Below are positions 1 through 64,000 of a stretch of 64,000 bases of DNA, piece after piece (position 1 is the stretch's first letter; the number at the start of each line of letters is the position of its first letter). Origin of the DNA: Acidobacterium sp. Lineage in GTDB: Bacteria > Acidobacteriota > Terriglobia > Terriglobales > Acidobacteriaceae. The position numbers were made by a program, and so were the translations under genes. The stretch lies in assembly GCA_003166955.1 (NCBI GenBank), contig PMUI01000085.1, positions 61,220 through 125,219 on the forward strand. The letters run 5' to 3'. The notes beneath the pieces are model-generated. The model worked only from the letters and a program-made list of their open reading frames with translations, searched no databases and was not told the origin of the DNA.

Positions 1-63
1 CACGCTTGGAAAGCGTGTATGCCCGAAAGGGCATCCAGGGTTCGAATCCCTGTCTCTCCGCCA
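1..63 (+). tRNA. tRNA-Ser(GGA), 5' part outside the window
   Basis: The window opens inside the anticodon arm. The stem cacgc/gcgtg encloses the loop TTGGAAA, giving anticodon GGA. A long variable arm follows (gccc gaaa gggc), which is typical of class II tRNA-Ser, then a T arm with loop TTCGAAT, the 3' acceptor strand, discriminator G60 and an encoded CCA at 61-63. The D arm and 5' acceptor strand lie upstream of the window. Confidence 0.93.
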
Positions 64-503
64 GATTATGCGTTAAAGCAACGATTGTAAGTGAGCTGTT
101 TCCCGTTATCGCAGCAAGCCCAGCTTCGTCGCTCAGAACAATTGGGCTAAGCCCGTGGATTCGGGCTCTAGCCGAGTCCAACCCTTATCCAGAAAGCACG
201 TTAGGCGATTGGTGCTGCATGAGCACGCACCCACAACTCCGGGGAACGGAATGTGATTGTCCGGACTCACTTACATAAGAAATCTTCCGTAACCGAAATT
301 ACGTCATGAATCGGTTACCACAATCGTATCGCTTCGGTCATTGCGTATCTCAGTTGGGGTGATAGACTTTCTACCGTCTTTTCATCGCCATTCTTGTTAG
401 CGGATGTTGGCCTTAGTGGATTCATCCGAATACCTCGAAGTGTTGTTCAGATCCGAAGTAACGAAACGGTTCTAACCGACGTTATTGCGGAGTTAGGTTT
501 GTT
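64..503. other. intergenic, no gene recognised
   Basis: This stretch between tRNA-Ser and the large secreted protein holds only short open frames without ribosome-binding sites or recognisable domains. No RNA gene or repeat was seen. Confidence 0.6.
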
Positions 504-3500
504 ATGTCTGCCTTGCCTTGGTCTTTGTCCACCTGCATTTCTGGGTGTGACTCGGAAAGAAGCTGCTTCTCAGCGCGTAGCGCCGGCCATTGGATCGTGG
601 TTTTGCTGGCTGCCGCTGTGGGGTTTTGCGGGACAGGAGAAGTAGCCTGCGCTCAGACAAAGGCCGCGACGACTACAACGCTGACCCTCACTTCAGGGGG
701 TAGCGCGGTCACCTCCGTTGCTGCGGGCACCATCGTGACGCTAACAGCATCGGTCGCCACCGGAACCACGGCACTGACTGCCGGGCAGGTCAACTTCTGC
801 GACGCGTCGGCAACCCATTGTACGGATATTCACCTGCTGGGAATGGCGCAGTTGAGCAGCGCGGGCACGGCGTTGCTGAAGTTCCGCCCGGGCATTGGCA
901 GCCACAGCTACAAAGCGATCTTTCTCGGTACGAATACATACGGGGGAAGCTCTTCCGGCACTGCGTCGCTGGCGGTCACCGGGACCCACGCAAGTACTAC
1001 GACGATCACGCAGGGCGGGTATGTAGGCGCCTACACCCTGACAGCGACCGTGACCGGTATCGTCAACTTGCCCACCGTCCCGGGTCCCACCGGAACCGTT
1101 TCGTTCATCGATACCACCGACTCCAACGCGGTGCTGGGAACGGCTGCACTGGGAGCGACCACTGCGGGGCTGAGCTTCTACAACTCAAGCAATCCGGCGA
1201 CGGCACTTGACTCGATAGGTATCGCCACTGCGGACTTCAATGGCGACGGCGTTCCCGATTTGGTTGTGGGTGCTGGCGGGACGCAGCTGACCGTCCTTCT
1301 GGGCAACGGGGATGGAACCTTCACCGCGACGGCGACCAGTCCCACGGTGGGCGCCTATCCCTATTCGATCGCGGTGGGGGATTTCAACGGCGACGGGATT
1401 CCGGACCTCGCCGTCGGCAATGTAGATGACAACACGGTAAGCATCCTTCTCGGGGTTGGGGATGGGACATTCACCACCAAGCCTGACCTAAGCATCGGAG
1501 GCTCGCCGCAATCGGTGGCCTGGGGGGACTTTAACGAGGATGGAATCCCGGACCTGGCGGTAGTTGAGGGCACATCCGTCTTGATATTTCTGGGCAATGG
1601 AGATGGAACCTTTAAAAAAGTAGCCGCCAGCGCCGCCGCGGGGACTTTTCCGCAAGGCATCGCGGTGGGAGATTTTAATGGCGATGGAATCGCCGACCTG
1701 GCTGTTGCAAATTACACGAACCCTGGAACTGTAACCATCCTCCTCGGCAAGGGTGACGGTACATTTACTGCCGCTCCGCCTGCCCCGGCAACCGGAGATG
1801 GAACGGACCAGATAGCCGTTGCCGATTTCAATGGCGACGGCATTGCCGATTTAGCGGTTGTGAATTATGGGGCCGACGACCAGGAGGCTGTCGACGTTCT
1901 GATTGGAAATGGGAATGGCACGTTCAAGGCCGCTGTGCCCTACTCGGTTTCCGGCTTTGAATTCTCGTCGGTCGTTGTTGGCGACTTTAACCGCGACGGC
2001 ATAGCCGACCTCGTCGTTGCCGGAAACCTGAACGGAGTCCCGACCTTTCTTCCCGGTAACGGCGACGGAACCTTTGGCTCCCCGGTGCCCGTCCAGGCCC
2101 TTAGCGGGTATGGCTCTGGTGTTTTGGCTCTCGCTGACTTCAATGGCGATGGCATTCCCGACCTGGCGGAGCCCGAACTCGAAAGCACGACCGCCATCAT
2201 GCTGACGCAGCCCAATCAAACCGTATCGGTAACCCTGAACAATGTCAGCCCTGCCGGCCCCGGGCCGGGCCAGGTGGTTGCCACTTATTCCGGAGATAGT
2301 AATTACAGCGGCAGTACCTCCACTCCAACCCAACTTACTTCGATTGTCGCCACTCCGGTTATCACTCCGGCTTCCGGTGTTTACACATCCGTGCAGACCG
2401 TCACCATCACGGATTCGACGCCAGGAGCGACCATCTACTATGGGGCTTTCGGAATTGTTAAGACGGGCGGCAACGTCCAGTACGGCGGTTCGTTCCAGCT
2501 GGCAACGGGCGGCACAGAGACTATCTACGCCTATGCGACGGCGCCCGGCTATCAGCAGAGCTACCAAGCCGCCGTGAACATCATCGTGAGTCTGCCTCCT
2601 GCGCCCGCGCCCGCACTGTCGCTGGCTTCCGGCGTATATTCCGGAACGCAAACGGTGCACATCACCGATGCAGTAAGCGGCGCTACCATCTACTACACCA
2701 CCAACGGCACCCCGCCCACGACATACTCGACGCCGTACACCGGACAAATCACGATTTCCGGCTCGGAGGTGGTGTCGGCAGCCGCGATCGCGCCTGGGTA
2801 TTCTCTAAGCCCGGCAACCACGGCGCAGTATTTGATCAGCTCCACAACGACCTCGCTTATATATACGGTTGCCGGAACGGAAGGTTATGGATTCGCCGGC
2901 GACGGAGGCCCGGCAACGTTTGCGTTGCTGAATCAGCCGAACGGCGTGACGCAGGACAGCCAGGGAAATCTGTATATCGCGGATCAGTTCAACAATATTG
3001 TTCGCAAAGTCGCAGCCGGCACCGGGACCATTACAACGGTGGCCGGGACAGGGATCGGCGGCTACAGCGGAGACGGGCTCGCGGCAACCAGCGCTCAGCT
3101 GAATTCGCCACGCGGTGTGGCCCTCGATACCGCAGGAAACCTATACATCGCGGACTACATCAATGGTGCGGTTCGCAAGGTTGCCGCGGGCACGGGCACG
3201 ATTAGCACGGTGGCCGGGAACGGGATGTTCGGCGAGGGCGGAGACGGCGGCCCGGCCATCCTGGCCGAGATAGAAGGTCCCGCCGCGGTCGCGGTGGATG
3301 CGGGTGGGAATCTCTATATTTCCGACGAGAATGCCGGCCGTGTCCGCAAAGTTGCGGCCGGCACGGGAACGATCACGACCTATGCCGGTGGAGGAACGGG
3401 GCTCAGCGGGACAAACATTGGAGACGGAGGCCCGGCGACCAGCGCTTCCCTGTTACTGCCGCAGGGACTCGCGCTGGACAGCGGGGGGAACCTGTACATC

Positions 3501-6251
3501 GCAGACTACGAGCACCAGGTGATCCGCGAAGTGGCTGCGTCCACCAGAAACATTGCGACCGTCGCGGGACAATTTATCGGCATTTATTACGGCGCGTACA
3601 GCGGAGACGGCGGCCCGGCGACCAGCGCGCAGCTGAACAACCCGGCAGCGGTAGCCGTCGACAGCGCGGGCAATCTGTACATTGGCGATACAAGAAACTA
3701 TGTCGTTCGGAAAGTGACCGCAAGCAGCGGCGTTATATCGACGCTGGCCGGCAATGGCCAAATCTGCGATGAACTCGGCGGCGACGGCGGGCCGGCGGCC
3801 GATGTGTCCCTTTGCTACCCGCAGGGAATCTCGGTCGACGCTGCCGGCAGTCTTTACGTCGCGGAGACAATCGGCCGAGTGCGCACGGTGACAGCGCCGA
3901 TACAGCCGCCGGCCACCACCGCCGCAACGCCCACCTTCAGCAAGCAGGCAGGAACTTATCCGGGGCCGCAAATCGTGAGTCTTGCCGATGCCACACCGGG
4001 GGCGGAGATTTATCTGACCCTGGACGGAACCACGCCGAGCACGTCCGGAGCGGGCTACCGGAGTCCGATCAACGTGAACGGGACTGCGACGCTGAAGGCC
4101 GTGGCCGTGGCGCCGGGGTATCTGCCCGGTGCTATGGCGACGGCCACCTACACCATCGGCACGCCGCCGCCCTCGGTCATTTCCACCGTCGCGGGAAGCG
4201 GAACGAACGTGCCGAGCATATCGGGCCAATTGGCGACGAGCACGTCGCTGCACGACCCGACCGACGTGGCGGTGGACGGCGGGGGCAATCTGTATATCGC
4301 GGATGCAACGAATGAAGTCGTGTGGAAGGTATCGGCGGACACGGGCACGGCAACAGTGGTGGCCGGTATCCTGGGATCGCAGGGATACGGCGGCGATGGT
4401 GTTCCGGCGACTTCGTCGCAGCTTTCCAACCCAAACCATATTGCTTTGGACATCGACGGCAACATCTATATATCCGATGATCGGCGCGTACGCGTGGTCT
4501 CAGTGGCAAGCGGAATCATTAACACGTACGCGGGCGCGTTGGGCGCGGGCGCTGGTAACATCGGCGACGGCGGTCCGGCGACGTCGGCGTACCTCGGTCC
4601 TCAGGGACTTGTGTTCGACTCCGCAGGGAATCTATACATTGCCGATTCGGGGAATGGGCGCATCCGGAGAGTGAACGCCAGCAGCGGGATCATTACGACC
4701 GTTGCGGGTGGAGGGCCGTTCACGGGGCCCTTGCTGGGTGACGGCGGGCCTGCGACATCGGCTGCGCTGAGCGTCCCCCACGATCTGGCGCTGGATGCGC
4801 CGGGGAACCTGTATATCGCCGATACCGGCGACGCGCGAGTACGCAAGGTGGAGGCCGAGACGGCAATTATCTCTACGATTGCGGGCAACGGGGACTCGGG
4901 ATCGAGCGGCGACGGACTGCCGGCGACGCAGGCGGAGGCTTTCCCCTATGGCCTTGCTGTGGACGGGGCCGGCGATCTCTATATCTCCAGCGTCAACGCG
5001 GTGCGTGAGTTGGCCGCCGGAGGAACGACCCTGACCACGATCGCCGGAACAGGCAACTTCGGCCATAGCGGAGACGGCGGCTCGGCGACACTGGCGAACA
5101 TCTGCCAACCGGAGGGGCTGGCGTTGGATCACGCAGGCAATTTGTATGTGTCCGACTTTTGCAGGGGCGTCATCCGCAAAGTGACGTTCCAGAACTCCGC
5201 GGCGACGCCGGTGTTCAGCCCGACGGCGGGGACGTACGCGAGCGCACAACCGGTCAGCATCTCCGATGAGACGCCGCATGCCGTCATCGACTACACAACC
5301 GATGGAAGCGCGCCGACTGCCGGCTCCACGCTGTACAACGGCGCGATTACGGTGTCGAAGGCAGAGACCCTGAAGGCCGTCGCGTTCGCGAATGGGCACA
5401 CGTCGAGTGGAGTGGCGGCGGCGACCTACACGTTCAACCCGGCGCTGACGGCGCCAACGGTGACCGTGACTCCATCGGCGAGCAGCATTACGACGCTACA
5501 GCCGCTGAACGTTGTTGTGGCGGTGAGCGGAGGCAGCGGCAATCCGACGCCGACCGGCTCCGTGACGTTGACCGGCGGTGGCTACACGTCGGCGGCGGTT
5601 ACGCTGGGTGGCGGCAACGCGACGATCGACGTGGCGGCAGGATCGTTGCTGACGGGGACCGATACGCTGACGGTGACCTACATACCGGACTCGAGCAGCT
5701 CACTCGTCTACAGCGACGCATCCGGATCGGCCACGGTGACGGTGATGTTTGTCAGCGTGTGGATCGTGGATGGAACCGGGGGCAGCAGTGAGTTGAACGC
5801 CAACGGTAGCGGCATGACGTCCGGCGCCGATCCGGGTGAGAATCTTGCCCTCGCTGTCGACAATGGCGGCAACGTCTGGACGATTGGATCGGGTACGCCG
5901 CCGCTGGAAGAGACGAGCCCGGCCGGCGTGTTGCAGAGCCAGGTTGCCGCCGGCGCCGGCGGCCTCGATTTGCCCACCGCCATCGCGATCGACGGCGACA
6001 GCCGCGTGTGGGTGGCGAATGGCGACAACACCGTGAGTCTGTTCACGAACGCAGGCGCAGCGCTTTCGCCATCGACCGGCTTCACAGCCTCGTCGCTGCG
6101 AACGCCGAGCGGGATCGCGATTGATCTGGCCGGAAGTGTGTGGATCGCGAACAAGGGCAACAACAGCGTGACGAGGATTCTGGGCGCAGCCGCGCCGGCG
6201 GCACCGCTGGCGACCGCAGTGGCGAACAGCACCACGGGGTCGAAGCCATAA
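504..6251 (+). CDS. Giant secreted FG-GAP / NHL / chitobiase-like repeat protein
   Basis: A 1915-residue predicted extracellular protein. A hydrophobic segment near residues 30-50, ending around ACAQ, looks like a signal peptide. An Ig-like region follows, then about seven FG-GAP/VCBS repeats (about 240-565) with the Ca-binding-like pattern DFNGDGxxDL. Two chitobiase C-terminal-like modules (about 617-785; ATIYY) come next, then NHL propeller repeats (about 786-1130; GNLYIAD, VRKVAAGTG). A third chitobiase-like module (1141-1220), a second NHL block (1225-1560), a fourth chitobiase-like module, an Ig-like domain (about 1650-1747) and a C-terminal Vgb/NHL-like part complete it. No catalytic motif is visible. 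Such proteins are common in Acidobacteria and are assumed to act in adhesion or binding at the cell surface. No C-terminal anchor was recognised. The start is the ATG at 504; a weak AGG lies upstream. Confidence 0.88.
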   Translation: MSALPWSLSTCISGCDSERSCFSARSAGHWIVVLLAAAVGFCGTGEVACAQTKAATTTTLTLTSGGSAVTSVAAGTIVTLTASVATGTTALTAGQVNFCDASATHCTDIHLLGMAQLSSAGTALLKFRPGIGSHSYKAIFLGTNTYGGSSSGTASLAVTGTHASTTTITQGGYVGAYTLTATVTGIVNLPTVPGPTGTVSFIDTTDSNAVLGTAALGATTAGLSFYNSSNPATALDSIGIATADFNGDGVPDLVVGAGGTQLTVLLGNGDGTFTATATSPTVGAYPYSIAVGDFNGDGIPDLAVGNVDDNTVSILLGVGDGTFTTKPDLSIGGSPQSVAWGDFNEDGIPDLAVVEGTSVLIFLGNGDGTFKKVAASAAAGTFPQGIAVGDFNGDGIADLAVANYTNPGTVTILLGKGDGTFTAAPPAPATGDGTDQIAVADFNGDGIADLAVVNYGADDQEAVDVLIGNGNGTFKAAVPYSVSGFEFSSVVVGDFNRDGIADLVVAGNLNGVPTFLPGNGDGTFGSPVPVQALSGYGSGVLALADFNGDGIPDLAEPELESTTAIMLTQPNQTVSVTLNNVSPAGPGPGQVVATYSGDSNYSGSTSTPTQLTSIVATPVITPASGVYTSVQTVTITDSTPGATIYYGAFGIVKTGGNVQYGGSFQLATGGTETIYAYATAPGYQQSYQAAVNIIVSLPPAPAPALSLASGVYSGTQTVHITDAVSGATIYYTTNGTPPTTYSTPYTGQITISGSEVVSAAAIAPGYSLSPATTAQYLISSTTTSLIYTVAGTEGYGFAGDGGPATFALLNQPNGVTQDSQGNLYIADQFNNIVRKVAAGTGTITTVAGTGIGGYSGDGLAATSAQLNSPRGVALDTAGNLYIADYINGAVRKVAAGTGTISTVAGNGMFGEGGDGGPAILAEIEGPAAVAVDAGGNLYISDENAGRVRKVAAGTGTITTYAGGGTGLSGTNIGDGGPATSASLLLPQGLALDSGGNLYIADYEHQVIREVAASTRNIATVAGQFIGIYYGAYSGDGGPATSAQLNNPAAVAVDSAGNLYIGDTRNYVVRKVTASSGVISTLAGNGQICDELGGDGGPAADVSLCYPQGISVDAAGSLYVAETIGRVRTVTAPIQPPATTAATPTFSKQAGTYPGPQIVSLADATPGAEIYLTLDGTTPSTSGAGYRSPINVNGTATLKAVAVAPGYLPGAMATATYTIGTPPPSVISTVAGSGTNVPSISGQLATSTSLHDPTDVAVDGGGNLYIADATNEVVWKVSADTGTATVVAGILGSQGYGGDGVPATSSQLSNPNHIALDIDGNIYISDDRRVRVVSVASGIINTYAGALGAGAGNIGDGGPATSAYLGPQGLVFDSAGNLYIADSGNGRIRRVNASSGIITTVAGGGPFTGPLLGDGGPATSAALSVPHDLALDAPGNLYIADTGDARVRKVEAETAIISTIAGNGDSGSSGDGLPATQAEAFPYGLAVDGAGDLYISSVNAVRELAAGGTTLTTIAGTGNFGHSGDGGSATLANICQPEGLALDHAGNLYVSDFCRGVIRKVTFQNSAATPVFSPTAGTYASAQPVSISDETPHAVIDYTTDGSAPTAGSTLYNGAITVSKAETLKAVAFANGHTSSGVAAATYTFNPALTAPTVTVTPSASSITTLQPLNVVVAVSGGSGNPTPTGSVTLTGGGYTSAAVTLGGGNATIDVAAGSLLTGTDTLTVTYIPDSSSSLVYSDASGSATVTVMFVSVWIVDGTGGSSELNANGSGMTSGADPGENLALAVDNGGNVWTIGSGTPPLEETSPAGVLQSQVAAGAGGLDLPTAIAIDGDSRVWVANGDNTVSLFTNAGAALSPSTGFTASSLRTPSGIAIDLAGSVWIANKGNNSVTRILGAAAPAAPLATAVANSTTGSKP

Positions 6252-6405
6252 GGCGGTTGTGAACCAGGACGACGACTAATCTCGTGACGGCAGGAAACGC
6301 GGTGTCAGGCTTTCTCCACGATCTGGTTCCCGGTGCATGCCAAGATACGAGCCTTCTTCGCGAGGACGGGCAAATCCTCTAACTCAGACTGATTACGGCT
6401 GAAGT

Positions 6406-8337
6406 TCAGTTGTCAGAGCTCAGGATTTTGCCGTGTTGCGGAGGGAGCTCGAGGGTGAGTTGGGAGCCGGTGGCGCGCTGGGCGGATGATTCTCCGATGT
6501 GGGCTTTGAAATTCGTGCAGCCTTCGAGGGCGGTGCGGTCGAGATTGAGTGTCAGTTCGCGTGGCTGATCCGAATCATTGATAGCGACGAGGTAGTGCGC
6601 GCCGTTGCCGGGTCCGCAACCTTTGTGCAGATCGGCGGAGCGGACGTAGACGAACGCTGAGTCGTCGATGAAGAGGTCCTGCTGCTGGTCGTTGGCGAGA
6701 TCGGGATGATGGAGCCGGAACTGGAAAAGCGAGGCGACCCAGTCATGGACGTCGGCTTGTTCGGGGGTTCGTCCAGCGGCGGTGAAGGCGTTGTGCGCGT
6801 CGCCGGGGAAGCCGCCGGGAAAGTCGCGGCGATTATCGGGATCTTCGCCGCCGCGCATGGCGACTTCGTCGCCGGAGTAGATCTGGGGCATGCCGCGCAA
6901 GGTGGCGAGGAGCAGGAAAGCGAGCTTGAGGCTGGGGACGGTCGCGCCGGGCTGGCTGAGAAAGCGCGCGGTGTCGTGATTGCCGATGAAGGTGACGAGG
7001 CGCTCGGGGTGGGGATAGAGCCAGTCCTGGCCCAGGACATCCTCGAGGACGGAGAGGCCGCGATGGGGGGTCTTTTCCGATGCGGATTCGGGAGGAGAGA
7101 GCGCGTGGCGAAGCGCGAAGAAGGTGGGGAAATCGAAGGGCGTCGAGAGGCCGGTGTCGATGCCGTCGCGCGTAACGCCGCCCGCGAAATATGAAGCGAT
7201 GACGGGGCTGCCGTTGTAGACTTCGCCGACCGTAGTGAGGTGCGGATAGAGGACGCGCAGCTGATCGTCGAGAGCCACCCAGAAGGAGCGGGCTACGTAG
7301 GGGAAGGTGTCGTAGCGGAGACCGTCGGCGCCGGTGGTTTCGATCCACCAGATCGCGTTCTGGATGAGGTACAGGCGGACGAGTGGATTCTCCTGGTTGA
7401 GATCGGGGAGGACATTGGCGAACCAGCCTTCCGTGACGCCGCGGCGCTGCTCCCAGGTGGCGTGCGGATCGATAATGGTCGGGAAGTTATCGCTGGCGAT
7501 GCGGTGATCGGCGCGAGTGCCATGGAACCAGTCGGGAGTGGGCGGATCGGCGGCCCAGGGATGCGCGGCGCCGAGGTGGTTGGGGACGGTGTCGAGGACG
7601 AGCTTCATGCTGCGGCGATGGAGGGAGTCGGAGAGCTGGCGGAGATCGGCGAGCGTGCCGAAGTGAGGATCGGTGCGGTAAAGGTCCGTGGCGCTGTAGC
7701 CGTGGTAGGCCTGGGCGCCGCCATCGTTGTCGTAGACGGGGGTGGTCCAGAGGGTGGTGACGCCGAGTTGCTGGAGATAGTCGAGGTGCTGCTGGATGCC
7801 GCGGAAATCGCCGCCGTGCCAGCCGCGGGGCTGGTCGCGTTCGGAGGGCTGCGGGTCATTGGAGGGATCGCCGTCGGCGAAGCGGTCGGTCATGATGAGG
7901 TACATCATGTCGGTTGGAGAGAAGCCTGCATGCGCGGCGGGGACGCGGCGGTCGAGGCGGAAATGCGCTTCGGTCGATCCGGCCGCGGTGGTGACGCGAA
8001 TGCGGAGAGCCTGCGGCAGCGAGCTTTTAGTGGCAAGCCAGAGGAAGGCGTAATGGCCGCTGGAGACGATCTCGGATTGTGTGATGGCGACGTCTTTGCC
8101 GAGGACGGAAAACTTTGCTCCGAGGAGGTTGGTTCCGTGCAGGAGGAGCAAGGGGGAGGGGAGGCCGACCCACCAGTTGGGAGGGTCGACTTTGTCGATG
8201 CACGGCGAGGCGGGCGTCGCCGTCGCGACGCAGGGTGGCAGCTGGTCCGGATCCGCAGGCGCGCCGACCGCGTACGCAGATGCGACGTAGGCAAGCGACA
8301 ACGCAGCTATCGCGAGCAGCCTCCGAGAGCCGTTCAT
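6406..8337 (-). CDS. Secreted GH13 alpha-amylase / cyclomaltodextrinase-like enzyme
   Basis: A 643-residue glycoside hydrolase family 13 protein. After a signal peptide (about 1-22), an N-terminal beta-sandwich of the cyclomaltodextrinase type (about 45-135) precedes the catalytic barrel. The four GH13 regions are visible: DTVPNHLG (region I), GLRYDTF with the nucleophile Asp (II), VGEVYNG with the acid/base Glu (III) and FIGNHDT (IV). A small C-terminal beta domain ends the protein. The family hydrolyses alpha-1,4 glucans or cyclodextrins; export suggests periplasmic or extracellular maltooligosaccharide breakdown. The start at 8337 was chosen because AAAGGTG lies just upstream and the signal peptide begins there; the frame stays open to 8436. 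It lies 105 bp downstream of, and on the same strand as, the TonB-dependent receptor, which may import the products (inference). Confidence 0.92.
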   Translation of the reverse strand: MNGSRRLLAIAALSLAYVASAYAVGAPADPDQLPPCVATATPASPCIDKVDPPNWWVGLPSPLLLLHGTNLLGAKFSVLGKDVAITQSEIVSSGHYAFLWLATKSSLPQALRIRVTTAAGSTEAHFRLDRRVPAAHAGFSPTDMMYLIMTDRFADGDPSNDPQPSERDQPRGWHGGDFRGIQQHLDYLQQLGVTTLWTTPVYDNDGGAQAYHGYSATDLYRTDPHFGTLADLRQLSDSLHRRSMKLVLDTVPNHLGAAHPWAADPPTPDWFHGTRADHRIASDNFPTIIDPHATWEQRRGVTEGWFANVLPDLNQENPLVRLYLIQNAIWWIETTGADGLRYDTFPYVARSFWVALDDQLRVLYPHLTTVGEVYNGSPVIASYFAGGVTRDGIDTGLSTPFDFPTFFALRHALSPPESASEKTPHRGLSVLEDVLGQDWLYPHPERLVTFIGNHDTARFLSQPGATVPSLKLAFLLLATLRGMPQIYSGDEVAMRGGEDPDNRRDFPGGFPGDAHNAFTAAGRTPEQADVHDWVASLFQFRLHHPDLANDQQQDLFIDDSAFVYVRSADLHKGCGPGNGAHYLVAINDSDQPRELTLNLDRTALEGCTNFKAHIGESSAQRATGSQLTLELPPQHGKILSSDN

Positions 8338-8442
8338 GGCAACACCTTTCGCTGATGTGAGGCTATGGGTTTCTTTGCAGATGTGCGAGGAACTGCGCCA
8401 CGGCGGGAGGCCCACACCGTGGCGCAAGCAAGGCACGACAGG

Positions 8443-11400
8443 TCAGAAGGCGACGCGGACGGCCATTTCGAGCTCGCGCTCGCTGGCCTGACGCAGACTC
8501 TGACTGACTTCACCCAGGCCGCTGGGCTTGCCACTCACCAGATAGTCGCTGATGTTGGTGTCCTTCGCGCCCTGGAACTGCGGATGGTTGAAGAGGTTGT
8601 AGGCCTGCACGCGGAACTCGGGCTTCACGCGCTCAGTGACGGTGAAGACCTTGCGCAGGGCCAGATCCACAGTGTCGTAGCCGGGACCGTAGAACTCATT
8701 GCGGGAAACGGTTCCGGGACGGTAGTAGATGCCGCCGGTGTTGGTTGGAGGAAGCGCGAAGGCGGAGGCGTCGAACAGATAGACCTCGCCGTTTCTCTTC
8801 GTGGTTCCGAAGTGCGGATTGCCGACGAGATCGGGACGGCTGAAGACGCCCCCCGCCGAGTTATTGACGTTGAAATCGAGGGGCGTGCCGGTGCCGAGGT
8901 AGATGAAGGGATCGAGTTCCCAGCCTCCGACAATTTCGTCAGCCGCACGGTTCATGCCGGCGCCGAACTGACGTCCATGTCCGACGGGGATGTCCCAGAT
9001 GCTGGCGAAGGTGAAGGCGTGGCGCTGATCGTCACCGGTGTTGCCGCGGTTGAGGCTGAATTGCGGGCCAGCCGCGGTGGTGTAGATGTCGCCGGTGCCG
9101 CCTGTTGGGGAGAACGGCCCGGTGGAGTTGTCGGTTGCGTGCGACCAGGTGTAGGTGCCGATGAACTGAAGGCCATTCGCCATGCGGCGCTCGACCTTGG
9201 TCTGCAGGCCGTAATAGTGGCCGGTGCCGTTGTCTTCGTTCAGAGTGACGCCGAGGCCCCGATTGGTGGTGACGCCGGATCCGCTGTCGAAGAACTGATA
9301 GCCGGTGCCGAGCTGCGGCGCGGTGTAGTTGACGCTGTTAAACAGATGGTCCTGTTTGGTGCCCATTCCGGCCACGGTGAGCACCGTCTGCTTGTCTAGC
9401 TGGCGCTGCACGCTGATCGAATACTCCTGCAGCATGGAGGTCTTGTTGGTTTTCGGGTAGGCAATCGCTGAGACATTGGTGGGGAACGCTTCGTTGACGG
9501 TGAAGTTCGCCGAGGGCAACGCAGCGGTAGCATCCGTGTTGAGGTTGTCGGGCGGAGTCTTGATGGGGAAATTCTGCCCCGTGAAGGTGACTCGATAACC
9601 CTGGTTGCTCGGGAAGGACGAAGCACCATTGAAGTCAGGGTTATTGGAAAGCTGATTGCCGACGCCGCCGCGATCGCGGAAATAGTAGATTCCGTAACCG
9701 CCGCGCAGCGAAGTCTTGCCGTCACCGAAGATATCGTAGGCGAAGCCGAGGCGCGGGCCCCAGTTGCCCCAGTCGGTATTGATGAGGCTGCGGGAATTTC
9801 CGCCGACACCGGCGACCAGCAGTTTGCTGCTGGCGATGTCGAAGTTGGACTGACGATTGTCTTCTTCATACGGCCAGGTGAGGACGTCGTAGCGCAGGCC
9901 GAGGTTCAGTGTTAGGCGTGGCCTGACCTTCCAGTCATCCTGTCCGAAGAAGCCGTTCTCGAAGTTGCGGGTGTGGTAGTAGCCCAGTGGATTGGCGATG
10001 GAGTAGTTGTCGACAAAGGCCGCCATCAACTCGGAGACCTCATAGCCGGTATAGTCGGCGCCGTTGCCCGCGATGTTGAAGAAGCCCTTGGAGCGGTAGT
10101 CGCCCTGGAAGAAGTCGACTTCACGGAAGATGATGTTGCTTCCGAATTTGAAGGTGTTCTTTCCATGGGTCCAGCTGACCGTGTCGAGCCACTGGAAGGC
10201 GTGCTGCGGCACTTCGTACGGACCGCCGTCACCGGTGTAGCCGATTTCGCCGTCGTTGCCGCCGATGAGCGCGCCGCCGCCCAGCAGGGAATTGCGGTTT
10301 GCATTCAGGATGCCGAGATTGGCGGAGAAGGGCTCGCCTTCAAAGGGGTTGATGTAGCTGTAGAAGGGGCGTTGGTAGCCGAAGCGGAATTCATTGACTG
10401 CGTTCGGCCCAAAGAGGTGCGTATAGCCGCCAGCCACGCCGCGCGGGTGTGTGTTGTTGTCGCCGGAGCCGAACCCGGAAGGCAGACCGAGGTAGCGCGT
10501 GTCCTTGGTGTCGTTGTCCATCTGGTAGCTGTAGCGGCCGAAGATGGAGTCTTTGGCGGACGCGATGTAATCCAGGCGGACATCGAAGTCGTTGTAGCGC
10601 TTGGTGTCGAACTGCTCGCGTCCGTAGTTATTCAGAACATTGGTGCTGGTGTGGTTCGCGGCAGGAAAGATGTTGAGGTACTTCACCGCCGCGGCGTTGA
10701 GCCGGCCGACGGGGATCACGTTGGGCGAACCGATGACCGCGCCACTGGCGTTCAGTCCGAACTGCGCGCAGGTGGTGGGGTCGAAGATGGCGCCATTGTC
10801 GAGACTGGCGTTGAGCTGCGCAGTGGTGGTGTAGGTGCCGTGGAATCCGCGGAAGGCGGCGCAGCCGGTGGGGCTGTAGGCCGTGCCACCCGTGACGGTG
10901 GGCACGACGGTGAGGCCTTCGCCGAGCAAGTCAGAGAAGTCGCCGGTGCGCATCTTCGCCGTGGGAGTGGTGGAGACATAGAAATCCAGGGGCAGAGCCT
11001 GACGCAGACCCTGGTAGTCGCCGAAGAGGAAGAGCTTGTCCTTCAGGATCGGGCCACCGAGGCTGAAGCCGAACTGGTCGCGGTGGGAGTTGGTGGGTGT
11101 GCCACCGAAGTAGTTGGGGTTGGCGCCCCAGATGCTGTCGCGATAGAAGGCGAAAGCGGAGCCGTGGATCTGGTTGGAGCCGGATTTGGTGGAGACTTCG
11201 ACGATGGTGCCGCCGGCGCGTCCGAACTCCGCGGGAGCCAGACCGACGATGGCGCGAAATTCGGAGGTCGCTTCGATCGCAGGCCAGACATTGATGCCGT
11301 TGGCGAGCGCCTCGTTGTCGTCGACGCCGTCGAGCAGGTAGTTGTTGGCCTGGGGGCGGAGGCCGTTCGCGGTGAGGGCGATGCCGCCGGTATCACCGTA

Positions 11401-11973
11401 ACGGAGCTGCTCGGCGTTGCCGCCGGTGCCCTGGAGGATGCCGCCATAAGCGCCGCGCGTGACGCCGGGGGCGAGGAGCGCGAGCTGGCTGAAGTTGCGG
11501 CCGTTGAGCGGCAAATCGACGAGTTGACGGTCATTGACCACGGTCGAGAGCGAGGAGTCTTCCGTTTGGACCAGGGGAGCGGCTCCGGTGACGGTGACCG
11601 TGGTGCTGGTGGAGCCGGCCTTCAGTTTGAAGTTGAGCGCCTGCAGCTGCGAGACGTCCAGAGTGAGCTCCTGCACCTGGCTTTCAAAGCCGTTTGCGGT
11701 GATGCGAGCGCTGTAGTGGCCGCGCACGAGAGCATTGAAGGTGAAGCTGCCGCTGTCGTCGCTGGTGGCTTTGAAACTGGCGGCGGTGTCCGTGTTCGTC
11801 AGCGTGATGGTGGCGCCGGAGAGCACCGCGCCGGAAGAGTCGGTGACGGTTCCCTGAATCTGGGCGGTGTCGTTCTGCGCGTAGAGCTGCGCAGCGAAGA
11901 ATGCCGGCAGGATCAGAAGCACGAAAAGTGCGAGCCACCGGCCGAGGAAATTCCGGTTCGTAACTGAGATCAT
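8443..11973 (-). CDS. Oar-type TonB-dependent receptor with carboxypeptidase-regulatory-like domain
   Basis: A 1176-residue outer-membrane receptor. It has a signal peptide (about 1-32, ending LYAQ), a carboxypeptidase-regulatory-like domain (about 35-115; GTVTDSSGAVLSGATI), a plug region (about 125-235; QLVDLPLNGRNFSQLALL) and a long beta-barrel ending in an aromatic residue (RVAF). The length is usual for the acidobacterial Oar family. These proteins are believed to take up large ligands such as oligosaccharides or peptides using TonB energy, but the substrate cannot be read from sequence. The GH13 gene downstream on the same strand hints at a glucan substrate. A divergent winged-helix regulator starts 238 bp away. 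Confidence 0.94.
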   Translation of the reverse strand: MISVTNRNFLGRWLALFVLLILPAFFAAQLYAQNDTAQIQGTVTDSSGAVLSGATITLTNTDTAASFKATSDDSGSFTFNALVRGHYSARITANGFESQVQELTLDVSQLQALNFKLKAGSTSTTVTVTGAAPLVQTEDSSLSTVVNDRQLVDLPLNGRNFSQLALLAPGVTRGAYGGILQGTGGNAEQLRYGDTGGIALTANGLRPQANNYLLDGVDDNEALANGINVWPAIEATSEFRAIVGLAPAEFGRAGGTIVEVSTKSGSNQIHGSAFAFYRDSIWGANPNYFGGTPTNSHRDQFGFSLGGPILKDKLFLFGDYQGLRQALPLDFYVSTTPTAKMRTGDFSDLLGEGLTVVPTVTGGTAYSPTGCAAFRGFHGTYTTTAQLNASLDNGAIFDPTTCAQFGLNASGAVIGSPNVIPVGRLNAAAVKYLNIFPAANHTSTNVLNNYGREQFDTKRYNDFDVRLDYIASAKDSIFGRYSYQMDNDTKDTRYLGLPSGFGSGDNNTHPRGVAGGYTHLFGPNAVNEFRFGYQRPFYSYINPFEGEPFSANLGILNANRNSLLGGGALIGGNDGEIGYTGDGGPYEVPQHAFQWLDTVSWTHGKNTFKFGSNIIFREVDFFQGDYRSKGFFNIAGNGADYTGYEVSELMAAFVDNYSIANPLGYYHTRNFENGFFGQDDWKVRPRLTLNLGLRYDVLTWPYEEDNRQSNFDIASSKLLVAGVGGNSRSLINTDWGNWGPRLGFAYDIFGDGKTSLRGGYGIYYFRDRGGVGNQLSNNPDFNGASSFPSNQGYRVTFTGQNFPIKTPPDNLNTDATAALPSANFTVNEAFPTNVSAIAYPKTNKTSMLQEYSISVQRQLDKQTVLTVAGMGTKQDHLFNSVNYTAPQLGTGYQFFDSGSGVTTNRGLGVTLNEDNGTGHYYGLQTKVERRMANGLQFIGTYTWSHATDNSTGPFSPTGGTGDIYTTAAGPQFSLNRGNTGDDQRHAFTFASIWDIPVGHGRQFGAGMNRAADEIVGGWELDPFIYLGTGTPLDFNVNNSAGGVFSRPDLVGNPHFGTTKRNGEVYLFDASAFALPPTNTGGIYYRPGTVSRNEFYGPGYDTVDLALRKVFTVTERVKPEFRVQAYNLFNHPQFQGAKDTNISDYLVSGKPSGLGEVSQSLRQASERELEMAVRVAF

Positions 11974-12211
11974 TTGTTGCCTCCAAAACGTGGTGCCGCT
12001 CCGGATCGGACGTATAGTTTTGAAACAGTCCGGAGTCAGCGTGAACTAGACTCGCTCGCTGCGACATCTCGCAATGCACTGCAAGCCTTTTCTCGATCAA
12101 ATCTCCATCAACAGCTAAGTCCGCGAATTTGAGGAGTATGCGGCGCTGCTTCACCTGTTGACACATGACTAAAGTGCATTGACCGGCGTACTGTTACGGA
12201 GGTACAAAGTA

Positions 12212-14452
12212 ATGTCCTGGGGGAACCAGACGCCTATGCCCGCCCCAGTCGAGCATCAGGAAAAGACGACATCGCGGTTTCGTTTCGGTCTGTTTGAGGC
12301 TGACGCGGAATCGGGAGAGCTGCGCCGGTCGGGGGTTCGCATCCGCCTGCAGGCGCAGCCCTTTCGCGTTTTGATTTGTCTTCTGGAGCGAAACGGCGAG
12401 GTAGTGACCCGGGAAGAGATGCAGCAGCGGCTTTGGGGCACGGACACGATCGTCGATTTCGACCACAGTCTGGGGACTGCCATTAATAAGTTGCGCGAGG
12501 CGCTGGGGGATTCGGCGGAGAACCCGCGGTTCATTGAGACGCTGGCACGCCGGGGTTATCGCTTCCTTGCTCCGGTGACGGTGGCCGATTCGCGGCTGGC
12601 TGAGACTACGCCACACGTGAGGGAGTTTGCGGAGAGCGCGCAGTCGGCGGAGGCGGAAGCGGCCCGGGAGTCCGCGGCAATCGCTCCGGTTCACGGGCGG
12701 GCAATTCAGGTCCGGGTTGTGGCGGGGGTGACTGCTGCGATCCTGCTGCTGGCCGGCGGATTTGTGGCTGGGCTGCAGATGCAGCGCTCGTCGCAGTCGC
12801 CGCCGCTGATCAGCCAGGTGACGTTCTCGGGCCGGGTTTCGCCCGGAGACCCGCTGTTCGAGAGCTTTCCTGGAACGGCGACCGAGGGCTCGCGTATTTA
12901 TTTTCCGCAAATTGAAAACGGCCGCTCGGTGCTGGCCGAGGCGCTGATCGCCGACGGGGAAACGAGCACGATGCCTCTGCCGGATGAACTGGCAGCGCCG
13001 TCGCTTGGGGACATTTCATCCGACGGATCGCGGCTGCTGCTGCGCAATCATCTGGCGACCGCGCCTGAGCAGTCGTTGTGGATCGTCTCGACCATCGGCG
13101 GAACGGCGCGGCGGATTCCGGGCATCGTCGCCCACGACGCTACGTGGATGCCGGACGGGCAGCGGATCCTGTATGCAACCGGCAACGACTTATATATAGC
13201 GCGCGACAACGGGACGGAGAGCCGCAAGCTCGCGACCCTGCCTGGGCGCGCGTTTTGGCTGCGGTGGGCGCCGGACGGCAGCCGTTTGCGCGTGACGCTG
13301 CTCAACAGCGAAACGCACACGTCGACGCTGTGGCAGGTGGGCAGCGACGGCAGCAACGCGCACATGCTGCTGGATAACTGGAACAGCGCGCCGCCGGCGG
13401 AGTGTTGCGGAAGCTGGACCGAAGATGGCCGGTATTATGTTTTCCAGTCGGCGCGTTCCGGCAACGGAAACGTTTGGGCGATCCCGGAGCACGGCGGTTT
13501 CCTGGGAAGGCCGGCTGCGCCGATTCCCATCACCAACGGCCCCCTGGACTATCGCGCGCCGATCATCGAGCGAGGCGGACGGCGGACGTTTTTCATCGGG
13601 CTGAACACGCAGTCGGTGTTGCTGCGCTACGATCGCGCGGCGAGCATTTTCGTTCCTTATGCCAGCGGGCTTGGCATCGCGCGGCGCGTCGAGTTTTCGC
13701 GCAGTGCAGACTCGGTTGCGTGGATTCGCCAGGACGACGATTCATTGTGGCGCAGCCGCAGCGATGGGTCGGAGCGGCTGCAACTGACCGGGCATCCGAT
13801 GCAGGTGTTCACGATGCACTGGTCGCCGGACGGCCGGCAGATTGTGCTCATGGGCCGCCAGCCGGGCAAGCCATGGAAGGTTTACACCATGGACGCGGAC
13901 GGCGGGCACGTGCAGGAAGTGCTCAACGAGGAGCGCAGCGAGGCCGATCCAGACTGGTCGCCTGACGGGAAGATGCTGGTCTTCGGGCGGCTTCCCGATC
14001 TGATGGCCGAGGCGTCGCAACCCAAAGCGATCTATCTGGTCGATCTCGGAACGAAGGCGATGACGAAATTGCCCGGGTCGGATGGGCTGTTCAGCCCGCG
14101 GTGGTCGGCCAACGGCAAGTACATCGCGGCGCTATCGATCGATCAGAAGAAGCTGATGCTCTACGACGTTGCCGCGAAGACCTGGCGCCCGCTGGCAGAG
14201 CAGAATATCGCCGACCCGAGCTGGTCCCATGACGACGGCGCGATCTACTTTCACGATTTCGCTCAGACCGATCAGCCGATCTTCCGATTCGATCTGAAGA
14301 CGAGCCGGGTAGAACGAGTGGCGGACCTCCACGACCTGCGCTCGGCCAGCGTTGTCGATTACCGGTTCGCGGGGCTTGCCCCGGGCGACGTTCCTCTCAT
14401 CAGCGCTCGCATGTCGACGGCGAACATCTACGCGGCGGATCTGCCGCACTAA
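12212..14452 (+). CDS. Membrane winged-helix regulator with TolB-like beta-propeller
   Basis: A 746-residue protein. It carries an OmpR/PhoB-type winged-helix domain (about 20-110; TREEMQQRLWG, TAINKLREALGD, GYRFLAPV), one transmembrane helix (about 172-193) and a large C-terminal PD40/WD40-like propeller with repeated SPDG or WMPDG turns. This CadC/ToxR-like layout puts DNA binding in the cytoplasm and the propeller in the periplasm, so it may sense an envelope signal. The ATG at 12212 is preceded by GGAGG at a good distance; a TTG at 12179 in frame lacks one. It is divergent from the Oar-type receptor at 11973, a plausible target (inference). There is no receiver domain. Confidence 0.9.
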   Translation: MSWGNQTPMPAPVEHQEKTTSRFRFGLFEADAESGELRRSGVRIRLQAQPFRVLICLLERNGEVVTREEMQQRLWGTDTIVDFDHSLGTAINKLREALGDSAENPRFIETLARRGYRFLAPVTVADSRLAETTPHVREFAESAQSAEAEAARESAAIAPVHGRAIQVRVVAGVTAAILLLAGGFVAGLQMQRSSQSPPLISQVTFSGRVSPGDPLFESFPGTATEGSRIYFPQIENGRSVLAEALIADGETSTMPLPDELAAPSLGDISSDGSRLLLRNHLATAPEQSLWIVSTIGGTARRIPGIVAHDATWMPDGQRILYATGNDLYIARDNGTESRKLATLPGRAFWLRWAPDGSRLRVTLLNSETHTSTLWQVGSDGSNAHMLLDNWNSAPPAECCGSWTEDGRYYVFQSARSGNGNVWAIPEHGGFLGRPAAPIPITNGPLDYRAPIIERGGRRTFFIGLNTQSVLLRYDRAASIFVPYASGLGIARRVEFSRSADSVAWIRQDDDSLWRSRSDGSERLQLTGHPMQVFTMHWSPDGRQIVLMGRQPGKPWKVYTMDADGGHVQEVLNEERSEADPDWSPDGKMLVFGRLPDLMAEASQPKAIYLVDLGTKAMTKLPGSDGLFSPRWSANGKYIAALSIDQKKLMLYDVAAKTWRPLAEQNIADPSWSHDDGAIYFHDFAQTDQPIFRFDLKTSRVERVADLHDLRSASVVDYRFAGLAPGDVPLISARMSTANIYAADLPH

Positions 14453-14482
14453 GTTCAGTGCGGCAGTCGTTGTGCGTCCTGG

Positions 14483-16125
14483 TCAGAAAACTACTTTTGC
14501 GCCGAGGATTGCGAGGCGGTTGCCGGAAATGAAGCCTGTGGGGCTGGGAATGCTGCCGGTCGCGTTGTAAGCCGTCGTCCCAAAGGTGATGTTCTGAGCC
14601 AGGAAGGTGCCCGGAGGTCCCCAGTACATCTGGTTCAGCACGTTATAGACACCCATCGATAACTCGACGTTGATCCATTCGCGAACCACGGTCGCTTTCG
14701 TCAGAGTGGTATCGAGTTCTCTATAGGTGCTCCCGCGATTGATGCCGCGGCTCGAGCCCGGGTATGGATTTCCTACTGAATTGGCATAGGCCATGTTATC
14801 CACGATCCAGTGTCTACCGCTTCTACTCCGGCCAGTCCTACACCAACTTCCAGCCAATCGTGCTCGACCCCTTCACCGGCGACACCAGCTACTGCGATGG
14901 ATCCTTCAATGGCGATCCCACCGTAAGCGTGGGAGTTGACACCTGCCGAATGGTGTTGTCGAACAAGAGCGCATCGCTCAGCTCAGTCGCGTATCTCAAC
15001 GCCCACACCGGCCCCACGGTTGGTGGCAACCCCACCCTCGGGACGCCACGATATGTCGCCGGTGCGGATCGGGTCCCAGTAAGTACTGCCAAAAGCCCAT
15101 AACCTATTTTTTAGAATGGGACCGCCCAGTGTGCCGCCATAGCAGTTTTCAATGAGACGGGGCAACTTTGGTTCGTTACAGCCGGTGGTCGAAGGGTCTT
15201 CATTCGGCGTGCAGAAGTCAAATACAGGACTCTTGCCCTGGTTGGTAAAAGAAGAGAGGAACTGGCCCTGATAGAAATCGAAGCCGCTGCCGTGGAAGGG
15301 GTTTGTGCCGGACCTGGTGATGTAATTGACGATCGCGCCGGCATTGCGTCCATATTGTGCGCTGTAGTCGTTGGTGATTACCTGTAACTCAGCCAATGCA
15401 TCCTGATTTCCAAAAAATACCTGAGGGCCACCAATCGTATTGTCGTTGTTCGACTGGCCGTCCAGCTCGAAATTATTGAAGCGGCTGCTTTGGCCATTGA
15501 CAGAGAACTCATCACCGTTGGAATTCGAGAAGGAGTCGGCGTGCGCGCTGACAACTCCGGGAATCAGTTCGCTTGCCGTATCGAAGCCGTTGTTGAACGG
15601 CAGGTGAGAAATCTGCTGTGCATCCAGCGTCGTAGTTACCTGGGAGTCCGTAGTTTGGAGAAGAGCGGCCGCAGCAGCGTTCACCTCGATCAGCGTCGCT
15701 GCTGTGATGGCCAACTTCAGGCTGCCGAGATCGGTCGTGGATCCGGAAGTTACATCAATGTTCTCGACAGTGAGACTGGTGAACCCGCTCGCCGTCACCA
15801 CGATGCGGTATCGGCCCACCGGCATAGCATGCAATGAAAACGCACCGCCCTTCTGCGAATCATTGGTGAATTGCGCGCCTTTCGCGACGTCGGTCGCGAC
15901 GACGTGCGCTGCGGGAATGGCCGCGCCTGAGGGATCGACAACGGTTCCGCTGATGATGCCCGTGGTGATTCCCTGTCCGAAGGCAGTGGTGCTCAAGGTG
16001 AGCAGGGAAAAGAGAAGTAGCGCAAGCCGGACCGCGCTCTTGCGGTGCGAATATGTGAATTGCGTTCCTGGCCTCCAGGGCTCTGTGGGGATGAGACGGT
16101 GGGAGATGTGCACCCAGCAGTCCAT
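14483..16125 (-). pseudogene. Oar-type TonB-dependent receptor, broken by deletion and internal inversion
   Basis: Three pieces of one receptor gene are visible. On the minus strand, 16125 to about 15050 encodes a signal peptide (ending TAFGQ), a carboxypeptidase-regulatory-like domain (GTVVDPSGAAIPAAHV) and the plug start, ending near DPIRTGDIS. On the minus strand, 14813 to 14483 encodes the C-terminus (HWIVDNMAYANSVGNPYPGS to AKVVF). Between them, a segment that normally precedes this C-terminus is read only on the plus strand (about 14812-15050). Roughly half of the barrel is missing compared with the intact receptor at 8443. No continuous frame joins the pieces, so the gene cannot make a full receptor. 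The N-terminal frame alone could yield a 380-residue truncated product. Confidence 0.85.
14812..15050 (+). other. Inverted receptor fragment inside the pseudogene
   Basis: About 80 codons on the plus strand read like the late barrel of an Oar-type receptor (FYSGQSYTNFQP, DTSYCDGSFNG, DTCRMVLSNK, SVAYLN, GTPRYV). In intact homologues this part lies a few dozen residues before the HWI..N segment, which here sits next to it on the opposite strand. The breakpoints appear near 14812 and 15050. Confidence 0.8.
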
Positions 16126-16451
16126 GACGAGTGGAGCTGTGAGGTCATGTGACGAGTGGAGCGATCAGAATGGCAAAGAGGGGAAAATCCGGGAGCGATT
16201 GGGGGCAGGGGCGAGCGAACGGTGTTCTCGCGCGGAGTGCGGCGCGGCTCAGCCTACTGTTTTCAGCACATCGGGAACGGTGTATCTCCAGATTTGCATC
16301 ACCAGGGACGGGAGGCGTCGATACTGTGACCAACGACCTTCAGCCATTTGGGAAGAGGCACAGACTTATTGTGCAGTCCAGTGAAGGAGCACTGCTTGCC
16401 TATAAATACTGGTAGGTTCGCTCAGCAAAAGTGGACCACAGCAGTCAGCAG
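16126..16451. other. intergenic, no gene recognised
   Basis: This is the upstream region of the broken receptor and the downstream region of the response regulator. No convincing ORF, promoter or repeat was seen. Confidence 0.5.
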
Positions 16452-17225
16452 TTATGCTACCTGAGTTCCAGCTGTCTTGAAGGACTGGAGAATGCGGGCA
16501 TGATAACTACGGCTCATTGGGATCTTCTGACCGTTGACCAGCAGAACGGAAAAGTCGCGGCAGGATTCGGTTCGCACTTCTTTAACGAACTGCAAATTTA
16601 CAATGGCCGAGCGATGCACACGCGCAAACATCTCGGGGTCGAGCTTTTCCTCGAGATCGGTCATGGTTTGTCGAAGCAGATGCGTCTCCGTCCTCGTGCA
16701 AATGCGCACATAGTTCTCCTCTGCGGCGATCCAGCGGATGTCGGAGACGGGGAGAAAGAGGATGCGGCCGCGCGACTTGAAAACGATGCGGGTAGTGTAG
16801 CGGCTGGCGTCGTGGTTCGTCCCCGGGAGACGGCTGTCGAACTTTCCAGCTCCCAGGATCTCGTCGCGGGCGCGGTCGACCGCGGTCTGCAGGCGATCAG
16901 CGGTGAACGGCTTGAGCAGGTAGTCGACGGCATTCATGTCGAAGGCGCGCAGCGCATAGGTGTCGTAAGCCGTGGTGAAGATGATGCGAGGCGGAGTGAC
17001 GCCGTGGAGTGCGTTGAGCTGGTCTATCAACCCGAAGCCGTCCATGCCTGGCATGCAGATATCGAGGAAGAGCAACTGGGGTGAGGTTTCGCGAACGACG
17101 TCGAGGACTTCGGCGGCCGACGCTCCCTCGCCGACCACCTGCACTCCGGCGCGTTCCCCAAGCATCTGGCGCAGCTTTTGCCGCGCGAGCGGTTCGTCAT
17201 CAGCCAGGACCGTCTGAAGCAACAT
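16452..17225 (-). CDS. LytTR-family response regulator (orphan)
   Basis: A 257-residue response regulator. The receiver domain (about 3-120) has the acidic pair in LADDEP, the phospho-acceptor Asp in LFLDICMPGMDG, Thr in FTTAYD and Lys in LLKPF. A LytTR DNA-binding domain follows (about 150-250; IRWIAAEENYVRI, RVHRSAIVNL, PMSRSY). The start at 17225 is preceded by GGAGGAGG at a short distance. It is very similar to the regulator at 20054, which has a kinase partner. No kinase gene adjoins this copy, so it may be served by the same kinase or by one elsewhere (inference). Targets are unknown. Confidence 0.92.
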   Translation of the reverse strand: MLLQTVLADDEPLARQKLRQMLGERAGVQVVGEGASAAEVLDVVRETSPQLLFLDICMPGMDGFGLIDQLNALHGVTPPRIIFTTAYDTYALRAFDMNAVDYLLKPFTADRLQTAVDRARDEILGAGKFDSRLPGTNHDASRYTTRIVFKSRGRILFLPVSDIRWIAAEENYVRICTRTETHLLRQTMTDLEEKLDPEMFARVHRSAIVNLQFVKEVRTESCRDFSVLLVNGQKIPMSRSYHARILQSFKTAGTQVA

Positions 17226-17733
17226 CGATGCCTCCTCCCGTGCCTGGAGCGCACCTGCTGGATGCGACGAGTGCGACACCAAGGCTTGGCTGGTGAGAAT
17301 GCCTGTTCATGGCCAAACGGGGACAAAGCACATCTTGCTGAAAAATATATGGACTAGCAGCGAGGACGAGCCGGGAGCGGCGATTCTCGGTGCCCGGAAC
17401 CGGACTGGTGCGTCCGAGTTTGAACACCGGAGATCGGACCGGATTCCCCGTGGCGCCGTTGAAGCGGCCGGCTTCACGGTAACTTGGCAGGCGATTTTTG
17501 CCGCGCGTTCATACAGCGAGCTTTTTTGGAATTGTGACGAACTGCACATCTGCAGGGACCAGACCAATCGTGGACCCGTTGCGAGGATCGGATAGGGGGA
17601 CGATAGCCACCGGATCGAGCGAACCTGGACGCTACCGTGCACGTACCGGCGATTGTCTCAGGAGCAACGTGCGAGAACTCCTGATCCCCACATCGTTCAA
17701 ATCGCTGAAGTCCTCAGCAAGGGAGAAGAATCC
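17226..17733. other. divergent intergenic region
   Basis: About 500 bp separate the divergent LytTR regulator and the Sel1-repeat gene. It should hold both promoters, but none is clear enough to call. No RNA or small gene was recognised. Confidence 0.5.
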
Positions 17734-18867
17734 ATGGAACGGATTTATCGCGGTAACGTCATCGTCCTGTCGATGGCCTGGGTGGTGGTTGCGATCGTTG
17801 GGTGCGGTCGCGCATCATGCCAAACGCTGATTACGGATCCCCGCGGGGCGCAGCAAACGATGAGCGCTGGTGGAGCCTCGGTTGAGAAGGAGATCAAACT
17901 GGGCAATGCCTATCTGGGCGGACACGGCGCCGTCAAAGATGAGAAGCTGGCAGCGTACTGGTTCGAGAAGGCGGCGGAGGCGGGCGATCCCTGGGCGGAG
18001 CAGCAAACAGGATACTTCTATCAGGCGGGGATCGGAGTCGCAGTCGATGCGGCGCGGGCGGCGCACTGGTATCAGCTTGCCGCCTCCAGCGGACTGCCAA
18101 GGGCGAAAACCAATCTTGGCGTTGCGTATTTATGGGGAAATGGGGTTCCACTGGACAAGCAGATGGCGGTGCAGTTATTTCGCGAGGCGGCGAATAAGGG
18201 AGACGGGACTGGGGCGACTTATCTTGGAAACCTGTACCATCTGGGGCGCGGGGTGAGCAAGGATGAAGCAGCCGCCGAGCACTGGTACATGGTCGGCGCG
18301 GAATTGCACGACCCTGTTGCCGACTACGATCTGGGCACGCTTTACTCTGTCGAAGATCATCCTCACGATTTCCGGCGGGCCGCGGATTGGTTGCGAAAGT
18401 CGGTTGGCGGAGGCTACGTTCCGGCGATTCACTCTCTTGGTTTGCTACTGGAGAACCATCCGGAACTGGCGCGATCGGATCGCGAATCTCTGACCTTGTT
18501 CGAGGAGGCATCCGGATACGGACAATGGAGGTCATCGGAGGCGCTGGCTATTCTTTATGGGGAAGGAAACCTCATTCCGCGCGATCCCAAAGCCGCATAC
18601 TACTACTTTCAACTGGCGATTCTGCAGGGAGCAAAGACGCCGAAGGAGAAGCTCGATCATGTTATGCAGCTTTTGTCGACCGAGTTAGGAGCGGAACAAA
18701 CGGCCAAGCTGACAGCTGCGGCGCAGGGATGGTACCAGCAACACCGCGAGAATGTTGAATTCCTGCTCAGGAAGGCCGCTAAACGGACCCCACCTGGACT
18801 GGCGATTGTTACTCCGGAGGAGGATCTTCACGCAGGCCAGATCATTACGGCGCCGCCGGCATCTTAG
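17734..18867 (+). CDS. Sel1-repeat protein, probable lipoprotein
   Basis: A 377-residue protein with a hydrophobic N-terminus and a lipobox-like IVGC at about residue 24, followed by several Sel1-like (TPR-related) repeats from about 55 to 330. Typical repeat signatures are AAYWFEKAAEAGDPWAEQQ, GNLYHLGRGVSKDEAAAEHW and AADWLRKSVGGGYVPAI. Sel1 repeats form alpha-solenoids that act as protein-binding scaffolds. The ATG at 17734 follows GGGAGAAG; the frame extends upstream to 17653 without a better site. It precedes the LytS/LytTR pair by about 60 bp on the same strand, so co-transcription is possible. No enzymatic function is visible. Confidence 0.85.
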   Translation: MERIYRGNVIVLSMAWVVVAIVGCGRASCQTLITDPRGAQQTMSAGGASVEKEIKLGNAYLGGHGAVKDEKLAAYWFEKAAEAGDPWAEQQTGYFYQAGIGVAVDAARAAHWYQLAASSGLPRAKTNLGVAYLWGNGVPLDKQMAVQLFREAANKGDGTGATYLGNLYHLGRGVSKDEAAAEHWYMVGAELHDPVADYDLGTLYSVEDHPHDFRRAADWLRKSVGGGYVPAIHSLGLLLENHPELARSDRESLTLFEEASGYGQWRSSEALAILYGEGNLIPRDPKAAYYYFQLAILQGAKTPKEKLDHVMQLLSTELGAEQTAKLTAAAQGWYQQHRENVEFLLRKAAKRTPPGLAIVTPEEDLHAGQIITAPPAS

Positions 18868-18929
18868 GGGCCGTTAGACTGTATTACACACTCAGGTAAG
18901 GAGGGCTAACAATCGAAGCGAAGGAACCG

Positions 18930-20057
18930 ATGAATGACCAACAACCTGAGCGGCCGTTCTTTATGCACCCGGCGATCTTCATCAGCGGCTCGGTGCTCGT
19001 GGGGATTTTGTTTGCTCTGCAGGAGTGGCTGAACGCACGCCGCTGGGGATACAGGATCGGGCTGCTGTTCGTGGGCGAAATGTGGGGAATGCAGTTTTTG
19101 CTTTGGGGAATATTTTGCTGGCTGCTGTGGCGTTTCCTGCGGCCGCTGATCGTCAAAGCCCGCGCATTTACGCTCGTCACACGGGTACTGCCTCTGAGTA
19201 TTGCCACCAGTATTGTGGAGGAGATGATCTGGGTTCTGTTCTTTCCGAAGGTGCCGGTCGATCGGCCTCCCATGGATTACTGGCATCGGCTCACGTTTCA
19301 GCTGAATGCCGAGTTTGTCGACAGCATGGCGATTTTCTGGTGCGCCTTTCTTCTTTTTCGCGGAGTTACTTACTATCAGAAGTTTCGCGAAAAGGAGACG
19401 ACGGCGGCGCGGCTGCAGGTGCAACTGGTGGAGGCAAGACTGGCGGCGCTGCGGATGCAGCTGAATCCCCATTTTCTTTTCAACGCGATGAACAGCATTT
19501 CAAGCCTGATGCGCACCGATGTGGAGGCCGCCGATGTGATGCTCGAACAACTCAGCAGCCTGTTGCGTATCACCCTGGAGCGAGGCGAGGTGCAGTTGAT
19601 CCCGCTGTGCAAAGAGATCGAGTTCATCGAGATCTATATGGCGATGCAGCAACAGCGTTATTCGGGAAGAGTGCAGCAGACCCTCGTGGTGGATCCGGAG
19701 TTACACGACGCTCTTGTTCCGGCGCTGATCCTGCAGCCGGTGGTGGAGAACGCCTTTGTGCACGGCCTTTCAAAATGCGCGGGGAAAGGGGAACTGTCGA
19801 TCGACATCCGCAGGGACGGCAAACGATTGAGGATGAGCGTGGTCAACAGCGGGAACGGCCTGCAGCTGGAGCGAGAAGGACCGGGGCGCCGCGGGGTGGG
19901 CCTGGCAAACGTGCGGGACCGCCTTCGGCTGCATTACGGCGACGGCGGATCGCTGTCGGTCCGGGAGGTGGGAATAGGGCGGGTCAACGTAACGATCGCT
20001 CTGCCCCTGCAGATCAGCGAGAGCAGCCCGGAAGAGGCTGCTCGGTTCGACGCATGA
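18930..20057 (+). CDS. LytS/YpdA-type sensor histidine kinase
   Basis: A 375-residue membrane kinase. About four transmembrane helices fill residues 10-150. The His-kinase domain (PF06580 type) has the phospho-acceptor His in LNPHFLFNAMNSI (about 186), followed by an HATPase region with LQPVVENAFVHG (N box) and RRGVGLANVRDRL (G box). The start follows GAAGGA. Its stop overlaps the start of the LytTR response regulator by ATGA, so the two form a coupled two-component system. The membrane segments are too short for a large sensory domain, so the signal is unknown. Confidence 0.93.
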   Translation: MNDQQPERPFFMHPAIFISGSVLVGILFALQEWLNARRWGYRIGLLFVGEMWGMQFLLWGIFCWLLWRFLRPLIVKARAFTLVTRVLPLSIATSIVEEMIWVLFFPKVPVDRPPMDYWHRLTFQLNAEFVDSMAIFWCAFLLFRGVTYYQKFREKETTAARLQVQLVEARLAALRMQLNPHFLFNAMNSISSLMRTDVEAADVMLEQLSSLLRITLERGEVQLIPLCKEIEFIEIYMAMQQQRYSGRVQQTLVVDPELHDALVPALILQPVVENAFVHGLSKCAGKGELSIDIRRDGKRLRMSVVNSGNGLQLEREGPGRRGVGLANVRDRLRLHYGDGGSLSVREVGIGRVNVTIALPLQISESSPEEAARFDA

Positions 20058-20794
20058 CAATTCAGGTTGTTTTGGCGGATGACGAAATTCTGGCACGGCA
20101 GAGACTGCGCCTGCTGCTGCGCGAGCAGGCAGACTGCGAAGTGGTGGGGGAATGCGCCACCGCTGCGGAAACCATCGAACTGGTGCGGACGGCGCATCCC
20201 GATCTGGTATTCCTCGACGTTCGCATGCCGGATATGGATGGGTTTGACGTGGTCGACGCGCTTTCGGCGGAGAAAGGATTCACCATGCCGTGCATTGTGT
20301 TTACGACGGCGTACGACCAATACGCGGTGCGCGCATTTGAGGTCCATGCAGTGGACTATCTGCTGAAGCCGTTTGCGCCCGAGCGATTGTGGAGGACACT
20401 GCAGCGCATTCGGGAACGCGGCGGCGCAGAGACGGGCGAGGCGGAGGAGCGCGGTGGGATACGATACGCGAGCAGAATCGTATTCAAATCGAAGGGGCGC
20501 ATTGTCTTTCTGCCCGTGCCGGAAATTCGATGGATCGGCGCAGAGGAGAACTATGTGCGTATCTCCACAGCGGATGAGACGCATTTGTTGCGGGAGACCA
20601 TGGCTCATCTTGAGAAGCGTCTGGACCCGCATTTCTTCCTTCGAGTTCATCGTTCGTCGATCGTTAATCTGCAGCACGTGAAGGAAGTGCGGATGGAATC
20701 GGACGGCGATACCGCGGTAATCCTTCTCAATGGCGAGAAGGTTCCGATGAGCCGTAGTTACCGGGCTCGGATGCAGCGTCTGCTTCATTCGTAA
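20054..20794 (+). CDS. LytTR-family response regulator, partner of the upstream kinase
   Basis: A 246-residue regulator. The receiver domain (about 1-120) has LADDE, VFLDVRMPDMDG (phospho-acceptor Asp), FTTAYD and LLKPF. The LytTR domain (about 145-240) has IRWIGAEENYVRI, RVHRSSIVNL and VPMSRSY. The start was set at 20054 because it overlaps the kinase stop (ATGA) and gives a standard receiver start; the same frame is open far upstream but is antisense-like noise there. It is a close relative of the regulator at 16452. Confidence 0.94.
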   Translation: MTIQVVLADDEILARQRLRLLLREQADCEVVGECATAAETIELVRTAHPDLVFLDVRMPDMDGFDVVDALSAEKGFTMPCIVFTTAYDQYAVRAFEVHAVDYLLKPFAPERLWRTLQRIRERGGAETGEAEERGGIRYASRIVFKSKGRIVFLPVPEIRWIGAEENYVRISTADETHLLRETMAHLEKRLDPHFFLRVHRSSIVNLQHVKEVRMESDGDTAVILLNGEKVPMSRSYRARMQRLLHS

Positions 20795-21105
20795 CTGCGT
20801 TTCTGAATTCTGGATCGGCAGTTAGATGGGTTTAGCGCCATGATTCGTGCGGGCGATCCACTCAACCTGCACCGTATGCAATCCGTCCCACAGGTCCGGC
20901 GTTCCGTCCCCGAATACGAAAAGACGGAGGAATGGCAACATTTCTTCCGGTAACTGCACTGTGCCGATCGCAGGGGAGATTTGTGGGGAGCCGCATGGAC
21001 CGGAGTCGTCATAGCTGGATGGCTGCTTATCCCGGATGCCGATCTTCCGTCACAAAAGTCGCAGCTTTTCGGTTGCTTGGACTTGTGCTTGCTCGGTTGA
21101 CCAAC
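20795..21105. other. intergenic, possible upstream extension of next gene
   Basis: No RNA or repeat was seen. The frame of the next gene is open here, with an ATG at 20995 preceded by GGGGAG, so the next protein could start upstream of the position chosen. Confidence 0.4.
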
Positions 21106-21603
21106 ATGAGTACCCAGGCGATCGCAGTCGAGCGGAAGTTAACGAAGTATTTCAGGGGTCAGGATCTGACTCTCGGCGATCCCTATAACATTGCCATGCG
21201 CATCACGATCGATTCGGACGCCGCCCGCATCTTCGAGACCCTGACCCGGCCGGAATACCTCGAGACCTGGATGACCTTGCCGGGGAACGACGCAGATTGC
21301 TATGTGGTTGCGTGGAAGCAGACCGGCGGTTTTCGGCTGGATCACTACCGCCGCGGAAGGCGGGACGTGACGATCGGTGGAGAGTATCGCATCTGTCGCC
21401 GCCGAAAGATGCTTTTTACGTGGAGAATGAACGGAGATATTGCGGGACCGGAGACCCTGGTCTACATTGGCCTGCACGGCAACTTCACGAATACGATCCT
21501 CGAACTGCACCACAGAGGCATCTCGTCCGCTGCGGACTATGCGTGGCAACAGGAAATGTGGAACTGCTCACTGGATCGGCTCAGCCGCCTGTTCCAGCGG
21601 TGA
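21106..21603 (+). CDS. SRPBCC (START-like/AHSA1-like) domain protein
   Basis: A 165-residue protein whose central part resembles the SRPBCC ligand-binding fold (IDSDAARIFETLTRPEYLETWMTLP, then VTIGGEYRI and KMLFTWRMNG). Such domains bind hydrophobic ligands or act as Aha1-type partners. Nothing in the sequence shows the ligand. The ATG at 21106 begins the conserved part but has a weak ribosome-binding site; 20995 is the alternative. It stands alone, upstream of tRNA-Arg. Confidence 0.7.
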   Translation: MSTQAIAVERKLTKYFRGQDLTLGDPYNIAMRITIDSDAARIFETLTRPEYLETWMTLPGNDADCYVVAWKQTGGFRLDHYRRGRRDVTIGGEYRICRRRKMLFTWRMNGDIAGPETLVYIGLHGNFTNTILELHHRGISSAADYAWQQEMWNCSLDRLSRLFQR

Positions 21604-21711
21604 ATCGGCGGCAGTCAAATTTGATGGTCGCCGATGGCGTTCCCCAACTGGTTGGTGGCACGGGGCCGAATGCTACCCTGTTGGTATCGCACTCGCTCTG
21701 CAGGCAGGAGT

Positions 21712-21788
21712 GGCCCCGTAGCTCAGGTGGATAGAGCAGCAGTTTCCTAAACTGCGTGTCGGAAGTTCGAGTCTTCCCGGGGTCACCA
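21712..21788 (+). tRNA. tRNA-Arg(CCU)
   Basis: A full cloverleaf can be drawn. The acceptor stem GGCCCCG pairs with CGGGGTC (one G-U). The D arm is GCTC..GAGC. The anticodon arm gcagt/actgc encloses TTCCTAA, giving anticodon CCU. The T arm is ggaag/cttcc with TTCGAGT. Discriminator A and an encoded CCA end at 21788. The last 26 bases are repeated downstream at 21874. Confidence 0.96.
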
Positions 21789-21873
21789 TCGTTGTTTCTG
21801 GCGTGATGGCGAGGAGATCCTTCGCTGGCGCTCAGGATTTCGGCTGCGGGCTCAGACGCCCGCAAAGCGCCTC

Positions 21874-21899
21874 AAGTTCGAGTCTTCCCGGGGTCACCA
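21874..21899 (+). repeat. Direct repeat of tRNA-Arg 3' end, att-like
   Basis: These 26 bp are identical to the last 26 bp of tRNA-Arg (21763-21788), from the T arm to CCA, with 85 bp between the two copies. This is what a tRNA-targeting integrase leaves on the far side of an inserted element. No integrase gene lies between the copies. Confidence 0.8.
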
Positions 21900-21908
21900 G
21901 ATTCCCCT

Positions 21909-22085
21909 TTAATGTCCGGCGCGAACTTCGAAAAGCAGGAACGCGAGTGTCGCGACGACGACCAGGATGAACGCGAGCAGAAGTCCTCCGATGAGGAACT
22001 GCGCGGTGCGTTGCTCTTCGGGGCGCGGGCGCGTGATGCCGAAGGTATTGATGAAAGCTTCGGTGAGCCAGGCGAGGAGCTTCAT
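21909..22085 (-). CDS. Small single-pass membrane protein
   Basis: A 58-residue protein read from the sequence on the minus strand. It starts MKLLAWLTEAFINTFG, has a charged stretch rich in Arg and Glu around residues 19-25, and one strong transmembrane helix (about 30-52; LIGGLLLAFILVVVATLAF). It lies 42 bp downstream of nusB on the same strand, so it is probably the last gene of the ribH-nusB operon. The family is not recognised. The hydrophobic profile and operon position support a real gene. Confidence 0.65.
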   Translation of the reverse strand: MKLLAWLTEAFINTFGITRPRPEEQRTAQFLIGGLLLAFILVVVATLAFLLFEVRAGH

Positions 22086-22127
22086 GGGGCGTGGTCAGAA
22101 TAGCGCGACGCGGGGATGGCCGTCAGA

Positions 22128-22544
22128 TCAGGTGCGTGTCTTTGCGATGGCGTCAAGGACGCCATTGAGGAAGTCGATCGACTCGGGAGCTGAGTAGCGG
22201 CGAGCGATTTCGAGCGCCTCGTCGATGACGATGGGTGCGGGCGTGCCAGGAAATCCGAGCAGCTCGGCGACGGCCATACGGAGCAGGTTGCGGTCGACGG
22301 CCGGCATGCGCTTGAGACTCCAGTTCTTCGAGTGCTGCTGGAGGAGGGTGTTGATTTCGTCTTCGCGGGACGTAGCCACGCGGAAAAGATCTTCTGCGAA
22401 GCCGCGGGTCCCGTCGTCAGCTTCCTCGCGCGCTTGCCAGAAAGTCTTACGGACTTCGTCGGGATTCTGGCGGCCGACATCGGCCTGGAAAAGCATCTGC
22501 ATGGCGAGTTCGCGGGATTTGCGGCGCTTGCCGACGAGCGTCAT
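22128..22544 (-). CDS. nusB: Transcription antitermination factor NusB
   Basis: A 138-residue all-helical protein of normal NusB length. The N-terminus KRRKSRELAMQMLFQAD and the C-terminal region (VDRNLLRMAVAELLG, PIVIDEALEIARRYS, FLNGVLDAIAK) match the family. NusB binds boxA RNA with NusE (S10) during rRNA transcription antitermination. Its start overlaps the stop of the upstream ribH fusion gene (ATGA), so the two are translationally coupled. The ribH-nusB order is common in bacteria. Confidence 0.96.
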   Translation of the reverse strand: MTLVGKRRKSRELAMQMLFQADVGRQNPDEVRKTFWQAREEADDGTRGFAEDLFRVATSREDEINTLLQQHSKNWSLKRMPAVDRNLLRMAVAELLGFPGTPAPIVIDEALEIARRYSAPESIDFLNGVLDAIAKTRT

Positions 22545-23437
22545 GCTGGCTGCTCCGCGGGGGTTGCGGCGATTTTTCGATGCAGCGAGGCCATTTCGAT
22601 GGCGGCGGCTGCAGCTTCGAATCCTTTATTGCCGTTTTTGAGGCCGGCGCGGTCGAGTGCCTGCTCGAGGGTTTCGCAAGTGAGGACGCCGAAGGCATGC
22701 GGGACACCGGTGTCCTGCTGCGACTGGCCGATGCCGCGCGCCACTTCGTTGTAGATGGCTTCGTAGTGGGCGGTTTCGCCGCGGATGAGACAGCCGAGGG
22801 TGATGAGGGCGTCGAATCGGTGCGTCTCGGCGAGCTGGCGGGCGGCAGCGGGAATCTCCCAGGAGCCGGGGACGCGGACGATCTCGATGCGGTCGCGGCG
22901 GGCGCCGCTGCGGAGAAGGCAGTCGAGCGCGCCCTGGAGGAGGCGGTCGGTGATGACGGCGTTCCAGCGGGCGACGACGATGGCGAAGGATATTGCTTCG
23001 GCGCTGAGGTCGCCTTCGAGGGCGATGGGCTTGCCGCAGAGTGGTTCCTGATGCTCCCAAAAGGCGACGGTGAAGCCAGGGACAGGCTGGACGGCGAAGA
23101 GCCGCGATTTCCAGTGTGTGTCTTCGATGGAAGTGATGCTGGTTCTGGCGGCGTCGGCGTTGGTTTCGAGCCAGCGGCGCGCCACCTGATGCAGCGCGTC
23201 GAGTGCCGTGACCTCGATCAGCAGATCGGTGTTCAGCGTGGGGAGTGTACCGTCGACGAATTCAAGATTGCCGAGGGGGGCCAGAAACGGGCGTCCTTTG
23301 CTGGCTGCGCCCTCGCGCGGCGGCGGTTCGTCCCAGCCGCGGCCCGGCTCAAAGCCCAGGGCAGAGAAAAAGCTCACCAGCTCGTTGAAGTGAGCCGGGG
23401 AGTCCACCGGGCGGATAAAGGTAATGCCCTTGATCAT
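22541..23437 (-). CDS. ribH: Lumazine synthase RibH fused to an N-terminal VOC-like domain
   Basis: A 298-residue protein. The C-terminal half (about 145-298) is 6,7-dimethyl-8-ribityllumazine synthase, the penultimate riboflavin step: FAIVVARWNAVITDRLL, VPGSWEIPAA, LGCLIRGETAHYEAI with the catalytic-type His, then GVLTCETLEQALDRAG and GNKGFEAA. The N-terminal half (about 1-130) resembles a glyoxalase/VOC domain (FFSALGFEPGRGW, LEFVDG, DLLIEV, PGFTVAFWEH). Normal RibH is about 155 residues. No Met or ribosome-binding site precedes the RibH part, so the fusion appears real. A VOC domain could bind a metal or ligand; its role here is unknown. Confidence 0.9.
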   Translation of the reverse strand: MIKGITFIRPVDSPAHFNELVSFFSALGFEPGRGWDEPPPREGAASKGRPFLAPLGNLEFVDGTLPTLNTDLLIEVTALDALHQVARRWLETNADAARTSITSIEDTHWKSRLFAVQPVPGFTVAFWEHQEPLCGKPIALEGDLSAEAISFAIVVARWNAVITDRLLQGALDCLLRSGARRDRIEIVRVPGSWEIPAAARQLAETHRFDALITLGCLIRGETAHYEAIYNEVARGIGQSQQDTGVPHAFGVLTCETLEQALDRAGLKNGNKGFEAAAAAIEMASLHRKIAATPAEQPA

Positions 23438-23504
23438 AGTTTGAGGGTATCAAGGACGTACGGTTCAGGGGGGCGCGCCACCGGCCGCATCTGCGAAGAA
23501 AAGC

Positions 23505-23544
23505 GAAGGCAGGAAAGCCGCCTGACTGCGGTCTCCCTGCCTTC
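23505..23544 (-). terminator. Possible terminator hairpin after hppA
   Basis: A perfect 9-bp inverted repeat (GAAGGCAGG / CCTGCCTTC) with a 22-base loop lies just downstream of the pyrophosphatase stop. It has no U tract, so the call is tentative. Confidence 0.4.
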
Positions 23545-23598
23545 CCGGTGCTTCGGTTTCCCACGAACTTTCAGCGCCAGTCAGCGCTCCGGTTCTCG

Positions 23599-26166
23599 CT
23601 AGGGCTGTTTGCTCCCGATCCGCATGCCGTAAAACGAGCGGTAGACGAAGAAGAAGGAGATGAGGAAGAAGACCGCCGCCAGCACGTGCGTCAACATGGG
23701 GCTGGAGGAAGACAATTTCACCGCTAACTCGACGGCGAGCAGGCCAAAGAGCGTTGTGAATTTGATGACCGGATTGAGAGCCACGGCGGCTGTGTCCTTG
23801 AAGGGATCGCCCACCAGGTCGCCCACCACCGTCGCCTCATGCAGCGGGGTTCCTTTTTCATGCAATTCGACTTCGACGATCTTCTTGGCGTTATCCCAGG
23901 CTCCTCCTGCGTCCGCCATAAAGATGGCCGCGTAGAGCCCGAACATGGCAATCGAGATCAGATAGCCGATGAAGAAGAAGGGATCCAGGAAAGCAAACGC
24001 CAGCGCGGCAAAAAACAGCGAGATGAAGATGGTGAGCATCCCGCTTTGCGCGTAACGGGTGCAAATGGCCACCACCTTCTTGCTGTCCTCGGTCGAAGCT
24101 TTGGCAGCTCCTTCAATCTTCATGTTTTTCTTGATGAATTCCACGGCACGGTAGGCGCCCGTGGTCACCGCCTGGGTGGAAGCGCCGGTGAACCAGTAAA
24201 TGACCGCACCACCCGTCACCAGGCCGAGCAGAAACGGAGCATGAAGCAGCGAGAGCTTGTCGACGTTAACGGTAAGCGAGTTGGTCAGCGCCATAATCGT
24301 GGCGAAGATCAGGGTGGTGGCGCCCACCACCGCCGTGCCGATCAGCACCGGCTTGGCGCTGGCCTTGAACGTATTGCCCGCACCGTCGGCCGCCTCCAGC
24401 ATCCTCTTGGCGCGCTCGAAATCCGCCTCCACGCCGTACTGCTTTTTCACTTCCTCCCGCACACCCGGCTCGGTTTCGATCAGCGACAGTTCGTAGATGG
24501 ACTGAGCATTGTCCGTTACCGGTCCAAAAGAATCGACCGCGATGGTCACCGGTCCCATGCCCAGGAAACCGAAAGCCACCAGGCCAAAGGCGAACATCGG
24601 TGCGGCCAGAATCACATTGTCGAATCCCAGGGTGCTCACCCCGTATCCCAGCGCCATTAAAAAGATGACCGCCAGGCCCAGGTAGTAAGCGGAATAACTC
24701 CCGGAGACAAACCCGGACAGGATGCCGAGAGCCGCTCCACCCTCCCTGGCCGACACGACCACCTCTTTCACGTGGCGGGACTCCGTGGAAGTAAATACCT
24801 TGACCAGCTCAGGAATGAGAGCGCCCGCCACCGTTCCGCAGGAAGTAATCGTCGCCAGTTTCCACCAGAGCGTCGGGTCTCCCCCCAAGGTCGAAAGCAG
24901 GATATAGGTGACCGGATAGGTGACGGCAATGGTCACGATGGAAGTGATCCAGACGAGCGAGGTGAGCGGTGCTTCGAAGTTAAATTGCTCCGCTTTGCCG
25001 AACCTCGCCCGGGCAATCTCCTCGTTGATGTAATAGCCCGCAACCGCGGCCACCAGCATGGCCACGCGAACCGCAAAAAGCCATACGAGTAACTGCACTC
25101 CTGTGACAGCACCTTTGGCGCCCAGAATGATGAATGCGATGAGCGCGACCTGGACCACGCCATAGGTCTCGAAACCGTCGGCCGTGGGACCGACCGAATC
25201 GCCGGCGTTGTCTCCGGTGCAGTCGGCAATCACACCCGGGTTGCGGGCATCGTCCTCTTTCACATGGAACACAATCTTCATCAGGTCGGCGCCGATGTCG
25301 GCAATCTTGGTGAAAATGCCGCCGGCCAGACGAAGCACGGCAGCGCCCAGCGATTCGCCGATGGCAAAGCCGATGAAACACGGCCCGGCATAGCTTCCCG
25401 GAACGAAGAGAATAATGCTGAACATCATCAGCAACTCGACGGAGATCAGCATCATGCCGATGCTCATGCCCGACTTCAGCGGAACGCCGAAGGCGCGATA
25501 TGCATTGCCGCCCAGCGAAGCCCAGGCGGAGCGTGAATTCGCCAGCGTATTCACCCGGATGCCGAACCACGCCACGCCATAGCTGCCCGCCATCCCCAGC
25601 ACGCTGAACGCGAGGATGATGATCACCCGCGCCGCGCTGAAGTGCAGCAATACAGCGAAATACGCCAAAATAACGACCGCAATGAAACACCACAGGAGGA
25701 GCAGGAACTTCCCCTGGTTGATCAGATAGGTTTTGCAGGTCTCCCAGATGATCTGCGACACGTCTTTCATCGCGCGGTGCGCCGGCAGGCCCTTTAGGTG
25801 AACGTACATAAAGAGGCCGAAAACCATGCCCAGAATGCAGGCCAGAGGCCCGAACATGAGCAGGCTGTGGCCGTTGAATCCCCAATAGTGAACCTGGCTC
25901 AAATCCGGAAGCTGCAGATTGGCTTCGCCCCCGGACGAATCCGCCGCAAAAGCCGCGCCCTGGCCGAGCAGCAGCAATGTGGCCATGGCGCCGGCGAATC
26001 TCGCCCAGCGCCGCGAAAATAAATTGCTCTTCATCCGCTCTCCTATGCTCTGCATGGTTGGAATGCCCGTGTCAGACGCGACCACTTCTCTCGTGAACAA
26101 CCACGCAACAGTGAGCGACAACACGCTCACGGCAAGGAAAAACCACACCCAGATGTTAACCGACAC
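23599..26166 (-). CDS. hppA: Membrane-bound ion-translocating pyrophosphatase
   Basis: An 855-residue polytopic protein with about 16 transmembrane helices. It couples pyrophosphate hydrolysis to H+ (or Na+) pumping. The pyrophosphate and Mg sites are visible: DIGADLMKIVFHVKEDDARN, then DCTGDNAGDSVGPTADGFE, and near the C-terminus ADAGGAWDNAKKIVE and VVGDLVGDPFKDT. The segment GNTFKA has Lys where K+-dependent enzymes have Ala, which suggests K+ independence. The DCTGDNAGDSVG variant belongs to a divergent branch, however, so ion specificity stays open. The protein is longer than typical (650-800), with an extended N-terminus and extra periplasmic sequence around residues 55-85. Confidence 0.95.
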   Translation of the reverse strand: MSVNIWVWFFLAVSVLSLTVAWLFTREVVASDTGIPTMQSIGERMKSNLFSRRWARFAGAMATLLLLGQGAAFAADSSGGEANLQLPDLSQVHYWGFNGHSLLMFGPLACILGMVFGLFMYVHLKGLPAHRAMKDVSQIIWETCKTYLINQGKFLLLLWCFIAVVILAYFAVLLHFSAARVIIILAFSVLGMAGSYGVAWFGIRVNTLANSRSAWASLGGNAYRAFGVPLKSGMSIGMMLISVELLMMFSIILFVPGSYAGPCFIGFAIGESLGAAVLRLAGGIFTKIADIGADLMKIVFHVKEDDARNPGVIADCTGDNAGDSVGPTADGFETYGVVQVALIAFIILGAKGAVTGVQLLVWLFAVRVAMLVAAVAGYYINEEIARARFGKAEQFNFEAPLTSLVWITSIVTIAVTYPVTYILLSTLGGDPTLWWKLATITSCGTVAGALIPELVKVFTSTESRHVKEVVVSAREGGAALGILSGFVSGSYSAYYLGLAVIFLMALGYGVSTLGFDNVILAAPMFAFGLVAFGFLGMGPVTIAVDSFGPVTDNAQSIYELSLIETEPGVREEVKKQYGVEADFERAKRMLEAADGAGNTFKASAKPVLIGTAVVGATTLIFATIMALTNSLTVNVDKLSLLHAPFLLGLVTGGAVIYWFTGASTQAVTTGAYRAVEFIKKNMKIEGAAKASTEDSKKVVAICTRYAQSGMLTIFISLFFAALAFAFLDPFFFIGYLISIAMFGLYAAIFMADAGGAWDNAKKIVEVELHEKGTPLHEATVVGDLVGDPFKDTAAVALNPVIKFTTLFGLLAVELAVKLSSSSPMLTHVLAAVFFLISFFFVYRSFYGMRIGSKQP

Positions 26167-26403
26167 ACGACCTCCACAAAGTTGGTCTTAAGCTCTCAGC
26201 GCTCGGTAGCCCGAGCGCGCTCAGGAACTGTAACACGTGAACCACAAAGCATAACAGGGGATGGATATTTTGGCATGTGAAAGGCAATACAGGCCTTAGC
26301 ACCAAAGTCAGGGTCACGGTACTACGGTTACTGGACGACCGGAAGGAGGCCCTTGAGAGACACGAATTTGGTGCAATGGCCGGGCCGCGCGATCAGGGCT
26401 CTT

Positions 26404-27051
26404 TTACCTCACCAGCACGACGTCAAGAAAACGCGGGCCGTGGACGCCACGAATGCGCGTCATTTCTATGTCGGCGGTTGCGGAAGGGCCGGAGATAAAG
26501 GTTAAAGGATGCGTTGCGTGAGGCAAGAGGCGGTCGAACGCTTCGGGAACGGTTTCGACGACCTGCTCGGCGCGGACGACGCAGAGATGGCGATCGGGGA
26601 CCAGGGTGAGGCGGCGCGCGCCTTCGCCGGGACCGTGGGTAAGGACGATGCTTCCGGTGAACGCAATGGCTACAGCGCACACGGTGACAACGCCGTCGCA
26701 GGCGTTTAGATCGTCGAGGCCGACGGCGTGCTCGGGGATGAAGGCGAAGTCGCGAGGGAGGAGCTCGGGCGGCAGGCTGTCGGCGGCGATGACTTTTTTC
26801 TGGTTGTGTTCTTGCAGAATCACGGCGATGGTCTGCCGAAGGGAATCGGCGTTGGTTTCGACGACGTGCGTGTCGTAATCGCGCAGACGATCAAGGAAGA
26901 GATCGAGGCGCGCTTCGGGAGTGAGCCGGCCGGCGCGGATGTAGGAACGCGGGATGGCGGCGTAATCGGCGGGGGGGGCGGGCGGCGCACTCGGGTCGGC
27001 GCTCAGGCTCGCGCGGATACGGTCGAGGATGGCGGCGCGGGCATCAGGCAT
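26404..27051 (-). CDS. lutC: Lactate utilization protein C (LUD domain)
   Basis: A 215-residue protein of the LutC/YkgG family with a LUD domain (about 60-215; GVVTVCAVAIAFTGSIVLTHGPGEGARRLTLVPDRHLCVV). It is the third member of the LutABC complex that oxidises L-lactate to pyruvate. It overlaps the lutB stop by 8 bp, the usual operon arrangement. No catalytic motif of its own is visible. Confidence 0.92.
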   Translation of the reverse strand: MPDARAAILDRIRASLSADPSAPPAPPADYAAIPRSYIRAGRLTPEARLDLFLDRLRDYDTHVVETNADSLRQTIAVILQEHNQKKVIAADSLPPELLPRDFAFIPEHAVGLDDLNACDGVVTVCAVAIAFTGSIVLTHGPGEGARRLTLVPDRHLCVVRAEQVVETVPEAFDRLLPHATHPLTFISGPSATADIEMTRIRGVHGPRFLDVVLVR

Positions 27052-28540
27052 GATCGTTCACGTCCTGGGCGAGTTTGCGCGCGGCGCGCAGGGGAGTCGA
27101 AGGACCTGGCATTGAACCGGTTTTTGCGCGGGCCTTCCACCATTCGCGGAAGGTTTGTTTAGGCAACTCGCGCAGGTCGCGAACGCGGGTCCAGTTGCCG
27201 AGGAGGCCGGGGAGGTTGCGCATCCAGCCGTGCGAGACCATCGGCCACTGCGCGATGCGGCCGAGGCGCTGCGCGGCTTCGAAGCGGGTTCTGCTGGTGA
27301 AGATGGCTGCGGCGGTTTTCATCGCCAGCGCTTCCGGGTCGAGGGCGGATTTTTGTTCGCGCACTACGCGGCCGCGGAGGTGAATGAGCACCTCGGGGAT
27401 ATTGATTTTCACCGGACAGACTTCGTAGCACGCGCCGCATAAAGTCGACGCGAAGGGGAGCGACTGCGCCTGCCGCATTTGTAACAGCTGCGGTGTCACA
27501 ATGGCGCCGATGGGGCCGGAGTAGCTCGATCCATAAGCGTGGCCGCCGGTCTGGCGATAGACGGGGCAGGTGTTGAGGCAGGCTCCGCAACGGATGCATT
27601 GCAGGGTCTGGCGCGACTCGGGGTCGGCGAGGATGCCGGTGCGGCCGTTATCGAGGAGGACGACGTGAAAATGCTGTGGGCCGTCGCCGTTGCGGACGCC
27701 GGTCCACAGCGAGTTGTAAGGATTCATCCGCTCGCCCGTCGCCGAACGCGGCAGCAGTTGGAGGAAGACTTCCATGTCCTCGAAGCGCGGGATGATCTTC
27801 TCGATGCCGGCGATGGAGATGAGCACGTTGGGCAGGGTGAGGCACATGCGGCCGTTGCCTTCGGACTCGACGATGCAGACGCTGCCGGTTTCCGCGACGA
27901 GGAAGTTCGCTCCGCTGACGCCGACTTTGACGCGGAGGAATTTCTCGCGGAGATAATGCCGCGCTGCCGCGGTTAGCTCTTCGGGGTCGTCGCCGAGGTC
28001 GGGCAGGTTCATGCGCTCGCGGAAGATTTGCCGGACCTGGCTGCGATTCTTGTGCACGGCGGGCGCGACGATGTGCGAGGACTTGTCGCCGCCGAGCTGG
28101 ACGATGACCTCGGCCAGGTCGGTTTCGTGCGCGCGGATGCCGGCATGATCGAGGGCTTCGTTGAGGCCGATCTCTTCCGAGGTCATGGTCTTGATCTTGA
28201 TGACCTCGGTGCCGCCGTATTGCTGCACCAGGCCGACGATGATGCGGTTGGCGTCGTCGGCGTCGCCGGCCCAGTGGACCTGACCGCCGGCCGCGGTACA
28301 GGCCTTCTCAAATTGCAACAGATACTGATCCAAATAGCGCAGCGTGTGCGCCTTGATGGCGCTGCCAGCGGTGCGCAGGTCCTGCCAGTCCGGCGTTCCT
28401 CCCACCACAATGCCACGCTTCGACTGGATCACGTCGGTGGCGTGGCGGACATTCTTGCGCAACTGCGCGTCTTCGAGCAGCGGCAGAGCCGCCTTCTGAA
28501 ACGACTGCGCGTGCTCGGCCTCGCTGACGCGGATGGTCAC
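27044..28540 (-). CDS. lutB: Lactate utilization iron-sulfur protein LutB
   Basis: A 498-residue protein. The LUD domain fills about residues 60-290. Two ferredoxin-type [4Fe-4S] motifs follow: CIRCGACLNTCPVYRQ and a second one including CGACYEVCPV, with ICxP-type spacing. A C-terminal DUF3390-like tail ends the protein. With LutA and LutC it forms the L-lactate oxidation system. The start is the GTG at 28540, which overlaps the lutA stop (GTGA) and gives the standard N-terminus; the frame is open upstream to 28654 inside lutA. Confidence 0.93.
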   Translation of the reverse strand: MTIRVSEAEHAQSFQKAALPLLEDAQLRKNVRHATDVIQSKRGIVVGGTPDWQDLRTAGSAIKAHTLRYLDQYLLQFEKACTAAGGQVHWAGDADDANRIIVGLVQQYGGTEVIKIKTMTSEEIGLNEALDHAGIRAHETDLAEVIVQLGGDKSSHIVAPAVHKNRSQVRQIFRERMNLPDLGDDPEELTAAARHYLREKFLRVKVGVSGANFLVAETGSVCIVESEGNGRMCLTLPNVLISIAGIEKIIPRFEDMEVFLQLLPRSATGERMNPYNSLWTGVRNGDGPQHFHVVLLDNGRTGILADPESRQTLQCIRCGACLNTCPVYRQTGGHAYGSSYSGPIGAIVTPQLLQMRQAQSLPFASTLCGACYEVCPVKINIPEVLIHLRGRVVREQKSALDPEALAMKTAAAIFTSRTRFEAAQRLGRIAQWPMVSHGWMRNLPGLLGNWTRVRDLRELPKQTFREWWKARAKTGSMPGPSTPLRAARKLAQDVNDHA

Positions 28541-29292
28541 GCCCAGGCTCCTTCGCCGACGTCGCTTTCCGTAGGCGCGAGGATTTCGGCGATGTGAGCC
28601 ATGCGCACGCCGGCACGCGCGCGATGCAGGCCACCGAAGATGTGCATGAGGCACGAGGTATCAACGGCGGTCACGACCTCAGCGCCGGTATTCTCCACGT
28701 CCTTCATCTTTTCGGCGAGCATGGCCGCGGAGATGTCGCCCATCTTGATGGCGAAGGTGCCGCCGAAGCCGCAGCAACGGTCGATGTTGGGCAGGTCGAC
28801 TAGATCGATGCCGCGGACATTTCGTAACAGCCGCAGTGGCAAATCGCCGAGATGCAGGCTGCGCTGCGAATGGCAGCTGGCGTGGTAGGTGACGCGATGC
28901 GGGAAGTACGCGCCGACGTCTTCGAGTCCGAAGCAGTGCACCAGCAGCTCGGTCAGTTCATAGATGCGCGGCAGCAGCTCATCGACGGCCCGAGTGAGGC
29001 CTGGATCGGAGGACTCAGCGGCCATCTTCGGATAGTGGTCGCGGATCATCGCCACGCACGAGGACGAGGGGATGCAGACGGCCTCGGCGTCGCGGAAGAT
29101 GTCGACAAAGCGGCGCATCAGGGGTATGGCTTCCTGCTGATAGCCGGTGTTGTAGTGCATCTGGCCGCAGCAGGTTTGTTCGAGGGGGAATTCGACGGTG
29201 TGGCCGAGCCGCTCGATCAGGTGCACGACGGCTTGCCCGGTGGCGGGGAAGAGCGTGTCGTTGTAGCAGGTGATGAAGAGCGATACGCGCAA
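28537..29292 (-). CDS. lutA: Lactate utilization protein A (CCG-domain)
   Basis: A 251-residue protein with two cysteine-rich CCG domains: QTCCGQMHYNTGY with upstream ITC (about 9-45), and HASCHSQ..DRCCGFGGTF (about 145-195). It matches LutA/YkgE, the heterodisulfide-reductase-like subunit of the L-lactate oxidation complex. Family members begin M(K/R)VSLF, which fits the TTG at 29292; an ATG-type start at 29331 would add 13 residues without support. It is the first gene of lutABC, with four-base and eight-base overlaps downstream. Confidence 0.9.
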   Translation of the reverse strand: MRVSLFITCYNDTLFPATGQAVVHLIERLGHTVEFPLEQTCCGQMHYNTGYQQEAIPLMRRFVDIFRDAEAVCIPSSSCVAMIRDHYPKMAAESSDPGLTRAVDELLPRIYELTELLVHCFGLEDVGAYFPHRVTYHASCHSQRSLHLGDLPLRLLRNVRGIDLVDLPNIDRCCGFGGTFAIKMGDISAAMLAEKMKDVENTGAEVVTAVDTSCLMHIFGGLHRARAGVRMAHIAEILAPTESDVGEGAWA

Positions 29293-29391
29293 GCAGGACG
29301 GCTCCCGGGTGTACCCATCATCCCAACACATCCGGCGAGGCGAAACAAATAACGTCCTCGCCTCCGGGACGGCGCGTCACATCCTGGGCCT

Positions 29392-31173
29392 CTACTGTGC
29401 CCGCTTCTGTTTCGCAATCCACGCAGTAATCTGCTGGTCCAGCACGTCGAGCGGCAGAGGCCCCTCGCCTAGCACCGCGTCGTGGAATTTGCGGATGTCG
29501 AACTTTGGGCCCAGCTCGCGCTTCGCCCGCTCGCGCAGTTCGAGAATTTTCATCTGGCCCATCTTGTATGCCAGCGCCTGGCCCGGCCACGCGATATACC
29601 GATCCACCTCGCTGGCGATGTTGGTGTCGTCCATGGCGGTGTGTTCTTGGAAGTAGTCGACCATCTGTTGGCGGGTCCAGTGCTGGCTGTGCACGCCGGT
29701 GTCCACAACCCACCGCACGGAGCGCCACATTTCGTTTTCGAGGCGACCGTATTCGCTGTAGGGGTCCTGGTAGAAGCCGACTTCCTTGCCGAGGCCCTCG
29801 GAGTAAAAGGCCCAGCCTTCAGAGTAGGCATTGTAGCCGCCAAAGCGGCGGAACTCCGGCACGTCGGTCAATTCCTGAGCGATGGAGAACTGCAGATGAT
29901 GGCCGGGCACGCCTTCGTGATAGGCGATGGCTTCGACGTTGAGCACCAGGCGATGGGTGGGGTCATATTCATTCACGTTGATGTAGCCGGGCCGGCTGCC
30001 ATCGGCTGCGCCAGGCGAATAGTCCGCGGGCGGAGCCGACGGCTCGCGGAAAGCCTCCATGGGAATGACCTCGAGTTTCGTCTTCGGCAGGTGGTCGAAA
30101 AGGTCGGGCAGCTTCGTTTCCATCTGTTCGGCGTAGTGCTTGTACAGATCGAAGAATTCCTGGCCCGACTTGCCGTAGTGCGAGGGGTCCTGGCGGATGT
30201 GGTCGTTGAAGCTTTTCAGGTCGTGATAGCCGAGCGACTGAGCGAGCTTCAGCATATCGGCTTCGATTTCGGCCACCTGCTTCACACCCATCGCGTGAAT
30301 TTGTTCCGGGGTCAGGTCGGTAGTCGTCTGTTCGCGCACGGCGAAGCGGTAGCGCTCAGCGCCATCGGGCAGCGCCCAGACGCCGGCATCGGTGCGGCCC
30401 TGCGGAGCGTAATCGTTCTTCACGAACGCGGCAAACTTCGCGTACGCCGGATCGACCTCGTTATGGATCGCACCATGGTTGGCGAGGGTGATGCGGGCCT
30501 GGTCGGCGGAGGAAAGGTCCTTCGGGAATTTTTGCAGCGGCTCGGCGAAGGGGCTGCTCGCGAGGGGCTTCGTTGCGATGTCCTCGGACTGCGCGCCGAC
30601 CTTTTCCAGCAGATAACGCGGGGGCATGAGGTGATCGGCCATGCCCTGGCGCATATTTGCGGTCACCTGATCGAGGACCTGGGGGATGCCGTGCAGGCGC
30701 GCGATGTAATTCTCGTAATCCTTCACGGTCTTGAGCGGCATCTGGGTCATCAGGCCGGGAATGCCGAGCTGGATGCCGTTCATCTGATCGACCGGCATCT
30801 CCCAGCCTTTGAATCGCGCTTCCTCGACAGCTTGCCGGAGCTGGCGGAGCATGAGGGTCTTGTTCAGGGCTTCCTGCTCGGGAAATCCCGTGGTGTCGAT
30901 GGCCTCGAAGAGGCTAATCTGCTGGCGCTGGTGCTGGGTTTGCCGCTCCTGTTCCGCGGCGGAGTAGTCGCTCCAACGGTCGTTGTAGCGGGGATCGCCG
31001 ATGCCGGTGGCGAGTTCGGGCGAGGTGCGCAGCGTGTACTGCCATTCCTGATCGAGAGCGTCGCGCAGTTTCGCGCGGCGGGCAGCCAGATCGGAGGGCT
31101 GAGCTGGGCCGTTGGTGGCGAAGGCGGGAAGGAGGAGCAGGAGAAGCGGTACGGCGCGGCGGAGAATGGGCAT
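29392..31173 (-). CDS. Secreted DUF885-family protein
   Basis: A 593-residue protein with a signal peptide (about 1-24). It belongs to the DUF885 family, which has a metallopeptidase-like helical fold. The hallmark YHEGVPGHHLQ is at about residue 420, and SEGWAFYSEGLGKEVG follows. Some family members are described as putative carboxypeptidases, but the activity is not established. It ends 100 bp upstream of lutA on the same strand; joint function is not implied. The length is normal for the family. Confidence 0.9.
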   Translation of the reverse strand: MPILRRAVPLLLLLLPAFATNGPAQPSDLAARRAKLRDALDQEWQYTLRTSPELATGIGDPRYNDRWSDYSAAEQERQTQHQRQQISLFEAIDTTGFPEQEALNKTLMLRQLRQAVEEARFKGWEMPVDQMNGIQLGIPGLMTQMPLKTVKDYENYIARLHGIPQVLDQVTANMRQGMADHLMPPRYLLEKVGAQSEDIATKPLASSPFAEPLQKFPKDLSSADQARITLANHGAIHNEVDPAYAKFAAFVKNDYAPQGRTDAGVWALPDGAERYRFAVREQTTTDLTPEQIHAMGVKQVAEIEADMLKLAQSLGYHDLKSFNDHIRQDPSHYGKSGQEFFDLYKHYAEQMETKLPDLFDHLPKTKLEVIPMEAFREPSAPPADYSPGAADGSRPGYINVNEYDPTHRLVLNVEAIAYHEGVPGHHLQFSIAQELTDVPEFRRFGGYNAYSEGWAFYSEGLGKEVGFYQDPYSEYGRLENEMWRSVRWVVDTGVHSQHWTRQQMVDYFQEHTAMDDTNIASEVDRYIAWPGQALAYKMGQMKILELRERAKRELGPKFDIRKFHDAVLGEGPLPLDVLDQQITAWIAKQKRAQ

Positions 31174-31338
31174 GGGGCGGGCTCCGAACAGGAGAAATGA
31201 GGTTTGCGCTCGGGAGGGATCGGCGCAAAGGCCATAGTACAGAAGGGCGGAAAGCGCAGAGTTTTGGCGGTGAGCGGGCCTGGTCTTTGCTACATTGTTG
31301 TGGGCTCGTACGAATTCGTTTGAGCGGGAGATAACAAC

Positions 31339-32823
31339 GTGTTTTTAGGAATGGATGTGGGCACGGGCGGCACGCGCGCCGTTCTGGTGGATGAAAAGGG
31401 GCAGCTTGTCGCGTCGGCGTCGAGCGAACACCAGCCGTTTCGCACGCCCCATCCAGGATGGGCGGAGCAGGATCCCGAGGATTGGTGGCGCGCTGCGCAG
31501 GAGGCCATTCGCGAGGTGTTCGCGGTGAGCAGAGGTTCTAGGGTCGATGCCGTCGGCCTGACGGGGCAGATGCACGGCGCTGTGATGCTCGACAAAGATG
31601 GCAACGTTCTGCGGCCTTCGCTCATCTGGTGCGACGTCCGCACCGGGCCGCAGTGCGAGTGGCTGAACAATCAGTTCGGCGGGGGCGAGGTCGGCCGCAA
31701 AAGGCTGATCGAGTTGACGGCGAATCCGGCGCTGCCCAACTTCACACTGACCAAGCTGCTGTGGGTGAAGGAGCACGAGCCGGAAATTTTCGCGAAGATC
31801 GCGCATGTTCTATGCCCGAAGGATTATGTCCGCTATCGGCTGACGGGAACCTATGCGATGGATGTGCAGGAGGCTTCAGGGACGCTGCTGCTCGACGTGG
31901 CGCATCGGACGTGGTCAAAGGAGGTCGCGAAGGTCGCGGGGATTCCGGAGAGCTGGTTGCCGCAGCTGTTCGAGTCGCCGGAGATTTGCGCGAAGATCGG
32001 CGACGAGGGGGCGCAGCGTACGGGTTTGAAGGCGGGAACGCCGGTGGCTGCCGGGGCGGGGGATCAGGGAGCGGGCGCGGTGGGCATGGGGATTCTGCGG
32101 CCGGGCTCGGTGTCGGCGACGATTGGGACTTCGGGCGTGGTTTTTGCGGCGACGGCTGCGCCGACCATGGACCCGCTGGGGCGGCTGCACACGTTTTGTC
32201 ACGCTGTGCCCGGGCGCTGGCACGTGATGGGGGTGACGCAGGCGGCGGGGCTTTCGCTGCGATGGCTGAAGGAGACGCTGGCGCCGGATCAAAGCTACGA
32301 CGAGCTGACGGCGGCAGCGGCGAAGATTCCGGCTGGCAGCGATGGCCTGTTGTGGACGCCGTATCTGTTCGGCGAGCGCACGCCGCATCTGGATCCGACG
32401 GCGACGGCGGCTTTTGTGGGGATCACTTCGACGACGACGCGCGCGCACTTTACGCGGGCGGTGCTGGAGGGCGTGGCGTATTCGCTGAAGGACACTTTCA
32501 CGCTGTTTGCGGAGCTAGGGATTCCGGTGAAGGGCGTGCGCCTGGGCGGAGGCGGGGCGAGGGGTCCGCTGTGGCGCGAGATTCAGGCTAATGTTTATGA
32601 CTATCCGTGCGAACGGCTCACGGCGGAAGAGGGCGGGGCGTTTGGCGCGGCGCTGATGGCGGGCGTGGGCGCGCAACACTGGCCGGATCTGGAGGCGGCG
32701 TGCGCGGCGGGGATCACGGTGGCGGAGACGATCCAGCCGAAGCAGGATTTGGTGCAGCGGTATGCTGAGGGGTACGCGGGCTACCGGCGCGTTTATCCGG
32801 CGCTGAAGGGGATTCGCGGGTAG
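31339..32823 (+). CDS. xylB: Xylulokinase
   Basis: A 494-residue FGGY-family sugar kinase. The N-terminal domain has GMDVGTGGTRAVLVD, GLTGQMHGAV (the MH motif typical of xylulokinase) and the Asp in GAGDQGAGAVGMG. The C-terminal domain has the FGGY signature region and GGGARGPLWREI. It phosphorylates D-xylulose to xylulose 5-phosphate for the pentose phosphate pathway. The start is the GTG at 31339 after GGGAG. No xylose isomerase or transporter adjoins it. It is divergent from the DUF885 gene. Confidence 0.94.
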   Translation: MFLGMDVGTGGTRAVLVDEKGQLVASASSEHQPFRTPHPGWAEQDPEDWWRAAQEAIREVFAVSRGSRVDAVGLTGQMHGAVMLDKDGNVLRPSLIWCDVRTGPQCEWLNNQFGGGEVGRKRLIELTANPALPNFTLTKLLWVKEHEPEIFAKIAHVLCPKDYVRYRLTGTYAMDVQEASGTLLLDVAHRTWSKEVAKVAGIPESWLPQLFESPEICAKIGDEGAQRTGLKAGTPVAAGAGDQGAGAVGMGILRPGSVSATIGTSGVVFAATAAPTMDPLGRLHTFCHAVPGRWHVMGVTQAAGLSLRWLKETLAPDQSYDELTAAAAKIPAGSDGLLWTPYLFGERTPHLDPTATAAFVGITSTTTRAHFTRAVLEGVAYSLKDTFTLFAELGIPVKGVRLGGGGARGPLWREIQANVYDYPCERLTAEEGGAFGAALMAGVGAQHWPDLEAACAAGITVAETIQPKQDLVQRYAEGYAGYRRVYPALKGIRG

Positions 32824-32857
32824 GGCGATCCGGCGAAGCACGTTGCTGGGGTCAAGC

Positions 32858-33733
32858 ATGGTGTGGATCGCGACGCAGGGCATCGCAGGAACGCAGCTCC
32901 AGAGCGTCGTCGCGCTCACTGTGATTCTCGCCGTCGCGCCATCTTTGAAATCGCAAACGAGATCGGCCGCGGCCCCGCCGCCAGACCAACAATCCAAAAA
33001 CCGGGTGCCTGCGTTTGAAGTGGCTACCATCAAACCGGTCAATACGAAGGCTCTCATCCAAGTCGGCGTTGACGTCGCGCCGGGAGGCCGCGTGAGTCTC
33101 AACGGTATGTCTCTCACGCAGATGGTAGGCGTCGCATTTCATCTGAGCTATTGGCAGATTGAAGGCGGCGACTGGATGGACAGGAATCAATACAACGTGG
33201 TGGGCGAGCCCCCGGAGGATGAGCGGGCGAGCATCCCCGATACCCGGCACACATTGTTTGGAATCCAGGATGAGCGTTTGCGTCAGATGCTGCAGGCGCT
33301 CCTGATCGATCGGTTTCACCTGAGGGTCCATCGCGAGACAAAGACCGGCAAAGTGTTTCTTCTGGAACGGAACAGCAAACCATTCCTGTTGCGCACAACC
33401 AGGGCCATCTCAGCGGACTCGGACGAGGGCGCTGCGCCCGATTCGCTCGGCAAAATCGAATTCGCCGGAAAATGGGTGCTCTACAACACCACCATGTCCC
33501 AGCTGGCAAAGTTTGCCAGTGACAATATGCTGCGTGCCCCGGTTCTGGATCGGACCCGCCTGCCGGGCTCGTTCGATTACTGGGCTCCGCCGGAAGACTG
33601 GAACACCTATCAGAACGACATGCCCGGCTCGTTTCTCCACATGATCGGCGAGATCGGACTTAAACTGGTGCCGTCAAAAGGGCCCGTGGAGACGCTGGTG
33701 ATTGACCATGCAGAGGCACCATCGTCGAACTAG
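32858..33733 (+). CDS. TIGR03435-family protein (DUF3738)
   Basis: A 291-residue exported protein of the TIGR03435 family, which is greatly expanded in soil Acidobacteria such as Solibacter. Recognisable features are FEVATIKPVN near residue 52, GGRVSLNGMSLTQMVGVAFHL, DRFHLRVHRETK and the C-terminal GLKLVPSKGPVETLVIDHAE. An N-terminal hydrophobic stretch (about 10-33) serves as signal peptide. The function of the family is unknown. The ATG at 32858 was chosen; a TTG at 32843 is possible. Confidence 0.9.
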   Translation: MVWIATQGIAGTQLQSVVALTVILAVAPSLKSQTRSAAAPPPDQQSKNRVPAFEVATIKPVNTKALIQVGVDVAPGGRVSLNGMSLTQMVGVAFHLSYWQIEGGDWMDRNQYNVVGEPPEDERASIPDTRHTLFGIQDERLRQMLQALLIDRFHLRVHRETKTGKVFLLERNSKPFLLRTTRAISADSDEGAAPDSLGKIEFAGKWVLYNTTMSQLAKFASDNMLRAPVLDRTRLPGSFDYWAPPEDWNTYQNDMPGSFLHMIGEIGLKLVPSKGPVETLVIDHAEAPSSN

Positions 33734-33763
33734 TTTCGGAGATGGTCTGAACCGGGGAGTTCT

Positions 33764-34102
33764 ATGCTGCAGATCGCTAAATTCCTGGCCCTGGCACTCA
33801 GCATCCTGTCGCTCTGCGCGTTGCTGGGGCATGCGTTTTTCGTGCCGGGGAGTTCGTGGGAGGATCGACTGCTGGATGCGCTGGCGATGTTGGGGCTTAC
33901 GGGGAGCATTTGCTTCGCCAGCGGGATGCTGTTTGAGATTCCGAACCGCAAGTTCGATCCCGAACCCACGCCGCGCCTGACGCAGACACTGCCGGTCCGG
34001 TTGTTTTTCTGGGGCGTGGGCGTGACGGCGGTGATGTTCGTGCTGTCGTGGTTTTTGGCGGAATACTTTGTGCCGATGATCTGGAAGAACCAGCCGTATT
34101 AA
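33764..34102 (+). CDS. Small membrane protein, function unknown
   Basis: A 112-residue protein with three predicted transmembrane helices (about 5-27, 38-58 and 80-103) and a short polar loop (about 60-78) rich in Pro. The start follows GGGAG. It lies 30 bp after the TIGR03435 gene on the same strand and may share its transcript. No family was recognised. Confidence 0.75.
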   Translation: MLQIAKFLALALSILSLCALLGHAFFVPGSSWEDRLLDALAMLGLTGSICFASGMLFEIPNRKFDPEPTPRLTQTLPVRLFFWGVGVTAVMFVLSWFLAEYFVPMIWKNQPY

Positions 34103-34151
34103 GTTAGCCAACCCAATGCCGTTTCGGCCCTTGAATGACCCACACGAACCC

Positions 34152-34238
34152 TATTAACTGTAAAGTTAATAAATGAGGGTCTTTCGGACACGCTATTCAA
34201 ATAAATCAACAACATACGGAGGGCTCGACCCCCTCATT
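34152..34238. repeat. AT-rich nested palindromes
   Basis: A perfect 8-bp inverted repeat (TATTAACT / AGTTAATA, loop GTAA, 34152-34171) is followed directly by a second pair, AATGAGGG (34172-34179) and CCCTCATT (34231-34238). The intervening DNA is AT-rich, unlike the rest of the window. It could be an operator, a bidirectional terminator or a remnant of a mobile element. Confidence 0.45.
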
Positions 34239-34291
34239 CCAGCCAACGCGATGCGACTATCGGACTCCGTTCCGAAGTGCGTTCCCCGCCG

Positions 34292-34921
34292 CTACAGTGC
34301 CTCGCTCGCGTCGTCCAGCCGCTTCGTGCGCAGCTTGCGCCAGATCCACCAGCCGAGTCCGCCGAAGATCAGCAACAGCGCCAGCAGCGTCAGGACCAGG
34401 TGCCGTTTTGCCAGGTCGCCCACCACCGTCACAATCTGCGGGCCGTATTTCACTACCAGCGCCGTCTCCACGCCGAAGCGGATGCATCTGCCTATAAACA
34501 CCGCCAGCATGAAGTTGAGGGTCCTCATCTCGAAGACGCCGGCGCCGAAGACAAAGAGCTTCCAGGTGGTCGGTGGCGGCAGCAGCGATGGGATCATGAC
34601 GGCCAGGAATTCCTGCTTCTCAAATTGCTTGCGCAGCGCGTCGAAACGCGCGCGATTGACGCGCTTGAGCAGGAACAACTCGCCGCCGGCTTTGCCGAGG
34701 TAAAACGGAATCAGGCCGCCCAGCGTCGAGCCGAACGCGGCCAGCAGCGCGTAGAGGTAGAAGTGGCGCTTGTCGTTCCACGCCCACAGGGCCATGAGCA
34801 CGTCGATGGGGATGGGGATCGAGGCCGAGTCAATGAAGGAGCCGAGGAGCACGCCCCAGGGCCCCAGAGGGATGAGGAAGTGCTGCGTGAGGCTGGTGAT
34901 TTTCGCGAAGAGAGATTTCAG
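34292..34921 (-). CDS. DedA/VTT-domain membrane protein
   Basis: A 209-residue membrane protein of the SNARE-associated/VTT (DedA-like, YqaA-like) family. It has LLGSFIDSASIPIP near residue 25, a central amphipathic segment (GLIPFYLGKAGG, FLAVMIPSLLPPPTTWKLFVFGAG) and a C-terminal transmembrane helix with a basic tail. DedA proteins are implicated in lipid transport and membrane homeostasis. No ATG is available. The start drawn is a CTG at 34921, which restores the N-terminal PLGPWG segment; a GTG at 34852 would cut into the conserved region. The frame is the same as that of mog, separated from it only by the mog TGA. Confidence 0.82.
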   Translation of the reverse strand: MKSLFAKITSLTQHFLIPLGPWGVLLGSFIDSASIPIPIDVLMALWAWNDKRHFYLYALLAAFGSTLGGLIPFYLGKAGGELFLLKRVNRARFDALRKQFEKQEFLAVMIPSLLPPPTTWKLFVFGAGVFEMRTLNFMLAVFIGRCIRFGVETALVVKYGPQIVTVVGDLAKRHLVLTLLALLLIFGGLGWWIWRKLRTKRLDDASEAL

Positions 34922-34927
34922 ACGCGT

Positions 34928-35509
34928 TCAACCTTTCCCTTTGCTGCGCTGGCCCTTCGTTGTGTGTCCGATTTTGCGCTGGACCGCGCCCGTGGCCTGG
35001 CCGGCCGTGGCATGTTCAGTTTTGCCGTCGAGCAGGTCGAGGGCATGCGGCAGCACGGGCAGCGCGGCGCGCAGGGAACTGACCGCGCCGGAGGGACTGC
35101 CGGGGACATTCAGAATCACACTCGTCCCCAGGGTTCCGCAGAGTGCGCGGCTTAGAGTGGCGAGCGGGGTTTCGCGGCGGCCTTCGGCGCGCATCAACTC
35201 CGCCACACCATCGAGCAGGCGGTGGCAAACGGCCCGTGTTGCCTCGGGGGTTACATCCCGTGCGGCGATGCCGGTTCCCCCGGTGGTAACCACCAACCGG
35301 GCCATGCCGGCCGCATGACGGATTGCGTCCTGGATGGCCCGCTGCTCGTCTGGAACCGTAACGCGAAGTACCGTCTCAAAGGCATTTGCGTCCAACGTAC
35401 GGGCGACCGCGGGGCCGGAAAGGTCCTCACGCGAACCCTGGGAGCAGGCGTCGCTGACCGTGATCACGGCGGCGGTCCTGGGCAGAGACTTGTGAGACGA
35501 ACTGGTCAC
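34928..35509 (-). CDS. mog: Molybdopterin adenylyltransferase (MogA/MoaB family)
   Basis: A 193-residue protein that adenylylates molybdopterin before molybdate insertion. Motifs are AAVITVSDACSQGSREDLSG (N-terminus), VVTTGGTGIAARDVTPEAT (substrate binding) and LCGTLGTSVILNVPGSPSGA. A basic C-terminal tail of about 30 residues (many Lys, Arg and Thr) goes beyond the core. No other molybdenum cofactor genes are in the window. It reads into the DedA gene on the same strand, whose frame continues directly after its stop. Confidence 0.92.
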   Translation of the reverse strand: MTSSSHKSLPRTAAVITVSDACSQGSREDLSGPAVARTLDANAFETVLRVTVPDEQRAIQDAIRHAAGMARLVVTTGGTGIAARDVTPEATRAVCHRLLDGVAELMRAEGRRETPLATLSRALCGTLGTSVILNVPGSPSGAVSSLRAALPVLPHALDLLDGKTEHATAGQATGAVQRKIGHTTKGQRSKGKG

Positions 35510-35636
35510 CCTTTCGATTGTACAAACAGCGGTAAGTCTCTCGATTTGATGAGAAAATAGACCCTAGCTACCGTGGCGTTCCGGCTTCACCCCAGCGGGG
35601 CCCCGGTTGGAGCCGCAGAACTGAAGTACACCAGGA

Positions 35637-36827
35637 ATGCCGATTCGCCTGAACCTAACTGATGCGCCGGCCGAAGAGCCGAAGGCCGAGCCGAGCCATT
35701 CCAACGGCCCGCTGGGCCTGACCGCTGAGGCTCCTCTTCCGGAAGCGTCACCGGAATCGCCCGATCTCGCCGCTCGGCGGGCGCCCGCGTCCAACGGCTC
35801 CGGCACGCTGCCAAAGTACCGCCGCAACCGCTACGAGGGCCTCGACCACACCGATCTGCTGCACATCATCGAGGAGATCGAGGACAACCGCTCGTGGGTC
35901 AATCTCCGCGAAAAGCTGTGGATTGCCCTCATCATCCACATGCTGGTCGCCTGGTACCTGCTGTATGGGCCCAAATACATCTACCACGTCCGCGTCGTCG
36001 ATCCGTCGGTGATCATGAAGCAGCGGCAGAAGGACCTGACCTTCCTGGACCTGCCGCCCGACGCGCTGAAGGAAGTGAAGCCGAAGACTCCGGCGCCGCT
36101 TTCGGACAAGAGCCGGGTGGCGGAGACGCCGAAGCCGACCCTCGATAAGAAGACCCTGGAGGAGCTGGAAGCCATGCGCCGCGCTGAGCCACCCGCTCCA
36201 GCGCCCGAGCCGAGCCAGCGGTTCGCCGCGCCTGGCGCACCGGCGCAGCCTCAGCCGCAGGGCGATCAGCACGAGCCCACTCCGCCCGCGCAGCCGCTGC
36301 CGTCAAACAACCAGGCGAAGCTGGAAGCGCCTCCGACGGCGCCGCAACCGAACTTCCGTTCCAGCGCCACCAATCCCAACGATCAGCTGCAGCAGGCGAT
36401 GCGCCAGGCGATGCAGGGCCGCAACGGCCAATATGGCGGCGACAGCGGCGCAGGGCTGCCATCGCAGCATTCGGGCATGAACGGCGGAGTCGACATCCTG
36501 AGCGACACGATGGGATGGGACTACGGCCCTTACGTGCAGCGCGTGGTGTGGGACACGGAGCATGCCTGGTGGCCGATCATCCCGGAATCGGCGCGGCCGC
36601 CGCTCGACAAGCAGGGCAAGGTGATGATCCGGTTCAAGATTTTTCCGGATGGCAGCGTGAAGGACATGATGCTGGAAGGGCCGTCGGGCGATGTGGCGCT
36701 GGATCGCGCGGCGTGGGCCGGGATCACCGGTGCGGCGCCGTTCCCGCCCATCCCCAGGACGTTCAAGGGGCCGTTTCTGGAACTGCGCTTTTACTTCCTC
36801 TACAACATTCGTCCCGGCGAGGAGTGA
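35637..36827 (+). CDS. TonB-like energy transducer family protein
   Basis: A 396-residue protein. A cytoplasmic N-terminal part of about 100 residues with an acidic stretch (DHTDLLHIIEEIEDNRSW) precedes one transmembrane helix (about 103-121). A long Pro/Ala/Gln-rich linker (about 145-265) and a C-terminal TonB-like domain (about 295-390; GKVMIRFKIFPDGSVKDMML, LELRFYFLYN) follow. The layout fits a TonB/TolA-type periplasm-spanning protein, but the long cytoplasmic N-terminus is unusual for TonB. It may energise one of the many TonB-dependent receptors. ExbB and ExbD are not in the window. Confidence 0.85.
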   Translation: MPIRLNLTDAPAEEPKAEPSHSNGPLGLTAEAPLPEASPESPDLAARRAPASNGSGTLPKYRRNRYEGLDHTDLLHIIEEIEDNRSWVNLREKLWIALIIHMLVAWYLLYGPKYIYHVRVVDPSVIMKQRQKDLTFLDLPPDALKEVKPKTPAPLSDKSRVAETPKPTLDKKTLEELEAMRRAEPPAPAPEPSQRFAAPGAPAQPQPQGDQHEPTPPAQPLPSNNQAKLEAPPTAPQPNFRSSATNPNDQLQQAMRQAMQGRNGQYGGDSGAGLPSQHSGMNGGVDILSDTMGWDYGPYVQRVVWDTEHAWWPIIPESARPPLDKQGKVMIRFKIFPDGSVKDMMLEGPSGDVALDRAAWAGITGAAPFPPIPRTFKGPFLELRFYFLYNIRPGEE

Positions 36828-36851
36828 GGTGGGCTGGGTGTCGGGGCCAGC

Positions 36852-36983
36852 ATGACTGGGCCTGCCCGGGTGCGCCGCCAGCGGTTGATCGGAATCCTGC
36901 TGCTTGCTGTGGGCATTTTGGTGTTCACGTTGCTGCGCGTCGACTGGCACGGGATTTTTCCGCGGGGGTGGTGGCGCTGGTAG
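36852..36983 (+). CDS. Tiny single-pass membrane protein
   Basis: A 43-residue protein read directly from the sequence. A basic N-terminus (ARVRRQRLIG) is followed by one transmembrane helix (ILLLAVGILVFTLL) and a Trp-rich tail (RGWWRW). It starts 25 bp after the TonB-like gene and is likely co-transcribed. The family is unknown. The positive-inside charge pattern and tight spacing support it, but it could be chance. Confidence 0.5.
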   Translation: MTGPARVRRQRLIGILLLAVGILVFTLLRVDWHGIFPRGWWRW

Positions 36984-37043
36984 GAAAATCGCCTTGCTTC
37001 CCGATACACAAAGAATTAAGATTTATACACATCGGAGCCGAGC

Positions 37044-37247
37044 ATGCGAACCAACATCGACATTGACGACAAGCTTATGGCCGAAGCCATGCGATCCACC
37101 GGCGCGCCCACCAAGAAGGCGGCCGTCGAGGAGGCTTTGCGGTTGCTCGTCCAGACCCGTGCTCAGACCTCAATTCGGCGTCTCCGCGGGAAAGTGAAAT
37201 GGGAGGGCGATCTCGAGCAGTCGAGACGCAGCCGCTTTATCGAATAG
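37044..37247 (+). CDS. vapB: VapB-type antitoxin
   Basis: A 67-residue protein of the VapB/DUF2191 group: a ribbon-helix-helix N-terminus (MRTNIDIDDKLMAEAMRSTG, then TKKAAVEEALRLLV) and a C-terminal toxin-binding tail with KVKWEGDLEQSR. It binds the operator of the pair and neutralises the VapC nuclease that follows 6 bp later. Confidence 0.93.
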   Translation: MRTNIDIDDKLMAEAMRSTGAPTKKAAVEEALRLLVQTRAQTSIRRLRGKVKWEGDLEQSRRSRFIE

Positions 37248-37253
37248 CACGTC

Positions 37254-37649
37254 ATGGTCATCGTCGACTCGAGTGTGTGGATCGATTACTTCGCCGATTC
37301 CAGAAATCCCCAGACCGATTGGCTTGATCGTCAATTGGGCTTGCAGCCGGTCGGTCTGATCGACCTGATTCTCTGCGAAGTGCTCCAGGGGGTCAGGGAA
37401 GAGTTCACCTTTGCTCAAGTCAGGCGTGAATTGCTGAATTTCCCGGTTTTCAACGCGGGAGGGTCCCATGTCGCGATCGCGGCGGCCCGCAACTACAGGT
37501 TCCTTCGTCAAAAGGGAAACACCGTCCGCAAAACCATCGATTGCCTGATCGCTACGTATTGCATCGAGTCGGGGGGCGCGCTTTTGCACCGTGACCGCGA
37601 CTTCGATCCATTTGAGAAGTATCTGGGACTCCGCGTCATTCACCCGTAA
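37254..37649 (+). CDS. vapC: VapC-type PIN-domain ribonuclease toxin
   Basis: A 131-residue PIN-domain protein. The acidic catalytic set is present: Asp in VDSSVWIDYF, Glu in LILCEVLQG, Asp in KTIDCLIATY and Asp in HRDRDFDPFEKY. It cleaves RNA (often tRNA or rRNA in the family) when free of VapB. With the gene upstream it forms a complete type II toxin-antitoxin module that appears intact. Confidence 0.93.
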   Translation: MVIVDSSVWIDYFADSRNPQTDWLDRQLGLQPVGLIDLILCEVLQGVREEFTFAQVRRELLNFPVFNAGGSHVAIAAARNYRFLRQKGNTVRKTIDCLIATYCIESGGALLHRDRDFDPFEKYLGLRVIHP

Positions 37650-37742
37650 TCGATCCGGCGCTGGCGAAAAATTCAACCGCAATCCCCGGAGTGTCGCGCG
37701 GCGTGCTGTCTGCGATCCTCATTTCTGAGAGGTGCGAGTACG

Positions 37743-38792
37743 ATGAACACAGCCGCCATGCTTTCTGAAGATCAGGCCTGGGCCGCGGTTCTGGCCCGCG
37801 ATCCCGCAGCGGATGCGGAGATGGTCTACGCCGTCACCACCACTGGCGTTTTTTGCCGGCCCACCTGCCCAAGCCGGCGGCCTGCTCGTGGCAATGTCGT
37901 GTTTTTCGCCGATCCCGCTACGGCGACGAGCGCCGGTTACCGGCCTTGCCGCCGCTGCCTGCCGCACCAGCGCCATATTGACGCCGGCCTCGTGGAGGTC
38001 ATCTCAACCAGCCTGCAGCGCGATCGCCAGGTCACCCTGGCTGAGCTGGCTCGCATGACGGGCCGCAGCCCGTTCACCATCGAGCGCACCTTCAAGCGCG
38101 TCCTCGGTCTCACCCCCGCGCAGTATCAGCGCCAGCGCCGAGCAGCCTCGTTTCGCAACGAGCTGACCACCGGCTCGGCGCGCGTCACCGATGCCATCTA
38201 CGACGCGGGCTACTCGGGCCCAGGCCGCGCGTATGAGAACACGCAGCTCGGCATGGCGCCCGGGGAGTATCGTGCCGGGGGGCGCGACGCGCGGATCGGC
38301 TACACCATCGGAGACAGTCCGCTGGGCAAGCTGCTCATCGCCGCAACCGAGCGCGGGCTTTGTTCCGTGATCCTCGGCGACAGCGACGCTCAGCTCACGC
38401 GCCAGTTGCGCACGCAGTTTCCTCTGGCTCAGATTCGACTGGAACCGCGGCTCGAACCGCACCTCGGCGAAGTGCTGTCGCAGTTCACCGAACATCCAGC
38501 GGCGCTCGATTTGCCGCTCGACCTGCGCGCGACCGCATTCCAGATGCGGGTTTGGGAGGCACTGCGGCGAATTCCGCGCGGAGAGACGCGCAGCTACGCG
38601 CAACTGGCGGCATCATTGGGACAGCCGACCGCGGTGCGCGCCGTGGCTCGCGCCTGCGCGACGAATCCGGTCGCGGTCGTGATCCCGTGCCATCGCGTCA
38701 TTGGCAGCGATGGCAAACTCACGGGCTATCGCTGGGGTGTGGAGCGGAAGAAGAAGCTGCTGGAGTTGGAGGGCGCGACGCTCGCGCGCTGA
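37743..38792 (+). CDS. ada: Ada: methyltransferase and adaptive-response regulator
   Basis: A 349-residue protein. The N-terminal Ada zinc domain has four Cys in FCRPTC and PCRRC (about 37-72), one of which accepts methyl groups from phosphotriesters. An AraC-type helix-turn-helix region follows (about 90-175; TLAELARMTGRSPFTIERTFKRV). The O6-alkylguanine-DNA methyltransferase domain (about 185-345) has the acceptor Cys in VVIPCHRVIG (about 316). It repairs alkylated DNA and, once methylated, activates repair genes, normally including its own. The length matches E. coli Ada (354). Confidence 0.95.
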   Translation: MNTAAMLSEDQAWAAVLARDPAADAEMVYAVTTTGVFCRPTCPSRRPARGNVVFFADPATATSAGYRPCRRCLPHQRHIDAGLVEVISTSLQRDRQVTLAELARMTGRSPFTIERTFKRVLGLTPAQYQRQRRAASFRNELTTGSARVTDAIYDAGYSGPGRAYENTQLGMAPGEYRAGGRDARIGYTIGDSPLGKLLIAATERGLCSVILGDSDAQLTRQLRTQFPLAQIRLEPRLEPHLGEVLSQFTEHPAALDLPLDLRATAFQMRVWEALRRIPRGETRSYAQLAASLGQPTAVRAVARACATNPVAVVIPCHRVIGSDGKLTGYRWGVERKKKLLELEGATLAR

Positions 38793-38843
38793 TCACACAG
38801 AGGAGGATTGCCGATCACTGACTCACTGATTTGATCACCCGCT

Positions 38844-38873
38844 TTTCCTGCACCCTGTGCCCTGCACCCTGCG
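38844..38873. repeat. Heptamer tandem repeat (CACCCTG-type)
   Basis: About four imperfect 7-bp units (cctg caccctg tgccctg caccctg) sit immediately before the stop codon of the DUF4397 gene. A related series, with units ending in ACC, lies at about 41257-41286 upstream of thrS. Confidence 0.6.
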
Positions 38874-38875
38874 AA

Positions 38876-39589
38876 TCAGTTCAGATCGTTCCCCACCGTC
38901 ACCGTCACCGGTGGATCCTTCGTCAACTGCGCATCCATGATCAACACGGTGCGGACCTGGCCGGCGACGAACTGAAACTGGGTGCTCGTGTATGGCGTGG
39001 TGATGACACCGGTGGGAGTGATGACAATGGTGTACTGACCGGCCATCACGTTCACGTAGCCTTCCACCGACTGCGGCGCCACGTTCGTGAAAAGCGGCTT
39101 CGCGCCGGCCAGCGTGCCGTTTGCGGCAACAATATAAATGTCTACTGCGCCGGCTTTGATGGCCTGTTGCAGGAACCGGATCGAGAAGTATCCGGCGGGC
39201 GCGGCGATGGCCTGGTCGTTCAGGATGGTGGCTGTGTATCCGGTGCCCAGGTCGGTGATAAAGACGGAATGCTGCTCGGAGACGAGGAAGTCTCCCTGGG
39301 CCGAGGCGGTGAATTTGGTCGTGCCCGCCGGAAAGACATACGCGGTTGTGTTTTCCGGCGGCAGGAAAGCGTAGTTGGTAAAGGTGGCCGCGCCGATGTT
39401 GGTGGCGATGGGCGTCGTGGCCACATCGACGTCGACCGCGGGCGCGTTATAGGAGGCGTCGATCACCCGCACCTGGGTCTGTGAGGGAAGGGAACTTTGC
39501 ACGCTCTGGCATCCGAACAGGGGCAGTGCGGCCAGAGCCGCGGTCGCGGCGATGCGCGTCCAGACCTGCTTGCGATGCACGACTGCCAT
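38876..39589 (-). CDS. DUF4397-domain lipoprotein
   Basis: A 237-residue protein. The signal sequence ends in a lipobox-like LFGC (Cys at about 27). The rest is one or two DUF4397 beta-sandwich units (RVIDASYNAPAVDVDV, then AGAVDIYIVAANG and a YTIVITPTG strand). DUF4397 proteins are cell-surface or periplasmic and of unknown function. The start at 39589 gives a standard lipoprotein signal; 39631 is also possible and neither has a strong ribosome-binding site. It is divergent from the TumE-like gene. Confidence 0.8.
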   Translation of the reverse strand: MAVVHRKQVWTRIAATAALAALPLFGCQSVQSSLPSQTQVRVIDASYNAPAVDVDVATTPIATNIGAATFTNYAFLPPENTTAYVFPAGTTKFTASAQGDFLVSEQHSVFITDLGTGYTATILNDQAIAAPAGYFSIRFLQQAIKAGAVDIYIVAANGTLAGAKPLFTNVAPQSVEGYVNVMAGQYTIVITPTGVITTPYTSTQFQFVAGQVRTVLIMDAQLTKDPPVTVTVGNDLN

Positions 39590-39820
39590 ATCCGGAATTT
39601 GCCGTCCAAGAGGGTGGAAGATTGCTCTCATCTTAATAGCGCGCGTTGCGGTTCGAGCAGGAATCCGCCTGTTTGCGCCTGCCACAAATGGGTTAACGAT
39701 ACCGCACGTTGGGGCCAATTTCCGCTGACCAAAGTACCTGGGCGGTAATGGCACCGTGGTGAATGATCCGAAGCCGGAAGCTGGGGCACGAATCAGCCAG
39801 GATACAGAAAGTCCTGACTG

Positions 39821-39829
39821 TGCTAAAAT
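39821..39829 (+). promoter_or_regulatory. Extended -10 element overlapping the TumE start
   Basis: TGCTAAAAT matches the extended -10 consensus TGnTATAAT at five of six -10 positions. It overlaps the first possible ATG (39828), so the transcript probably begins inside or after that codon and translation may start at the GTG at 39837 or later. Confidence 0.35.
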
Positions 39830-40157
39830 GGGCTCCGTGGGCAGAAAACCGCCATCCGGTCGCACCACGACGATTGAAATCCATCGTCTCAGGGGGAAGA
39901 GAAAAGGGGCGCTGCTGAAGGAACAGGTCTGGGTTGAGGACGGCGGTGTAGTTGCTTACAGTCTCGCGTACATCAACCTGAGGATCTGTTCTGTAGACAA
40001 CGGCCGCGTGCTGGGATACGACAACAGCCACGAATATCATCACCGGCACTTCATGGGAAAAGCACAAGCCATCGAGTTTACGACGTATGCTGCCGTGGCA
40101 GAGCGATTCATCGCTGAAGTCCACGAACTCTGGAGGATCGAAGATGAAGAAGACTAG
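39828..40157 (+). CDS. TumE-like toxin (DUF6516)
   Basis: About 109 residues. The core resembles the DUF6516/TumE family: LLKEQVWVEDGGVVAYSLAY, LRICSVDNGRVLGYDNSH, HHRHFMGK and a C-terminal AERFIAEVHELW helix. TumE is the toxin of a type II pair with TumA in other bacteria. The next gene overlaps it by 14 bp and encodes a winged-helix protein, as expected for the antitoxin. The exact start is uncertain (ATG 39828 or GTG 39837). Confidence 0.72.
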   Translation: MGSVGRKPPSGRTTTIEIHRLRGKRKGALLKEQVWVEDGGVVAYSLAYINLRICSVDNGRVLGYDNSHEYHHRHFMGKAQAIEFTTYAAVAERFIAEVHELWRIEDEED

Positions 40158-40521
40158 AGTCAGCATCGCAACCGGCAGCGCCGGCGAGTTCTTCGACCGC
40201 GTTCGGGAGCACGCCGGGAAGCTGGATCGGGGCGAGAGCTTCCCCGCTGCAATCACGATCACCTTTGAGGATCCGGAGGATCTGTTGAAGGTTCTGACAG
40301 CGGAGCGTGTTCGTCTGCTGCGCCGAGCCAGGGCGGGGTCGGTCCCCATCTCCGATCTGGCCTCCGGCCTCCGGCGGGATGTTCGAGCGGTCAGCCGCGA
40401 TGTGGGCCTTCTCGAAAGAGCGGGGCTGTTGCGCACGCATTATCGGCCTAACCCTGGACACGGCAGGATCAGAATCGTAGAACCTGTAGCGCGGGAATAT
40501 CGGCTGACTGCCAGCCTGTAA
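40144..40521 (+). CDS. TumA-like winged-helix antitoxin
   Basis: A 125-residue protein. An N-terminal region with SAGEFFDRVREHAGKLDRGE is followed by a MarR/HVO_A0114-like winged helix (about 55-110; DLASGLRRDVRAVSRDVGLL, ERAGLLRTHY). This is the organisation of antitoxins paired with TumE-like proteins; it probably represses its own operon. GGAGG precedes the ATG at 40144, inside the toxin gene, indicating coupled translation. Confidence 0.75.
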   Translation: MKKTRVSIATGSAGEFFDRVREHAGKLDRGESFPAAITITFEDPEDLLKVLTAERVRLLRRARAGSVPISDLASGLRRDVRAVSRDVGLLERAGLLRTHYRPNPGHGRIRIVEPVAREYRLTASL

Positions 40522-40587
40522 CGATCCCATCCGGGCAGAGCGGTGCCTGGCTGCTGGGCTGTCCCTCTGCGTATACTGCTCACACTT

Positions 40588-41205
40588 ATGTTCTGTGTCA
40601 CGCTCCGCAGCACCGGGAAGATCGCTTTGCCCGTCGTCCTTGCCCTGGCTGCAACAGGGTTCGCCCAAACCGCAACTCCGGCTCCGCAGGTTCCCGCGTC
40701 TTCCGCTTCTGCGCCGGTCAACACTGCAGCGCCAAAGATCGAAGATCGGAACGCGTTCATCGTTGTGGGCGTGACGGTGCGCACGAACAATGCGAAGGAA
40801 GCAGGCGGCCAGGGAGAGATTCCACAGATTTGGCAGAACGCCATGCAGAACGGCGTGCTGGAGTCGATCCCGAACAAGACCGGCGACGGCCTGGTGGTGG
40901 TTTACAGCGACTACGCCAGCGACAACACCGGCGACTACAACTACACGCTGGGCTATCGGGTGACGTCCGCTGACAAGGTGCCTGCGGGCATGGTGGCGAA
41001 GACGATCCACGCGGGCAAGTATGCGGCGCTGACCTCCGAGCAGGGACCGCCGCAGGTGGTGATCCCCGCGCTTTGGCAGCATATTGCGGAGATGACGCCG
41101 CAGCAGCTGGGCGGGGTGCGGGCGTACGTGACGGACTTCGAGACGTTCGGGAATATCGTCGACTGGGGCAGCATGCAGATGACCGCGCATATTGGATTGA
41201 AGTAA
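40588..41205 (+). CDS. Exported GyrI-like (effector-binding) domain protein
   Basis: A 205-residue protein with a signal peptide (about 1-26, ending GFAQ) and a Pro/Ala/Ser-rich linker, then a GyrI-like/AraC effector-binding domain (about 50-205; FIVVGVTVRTNN, GEIPQIWQNAMQ, HAGKYAALTSEQGP). The domain binds small molecules in other proteins, but export to the periplasm is unusual for it. A TATACT box 12 bp before the ATG suggests a near-leaderless transcript. It precedes thrS by 84 bp; a shared role is unlikely. Confidence 0.78.
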   Translation: MFCVTLRSTGKIALPVVLALAATGFAQTATPAPQVPASSASAPVNTAAPKIEDRNAFIVVGVTVRTNNAKEAGGQGEIPQIWQNAMQNGVLESIPNKTGDGLVVVYSDYASDNTGDYNYTLGYRVTSADKVPAGMVAKTIHAGKYAALTSEQGPPQVVIPALWQHIAEMTPQQLGGVRAYVTDFETFGNIVDWGSMQMTAHIGLK

Positions 41206-41289
41206 ACGGCTCCGGAGTTTTGCAGCGGGACTGGATTGCGTACCTTCGGTGATCTGTACCCTGGACCCTAAACCTAATACCCTGCTTTT

Positions 41290-43314
41290 ATGAGTTCGAT
41301 ACAGGTTCAGCTTCCCGACGGATCGGTGCGCGAGGTTCCGTCCGGCACAACGTCTTTGTCCATTGCTGAGAGTATTTCGCCACGGCTGGCGCAGGCCTCG
41401 GTAGTTGCGCGGATTCGGCCTTTGCAAGCCGCGCCGGTGGCGGTTGCGGCCGCCGAGGGCAGTGAGGCAGCGATGTATGGCGTCGAAGACACGCACGCCG
41501 AGCGCCTGGTAGATTTGACGACGCCGCTGACCGAGGACGTCGCTCTGCAATTGCTGACGGAAAAGGCCCCGGAAGCGCTGAAGGTGCTGCGCCACTCCGC
41601 CGCGCACGTGCTGGCGACCGCGGTGACGGAGTTGTTTCCGGAAACGAAGCTGGGCCACGGTCCGGCGACGGAGACAGGGTTCTTCTATGACTTTTGGCGG
41701 CCGACGCCCTTCACGCCCGAGGATCTGAAGCTGATCGAGGGGCGGATGGCGGAGGTGACGGCGCGGGATGAGAAGTTCGTACGCGAACAAGAGCCGAGGG
41801 AGAAGGGACTCGAGGAGTTCAAGACCGGCAACGACTTTATGAAGGTTCATTTCGTGGAGAAATTCACGAAGCCGGGCGAGGAGATTTCGCTTTATCGTAA
41901 CGGGAAGTTTGTGGATTTCTGCCGCGGGCCGCATGTGCCGTCGACGGGTCGCGTGAAGGCGTTCAAGGTGATGAGCCTCTCGGGCGCGTACTGGCTGGGG
42001 GACGACAAGAATCCGCAGCTGCAGCGGATTTATGGGACGGCGTTTTTCTCAAAGAAGGATCTGGACGAATATCTGGAGCGGATCGAGGACGCCAAACGGC
42101 GGGATCACCGGCGGCTGGGCAAGGAGCTGGAGCTGTTCACGGTCAGCGAAGAAGTCGGAGCGGGGCTGCCGCTGTGGCTGCCGAAGGGAGCGACGATTCG
42201 GAGGCTGCTGGAGGACTACATCCTCGGCCTGGAGCGTGAACTGGGGTATCAGCATGTCTACACGCCGGACCTGGCGAAGGTGGATTTGTACAAACGCTCC
42301 GGCCACTGGGCGCATTACCACGAGGACATGTTCCCGCCCATGGATCTTGAGACGGAGCAGATGGTGCTGCGGCCAATGAACTGTCCGCACCACATCCTGG
42401 TGTATGAATCGAAGCTGCGCAGCTATCGCGATCTGCCGGTGCGGCTGGCGGAGTTGGGCACCATGTACCGCTACGAGCGCTCCGGCGTGCTGAGCGGGTT
42501 GAGCCGGGTGCGGTGCATGACCCTGAACGACGCGCACATCTTCTGCAGTCCGGACCAGATCAAGGAAGAATTCTCGAATGTGATGAAGCTGGTGGAGCGC
42601 ACGTATAAGGACCTGGGCATTACGAAGTACAGCTACCGGCTCTCGCTGCGGGACAAGAAGAACAAAGAGAAGTACGTCGATAACGACGCGATGTGGGAGC
42701 TGGGCGAGCGCGAGCTGAGGGAGGCGCTCGATGCGCTGGGTCTGCAGTATCGGGAGAGCCCGGGCGATGCCGCGTTCTATGGGCCGAAGCTGGATATTCA
42801 ACTGGCCGACGTGATGGGTCATGAGGAGACATACTCGACGGTGCAGGTGGATTTCCATCTGCCCAGCCAGTTTGGGCTGAAGTACACGGCAGCGGACGGA
42901 ACGCAGCCGCGGCCGGTGATGATCCATCGCGCGATTATCAGCACGATGGAGCGGATGGTGTCGTATCTGATCGAGCTGTACGCGGGGGCGTTTCCGCTGT
43001 GGCTGGCGCCGGTGCAAGCGGGGTTGGTGCCGATCAGCGAGCGGCATCAGGAGTATGCGAAGAAAGTACAGCAGCGGTTACAAAAGGCGGGGTTGCGGGT
43101 GGAGTTGGACGCGCGCAACGAGAAAATGAACGCGAAGATCCGCGACTTGACGATGCAGAAGATTCCTTACGTGCTGGTGATGGGCGACAAGGAAGAGTCG
43201 AGCGAAGCGGTGAGCGTGCGCACGCGCGGCAAGGGCGATCAGGGGTCGATGCCGCTGGAGCAGTTTGTGGCGCAGGCGCAGGAGATGGTGGCGACGAAGA
43301 AGATCGAGCTGTGA
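41290..43314 (+). CDS. thrS: Threonine-tRNA ligase
   Basis: A 674-residue class II aminoacyl-tRNA synthetase. It has a TGS domain (about 1-65), the editing/SAD domain with HSAAHVLATAV and FCRGPHVPSTG (zinc-type His and Cys), the catalytic core with motif 2-like RYERSGVLSGLSRVRCMTLNDAH and zinc ligands in MNCPHH, and the C-terminal anticodon-binding domain (about 575-674; LAPVQAGLVPISERH). It charges tRNA-Thr. Length and domain order are normal. Confidence 0.97.
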   Translation: MSSIQVQLPDGSVREVPSGTTSLSIAESISPRLAQASVVARIRPLQAAPVAVAAAEGSEAAMYGVEDTHAERLVDLTTPLTEDVALQLLTEKAPEALKVLRHSAAHVLATAVTELFPETKLGHGPATETGFFYDFWRPTPFTPEDLKLIEGRMAEVTARDEKFVREQEPREKGLEEFKTGNDFMKVHFVEKFTKPGEEISLYRNGKFVDFCRGPHVPSTGRVKAFKVMSLSGAYWLGDDKNPQLQRIYGTAFFSKKDLDEYLERIEDAKRRDHRRLGKELELFTVSEEVGAGLPLWLPKGATIRRLLEDYILGLERELGYQHVYTPDLAKVDLYKRSGHWAHYHEDMFPPMDLETEQMVLRPMNCPHHILVYESKLRSYRDLPVRLAELGTMYRYERSGVLSGLSRVRCMTLNDAHIFCSPDQIKEEFSNVMKLVERTYKDLGITKYSYRLSLRDKKNKEKYVDNDAMWELGERELREALDALGLQYRESPGDAAFYGPKLDIQLADVMGHEETYSTVQVDFHLPSQFGLKYTAADGTQPRPVMIHRAIISTMERMVSYLIELYAGAFPLWLAPVQAGLVPISERHQEYAKKVQQRLQKAGLRVELDARNEKMNAKIRDLTMQKIPYVLVMGDKEESSEAVSVRTRGKGDQGSMPLEQFVAQAQEMVATKKIEL

Positions 43315-43475
43315 TGGGGCGCAAGGCCGATCGGAATCACCACAATTTGTCGCAAAACGCGACACCTCTCCCACGAAGGTTTCGCCGAGGAAGCACGACC
43401 TGGTCTCGCGTGCGGAATGCTTCACCGCTAGAATCGGCAGCAGACGAAAAGACCTTAGCTGCCTGACGAGGAATC

Positions 43476-43733
43476 ATGCTTCTGCGCCCCGATCCCGACC
43501 CGATTCGAGTGAGCGAACGATTTCGCCTCACCCTGGAGTCCACGATCCTCGAACTGGAAGCGGGAGCGGCGCGCGACGAGCGGATCCTGCCGCTGCTGGA
43601 GGATGAGGATCATCGCCGGCGCCAGCGGCTTCTGGTGGCGGCTCAACTGGAGCGGGCTTTCCGTCTGCGCGATCTGCTCGCCAGGACCGCTCGCCAGCCC
43701 GAGAGGAACCGCCTGACGGTTCAACCTTACTGA
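43476..43733 (+). CDS. Small hypothetical protein, charged helix-rich
   Basis: An 85-residue protein, very rich in Leu, Arg and Glu, with two likely helices (about 12-45 and 47-75; RFRLTLESTILELE, LLVAAQLERAFRLRDLL). GAGGAA precedes the ATG. No family was recognised. Its end overlaps the convergent lipoprotein gene by 7 bp. It could be a chance frame. Confidence 0.45.
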   Translation: MLLRPDPDPIRVSERFRLTLESTILELEAGAARDERILPLLEDEDHRRRQRLLVAAQLERAFRLRDLLARTARQPERNRLTVQPY

Positions 43734-45217
43734 GGGTGCTTTTCGCCGGGTTTGTTCTCCGGACGAGGTTGCTGTTGCGGCGGAGGGGCGGGCCGCGATT
43801 CCTGCCGCGGTGGCGGAGCGGGCCGCGATTCCGGCTGGGGTCGTGATTCGGGCTGCGGTGTGGGACGTGATTCGGGCTGAGGCCGCGACTCCGGTTGGGG
43901 GCGATTCTGGGGCCGGGGCTGCTGGGGTGGTGGCGCGGGCCGGGCTTCTGGCTGCGGCCGCGATTCCTGTCGTGGCGGTTGGGGCGCCGGCCTCGATTCC
44001 GGTTGCGGTCTCCCTTCAGGACGATTGAAAGGCTGTGGCTGGTTGCGTGGCTGTGGCGCCGGCCGTGACTCCGGCCTCGATTGCAGGCCAGGTCTCGATT
44101 CCGGCTGCGGTTGCGGAGCGGGCCGCGATTCGGGAGCAGGGCGGCCAGGCTGAGAACGCAGCCCTGGACCGGGCGTGGGTCGGGGCGCGGCAAGGGGACC
44201 AGGATTGCCTGGCGAAGGACGGCTTTCTGGAGTGGGAGCGGGGCGGCCTGCGTCGGTACGTCCCGCGGGCGCGGGGTGGAAGTCTTCGGGCCGGGGAGCG
44301 GGAGCGCCTCGTCCGTCGTTCGCCGGTCGATTGTCGGCGACCATCTGCGGACGGCCGTGATTCTGGTTCGCGAACTGGGCGCGATTCTGCATCGCGGCCT
44401 GCGCGTTGGAGCGCTGGGTGGGGAGCGGCGCGAAGTGGCGTTCGTTGCGGGCCGCTGACTGCTCGGGCGTGGGGCGGTAGTTGAGTCCACCATGGCCGCC
44501 GTTGTAGCTGACGCGCGCGGAATTGTAGTTATTCGTGATGCGGTAGTTGTAGACGTTACGGACGACAGTCACGTTCACGCGCGTGACGGCGGTGTTGTAG
44601 TAGAAGGCTCGGTCGCGCCAATAGCCGCCTTCATAGCCGTTGCCGTAGTAGCCGTGCCCGTAGTTCACGCCACCATAGAAGCCGATGTGCGGGCCCCAGT
44701 AGCCGTGGTACCAGCGATAACGGCCGCTATAGTAGCCCCAGTAGCCCGGAGTCCAGAGTGAGCCGACATACGGCGCCATCACCCACGCGCCTGGGACCCA
44801 GTAGTAGCCGGCGGGCGCATAGGCCCAGTAGCCGGGCGTCCAGATATAGTCGTCGCCGGGACAGGGTGGCTGGTCGTATTCGGGAATCTCGGGCGGAGGA
44901 TCGGAAGCGACGTCGTAGGCGGTGTCGGCATAGCCGGCTGACTCGTCGCCGGGATATTGATCGCCGTATCCGGACTGATCTCCGGACTGGTCGGGAGGCG
45001 GAGCCTGGTAGGACGGAGCCGGCTGCGAACCTGAACCCTGATCCGGCGGGGGAGGCGGCGGATTCTCGTTGCTCGCTGTTGTGTTGCTGGCGTTGGCCAG
45101 GTTGACGGAGGCCGGGTCGTCGCCGCTGGATTGAGCCTGGTTTTGATTGCCGTGACAGCCGGCCAGGGCGAGGGCGAAGAGCACTGCGGGGAGAAGAAGC
45201 TTGCCGAACCTGCTCAT
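43727..45217 (-). CDS. Lipoprotein with YXWGXW-like repeats and Pro/Arg-rich tail
   Basis: A 496-residue protein. The signal peptide ends in lipobox LAGC (Cys about 21). An acidic, Gly/Pro/Gln-rich part is followed by aromatic repeats of the YXWGXW/WVPG kind (about 115-190; IWTPGYWAYAPAGYYWVPGA). A domain with NVTVVRNVYN comes next, then a long low-complexity tail (about 290-496) built from PESRPAPQP-type repeats. It is predicted to sit in the outer membrane. The function is unknown; the basic Pro-rich tail resembles proteins that contact peptidoglycan or polysaccharide (inference). Confidence 0.85.
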   Translation of the reverse strand: MSRFGKLLLPAVLFALALAGCHGNQNQAQSSGDDPASVNLANASNTTASNENPPPPPPDQGSGSQPAPSYQAPPPDQSGDQSGYGDQYPGDESAGYADTAYDVASDPPPEIPEYDQPPCPGDDYIWTPGYWAYAPAGYYWVPGAWVMAPYVGSLWTPGYWGYYSGRYRWYHGYWGPHIGFYGGVNYGHGYYGNGYEGGYWRDRAFYYNTAVTRVNVTVVRNVYNYRITNNYNSARVSYNGGHGGLNYRPTPEQSAARNERHFAPLPTQRSNAQAAMQNRAQFANQNHGRPQMVADNRPANDGRGAPAPRPEDFHPAPAGRTDAGRPAPTPESRPSPGNPGPLAAPRPTPGPGLRSQPGRPAPESRPAPQPQPESRPGLQSRPESRPAPQPRNQPQPFNRPEGRPQPESRPAPQPPRQESRPQPEARPAPPPQQPRPQNRPQPESRPQPESRPTPQPESRPQPESRPAPPPRQESRPAPPPQQQPRPENKPGEKHPQ

Positions 45218-45255
45218 GAGTGTTTTGATGCCAGTTTTGCGGTGTGGAGGCTGCT

Positions 45256-45792
45256 ATGCTGCTCGAGATGAGATGGCCTGGAGCTGGTATTGCGGTGGTG
45301 GGGCTGGTTCTCGCGGCCGGGTTGGCCGGCATGAACGTGGGGTATGCGCAGGATTCCGCAGCAGGAAAGCGAGAGGCGACGATGCAGCACGCAACGGGAT
45401 CGTTCGACGTGAAGGTGGCTCCGCAGAAGGCGGACAACCCGCAGGCGGAAGCCGCTGTTCTGGGACGCATGTCGCTGGACAAGCAGTTCCATGGCGATCT
45501 GGAGGCGACGAGCCAGGGCGAGATGCTGAGCGTGCTGGACAAGGACAAAGGATCGGGTGGTTATGTCGCGATGGAGCGGGTGACGGGGAAGCTCGGGGGC
45601 AAGTCGGGTAGCTTTGTGTTGCAGCATAACGCCACGATGAACCGCGGGGTGCCGGAGATGAACATCATCGTAGTGCCGGATTCGGGAACGGGGGAACTGA
45701 CGGGGATTTCCGGGTCGATGAAGATCCGCATCGAAAGTGGCGGAAAGCACTTCTACGATTTCGAGTACACGCTGGACGGGGCGGGTCACTGA
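45256..45792 (+). CDS. Exported DUF3224-domain protein
   Basis: A 178-residue protein with a signal peptide (ending GYAQ) and a DUF3224 domain (about 45-175): GSFDVKV, LDKQFHGDLEATSQGEML, GGYVAMERVTGKLGGKSGSF, GTGELTGISGSMKI. The family has an allene-oxide-cyclase-like barrel and no known function. GGAGG precedes the ATG at 45256. Confidence 0.85.
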   Translation: MLLEMRWPGAGIAVVGLVLAAGLAGMNVGYAQDSAAGKREATMQHATGSFDVKVAPQKADNPQAEAAVLGRMSLDKQFHGDLEATSQGEMLSVLDKDKGSGGYVAMERVTGKLGGKSGSFVLQHNATMNRGVPEMNIIVVPDSGTGELTGISGSMKIRIESGGKHFYDFEYTLDGAGH

Positions 45793-45809
45793 GAGTGTAA
45801 CTGTAATGG

Positions 45810-46592
45810 TTACAATCCCACCGATTGCGACTGATTTACAACTGATTCTGTTACATATTCGGCGAGCGCTTCGAGTTCGCCGGTCCTGGTTTCGCGCAGG
45901 GATTCGCCGGCGAGCAGGATGCCGGGGGCGGGGAGAGGCGCGAAACGGTCAAGATGCGACAGCGTGGTGCGGACGATCTGCTGATCGGGCTGGCTGGCGC
46001 GGGAGACAATGACGCAGGGCAGGTCAGCGGGGAGGCCTTCGCTGCGGAGTTGTGCGGCGATGGGGGTAAGGTCGCGGCCGGGCATGTAGACGACGCGCGT
46101 GGGTGCAGCGAGCGACGCTGGCTCAGGTGACGAACCGAGCGCGTGATGACCGGCGGAGAAGCTGACACGGGAAGCGTGGCGACGATCGGTGAGCGGCCGA
46201 CGCAGGGCGGCTGCTGCGGCGAAGGCGGCGGTGATTCCGGGGACGACTTCAAAGGGAATTGCGACGGCGCGGAGTGCGTCGATTTCTTCACCAGCACGGC
46301 CAAAGATGAGTGGGTCGCCGGATTTGAGGCGGATGACGGAGAGGCCGCGACGGGCCTCGTCGATCATCATCGCGTTGATTTGGTCCTGGGAGATGTTTTT
46401 GCGGCCGCAGCGCTTGCCGACGTTGATGATGAGCGCGGGGGTGGCATGGGTCAGGATCGCGGGCGGCACCAGGTCGTCGTGGAGGACGACGTCGGCGGTC
46501 GCGAGCAGACGGGCAGCCTTGAGAGTGAGCAGCTCGGGATCGCCGGGGCCTGCGCCGACGAGGTAGACGGTACCGGGATGAGCGATGGTCAT
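45810..46592 (-). CDS. cobA: Uroporphyrinogen-III C-methyltransferase
   Basis: A 260-residue SUMT-type enzyme that methylates uroporphyrinogen III twice with SAM to precorrin-2. Motifs are YLVGAGPGDPELLTLKA, ADVVLHDDLV, RLKSGDPLIFGRAGEE and VVPGITAAFAAAA. YMPGRDL replaces the usual YMG. The start at 46592 overlaps the stop of the dehydrogenase gene upstream (ATGA). It is the last gene of the reductase-siroheme operon and supplies siroheme to the reductase. Confidence 0.94.
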   Translation of the reverse strand: MTIAHPGTVYLVGAGPGDPELLTLKAARLLATADVVLHDDLVPPAILTHATPALIINVGKRCGRKNISQDQINAMMIDEARRGLSVIRLKSGDPLIFGRAGEEIDALRAVAIPFEVVPGITAAFAAAAALRRPLTDRRHASRVSFSAGHHALGSSPEPASLAAPTRVVYMPGRDLTPIAAQLRSEGLPADLPCVIVSRASQPDQQIVRTTLSHLDRFAPLPAPGILLAGESLRETRTGELEALAEYVTESVVNQSQSVGL

Positions 46593-47227
46593 GCGCGAGC
46601 CTCTTCCTGAACGGCGCGGATTCGTTCGCTGGCGAATTGGCGCGTCGGGCAGGAGGGTGAACCGCAAAGCTGGCGATGGGCCAACTCGTGCAGGAGCAAA
46701 TTGCGGGCTTCTCCGGCGGGCGTGGCGGCACGGACGTCGCGGCGGAGAGGGCCGAGTACGGCGAGCCAGGGAGCGAGGTCGGCGGGAAGCTGGGCGTCGA
46801 TTTCGCGGCGGAGACGCTGCGCGAGAGTGGGGCTTTCACCTGCGGTCGAGATGGCGATCTGCAGATCGCCGCGGGAGACGACGGATCCAAAGTAGAAGTC
46901 GCAGTTGGGCGGGTCGTCGACGGCGTTGCAAAGGATGTTGCGTCGCAGAGCTTCTTCGTAGACGGCGTGGTTTACGCCGGATGCGTTGGTGGCGGCGATG
47001 ACGAGGAAGGCGCCGTCAAGGTCTGAGGGTTCGAAGACGCGCTGATGCCAGGTGAGGGCGTTCTGCGCCGCAAGGGCGCGAACCTGGGGGATCGCGGCGG
47101 GGGCGACGACGGTGATCGCGGCTCCGGCAGCGAGCAGGCTCTCGATTTTGGCCAGGGCTACGGTACCGGCGCCAACGACGAGGCACGGGCGGCGGTCGAG
47201 ACGGAGGAAGACAGGCAGCAGGGTCAT
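46589..47227 (-). CDS. Precorrin-2 dehydrogenase / siroheme synthase N-domain
   Basis: A 212-residue Met8/CysG N-terminal-type protein that oxidises precorrin-2 to sirohydrochlorin and may insert iron. The Rossmann motif is CLVVGAGTVALAKIESLL; CNAVDDPPNCDFYFGSVV and ISTAGESPTLAQRLRREI follow. In E. coli these activities and SUMT are one protein; here they are separate adjacent genes. AAGGAGA precedes the start at 47227, 10 bp after the reductase stop. Confidence 0.93.
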   Translation of the reverse strand: MTLLPVFLRLDRRPCLVVGAGTVALAKIESLLAAGAAITVVAPAAIPQVRALAAQNALTWHQRVFEPSDLDGAFLVIAATNASGVNHAVYEEALRRNILCNAVDDPPNCDFYFGSVVSRGDLQIAISTAGESPTLAQRLRREIDAQLPADLAPWLAVLGPLRRDVRAATPAGEARNLLLHELAHRQLCGSPSCPTRQFASERIRAVQEEARA

Positions 47228-47237
47228 CGAAGTCTCC

Positions 47238-48965
47238 TTAGCCCGCCAGCTCGAGAGGAACGCGGCCGCTGGGCAGGTCACGCTCGACGGGAATCAATTC
47301 TTCGCCGGCTAAGGCGGCGCGCAGATCGGCGTCGCTATTGCGAGCGAACCAGGCGCGCAGATTCTCTCGAGGATCGCGTTCGGCGAGATATTTGCGCAGG
47401 AGGCGCTCGATGGCTTCGGGCACAAGAGGCGCGGGGGTGCGGAAGCCGACGGGACGAGCGGTGGCTGCGTGCTGGCCGACCGAGCCGCCGAGGCAGAAGT
47501 AATAAGCGTCGGTCAGGTGGCCTTCGTGTTTGACCTTCTTGCCTTCGAGTCCGATGTCGGCGATCCAGTGCTGGCCGCAGCTATTGGGGCAGCCGGTGAC
47601 GTGGAGGCGGAGCTGCTGGTCGAACTGGGGCAAGCGCTCTTCCATCTCGTCGACGAGCCAGCGCAGGAAGCCCTTGGTTTCGGTGATGGCGAGCTTGCAG
47701 AATTCTGTGCCGGTGCACGCGATGCCGCCGCGCCAGAAAGCCGAACCCTCCACGTGAAGGCCGAGCTGCTCGAGTTCACCGGCGAATTCGCCGGCGCGTG
47801 CTGTTGGGATGTTGAGGAAGAGCAGGTTCTGCATGACGGTGAGGCGGAGGGCAGTACCGTTCTCTGCCGCGGCGCCGGAGCCGAAGCGCTCGGCGAGGTC
47901 GGCTGCCGCGGCGAGCTGGTCGCCGGTGAGGCGTCCGCGCAGGACGCTGGCGCCGACGTAGCTGAGGCCGAACTGCTTTTGTGGATGTATGCCGGAGTGG
48001 TCGCGCAGGATGTCGTCGGGGACGGTTTCGTCGACGGCGGGATCTAATTTGTCACCGATTCGGTTCTGAATCTCGTCGAGGAAACGGCCGGCGGTCCAGC
48101 CTTCTTTCATGAAGAGGTACTTGAGGCGGGCTCGGTCGCGGCTTTCGCGCAGGCCCTGCTGGTCGCGGAAGATTTCGGCGATGGCGCGGACCACGGCCGG
48201 AGCCTGATTGGGGCGGACGAAGGCGTTGAGGCGGACGCCGAGATGGGGCTCATTGGAGAGGCCGCCGCCGACGCGGACGGAATAGCCGACTTGGGAATCG
48301 GGTTCAGGGCCGCGGCGGATCGCGGTGAGGCCGATGTCGTTGATCTCGGGATACGAGCACCAGACGGCGCAGCCGGTGATGGAGATTTTGAACTTGCGCG
48401 GCAGATTGTAGAAGTCGTTGTTGGCCTGCAGTGCGCGCGAGACTTCGATGGCGAGCGGCGAGGCGTCGATGATTTCGTCGTGCGCGATGCCGGCCAGAGG
48501 GCAGCCGGTGACGTTGCGGACGACGTCGCCGCAGGCGCCTTTTGGCGAGAGGCCGACGGCGTCGAGTGCTTCCATAACCTCGGGGATCGATTCGATGGTG
48601 AGCCAGTGAAACTGGATGTTCTGGCGCACGGTGATGTCGGCGAGGTTGCGGCCGTGGCGGCGCGCGATGCCGGCGAGGGCGCGGGCCTGATCGGCGCGGA
48701 GGATGCCGTTGGGGATGCCGACGCGCATCATGAAGTAGTCGGTGGCTTTGCCTTCGCCGCCTGAGCCGCCGGTGACGCCAACGCCGTCGCCCTGGGTGTA
48801 GATGCCCCACCAGCGGAAGTACGTGCTCCACTCGGCGGGGATGGAGGATCGGCCGTTGCGCGCGAAGGAGCGGATTTCTTCGATCGAGCCCCAGGGATTT
48901 TTCTCGTGCTTGAGCCGTTCTGCTCGCTGAGCTTTGGTTTCTTTGACTGCGGAGGGTTCCGCCAT
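47238..48965 (-). CDS. Ferredoxin-type sulfite (or nitrite) reductase
   Basis: A 575-residue siroheme/[4Fe-4S] reductase. Two ferrite-like half domains alternate with siroheme domains. The cluster Cys are in CTGTEFCKLA and HVTGCPNSCGQ. The N-terminal half has TVRQNIQFHWL and VVRNVTGCPLAG. It reduces sulfite to sulfide, or nitrite to ammonia, by six electrons. Sequence alone does not separate the two, but the Cys-rich leader ORF upstream favours sulfite. GGAGAG precedes the ATG. Genes for siroheme synthesis follow in the same operon. Confidence 0.9.
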   Translation of the reverse strand: MAEPSAVKETKAQRAERLKHEKNPWGSIEEIRSFARNGRSSIPAEWSTYFRWWGIYTQGDGVGVTGGSGGEGKATDYFMMRVGIPNGILRADQARALAGIARRHGRNLADITVRQNIQFHWLTIESIPEVMEALDAVGLSPKGACGDVVRNVTGCPLAGIAHDEIIDASPLAIEVSRALQANNDFYNLPRKFKISITGCAVWCSYPEINDIGLTAIRRGPEPDSQVGYSVRVGGGLSNEPHLGVRLNAFVRPNQAPAVVRAIAEIFRDQQGLRESRDRARLKYLFMKEGWTAGRFLDEIQNRIGDKLDPAVDETVPDDILRDHSGIHPQKQFGLSYVGASVLRGRLTGDQLAAAADLAERFGSGAAAENGTALRLTVMQNLLFLNIPTARAGEFAGELEQLGLHVEGSAFWRGGIACTGTEFCKLAITETKGFLRWLVDEMEERLPQFDQQLRLHVTGCPNSCGQHWIADIGLEGKKVKHEGHLTDAYYFCLGGSVGQHAATARPVGFRTPAPLVPEAIERLLRKYLAERDPRENLRAWFARNSDADLRAALAGEELIPVERDLPSGRVPLELAG

Positions 48966-48995
48966 TGATTCTCTCCGAAAAGATTGAGGGCAAAT

Positions 48996-49030
48996 AAAAA
49001 ACCCGCGTCAGCGGATAGCTGAAGCGCGGG
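48996..49030 (-). terminator. Intrinsic terminator in the reductase leader (attenuator)
   Basis: On the minus strand, CCCGCG pairs with CGCGGG and TCAGC with GCTGA (two-base bulge, five-base loop), followed by T6 and ATTTG. It lies between the leader ORF stop and the reductase start, so it would end transcription before the operon unless an alternative fold forms. Confidence 0.88.
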
Positions 49031-49057
49031 AGTTATGGGTGATTTTAGGCTAGAGGC

Positions 49058-49126
49058 TCATCCACAAGTCCGGCGCGGCGCACAACAACAAGCGCAACAA
49101 GCAACCGGATTGAAGCAGACTGCCAT
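49058..49126 (-). CDS. Cysteine-rich leader peptide of the reductase operon
   Basis: A 22-codon ORF on the minus strand, read directly from the sequence. Seven codons are Cys (residues 4, 10, 11, 13, 14, 15 and 21), including the run ACCACCCA. Five of them are clustered in six positions. The stop is 27 nt before the terminator hairpin. The ATG lies 7 bp after a -10 box, so it is probably translated from a leaderless transcript. The layout matches leader peptides of trp/his-type attenuators: ribosome stalling at Cys codons when charged tRNA-Cys is scarce would favour an antiterminator and allow transcription of the reductase genes. The antiterminator partner could not be fixed by eye; TCCGG/CCGGA flanking the Cys run is one candidate stem. 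Confidence 0.75.
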   Translation of the reverse strand: MAVCFNPVACCACCCAPRRTCG

Positions 49127-49133
49127 GAGTCCA

Positions 49134-49163
49134 ATGCTACGGGAGCGGACCTGGAGGGGTCAA
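49134..49163 (-). promoter_or_regulatory. Promoter of the reductase operon
   Basis: On the minus strand, TTGACC (-35, 49163-49158) is 18 bp from TAGCAT (-10, 49139-49134). The predicted transcription start falls at or next to the leader ATG at 49126. Confidence 0.6.
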
Positions 49164-49204
49164 GTCGGAGAGCGGCGAGGGGAGACAGTGGACAGAAGCA
49201 ATCG

Positions 49205-49729
49205 TCATGATGCGCGGCCGGTTTTGGTGAGTTCGCGATAGAAGCCGAGGTCCTGCTCGGTCAGCATTTTGGTGACGTAGGCGATCTGGCCGTAGTGCAG
49301 GCCGAAGTGTTCGACGACCTGGTAAACGGCGTCGAGGCCGTGGACGTGGTAGCCCTGGATTTCGTAAGGCGCGACGAGGTCGGCTTCGGTGAGGCGGTCG
49401 AGAACGAGGGCGGCCTCGTTGATGGTTGCGCCGAGTTTCTCGAGGAGGGCGGCGCGAGAGAGGTTGCCGGCTGCTGCGAATTCGGCGGGGCGGTCGCGAT
49501 TGTCTTCGTTCTTATTGAAGGAATCGACGAGCCACTGGCGGACGTTGCCGTTGAGATGGAGGACGAGATTGCCGATAGAGTTCGAGGAGGGGTTGGGACG
49601 CCACCAAATCTGCTCGTCTGTGAGGGACTCGACGCAATGACGGAGGCGCGGCCAGAACTGATGGAGGAGCTTGTCGCGGGAGAAGGCGATGAAGAGGTGG
49701 GTGGATGAGAGCTGGACCTGCGCGGACAT
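49205..49729 (-). CDS. DinB-superfamily protein
   Basis: A 174-residue helical protein of the DinB/YfiT-like four-helix bundle. The metal-site-type His residues are seen in NLVLHLNGNVRQW and VEHFGLHYGQIAYVTKML. The N-terminal DEQIWWRPNPSSNSIGN stretch is typical. Family members are thiol or glutathione-type transferases or metal hydrolases; the exact reaction is unknown. It ends 42 bp upstream of the reductase promoter on the same strand. Confidence 0.88.
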   Translation of the reverse strand: MSAQVQLSSTHLFIAFSRDKLLHQFWPRLRHCVESLTDEQIWWRPNPSSNSIGNLVLHLNGNVRQWLVDSFNKNEDNRDRPAEFAAAGNLSRAALLEKLGATINEAALVLDRLTEADLVAPYEIQGYHVHGLDAVYQVVEHFGLHYGQIAYVTKMLTEQDLGFYRELTKTGRAS

Positions 49730-49858
49730 GGATGGAAGCCTCTGGAGCGAGGGTCAGGCTGGCGACGGCGGGATGTCAAGGGGACCGCGGACAGCGGTCC
49801 GGGAGGAGGGGCATTTCGTTGTGAGTCGTTGGGTTGGGCTACGATGCATCCAGGGAAT

Positions 49859-50087
49859 ATGCGTGCTGCTTCGACAAGCGAAATCACATTTGAAGTGCAC
49901 GAGGATGAGGTGGACGGCGGCTACACGGCCGTCCCTCTGGGTTATGGCATTCACACCCAGGCGGATTCCGTCGAAGAACTGCGCGCAAAGGGTGAAGGAA
50001 GCAGTGAGTTGCTACTTCGACGAGACGATGCAGGCTCCGAAGATTATCCGGCTGCACTTCGTTCGGGATGAAGTTCTGGTCCAGTGA
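49859..50087 (+). pseudogene. hicB-like antitoxin, frameshifted
   Basis: The first frame reads a HicB-like fold (ITFEVHEDEVDGGYTAVPLG, then SVEELRAK) and then loses sense. One base later, the second frame continues with VKEAVSCYFDE and PKIIRLHFVRDEVL, the expected HicB C-terminus. A single extra G in the run at about 49990 explains the shift. The stop overlaps the GTG of the hicA remnant (GTGA). Confidence 0.75.
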
Positions 50088-50423
50088 AGCTGCCGCGGGA
50101 CATCGATGGGGCTCGTCTGGTGAAGGCGGAGTTGAACCTGTGCTTTTTTCCCAAAAAGGCACAAGACAGTACTTTCGGAGTGAACCCAGGTCGATTCGTG
50201 TTGACGTTTGGGCAGCAGGGGATTCTGCTTCTTGCTGTGGGGTGAACCTGGCCGTCTCCGCAGTGGGGGCTGTGGTGTTTTTCCCGCAAGCTGATGAGAC
50301 GGCGGGCGCTGCGGGTTCCCGGTTATCAGCCGACCCGGCAAAAGGGCCTCCCACATGCGCGTCACGACGCAACCTGATGGTGAGATGACGGTAGACGAGC
50401 TTCTGCAGAGGTTTGCGTTGTAA
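50084..50423 (+). pseudogene. hicA-like toxin, broken by an insertion and an internal deletion
   Basis: The GTG at 50084 begins KLPRDIDGARLVKA, the usual HicA N-terminus. The expected continuation, ALRVPGYQPTRQKG, appears only at about 50306. Then a one-base shift leads to SHMRVTTQPDGE, and the HH-containing core is missing before VDELLQRFAL and the stop at 50421. The catalytic His lies in the intact SHMR part, but the frame is destroyed. Confidence 0.72.
50129..50305. mobile_element. Non-coding insert of about 177 bp in the hicA remnant
   Basis: The insert separates two halves of a HicA reading frame. It contains a strong hairpin (TGTGCTTTTT / AAAAAGGCACA) near its left end and three related copies of GGAGTGAACC-like sequence at about 50127, 50179 and 50240. 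GGCG occurs at both edges. No terminal inverted repeats were found, so the origin (MITE-like or rearrangement) is open. Confidence 0.45.
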
Positions 50424-50522
50424 GCGCCACAGGCATTCGTTGAAGGCGGTTTGGGCCGGTGGCATTGCTGCCGGCCGGCCCGAATGTGACGCTACGATCC
50501 GCAGTTGGTGCGGTTCGATGAG

Positions 50523-51869
50523 CTAGGTTGCGGAGGAATCGTCGTCGACTGCGGTGTCGTCTGCCGGGGCTTCCTCTGCGGGAGCGTCATCCACCGGAGC
50601 CTCTTCTGCAGGAGCCTCCTCCGCCGGAGCATCATCGACCGGGGTATCGGTGGAGACTTCCGAGGAGGGATCGGTCTGGGCTAACTCGTCGCCGTGTTCG
50701 CCCGCTTCTCCGGCAGTGTCGGCTTCTCCCTGTGCGGTGTCCGCGGCCGCCGAGTAGATCGCGGCGTCGTCCGGATTCCCGGAGTCAGCGTAACTCTGAG
50801 CCGTCGCCGCGTTCTGATCGGCGGTTTGCTGATCCCAGTTAGCCCAGCTTTCGTTCTGGGTTTCGTCATAGGCGGTGCCGGAGTGGTCGGTGCCGCCGGC
50901 ATTGTCATCCGCGCTCTGGGTGGTGGTTTCGGCTTGCCAGGCATCGTTCTCAGCGGTTGCGTAATCGCCCGAGGCGGCGGCCTGTCCCTCTGCCGTTTCG
51001 TCCTGCTGGGCTGTTGCCTGCTGGTCCGCAGCGGCGCCCAGCTGGGTGGAGTCGGAGCCGTCGAGCATGCTGGTGTCGCCCGCCTGGCCGGCCTCGGTTT
51101 CCGCCTGGGCGCGATCTTCCGACGCCGTCGCGTAGTCGCCCGAAGCGACGGCGGCGTCGGCCGACTGCTGATCGGAGGTCGCTGAAGCGGCAGCGGCAGC
51201 AGCGTCGGGGTCGACGGAATCGGTCGCCGGAGCATCGGGATCGGCGCTGCCCACTGTGGTGGTGGGATCCGTCCCCGTAGTGTCGGTCGAGCTGGTGTCG
51301 GTGGAGGAGATGGTCCCGGTATCCGTGGGGTCGGCAGTGCCAACTTCGCCGGTTGTAGGGGCGTCGGTTCCTGGGTCCGCGTAACCTGTTGGGTCATCGG
51401 TGCCGGTCGCCGTTGCGGTTCCGTCGCCGTAGCCGGTCCCGGTTCCGTCCCCGTAGCCGGTTCCGTCGGTGCCGGAGGCTGTACCCGGATCGGCGAAGCC
51501 TACTGGCCCATCGGATCCGGACCCGGTTTCGTCTCCAGTTCCGGTTCCGTCACCCGATCCAGTTCCGGTTCCGTCGCTGTAGCCGGTTGCGGTTCCATCC
51601 GAGGACCCTGTGCCGTCGCCTGTGCCGTCGGTGGCGGTGATATCGCTGGCGGGTTCGACGATGACGACTTCTTCGACCACACCTTCGGCAGTTGCGGCCG
51701 AGCCGGTGGCGGTACCGTTACTACCGATCGGATCGAGGATGACGTCAATGATTTCTTCCGTCACCGATCCGGAGCCCGAGGAACTGGTGGAGTCGCCGGA
51801 GATCGCGGCCGCGGTGGAGGCGTCCTCGGGAACAATGACTTCGATCACATTCGTGTTGTCGTCTGGCAT
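50523..51869 (-). CDS. Acidic low-complexity (disordered) protein
   Basis: A 448-residue protein made almost wholly of Asp, Thr, Gly, Ala, Ser and Glu. The N-terminal part (about 1-80) has a few hydrophobic segments (NVIEVIVPED, EEIIDVILDPIG, EEVVIVEPAS). Residues about 80-190 are GTGYGDGT-type repeats. About 210-390 is Ala/Gln/Thr/Asp-rich with repeated ASGDYATAE, suggesting weak coiled or TPR-like turns. The tail is APAEEAPxDD repeats. It has no signal peptide or anchor. It lies 30 bp downstream of the zinc-ribbon M48-like gene on the same strand, so the two form a likely operon. The function is unknown; codon use is ordinary. Confidence 0.75.
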   Translation of the reverse strand: MPDDNTNVIEVIVPEDASTAAAISGDSTSSSGSGSVTEEIIDVILDPIGSNGTATGSAATAEGVVEEVVIVEPASDITATDGTGDGTGSSDGTATGYSDGTGTGSGDGTGTGDETGSGSDGPVGFADPGTASGTDGTGYGDGTGTGYGDGTATATGTDDPTGYADPGTDAPTTGEVGTADPTDTGTISSTDTSSTDTTGTDPTTTVGSADPDAPATDSVDPDAAAAAASATSDQQSADAAVASGDYATASEDRAQAETEAGQAGDTSMLDGSDSTQLGAAADQQATAQQDETAEGQAAASGDYATAENDAWQAETTTQSADDNAGGTDHSGTAYDETQNESWANWDQQTADQNAATAQSYADSGNPDDAAIYSAAADTAQGEADTAGEAGEHGDELAQTDPSSEVSTDTPVDDAPAEEAPAEEAPVDDAPAEEAPADDTAVDDDSSAT

Positions 51870-51899
51870 GGCTCAACCTCGCTTGATGTGGTCACCCAA

Positions 51900-53429
51900 T
51901 CACTTGCCGGCAGCGGAGGCCGCCGGTGGCTGGGCTACAGATTTTGTTGGCGCGCCCGCGGGGGCCGGGGAGGGAGCAGCCGGCCTGGGGCGCAACGTCA
52001 TAATGTTCTGGCATTGAGGACAACGGATGTTCAATGAAGATTTACCGCGCAAGACGGCGAGCGGAACCCGCATGGCGGCCTGACATTTGTTGCAAACCAC
52101 GCGAATGGAGTCGGCGGGCGGTGGCGGCGGGGCGGCTGCTTTAGCCGGGGCATGCGTCGCAGGGCGTGGGGGCGGAGCGGGTTGCGGAAGAGGGGCGAAC
52201 TGTTTGCGGGCGGCCTGGATACTCTGGCCCCATTGCATGAGGTTCGGCTCGCGGCCTGCCTGGCCGAGCAACCGGAGGCGGCGGGTGGTGTACATGGAGG
52301 AGGAGGTGGTCATTTCGGAAAGACGTGTCATGCTGTCATTGCTGGCGTCTTCCTGCTTCATCCATTCTTCGATGTTGACCTGCTTGAGGAGGCGGGCCGA
52401 TTTAATGGCCCAGGCCAGGAGAACGCGACGGGCGAGGCCTTCGTCCCCGACAGCGAGCAGGCCGGCGCGGTCCGCGGTGATTTCAGATTGACGGGCCCAG
52501 GCCATGAGGGGCATATCGACCGCGCCTTCCACCAGCTTGGTAGGACTCAGGACGCCCATGATTCCCTGAGAGAGGGGGCCGGTGTGGGTGCCGTCGCCGC
52601 CGGTGAGGAAACGGGTAGCAGTCTTGAAAAGAGCGTGGCCGGCGCTGCAGTGTCCCATCTCACGGGCCAGCACGAAGAGCAGTTCTTCGTTCTGGAAGTT
52701 ATTGAGGATGGCTGTGCCGAGGACGATGAAGGCGCTGTTATCGGAGCCGAAGGTGTAGGTATTCCACTGTTGATCGCCGGAGATGTAGACGTCGGGCATG
52801 GCGGACAAGCCAAGAATGCGGGCGGCAAGAACGGCGAGCCTCCACACATCGGGCAACTGCCGAGGGCCGAGGCGGATGCCGTTGAAGGTCGATTCGATCC
52901 AGGGGCGGCCCACTTTTTCGGAGATGGAGCGAAGGGCAGAGTGGAGCGCGGTGATCTTTTGCAGCTTGGCCATCGCCTGGCCGTCCTGGGCCCACAGAAA
53001 GACGGAGCGATCCAGATGGTAGCCGGGAAACAGGGGACGCAGCCAGCCACATCCTGAGCAGATGACCTCGGCTGCGGCGAGGCGAGCGCCGCTGCCGCCG
53101 CAGACGTTGCATACCGGAGCCGGCTGGGGCAACGGCATGGAGGGCGCAAGGGGCTGGGCGAAGGGCGCGGGGGCGGATGCCGCATTGGGTGTCGGCACGT
53201 GGGGACTGGGCGTCGAGACGGATGCCGCGGGAGGCTGCATGAAGGATGGCACGGCGGGCGAAGGCTGGGCAGGCGACGGTTGGGCAGAAACCGGGGTTGC
53301 TGCCACGGGAGATGCCTGGCCCGCCGGGGGCATCACGAGCTGGGTCCCACAAAATTTACAGAATCGCGACCCCGGCGTCCCGGCACCGTGTCCCTGCGGA
53401 CAGACGGGGGCTACAGCGGTGGTGGCCAT
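51900..53429 (-). CDS. Zinc-ribbon protein with degenerate M48 peptidase domain
   Basis: A 509-residue protein. A zinc ribbon at the N-terminus (CPQGHG..CKFCG, about 10-28) is followed by a Pro/Ala/Ser linker. A second Cys pair set (CNVCGGSG..CSGCGW, about 105-125) precedes an M48-like peptidase region (about 140-390). There the family motif HExxH reads REMGH (about 254-258), followed by CSAGH. A C-terminal zinc ribbon (CNKCQA..CPQCQ, about 445-475) ends it. With Arg for the first His, the usual zinc site is incomplete, so catalysis is doubtful. No clear transmembrane segment or signal peptide was seen. It is upstream of the acidic protein. Confidence 0.8.
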   Translation of the reverse strand: MATTAVAPVCPQGHGAGTPGSRFCKFCGTQLVMPPAGQASPVAATPVSAQPSPAQPSPAVPSFMQPPAASVSTPSPHVPTPNAASAPAPFAQPLAPSMPLPQPAPVCNVCGGSGARLAAAEVICSGCGWLRPLFPGYHLDRSVFLWAQDGQAMAKLQKITALHSALRSISEKVGRPWIESTFNGIRLGPRQLPDVWRLAVLAARILGLSAMPDVYISGDQQWNTYTFGSDNSAFIVLGTAILNNFQNEELLFVLAREMGHCSAGHALFKTATRFLTGGDGTHTGPLSQGIMGVLSPTKLVEGAVDMPLMAWARQSEITADRAGLLAVGDEGLARRVLLAWAIKSARLLKQVNIEEWMKQEDASNDSMTRLSEMTTSSSMYTTRRLRLLGQAGREPNLMQWGQSIQAARKQFAPLPQPAPPPRPATHAPAKAAAPPPPPADSIRVVCNKCQAAMRVPLAVLRGKSSLNIRCPQCQNIMTLRPRPAAPSPAPAGAPTKSVAQPPAASAAGK

Positions 53430-53767
53430 CAGGCCTCCTCAGTGTTCGCACCCCAGCCCTGCAGTGAGCGAGCGACTGGCTCCCCCGAGTTTGAATATCC
53501 ATCTCAGGAAGTAAACAACAGTCGCAGCAAGCAGTACTCTAACCGGTTTTTTTCGGATCGCGACAAAAATGTTGTGCGATATTTTGAACTCTACTAATCG
53601 GTACTGTGCGTAACCATTTCTCTGGGTACGCCAGGAAGATGGCTGTCTCGATTGTGGTCACATCGAACGGCAAGTCCATCGTCTTTGCCGCTCGGAAGTA
53701 TCCGACGGTCAGGGTCCGGCTACGCTGTTGTCGATTATCGGGTTTTCGTCGATATTGCGAGGGATTT
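53430..53767. other. intergenic, no gene recognised
   Basis: This lies between two minus-strand genes. It should contain the promoter of the M48-like gene. No repeat, RNA or terminator was clear. Confidence 0.5.
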
Positions 53768-55057
53768 TCAGGTGGTGCTGAGAACCCTGGTCTGGTCATC
53801 CCGGAAGGAACGATCCGCAACAGCACTCTGGCCGCCGACGTGGACGCGGTTACGGCCCAGCCGCTTCGCGCAGTAGAGGGCCTCGTCCGCCTGCTGAATC
53901 AGATCTTCGACCAGCGTCGCGCCGTCATGGGATGCCACACCCAGACTGCAGGTAACCGTGAGCGGGCCGGAAGCCGTCACAAACGGCGACTCCGCGATAG
54001 CGCGCCGGAAGTCCTCCGCGCGCTGGATGCCGTTCATCGGTGAACAACCCGAAAGAACAATCAGGAATTCCTCGCCGCCATAGCGCCCGGCAAAATCATA
54101 GTGACGCATGAGCTGGGCGATGCGCTGAGCCGCTTCCCGGAGCACGGTATCCCCGGTCAGATGGCCATAGGTGTCATTGACGGCTTTGAAGTGGTCCAGG
54201 TCGATCATCACGACTGTTATGGGCAGATGATCGCGCTGCGCCCGGGAAATCTCTCTATCCAACATTGTGAAGATCGCCCTGCGATTCCAGAAATCCGTCA
54301 GGCTATCGGTGAGTGCCTGCTCTTTTAACGCGCGCTGCGCGTCGTCGGCGACTTTTTTGGCAAGCTGCAGTTCACCCTTTGCCTGGTTCACCTGCTCTTC
54401 GAGCTTGTGGGCACGCTGAATGAGGTTGTGAACGCGGAGCTTGTAGAGAGTGAAAGCGAGGAGTGCGAGGAGAATCGCGCACATGCCGCGGAACGATGTG
54501 GTTTGCCAATACTGAGGGAGCACCAGGACAGGAAGGCTCGTCACGCCTGGCCCCGAGGTATTGCCGGCATCCGTTTCTTCGAGCTCGAACATGTAGTGGC
54601 CCGGCGGCAGCTTGTTGTAGATGGCCCGGCGCTCTTTTCCGGCGTCTGTCCAGTCCAGGTCGAGACCGAGGAGCCGGTAGCTGAGGTGGGCGCGATCGGG
54701 AGCGACGGATTCGGGAGCGGCGAATTGAATTTCCAGATTGCCGCTGCCCGGACCGGCAGTCACTCCCTGATCGAAGGAGAGCGGTCCCTGATTAAATTGC
54801 ACTTGCTCAATCAGCGGCCGAGGACGGTTGGTACGCACCTGGGGGTGCGCGACATCGACGGCAGAACAAACCGGCGCCAGAACACCGAACAGGACGCCAA
54901 ACAGCAGGAGGATGGGGAGACAGAGCTTCGTGGGCTTGACGAGAGCGGGCGAGGAGCGGCGCCGGCTTGCCGGAGGGAATCCGGAAGGCGGCAGCGACAC
55001 TCGAACCTGTTGGGTCCGGCGAGAGCGATCATCGGGCCAAACGAATCCAGCGAGCAT
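53768..55057 (-). CDS. Diguanylate cyclase (GGDEF) with Y_Y_Y domain
   Basis: A 429-residue membrane protein. A hydrophobic segment (about 46-66) serves as signal anchor. A Y_Y_Y-type beta-sandwich (about 85-185; LSYRLLGLDLDWTD, YNKLPPGHYMFEL) is followed by a transmembrane helix (about 190-210), a coiled coil (about 215-250) and a GGDEF domain (about 255-415) with the active motif RYGGEEF. It makes c-di-GMP. Y_Y_Y domains usually follow a large two-component propeller, which is absent here. The start is uncertain because the first 40 residues are low-complexity. Confidence 0.88.
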   Translation of the reverse strand: MLAGFVWPDDRSRRTQQVRVSLPPSGFPPASRRRSSPALVKPTKLCLPILLLFGVLFGVLAPVCSAVDVAHPQVRTNRPRPLIEQVQFNQGPLSFDQGVTAGPGSGNLEIQFAAPESVAPDRAHLSYRLLGLDLDWTDAGKERRAIYNKLPPGHYMFELEETDAGNTSGPGVTSLPVLVLPQYWQTTSFRGMCAILLALLAFTLYKLRVHNLIQRAHKLEEQVNQAKGELQLAKKVADDAQRALKEQALTDSLTDFWNRRAIFTMLDREISRAQRDHLPITVVMIDLDHFKAVNDTYGHLTGDTVLREAAQRIAQLMRHYDFAGRYGGEEFLIVLSGCSPMNGIQRAEDFRRAIAESPFVTASGPLTVTCSLGVASHDGATLVEDLIQQADEALYCAKRLGRNRVHVGGQSAVADRSFRDDQTRVLSTT

Positions 55058-55324
55058 AGACCTAACGCCAGTCAGGCTGACGCACCCCCCTCATGTGCTG
55101 TCCTCAAGCCGGATCAGCCGATCAGGCCTTCAGGCTGGACACGGTCACCGCAGTCACCAGCAACCGCGCGGCTTCCGTCGATCCCGGCGGTCACGCCGTA
55201 TCGAAGAAATGATCGGCGATGAGGCCCTGTCTCGGCCATACAACTTAAGATCAGGCCGGTTGCACCATCGGCGACAAACCGCGCGAGGACTCCAGGAGAA
55301 CTCTGATCAGTCCATCGAGAAATT

Positions 55325-55392
55325 CCCTCAGGGGCTGAAGCCTGTAATTTTCTTGGGCCTTACGGCACAGCTGAAGCTGTGCCCCTTCAAAG
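55325..55392. repeat. Double-hairpin intergenic repeat
   Basis: Two short palindromes stand side by side: AGGGGCT-GA-AGCCT (about 55330-55344) and a perfect GGCACAGCT-GA-AGCTGTGCC (55364-55383), both with a GA loop. This form resembles dispersed hairpin repeats seen between genes of Acidobacteria (from memory). The rest of 55058-55456 shows nothing else. Confidence 0.55.
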
Positions 55393-55456
55393 CTGGCGCC
55401 TTGATCAGAGATTCCATCCAGTGCGGGTGAGCGGTGGTCGGGCCATTCGGCGTTCG

Positions 55457-55876
55457 TTAGTCGATGTCGAGTTCGGATTTGGCGAGTGCGGCGATTTGCG
55501 GGCGGCTCGGTTGCCAGACCCCCCAGACCGCGGCGCACCAGGCGCTGATCATGGCGTCGCGCGCGGGGCTAGGGGCGGCGGCAAGAACGCCGGCGACGGT
55601 AATGGAAGCGGGTTGCGTGGGCAGCAGGAAGCGCGGCCATTGTTTGCGGCGCCGGGCCATGCGCATGTGGGCGAGCTGCACCTGACGGCCGGTGAAGTTT
55701 TTCTCCAGATGCAGATAAAGGCCGATGAGGGCGAAGGCGACGGCGATGGGCCTGGTGCCTGCGTCCGCGTGCTGGGCAGTGAAGGCGTCGAAGCTGTTCT
55801 GATGGAGGAAGGCCGGATCGGGGTGGGCCAGGGTGTAGAAGGAGAGCTCGCGGAAGAGGACCTGGTCGGAAGGCAA
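55457..55876 (-). CDS. DUF5946-like hypothetical protein
   Basis: A 139-residue protein with ELSFYTLAHPDPAFLHQNSFDAFTAQHAD near the N-terminus and FALIGLYLHLEKNFTGRQVQLAHMRMA in the middle, a pattern of the DUF5946 family. The function is unknown. It follows the secreted Ig-repeat gene by 47 bp on the same strand. Confidence 0.65.
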   Translation of the reverse strand: MPSDQVLFRELSFYTLAHPDPAFLHQNSFDAFTAQHADAGTRPIAVAFALIGLYLHLEKNFTGRQVQLAHMRMARRRKQWPRFLLPTQPASITVAGVLAAAPSPARDAMISAWCAAVWGVWQPSRPQIAALAKSELDID

Positions 55877-55923
55877 AGGGACCGGACGGGATGGTGGTGC
55901 GTCCGGTCCTATCTTAGCGCCGC

Positions 55924-57228
55924 TTACCAGCGATAGATGGTCAGGTTGTCAATGTAGACGGTGGCCTGTCCGTTGCCCATGCCATCGATCTGGAAGTTGG
56001 TAAGCAGGGAGGGAGCCCATCCGAGAGCGAATGCGGAGTTGACGGTGGCGTTGATGTTCTGCTGGAGGTCATCGAGCCATACCGACTGATAGTCGATGTT
56101 GCCGGAGTTGTCGCGGGAGTAGCTGACCTGGACGTGATGCCAGGTGTTGATGCTCCACTGGCGGGGATTGCAGTACTGGTTCGACCTGACCCAGGTATCG
56201 ACGGGGTTCTGGGGTGTGCCTTTGTTGGCGGTGTAGTCCCAGGTGTTGTTCCAGCCATCGCACTGGAAGCCGAAGATGGCGGTTTGGCCGTTGGGCATGG
56301 TCTGGTTGGTGTCCATTTCGATATTGGCCAGGGTGGTGGAAGGGCTCTGGATGTAAATCCAGGTGTCGTAGAGGAAGTTGGTGGAGACGTTGTCGTCGCC
56401 GAAGGAGACCCAGTAGCGCTCGTCGCCGTTATTGGTGTAGCTGGCGACGAACATGCGGGCGGTGCCGGTGAGGGAGGGCGAGGCAACGAGGCTCATGGCG
56501 CCGCTGGAACTGCCCTGAGCGCCGCTGTCGTTGGCATCGATCCAGCCGGATAGGGTGTCAATGTTGGCGACCTTGAGGGCGGAGGAGGGAATGATGGCGC
56601 CAAGGGCGGGGCCGGTGACGTTGATAGCCTCATCCGTGACGCAGGAACCGCCGCCGCTGCCCCATGCCTTGACATGGAGCGTGTGCGCGCCGTCGGGAGC
56701 GCTGATGGAGGTGTTGATGTAGTTCGCGTAGACGATGGTGGTGCTGGAGCTGCTGTCGAAGGAGTAGCCCATGGCGCTGGTGGAGCCTCCAGTGCAGGTG
56801 GGGGCGCTGGCGGAGAGGGTCAAGGGCGAGGTGACGCTGGCTCCGCTGGAGGGGCTGCTGACGGAAACTTCCGGAGACGCTGGGAGCGTGGGCGCAGTGG
56901 CGGTGGTGACGGTGATGGCCACGTCGGTGACGCAGGAAGCGCCCTGGTTGCCCCAGGATTTGACGTGCAGGGTGTGGGCGCCGGTGGAGGCGGTGACGCT
57001 GGCGTTAACGGAGGCGCCGTAGACGATGGTGGTGGTGGGGCTGTTGTCGAGCGAGTAGCCCATGGCGGCGATGGGCGCCGAGGAGCAGGATGAAGCGTTG
57101 GCGGAAAGTGTGAAGGGGGAACTGACAGTCGAGCCGTTGGCGGGGCCGCTGACGGTGGGGTTGGCAAAGGCGGTGGCGGCGAGGAGTGGGAGGGAGGCGG
57201 AAAAGAGCGCAAACTTACAGATTTTCAT
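55924..57228 (-). CDS. Secreted protein with two Ig-like repeats and a jelly-roll-like domain
   Basis: A 434-residue protein with a signal peptide (ending AFAN). Two similar repeats of about 90 residues (about 24-110 and 120-205) each contain AMGYS(L/F)D, TTIVY, AHTLHVK(S/A)WG and two Cys. The C-terminal half (about 215-434) looks like a LamG/concanavalin-type beta-sandwich (RYWVSFGDDN, WHHVQVSYSRD, VYIDNLTIYRW). It may bind carbohydrate. The start was set at MKICKF (57228); GTG at 57240 is an alternative. Confidence 0.8.
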   Translation of the reverse strand: MKICKFALFSASLPLLAATAFANPTVSGPANGSTVSSPFTLSANASSCSSAPIAAMGYSLDNSPTTTIVYGASVNASVTASTGAHTLHVKSWGNQGASCVTDVAITVTTATAPTLPASPEVSVSSPSSGASVTSPLTLSASAPTCTGGSTSAMGYSFDSSSSTTIVYANYINTSISAPDGAHTLHVKAWGSGGGSCVTDEAINVTGPALGAIIPSSALKVANIDTLSGWIDANDSGAQGSSSGAMSLVASPSLTGTARMFVASYTNNGDERYWVSFGDDNVSTNFLYDTWIYIQSPSTTLANIEMDTNQTMPNGQTAIFGFQCDGWNNTWDYTANKGTPQNPVDTWVRSNQYCNPRQWSINTWHHVQVSYSRDNSGNIDYQSVWLDDLQQNINATVNSAFALGWAPSLLTNFQIDGMGNGQATVYIDNLTIYRW

Positions 57229-57381
57229 GGCGCGTGGCACCTAAAGGGTGAATAAATTTGGTCTTGCCTGGCTTGCGATTGACGCCTGGCGCCGGGCCAC
57301 GTGCGAGCGGGAGCCTCGATCGCGCAGAGGCTCACAGGGCTGTTTTGCCGGGACGATTGGCAAAAAACCGCGAGGCGTAAG

Positions 57382-57399
57382 TGGTTACCGTTGTAACCA
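57382..57399. promoter_or_regulatory. Palindrome TGGTTAC-N4-GTAACCA
   Basis: A perfect 7-bp inverted repeat with a four-base spacer, in the divergent region between the secreted Ig-repeat gene and ppk2. It may be an operator. The rest of the 427-bp region shows only a second 7-bp repeat (GAGCCTC/GAGGCTC near 57312-57332). Confidence 0.35.
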
Positions 57400-57655
57400 T
57401 TTAGGCCCACTCAGAAGAGTCAAGTTAATTACTGACCGCATAGTACATCCGCGAAAAGTGAAAGCAAGTGTTTTTTCGAATAAGAGAGAGGTTTTCCAGA
57501 AAACCTTAGTAACCGGCAGGCAACGTTTTGCCGCGAACGTGAAGTTCTTACCGGCTTCGCACTTTCCACCGTAGAAATTTTGCCGATAAGGCAGAGTGCC
57601 GGGAGCCGGACGCAGGCGTGGAGTGCGTGGGTGAGGATCCGGCGGGGGGAATGCG

Positions 57656-58495
57656 GTGACGAAAGGCGAGAAGAGGCGGGGTTTGAAAAAGGGGAAGCAG
57701 GGAAACGTCGCAGCGAAGGGAGGGGAGTACGGTTGCAGCTACGAAAAGGAACTGCGGCGGTTACAAATTGAGCTGGTGAAGTTGCAGGAGTGGATCCGGC
57801 ACGAGGGACTGCGGGTGGTGGTGCTATTCGAGGGGCGGGACGCGGCGGGCAAGGGCGGGGCGATCAAGAGAATTACCGAGACGCTGAATCCGCGCATCTG
57901 CCGGGTGGTGGCGCTGGGCACGCCTACGGAGCGGGAGAAGACGCAGTGGTATTTCCAGCGGTACGTGGCGCACCTGCCCGGGGCCGGGGAGATGGCGCTG
58001 TTCGACCGGAGCTGGTACAACCGCGCGGGCGTGGAGCGGGTGATGGGCTTCTGCACGGAAGGCGAGTATGGGGAGTTCATGCACAGCTGCCCGGAGTTCG
58101 AGCGGATGCTGATCCGGTCGGGGATCATCCTGATCAAGTACTGGTTTTCGGTGAGCGATGAGGAACAGGAGCGGCGGTTTCGGGAGCGGATCGAAACGCC
58201 GACGAAGCGATGGAAGCTGAGCGCGATGGATCTGGAATCGCGGCGGCACTGGGCGGATTATTCGCGGGCGAAGGACGAGATGTTCGCGATGACGGACACG
58301 CGGCAGGCGCCGTGGTTCGTGGTGGACGCGGAGGACAAGAAACGGGCGCGGCTGAATGTGATCCATCATCTGCTGAGCAGGATTGAGTATGGGGAGCTAA
58401 AGGCGGAGAAGCTGGAGTTGCCGAAGCTGGACCGGAAGAAGTACACGCGGCCGCCGATGCACGAGCAGAACTTTATTCCGGCTGTGTACGCGTAG
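57656..58495 (+). CDS. ppk2: Polyphosphate kinase 2
   Basis: A 279-residue PPK2-family kinase of the short, single-domain class. Walker A is FEGRDAAGKGGAI (about 60-72), Walker B LFDRSWYNRAG (about 118-128), and the lid carries the RFRERIETPTKRWKLS stretch. It transfers phosphate between polyphosphate and nucleoside diphosphates. The start is the GTG at 57656 after GGGGGAA. A basic, Lys/Gly-rich N-terminus of about 28 residues precedes the core. Confidence 0.94.
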   Translation: MTKGEKRRGLKKGKQGNVAAKGGEYGCSYEKELRRLQIELVKLQEWIRHEGLRVVVLFEGRDAAGKGGAIKRITETLNPRICRVVALGTPTEREKTQWYFQRYVAHLPGAGEMALFDRSWYNRAGVERVMGFCTEGEYGEFMHSCPEFERMLIRSGIILIKYWFSVSDEEQERRFRERIETPTKRWKLSAMDLESRRHWADYSRAKDEMFAMTDTRQAPWFVVDAEDKKRARLNVIHHLLSRIEYGELKAEKLELPKLDRKKYTRPPMHEQNFIPAVYA

Positions 58496-58529
58496 CTGGA
58501 AGCTGGAAGCGGGTAGCTGGTAGCTGCTA
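58493..58529. repeat. Heptamer tandem repeat joining two stop codons
   Basis: Imperfect 7-bp units (tagctgg aagctgg aagcggg tagctgg tagctgc ta) run from the ppk2 stop TAG (58493) to the stop of the convergent DUF4440-like gene (58527-58529). Confidence 0.65.
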
Positions 58530-58997
58530 AGAGCTGGTGTGGTCGAGGATGATCTTCCAGCCTGAGGGCTTTTTTTCAAAGATGAGGGAGAAGATGCCGG
58601 AGGCATCTCCGCCGCCGGCCTGGGAGCGGGCGAGGTGGAAGTGGCCGGTGACGACGGCGTGGGTCGGATTGTTTTCGGGACCGAGCATGCGGACGTCGAT
58701 GCCGCTGAAGTCGAGCTGGCCCATGGCCTCGCGCGAGACGTAATTGCGCTGGTAGCGGGCGAGGATCATCTGATAGCCGTGTTCGATGGACTTGCCGATG
58801 AAGGTGGTCTGGGGCGAGTCGTCGTAGCCGTGCATGAAGGTGACGATGTCTCCCTGGTTCCAGGCGGTCTGCTGGTCGGTGAGGACCTGAACGATTTGGG
58901 CGCGGATGGCGGCGTCGAGGGATTGGGCGCGAAGAGTGGGCGCGAGGAGGAGTGCGAGAGCGGCGGGAATCCAGATGCGGCGGACGACCTTGTTCAT
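58527..58997 (-). CDS. Exported NTF2-like (DUF4440/SnoaL) protein
   Basis: A 156-residue protein with a signal peptide (ending LRAQ) and a DUF4440/NTF2-like domain (about 28-155): QIVQVLTDQQTAWNQGDI, FMHGYDDSPQTTFIG, GYQMILARYQRNY, then GIFSLIFEKKPSGWKIILDHTSS. The fold is used by ketosteroid-isomerase-like enzymes and non-enzymatic binders; the function is unknown. Confidence 0.87.
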   Translation of the reverse strand: MNKVVRRIWIPAALALLLAPTLRAQSLDAAIRAQIVQVLTDQQTAWNQGDIVTFMHGYDDSPQTTFIGKSIEHGYQMILARYQRNYVSREAMGQLDFSGIDVRMLGPENNPTHAVVTGHFHLARSQAGGGDASGIFSLIFEKKPSGWKIILDHTSS

Positions 58998-59011
58998 GAG
59001 CAGCCTCGAGA

Positions 59012-59052
59012 AGAGCTAGCGGACAGCGTATAGCGGATAGTGTTCAGCGTCC
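59012..59052. repeat. Heptamer tandem repeat (TAGCG-type)
   Basis: Imperfect 7-bp units (gctagcg gacagcg tatagcg gatagtg ttcagcg) fill the gap between the divergent DUF4440-like gene and engB. Confidence 0.6.
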
Positions 59053-59057
59053 AGGTT

Positions 59058-59714
59058 ATGGCGCCGGGCTACACTGCTCGGGTGAAGAAGCTTCATGCAA
59101 AATTTCTGAAGTCGGCGGTGGCGGAGGCGCAGTTTCCTGCTCCCGGGGTACCGGAGATCGCGTTTCTGGGGCGGTCGAATGTGGGGAAGTCGAGTTTGAT
59201 TAATGCGCTGTTGGGGGAGAAGCAGGCGCATGTGTCGTCGACGCCGGGGCGGACGAGGGCGATCAATTTTTTCGCCCTGGCGGAAGCGCCGTGGGAGGAG
59301 AAGCCTGGGCAGCGGGCGGAGATGGTGTTTGCCGATTTGCCGGGGTACGGGTACGCAAAGATTGCGAAGTCAGTATCCGCAGAATGGCCGAAGTTTATCG
59401 AGCCGTACGTGAAAGAGCGGGCGACGCTGGCTCTGTGCGTGTGTTTGGTGGACGCGACGATTCCGGCGAGGGCGAGCGATGGGCAGCTGATCGAGTTTCT
59501 GGAGGGCGCGGGGCGGGAGTATGTGGTGGTGGGGACCAAGGCGGACCGGTTGTCGGGGAATGGGCGCGCGAAAGCTCTCAAGGCTCTGCGGGAGGCGTTT
59601 GGGGCGGAGCGGCTGATGCTGGTTTCGGCGAAGACGGGGGCGGGGATGAAGGAGCTGTGGGCTGAAATACAGCTGGAAGCTGGAAGCAGGAAGCGGGAAG
59701 GCGGAAGTTTGTAG
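59058..59714 (+). CDS. engB: Ribosome biogenesis GTPase EngB (YsxC/YihA)
   Basis: A 218-residue GTPase of the EngB family, which assists assembly of the large ribosomal subunit. G motifs are FLGRSNVGKSSLINALLG (G1), TPGRTRAINFF (G2), FADLPGYGYAK (G3), VGTKADRL (G4) and VSAKTGAG (G5). The ATG at 59058 was chosen; GTG at 59040 or 59082 are alternatives. The last 14 residues (from QLEAGSR) are encoded by a heptamer repeat that continues past the stop. Confidence 0.95.
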   Translation: MAPGYTARVKKLHAKFLKSAVAEAQFPAPGVPEIAFLGRSNVGKSSLINALLGEKQAHVSSTPGRTRAINFFALAEAPWEEKPGQRAEMVFADLPGYGYAKIAKSVSAEWPKFIEPYVKERATLALCVCLVDATIPARASDGQLIEFLEGAGREYVVVGTKADRLSGNGRAKALKALREAFGAERLMLVSAKTGAGMKELWAEIQLEAGSRKREGGSL

Positions 59715-59805
59715 CCGCTCGCCTCTTGCTCGCCTCTTGCTCGCCTCCAGCTTGCTCATTGCTATTGGCTATTGGCTATTGGCTTCCGGCTTCCCTCTTC
59801 CCGCT
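59665..59805. repeat. Heptamer and 11-mer tandem repeats at the engB 3' end
   Basis: Inside the end of engB, 7-bp units (ctggaag ctggaag caggaag cgggaag gcggaag) run to the stop. Then an 11-bp unit (tcgcctcttgc, twice plus a variant) follows, and then gctattg three times with gcttccg-type variants up to the stop of the response regulator gene. Confidence 0.7.
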
Positions 59806-59807
59806 GG

Positions 59808-60197
59808 CTATTGCGCGAGGCGGAGGCGGTCGAGGAGCTGGCTGGGGTGGACGGGCTTGAGGAGGACTTCGAAGTCGTGGCCGCGGACACGGGCATCGCG
59901 CATGAGGTCGGCGGTGGCGGCCTGGCCGGAGAGGAGCAGGACGCGGCAGCCGGGGATCATGGCGCTGATCTGAATGGCGGCTTCGATGCCGCTCATACCG
60001 GGCATGACGACGTCGGCGAGGAAGACCTCGGGGTTAAAGTGACGCGCGGTTTCGACGGCTCTCTGGCCGCTGTAGACAGTGGCGGCTTCGAAGCCATTTT
60101 GGTTCAGAATCAGTCCGAGAGTGTCGGCGATGATACGTTCGTCGTCGGCGATTAGGACTCTGGGCCTGATTCCGCCGTTGGTGGAACGAGAGTCCAT
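59808..60197 (-). CDS. Single-domain response regulator
   Basis: A 129-residue receiver domain. The acidic pair is in IADDERI, the phospho-acceptor Asp in FLADVVMPGMSG, Ser in LLLSGQ (position of Thr/Ser) and Lys in VLLKPVHP. It has no output domain, as in CheY-like proteins. The start at 60197 follows AAAGG; an upstream extension to 60368 would add a Pro/Thr-rich stretch that is unlikely. No kinase adjoins it. Confidence 0.88.
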   Translation of the reverse strand: MDSRSTNGGIRPRVLIADDERIIADTLGLILNQNGFEAATVYSGQRAVETARHFNPEVFLADVVMPGMSGIEAAIQISAMIPGCRVLLLSGQAATADLMRDARVRGHDFEVLLKPVHPSQLLDRLRLAQ

Positions 60198-60436
60198 GAG
60201 ACCTTTGGCAGAAACAGCAAACTCACTTGGGGGTTGTGCAGCGAGTATAGGCTGGGTGGTCGCGATGGGGCCAGTTATTTCTCGCGTTGGAGGCGCAGTT
60301 GGCGTGATTTGGATGGGTTTTGGCGCGGGCGGGGACGTTGAAGAGGTGACGGAAGTGGGCAAATCCATACCGGTGGGCTAGCGCGGTTGGGGTTTTGGCT
60401 GGACTTTGAGGTAGTGGGTCAATTTGGATGCACAGG

Positions 60437-60658
60437 CTATAGTGGCTTTCCGCTTCGTTCTCTTTGGTCGGTTCGTCGAGCCCGAAAGCGGGTGAGGAAT
60501 CCCGACAGCACATCGGACAACACTGAAAGGCCAAGCAGGGGTATGAAGGTGAGCGAGGTTTCAAGCCTCGGTAATGCAAGTGCGCTAAGGGCGATGAATA
60601 CGACGATCGTGACGATTGCCGCCACCAACCAGCTTCGCGTTTTCACATCTTGGCCCAT
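60437..60658 (-). CDS. Small membrane protein, two helices
   Basis: A 73-residue protein with two hydrophobic segments (about 11-30; LVAAIVTIVVFIALSALAL, and about 40-55; FIPLLGLSVLSDVLSGF) and a basic C-terminus. The ATG at 60658 lacks a clear ribosome-binding site. No family was recognised. Confidence 0.45.
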   Translation of the reverse strand: MGQDVKTRSWLVAAIVTIVVFIALSALALPRLETSLTFIPLLGLSVLSDVLSGFLTRFRARRTDQRERSGKPL

Positions 60659-60794
60659 GTGAGTCCCACACAATTGCTCTCAGGGTAATTCAAACTGACC
60701 ACTACCGGTTTTGACCCGACTTTGACCCAGGGGGAGGGGAGGATTTATAACGGTGAATCCGGGCTGGGTTCCGGAAAGAGGCGCGAGGGCGCGG

Positions 60795-61040
60795 CGGGAA
60801 TGGTCCCACAGGCGTGCTGGCGACTGCAGTGAATCCAGGCAATGGGATGTTCGGGAAGGCGGTGAAAATCCGCCACTGCCCCGCAACTGTAAGCGCGTAT
60901 TCCTGCGTCAGGTGAGAGGGAGATGCAGGGAGGGCCGGCCGATGTGCCACTGGAGCGAGAGCTTCGGGAAGGCGGCCGGGCTGGTTCTTCGGGATGAAAG
61001 CCGAAGGACGGCGCGCGAGTCAGGAGACCGGTCCCGTATG
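60795..61040 (+). ncRNA. Cobalamin riboswitch
   Basis: The conserved core is present: GGTGAAAATCC and GCCACTGCCCCGCAACTGTAAG (60861-60892, written in two overlapping parts), then GCCACTGG with CGGGAAGGC (about 60941-60976), the GCCGAAGGACGGC arm and the 3' signature GAGTCAGGAGACC (61018-61029). It lies about 60 bp upstream of the TonB-dependent receptor at 61100. Adenosylcobalamin binding would repress that gene. The outer boundaries are approximate. Confidence 0.93.
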
Positions 61041-61099
61041 CCGGGCTTGTTTCGGTTGACAGGCTCATTTACCGCGTTCCGAGGGGGACGGAGGAGACT

Positions 61100-63625
61100 A
61101 TGACTTTTTTCTCGCGGCCGATGGGCCGTTTCCTGACTTTCTTTCGACTTTACCTTCTGGCGGCGGCGACGCTGATGGCGAGCACGACGGCTCTGCATGC
61201 GGTGAGCGTGCATGGGACGGTGACCGATCCGCTGGGGTACCCCATCGCGAATGCGACGGTGGGGCTGATTCACGACGGCAACGTGCTGGTGAACGGGCGC
61301 ACGGGGCCGGATGGGAGCTACACGCTGGTGAGCGCGGAGTCGGGGCGATTTTACGTACTGGCCTCGGGGATATCGTTCCGGCAACTGGCGACGCAGAGTT
61401 TTTATGGCGGGCGCTTCGACACGGTGGAACAGAACGTGGTGCTGGAGCCGGAGTGGGTGCGCGAGTCGGTGGTGGTGACGGCGACGGGGGTGCCGCAGCC
61501 GCAGGCGCAGGTGAGCGGGTCGGTGACGGGGTTGAGCGCGGAGGAGTTCGCGAACCGCGCGGGGATTATCGATCCACTGCGGCAGGCGCCGGGCGTGAAT
61601 GTGGTGCAGACGGGGCAGTGGGGGGGCGAGACGTCGCTGTTCATTCGCGGGGGGAACTCGACGGCGAATCGCGTGGTCATGGATGGCGTGCCGGTGGAGG
61701 ATGTCGGCGGACGGTTCGATTTCGGCAACGTGGCGACGACGGGGATCCAGGATGTGGAGATTTATCGCGGGCCGAACACGGTCCTGTATGGTTCGGACGC
61801 AGCGGCAGGTGTGGTGGCGCTGACGACGCCGCGCGGGAGCACGCCGTTTCCTTCGCTGCTGTATGAGGGCGATGAAGGGAATTTCAAAACGTACCGGAAC
61901 CAGGCGCAACTGGCGGGGATGAAGCGGAAGCTGGATTACTATCTGGGGGTTTCGAACTTCAACACGCAGAACTCGGTGCCGAACGATGGCTACCACAACA
62001 ACACGGGCGTGGCGAACTTAGGGTGGAGCTTGTCGTCGAAGACGGAAGTGCGGGTGACGGGGCGTGCGAATGTTGCGGCGAGCGGCCTGCCCGCAGGAAA
62101 CGGCGGGTACTCGTTCTACGGTCTGGCGAACGATGGGAAGCAGCTGGACCAGGACACTTATGGAACGGGAACCATCGATCATGTGATTCGGGACAACTGG
62201 CGCGCGACGGTTCGATATGGGCTGGTGCGGAAGAGGGAAGAGTCGGAGCAGTGGTATCCGGCGGGGAATTTGCTCGGGGGAACTGATTTCGGGGCAGGGA
62301 ATTATTACGGCAACGATGTGACGGTGCTGGGGGCGAACGGCTACTCGACGAACGGGCAGGCGCTGTTGAATTACTCGCCTGCATTCGGATCGATTTATCC
62401 GTACCATCTGGCGCTGGCGTCGAACCGCGACAATCTCTACGCGCAGACGAATTACGTGCATGGGCCGCGACTGGGCGTGATTGCGGGGTTCCGCTACGAG
62501 AATGAACGCGGGATGGAGGACGAGCCGGTGTACTCGTTCCACGAGGGTCTGGAGCGAACGAACTACGACTACCAGGCGCAGGTGGGCGGGCAACTGAAGA
62601 ATCGGTTTTTCTATACGGCGGCGGGTGGAGTGGAGAAGAACCAGTTGTTCGGGCTGGTGGGCACGCCGCGCGGCGGGGCGTCGTGGTATGTGGTGCGGCC
62701 TGGGCAGGGCGCGCTGCATGGGACGCGGCTCAATGTGAACTTCGCGAAGGGATATCAGGAGCCGACGCTCGATCAGCAGGCTGGCTCACTGTACGCGTTT
62801 CTGCTGGCGAACGGCGGGCAGGCAAAGGTGACGCAGTATGGGATCGCGCCGATCGGGGCGGAGCTGTCGCGGAGCTACGATGGCGGGATCGAGCAGAGCC
62901 TGTTCAGCGAAAGAGTAATCGCCAGAGTTACATATTTTCACAACGAATTTGGGAATCAGATTGAGGCGGTGCCGGCGTCGGCGGTGCCGCAGTTGTTGCC
63001 GAACCTGACGACGGCGCAGCAGCAGTTGCTGCAGGCATTCCTGAATAACAACAATGCGTTTTCGCTGGACCTGAACTCGATGTCGTACCGTGCGCAGGGG
63101 GTGGAGTCGGAGATCGAGTCGGGAATCGGGAAGAACATTTTTGTGCGCGGGGGTTACACGTATCTGGATGCGGTGGTGCAGCACTCGTTTTCGTCGGACG
63201 CGCTGGCGCCGAGCACGAATCCGAACTATCCGGGGATTGCGATCGGGAACTATGCGCCGCTGGTGGGGGCACGGCCGTTTCGGCGTCCGCGGCACACCGG
63301 GTTCACGAGCGTGATCTACACGGGGAAGAAGTGGTCGGGAGTGATTCAGGGAGCGTATGCGAGCCGCAGCGACGACTCGACGTTTCTGGGCGGCGACGAT
63401 GCGAATTTTGGGAACACGCTGCTGCTGCCGAATCGGAATCTGGATTATGGGTGGACGAAGATCGACTTGGGTGCGACGTATCAATGGAAGCCGTGGCTGG
63501 GGGTTTACACCCAGATCGACAATCTGACGAGCAACCAGCACATCGGGCCGATCGGGTATCCGTCACTGCCGATGAATTTCCGGACGGGGGCGCGGTTCAC
63601 GCTGAGTTTGGGGAGAAGGCAGTGA
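61100..63625 (+). CDS. btuB: BtuB-like TonB-dependent receptor
   Basis: An 841-residue outer-membrane receptor. A signal peptide (about 1-34) is followed by a carboxypeptidase-regulatory-like domain (about 35-115; VHGTVTDPLGYPIANATVG), a plug (about 125-235; DPLRQAPGVNVVQTGQWG, SLFIRGGNSTANRVVMDG) and a barrel ending LSLGRRQ. The cobalamin riboswitch upstream is the main evidence for cobalamin or cobinamide uptake. The extra N-terminal domain is not found in E. coli BtuB and is longer than the usual 600-650 residues. GGAGG lies close before the start. Confidence 0.9.
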   Translation: MTFFSRPMGRFLTFFRLYLLAAATLMASTTALHAVSVHGTVTDPLGYPIANATVGLIHDGNVLVNGRTGPDGSYTLVSAESGRFYVLASGISFRQLATQSFYGGRFDTVEQNVVLEPEWVRESVVVTATGVPQPQAQVSGSVTGLSAEEFANRAGIIDPLRQAPGVNVVQTGQWGGETSLFIRGGNSTANRVVMDGVPVEDVGGRFDFGNVATTGIQDVEIYRGPNTVLYGSDAAAGVVALTTPRGSTPFPSLLYEGDEGNFKTYRNQAQLAGMKRKLDYYLGVSNFNTQNSVPNDGYHNNTGVANLGWSLSSKTEVRVTGRANVAASGLPAGNGGYSFYGLANDGKQLDQDTYGTGTIDHVIRDNWRATVRYGLVRKREESEQWYPAGNLLGGTDFGAGNYYGNDVTVLGANGYSTNGQALLNYSPAFGSIYPYHLALASNRDNLYAQTNYVHGPRLGVIAGFRYENERGMEDEPVYSFHEGLERTNYDYQAQVGGQLKNRFFYTAAGGVEKNQLFGLVGTPRGGASWYVVRPGQGALHGTRLNVNFAKGYQEPTLDQQAGSLYAFLLANGGQAKVTQYGIAPIGAELSRSYDGGIEQSLFSERVIARVTYFHNEFGNQIEAVPASAVPQLLPNLTTAQQQLLQAFLNNNNAFSLDLNSMSYRAQGVESEIESGIGKNIFVRGGYTYLDAVVQHSFSSDALAPSTNPNYPGIAIGNYAPLVGARPFRRPRHTGFTSVIYTGKKWSGVIQGAYASRSDDSTFLGGDDANFGNTLLLPNRNLDYGWTKIDLGATYQWKPWLGVYTQIDNLTSNQHIGPIGYPSLPMNFRTGARFTLSLGRRQ

Positions 63626-63660
63626 GACAGCCGGAAGCTGGGAGCTGGGAGCCAGAGACG
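63626..63660. repeat. Heptamer tandem repeat (CTGGGAG-type)
   Basis: Imperfect 7-bp units (ccggaag ctgggag ctgggag ccagaga cgggagc) follow the btuB-like stop directly. Confidence 0.55.
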
Positions 63661-63685
63661 GGAGCGAAATGCCGGCGATCAGCTG

Positions 63686-64000
63686 TCAGCGTTCAGGGTC
63701 GGAGTGGCTGGGGAGGAAGACCATCATGGCGGTGCCGGAGCGCGGGTTGTCGCCCTGGGCGACGCGGCTGCGGCAGCGGATAAAGCCGCCGGATTTGACG
63801 AGCATGCCTTTGACGATCCAGAGGCCAAGGCCGGTGCCGACGTCCTTCTTGGTGGTGAAGAACGGGGTGAAGATCTGGCGGCGGATCGCGGCTGGGATGC
63901 CGGGGCCGCGATCGGCGACGACGAGGTAGATGCCAGGAGCGCCGGCGAGGGGGTGCGAGGAGGACCAGGCGCGCACATCGAGGATGCCGTTCTGCGGCGA
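63686..64000 (-). CDS. Sensor histidine kinase, C-terminal part
   Basis: The last 104 residues of an HATPase domain. VVADRGPGIPAAIRRQIFTP (G1/F box) and GTGLGLWIVKGMLVKSGG (G2) are visible, followed by GTAMMVFLP. The N-terminal part, with the sensor and phospho-acceptor His, lies beyond the right edge of the window. The frame is open to position 64000. Confidence 0.9.
   Translation of the reverse strand, partial: SPQNGILDVRAWSSSHPLAGAPGIYLVVADRGPGIPAAIRRQIFTPFFTTKKDVGTGLGLWIVKGMLVKSGGFIRCRSRVAQGDNPRSGTAMMVFLPSHSDPER

Follow-up and report, generated by a model that had tools for sequence, protein, structure and literature searches.

A putative leaderless cysteine-codon attenuator upstream of a reductase-siroheme operon in Acidobacteriaceae

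Introduction

The DNA analysed in this work, called here the window, is a 64,000-nucleotide stretch of an Acidobacterium sp. genome (assembly GCA_003166955.1, contig PMUI01000085.1). On its minus strand a short open reading frame (ORF) with a run of cysteine codons, followed by a hairpin with a T run, lies in front of genes for a siroheme-dependent reductase and for siroheme synthesis. The locus raises the question whether the short ORF is the sensor of a ribosome-mediated transcription attenuator responding to cysteine and whether the enzyme encoded downstream reduces sulfite rather than nitrite. Both had been proposed in a preliminary description made from the sequence alone.

Cysteine-rich leader ORFs are known from mycobacteria and their relatives, a point of the preliminary description that is borne out by earlier reports: Cys leaders without terminators were predicted in actinobacteria by Seliverstov et al. 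in 2005 (excerpts of PMC1262725), and Cys-directed attenuation was proposed in mycobacteria by Shell et al. in 2015 (excerpts of PMC4633059). Leaderless polycysteine attenuators are the subject of Canestrari et al. 2020, as cited in the available portions of PMC9031893 and PMC13236596. Brewer et al. predicted in 2021 a terminator-type cysS attenuator in Rhodobacterales, the uORFC-8-2 motif (PMC8632094); Acidobacteria are not among the phyla listed in the excerpts of that study. Almost none of the attenuators predicted in Acidobacteria had an assigned function, as far as the available part of PMC2965389 goes. The preliminary description knew of no described case of Cys-codon attenuation in Acidobacteria, and none was found in the literature searched, most subscription journals being outside its scope.

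Results

The leader and the operon in the window

The elements of the operon and of its leader are the following.

49158..49163, minus strand: -35 element TTGACC, also seen before related leaders
49134..49139, minus strand: -10 element TAGCAT, with an 18-nt spacer to the -35 element and 7 nt before the ATG
49058..49126, minus strand: leader ORF MAVCFNPVACCACCCAPRRTCG with its stop codon, 22 codons, 7 Cys codons (5 TGT, 2 TGC)
49105..49109, minus strand: segment 1 (UCCGG), pairing with CCGGA 49073-49069 in the 1:2 protector helix; conserved
49082..49099, minus strand: Cys cluster (Cys Cys Ala Cys Cys Cys) at codons 10-15, where the ribosome is predicted to stall
49062..49076, minus strand: segment 2 (GCGCCGGACUUGUGG), 5' strand of the antiterminator, formed by the final sense codons of the ORF
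49024..49038, minus strand: segment 3 (CCAUAACUCCCGCGC), 3' strand of the antiterminator, including the terminator 5' arm CCCGCG
48996..49030, minus strand: intrinsic terminator (3:4), an 11-bp hairpin (49030-49002) with a 2-nt bulge and T6 at 49001-48996
47238..48965, minus strand: siroheme/Fe4S4 reductase, 575 aa, NirA/SirA type, likely a sulfite reductase
46589..47281, minus strand: siroheme synthase N-terminal type protein (precorrin-2 dehydrogenase), overlapping the end of the reductase gene
45810..46667, minus strand: uroporphyrinogen-III C-methyltransferase

The layout given in the preliminary description was found base for base: the TTGACC-18-TAGCAT promoter almost directly before the ORF, the 22 codons with seven Cys, five of them within six positions, and the 11-bp hairpin with T6 between the ORF and the reductase operon. 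The ORF starts with the ATG at 49126 and has its Cys residues at codons 4, 10, 11, 13, 14, 15 and 21. Its stop codon is separated from the hairpin by 27 nt, T6 from the reductase ATG (48965) by 30 nt, and the ORF end from the reductase start by 92 nt; the reductase ATG is preceded by an SD-like GGAGAG. The position of the promoter puts the probable start of transcription on the first base of the leader ATG or adjacent to it. By themselves the promoter scan (2 sites in 8 kb vs. 0.8 expected) and the terminator scan (9 found vs. 6.2 expected) were not decisive.

Conservation of the leader

Orthologues of the reductase were taken from GTDB species genomes (80 loci, the best 80 of 197) and from further genomes of the same family, where a match was present in 153 of 200. 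After 20 duplicates had been merged, the set consisted of 178 distinct upstream regions, the window included. L021 and L088 were excluded (short upstream DNA), and L040, L069 and L164 were excluded from the duplex-swap, promoter-placement and equilibrium-switch tests. To count as a leader ORF, a short ORF had to have three or more Cys within seven residues; 2054 control windows of 450 nt were drawn from the same loci.

At this threshold 67 of the 78 reductase loci with sufficient upstream DNA were positive compared with 128 of 2054 control windows, and with at least five Cys in seven residues the counts were 28/78 and 2/2054. The frequency of the Cys cluster exceeds chance. In the complete set the ORF was present in 154 of the 178 distinct upstream regions and missing from 24; roughly ten of the 154 leaders could be chance occurrences, because about 6% of the control windows pass the three-Cys threshold. 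Cultured strains with the leader include Granulicella aggregans M8UP14 (L041), Edaphobacter lichenicola (L051/L052) and Paracidobacterium acidisoli (L011); in Terriglobus roseus DSM 18391 (L056) no Cys leader was found. None of the five regions from outside the family (L250-L254) had the ORF, a number too small to place the boundary of its distribution. A frame of at least 100 codons on the same strand, ending less than 80 nt before the reductase gene or entering it, was found in 13 of the 24 regions without leader vs. 9 of the 154 with leader, which suggests that some of the former lie inside longer operons.

The residues flanking the Cys cluster differ between clades, and recurrent C-terminal residues, e.g. 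RRTCG or GAGRLLT, are seen within single clades. This is the pattern that the preliminary description had named as supporting evidence, conserved Cys runs with variable flanks: the ORF and its cluster are kept and the flanks vary. A hairpin with a T run was located between ORF and gene in 149 of the 154 leaders and in 9 of the 24 regions without leader, by a permissive terminator finder that also fires in 489 of 1540 dinucleotide shuffles (32%). The distance from the stop codon to the terminator arm has a median of 30 nt across the leaders (5-95%: 23-43).

A TTGAC-type -35 element with a TAnnnT -10 element stands before the start codon in 128 of 146 leaders vs. 7.5% of shuffles. The gap between the -10 element and the start codon is 6 or 7 nt in 83 of these 128 leaders, and an SD-like 4-mer occurs in six of them. 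Such spacing is the geometry of a leaderless mRNA, and on this ground we consider the transcripts probably leaderless. It also agrees with the preliminary description in placing the predicted start at the ORF and not downstream of it.

In the part of the leaders that begins with the first Cys of the cluster there are 527 TGT and 248 TGC codons, compared with TGT:TGC ratios of 5:85 in ten reductase genes and 8:24 in seven genes of the window. Use of the rarer Cys codon may sharpen sensing, or it may simply keep the cluster unpaired.

Alternative folds

There are three competing pairings in the window leader: 1:2 (UCCGG 49109-49105 with CCGGA 49073-49069), 2:3 (49076-49062 with 49038-49024; 13 pairs, two mismatches) and the terminator, 3:4. 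In the calculations the ribosome was modelled as a mask extending 12 nt beyond the first nucleotide of the codon in the A site. The computed probability of the terminator was 0.985 without ribosome, where the protector pairing that gives termination is present, and again 0.985 with the ribosome at the stop codon. It fell to 0.297, 0.232, 0.053, 0.083 and 0.383 when Cys codon 4, 10, 11, 13 or 14, respectively, occupied the A site, and was 0.544 at codon 15 and 0.985 at codon 21. This last Cys codon lies inside segment 2, and a ribosome stalled there would favour termination. When the intervening segment was shuffled, 8 of 500 sequences (11 of 500 by minimum) switched as strongly as the window. 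The antiterminator overlapping the 5' arm of the terminator, which the preliminary description had left to be computed, does exist: the last codons of the ORF pair with the arm, and in the window the computed switch follows the position of the ribosome.

Other clades have different helix sequences in the same layout, e.g. GCGCcGGA/UCCcGCGC, CUGGCG/CGCCAG and GCUGAGCcGG/CCGCUCAGC. In 46 clusters the leaders' own 2:3 duplexes were stronger than duplexes made by swapping strands between leaders (-18.8 vs. -14.9 kcal/mol, median rank 0.19, KS p 2e-6), and so were their own 1:2 duplexes (KS p 0.0013). Segment 2 against the terminator 5' arm alone gave p 0.055, and the 1:3 control duplex had a median rank of 0.51 with a nominal p of 0.043.

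The mean equilibrium switch was 0.184 in the leaders vs. 0.051 in shuffles, and 30 of the 146 leaders (7 of the 46 clusters) had values of at least 0.3; the switch exceeded the shuffles in 31 of 46 clusters when cluster means were compared (p 5e-4) and in 26 of 46 with single representatives (p 0.014). The truncated-transcript test gave means of 0.65 for the stalled state, 0.22 for the stop codon and 0.50 for shuffled sequences, and 15 of 149 leaders surpassed their own shuffles at p <=0.05. Because an equilibrium switch of at least 0.3 is confined to 30 of the 146 leaders, most relatives would depend on kinetic trapping or deviate in the details. According to these models the architecture is general, and a clean equilibrium switch is found only in the window and some relatives.

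Sulfite or nitrite

The reductase scores below both curated NCBIfam cut-offs, thus the family name is not fixed by this comparison. It is the single match of that protein in its genome. The active-site stretch reads LPRKFK in the window enzyme, LPRKYK in 1zj8 and LPRKWN in 2akj, i.e. the window reductase has the second Lys (RKxK) and not Asn (RKxN); we take this Lys to mark sulfite reductases and the Asn to mark nitrite reductases. Two further residues, the Tyr in WGIYTQ and the Cys in ACGD, line up with their counterparts in 1zj8. The PDB entry 1zj8 is titled nitrite reductase; its LPRKYK, Tyr and Cys residues are presumably those of the sulfite-reducing M. tuberculosis enzyme. The window enzyme, of SirA/NirA type, therefore likely reduces sulfite. 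The preference of the preliminary description for sulfite over nitrite is supported by these residues and by the fact that cysD and cysH of relatives in the genus have a leader of this kind (see below).

A search for CysH/CysD-type proteins (PF01507) gave no match for the window's genome or for four others of the genus, though these have kept the reductase or the leader; among the 12 genomes of the genus, 7 have PF01507 genes. It is possible that in the window's genome, where PF01507 has no match, sulfite comes from sulfonates or thiosulfate. Three oxidoreductase matches returned by the PF04879 search leave room for a nitrate pathway in this genome. The results with PF01747 were uninformative, because two of the four relatives searched lack it and yet have PF01507 genes.

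Leaders at other genes

In other genomes of the genus the leader precedes cysD (L260, L261 and L262) and cysH (L268, L270 and L271; three Cys only in L268). These leaders share the promoter, the Cys cluster, a CGGACTTG-like segment and the terminator. A covariance model of the leaders had a full-length match with E 9e-25 or better in all 12 genomes of the genus; most of its 17 strong matches came from the training set, and a copy beside a PF01507 gene in G167 did not.

A second leader, located in front of an AhpC/1-Cys-type peroxiredoxin gene, is present in the window's own genome (G000):

L289:2886-2960 (genome G000:C121, outside the window), minus strand: second Cys leader MNAFSPTCMCMCCCCCGCTMRVCV with promoter and terminator

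The best 30 of 44 related peroxiredoxin matches were inspected; a Cys-cluster ORF was found before 20 of these genes, accompanied by a terminator in 16 of the 20 and by a promoter site in 15. The MNAFSPTCMCMCCCCCGCTMRVCV leader showed no equilibrium switch, the probability of the terminator being 0.94-0.996 in all states, so its mechanism is something we infer rather than read from the fold.

The second leader had been reached by chance, through a flank in a pattern search with TGYGYNTGYTGYTGY, which hit five places in the window's genome, among which only the window's leader looked real. The pattern TGYTGYNNNTGYTGY was too loose for this genome (79 places vs. 42 for a reversed control). A leaderless-promoter pattern gave 20 places there, and only that in the window begins a Cys-rich ORF; the peroxiredoxin leader was missed because its spacing is 10. 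An additional place found in G000 with model R1 (E 1.3e-6) was discarded as a terminator hairpin without Cys ORF, as was L339, and L342 showed nothing clear. A microRNA match near the peroxiredoxin leader was weak (E 0.071, far below the cut-off) and was not considered further.

As a target cysS was rejected: of 19 cysS regions examined in relatives, 18 are without a Cys cluster, and the remaining one, which comes from a different family of the order, has three Cys within seven residues, a number at chance level. In L265, which belongs to a different family of the order, a PF01507 gene is preceded by a short Cys-rich ORF and a terminator hairpin. Among such PF01507 loci of that family 3 of 9 have a cluster of at least four Cys, weak evidence alone as whole loci were scanned; L265 is a hint that the system may extend beyond Acidobacteriaceae.

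Discussion

We propose that the operon is preceded by a ribosome-mediated transcription attenuator sensing cysteinyl-tRNA, a reading to which we assign a probability of about 0.87. The cysteine-sensing layout suggested in the preliminary description is thereby supported by computation, i.e. by conservation, competing folds and promoter placement. According to this proposal RNA polymerase would start at or beside the ATG of the leaderless Cys-rich ORF. With ample cysteine, the translating ribosome would reach the stop codon and cover segment 2, and the terminator (3:4) would form. It would form also when no ribosome is present, segment 1 then holding segment 2. If charged tRNA-Cys is scarce, a ribosome would wait at codon 4 or at codons 10-14 and leave segment 2 free; this could then pair with the 5' arm of the terminator, and the polymerase would read through into the reductase-siroheme operon.

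It is instructive to set this proposal against other explanations of the same features. The polycysteine ORFs of mycobacteria share the leaderless Cys-cluster design and the position before sulfur genes (PMC9031893, PMC4633059, both in excerpt), and the leader could, like them, act by translational attenuation, cysteine setting the passage of ribosomes through the ORF and thereby the translation of the downstream gene, with a hairpin of little weight for transcription. We think this unlikely in view of the intrinsic terminators after 149 of 154 leaders (32% in shuffles) and of the 92 nt that separate the ORF end in the window from a reductase gene with an SD-like GGAGAG before it. Recurrent Cys clusters, together with clade-wise C-terminal residues such as RRTCG and GAGRLLT, would also be expected of a functional micropeptide binding metals or thiols, the hairpin being an ordinary terminator. 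Beyond the cluster, however, the residues vary by clade, and the clade-specific C-termini overlap the antiterminator strand; the ORF keeps a constant position before sulfur-assimilation genes and a terminator, and a constitutive terminator would silence the operon's own promoter. The micropeptide is in our opinion quite improbable.

A leader with alternative folds before a sulfur operon could also belong to a metabolite riboswitch or a T-box, for neither of which a coding Cys cluster is expected; Rfam gave no match in 49250-48900 at E up to 1 and none at gathering scores, and we give this possibility very little weight. Finally, the ORF could have arisen by chance, and the hairpin could be the terminator of the upstream DUF1572/DinB-like gene, which is on the same strand and ends at 49205. 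This is hardly credible: the ORF is separated from that gene by a promoter, and conservation (154 of 178 regions vs. 128 of 2054 control windows) contradicts it.

The attenuator proposed here has the parts of the classical trp/his systems, a leader ORF with regulatory codons, a protector, an antiterminator and an intrinsic terminator, all found computationally, and differs from them in that cysteine would be sensed, the start is predicted to be leaderless and the host belongs to the Acidobacteria. A leaderless start is not new per se: the trpL transcript of S. meliloti begins at its ATG, according to an excerpt of PMC7298713. With the mycobacterial ORFs it has in common the leaderless start, the runs of Cys codons and the link to sulfur-metabolism operons (excerpts of PMC9031893 and PMC4633059); the mycobacterial cys operons, in contrast, are without conserved terminator hairpins in the available text of PMC1262725, whereas a terminator and a competing antiterminator are found here. 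Like the window leader, uORFC-8-2 has Cys codons in the upstream ORF, a terminator-type stem with a U run and a proposed ribosome-mediated attenuation, but it has two tandem Cys codons, concerns cysS only and comes from Alphaproteobacteria, as described in the accessible part of PMC8632094.

We put forward tentatively, at slightly less than even odds, that Acidobacteriaceae have a dispersed regulon of Cys-codon attenuators which couples tRNA-Cys charging to sulfur assimilation and thiol defence. If it exists, loss of free cysteine by starvation or oxidation would raise the reductase-siroheme, cysD or cysH and peroxiredoxin functions together without any protein regulator, and cysteine supply and the defence against peroxides would be linked through RNA. 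The attenuator itself would extend terminator-based, cysteine-sensing attenuation to a phylum whose predicted attenuators had almost no functions, judging by the excerpted PMC2965389. It would offer a handle on sulfur control in abundant and poorly studied soil bacteria, and it supports the name sulfite reductase for the window enzyme. The combination of a leaderless start with a classical antiterminator would also bear on how a ribosome can keep up with the polymerase without a Shine-Dalgarno site.

Some other features of the window were noted in passing:

60828-61050, plus strand: cobalamin riboswitch (74.7 bits)
50523-51869, minus strand: long low-complexity ORF rich in Gly, Thr and Asp, 448 aa, without Pfam match
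43727-45217, minus strand: predicted protein of 496 aa that matches the WXXGXW repeat and has a long tail rich in Pro, Arg and Glu
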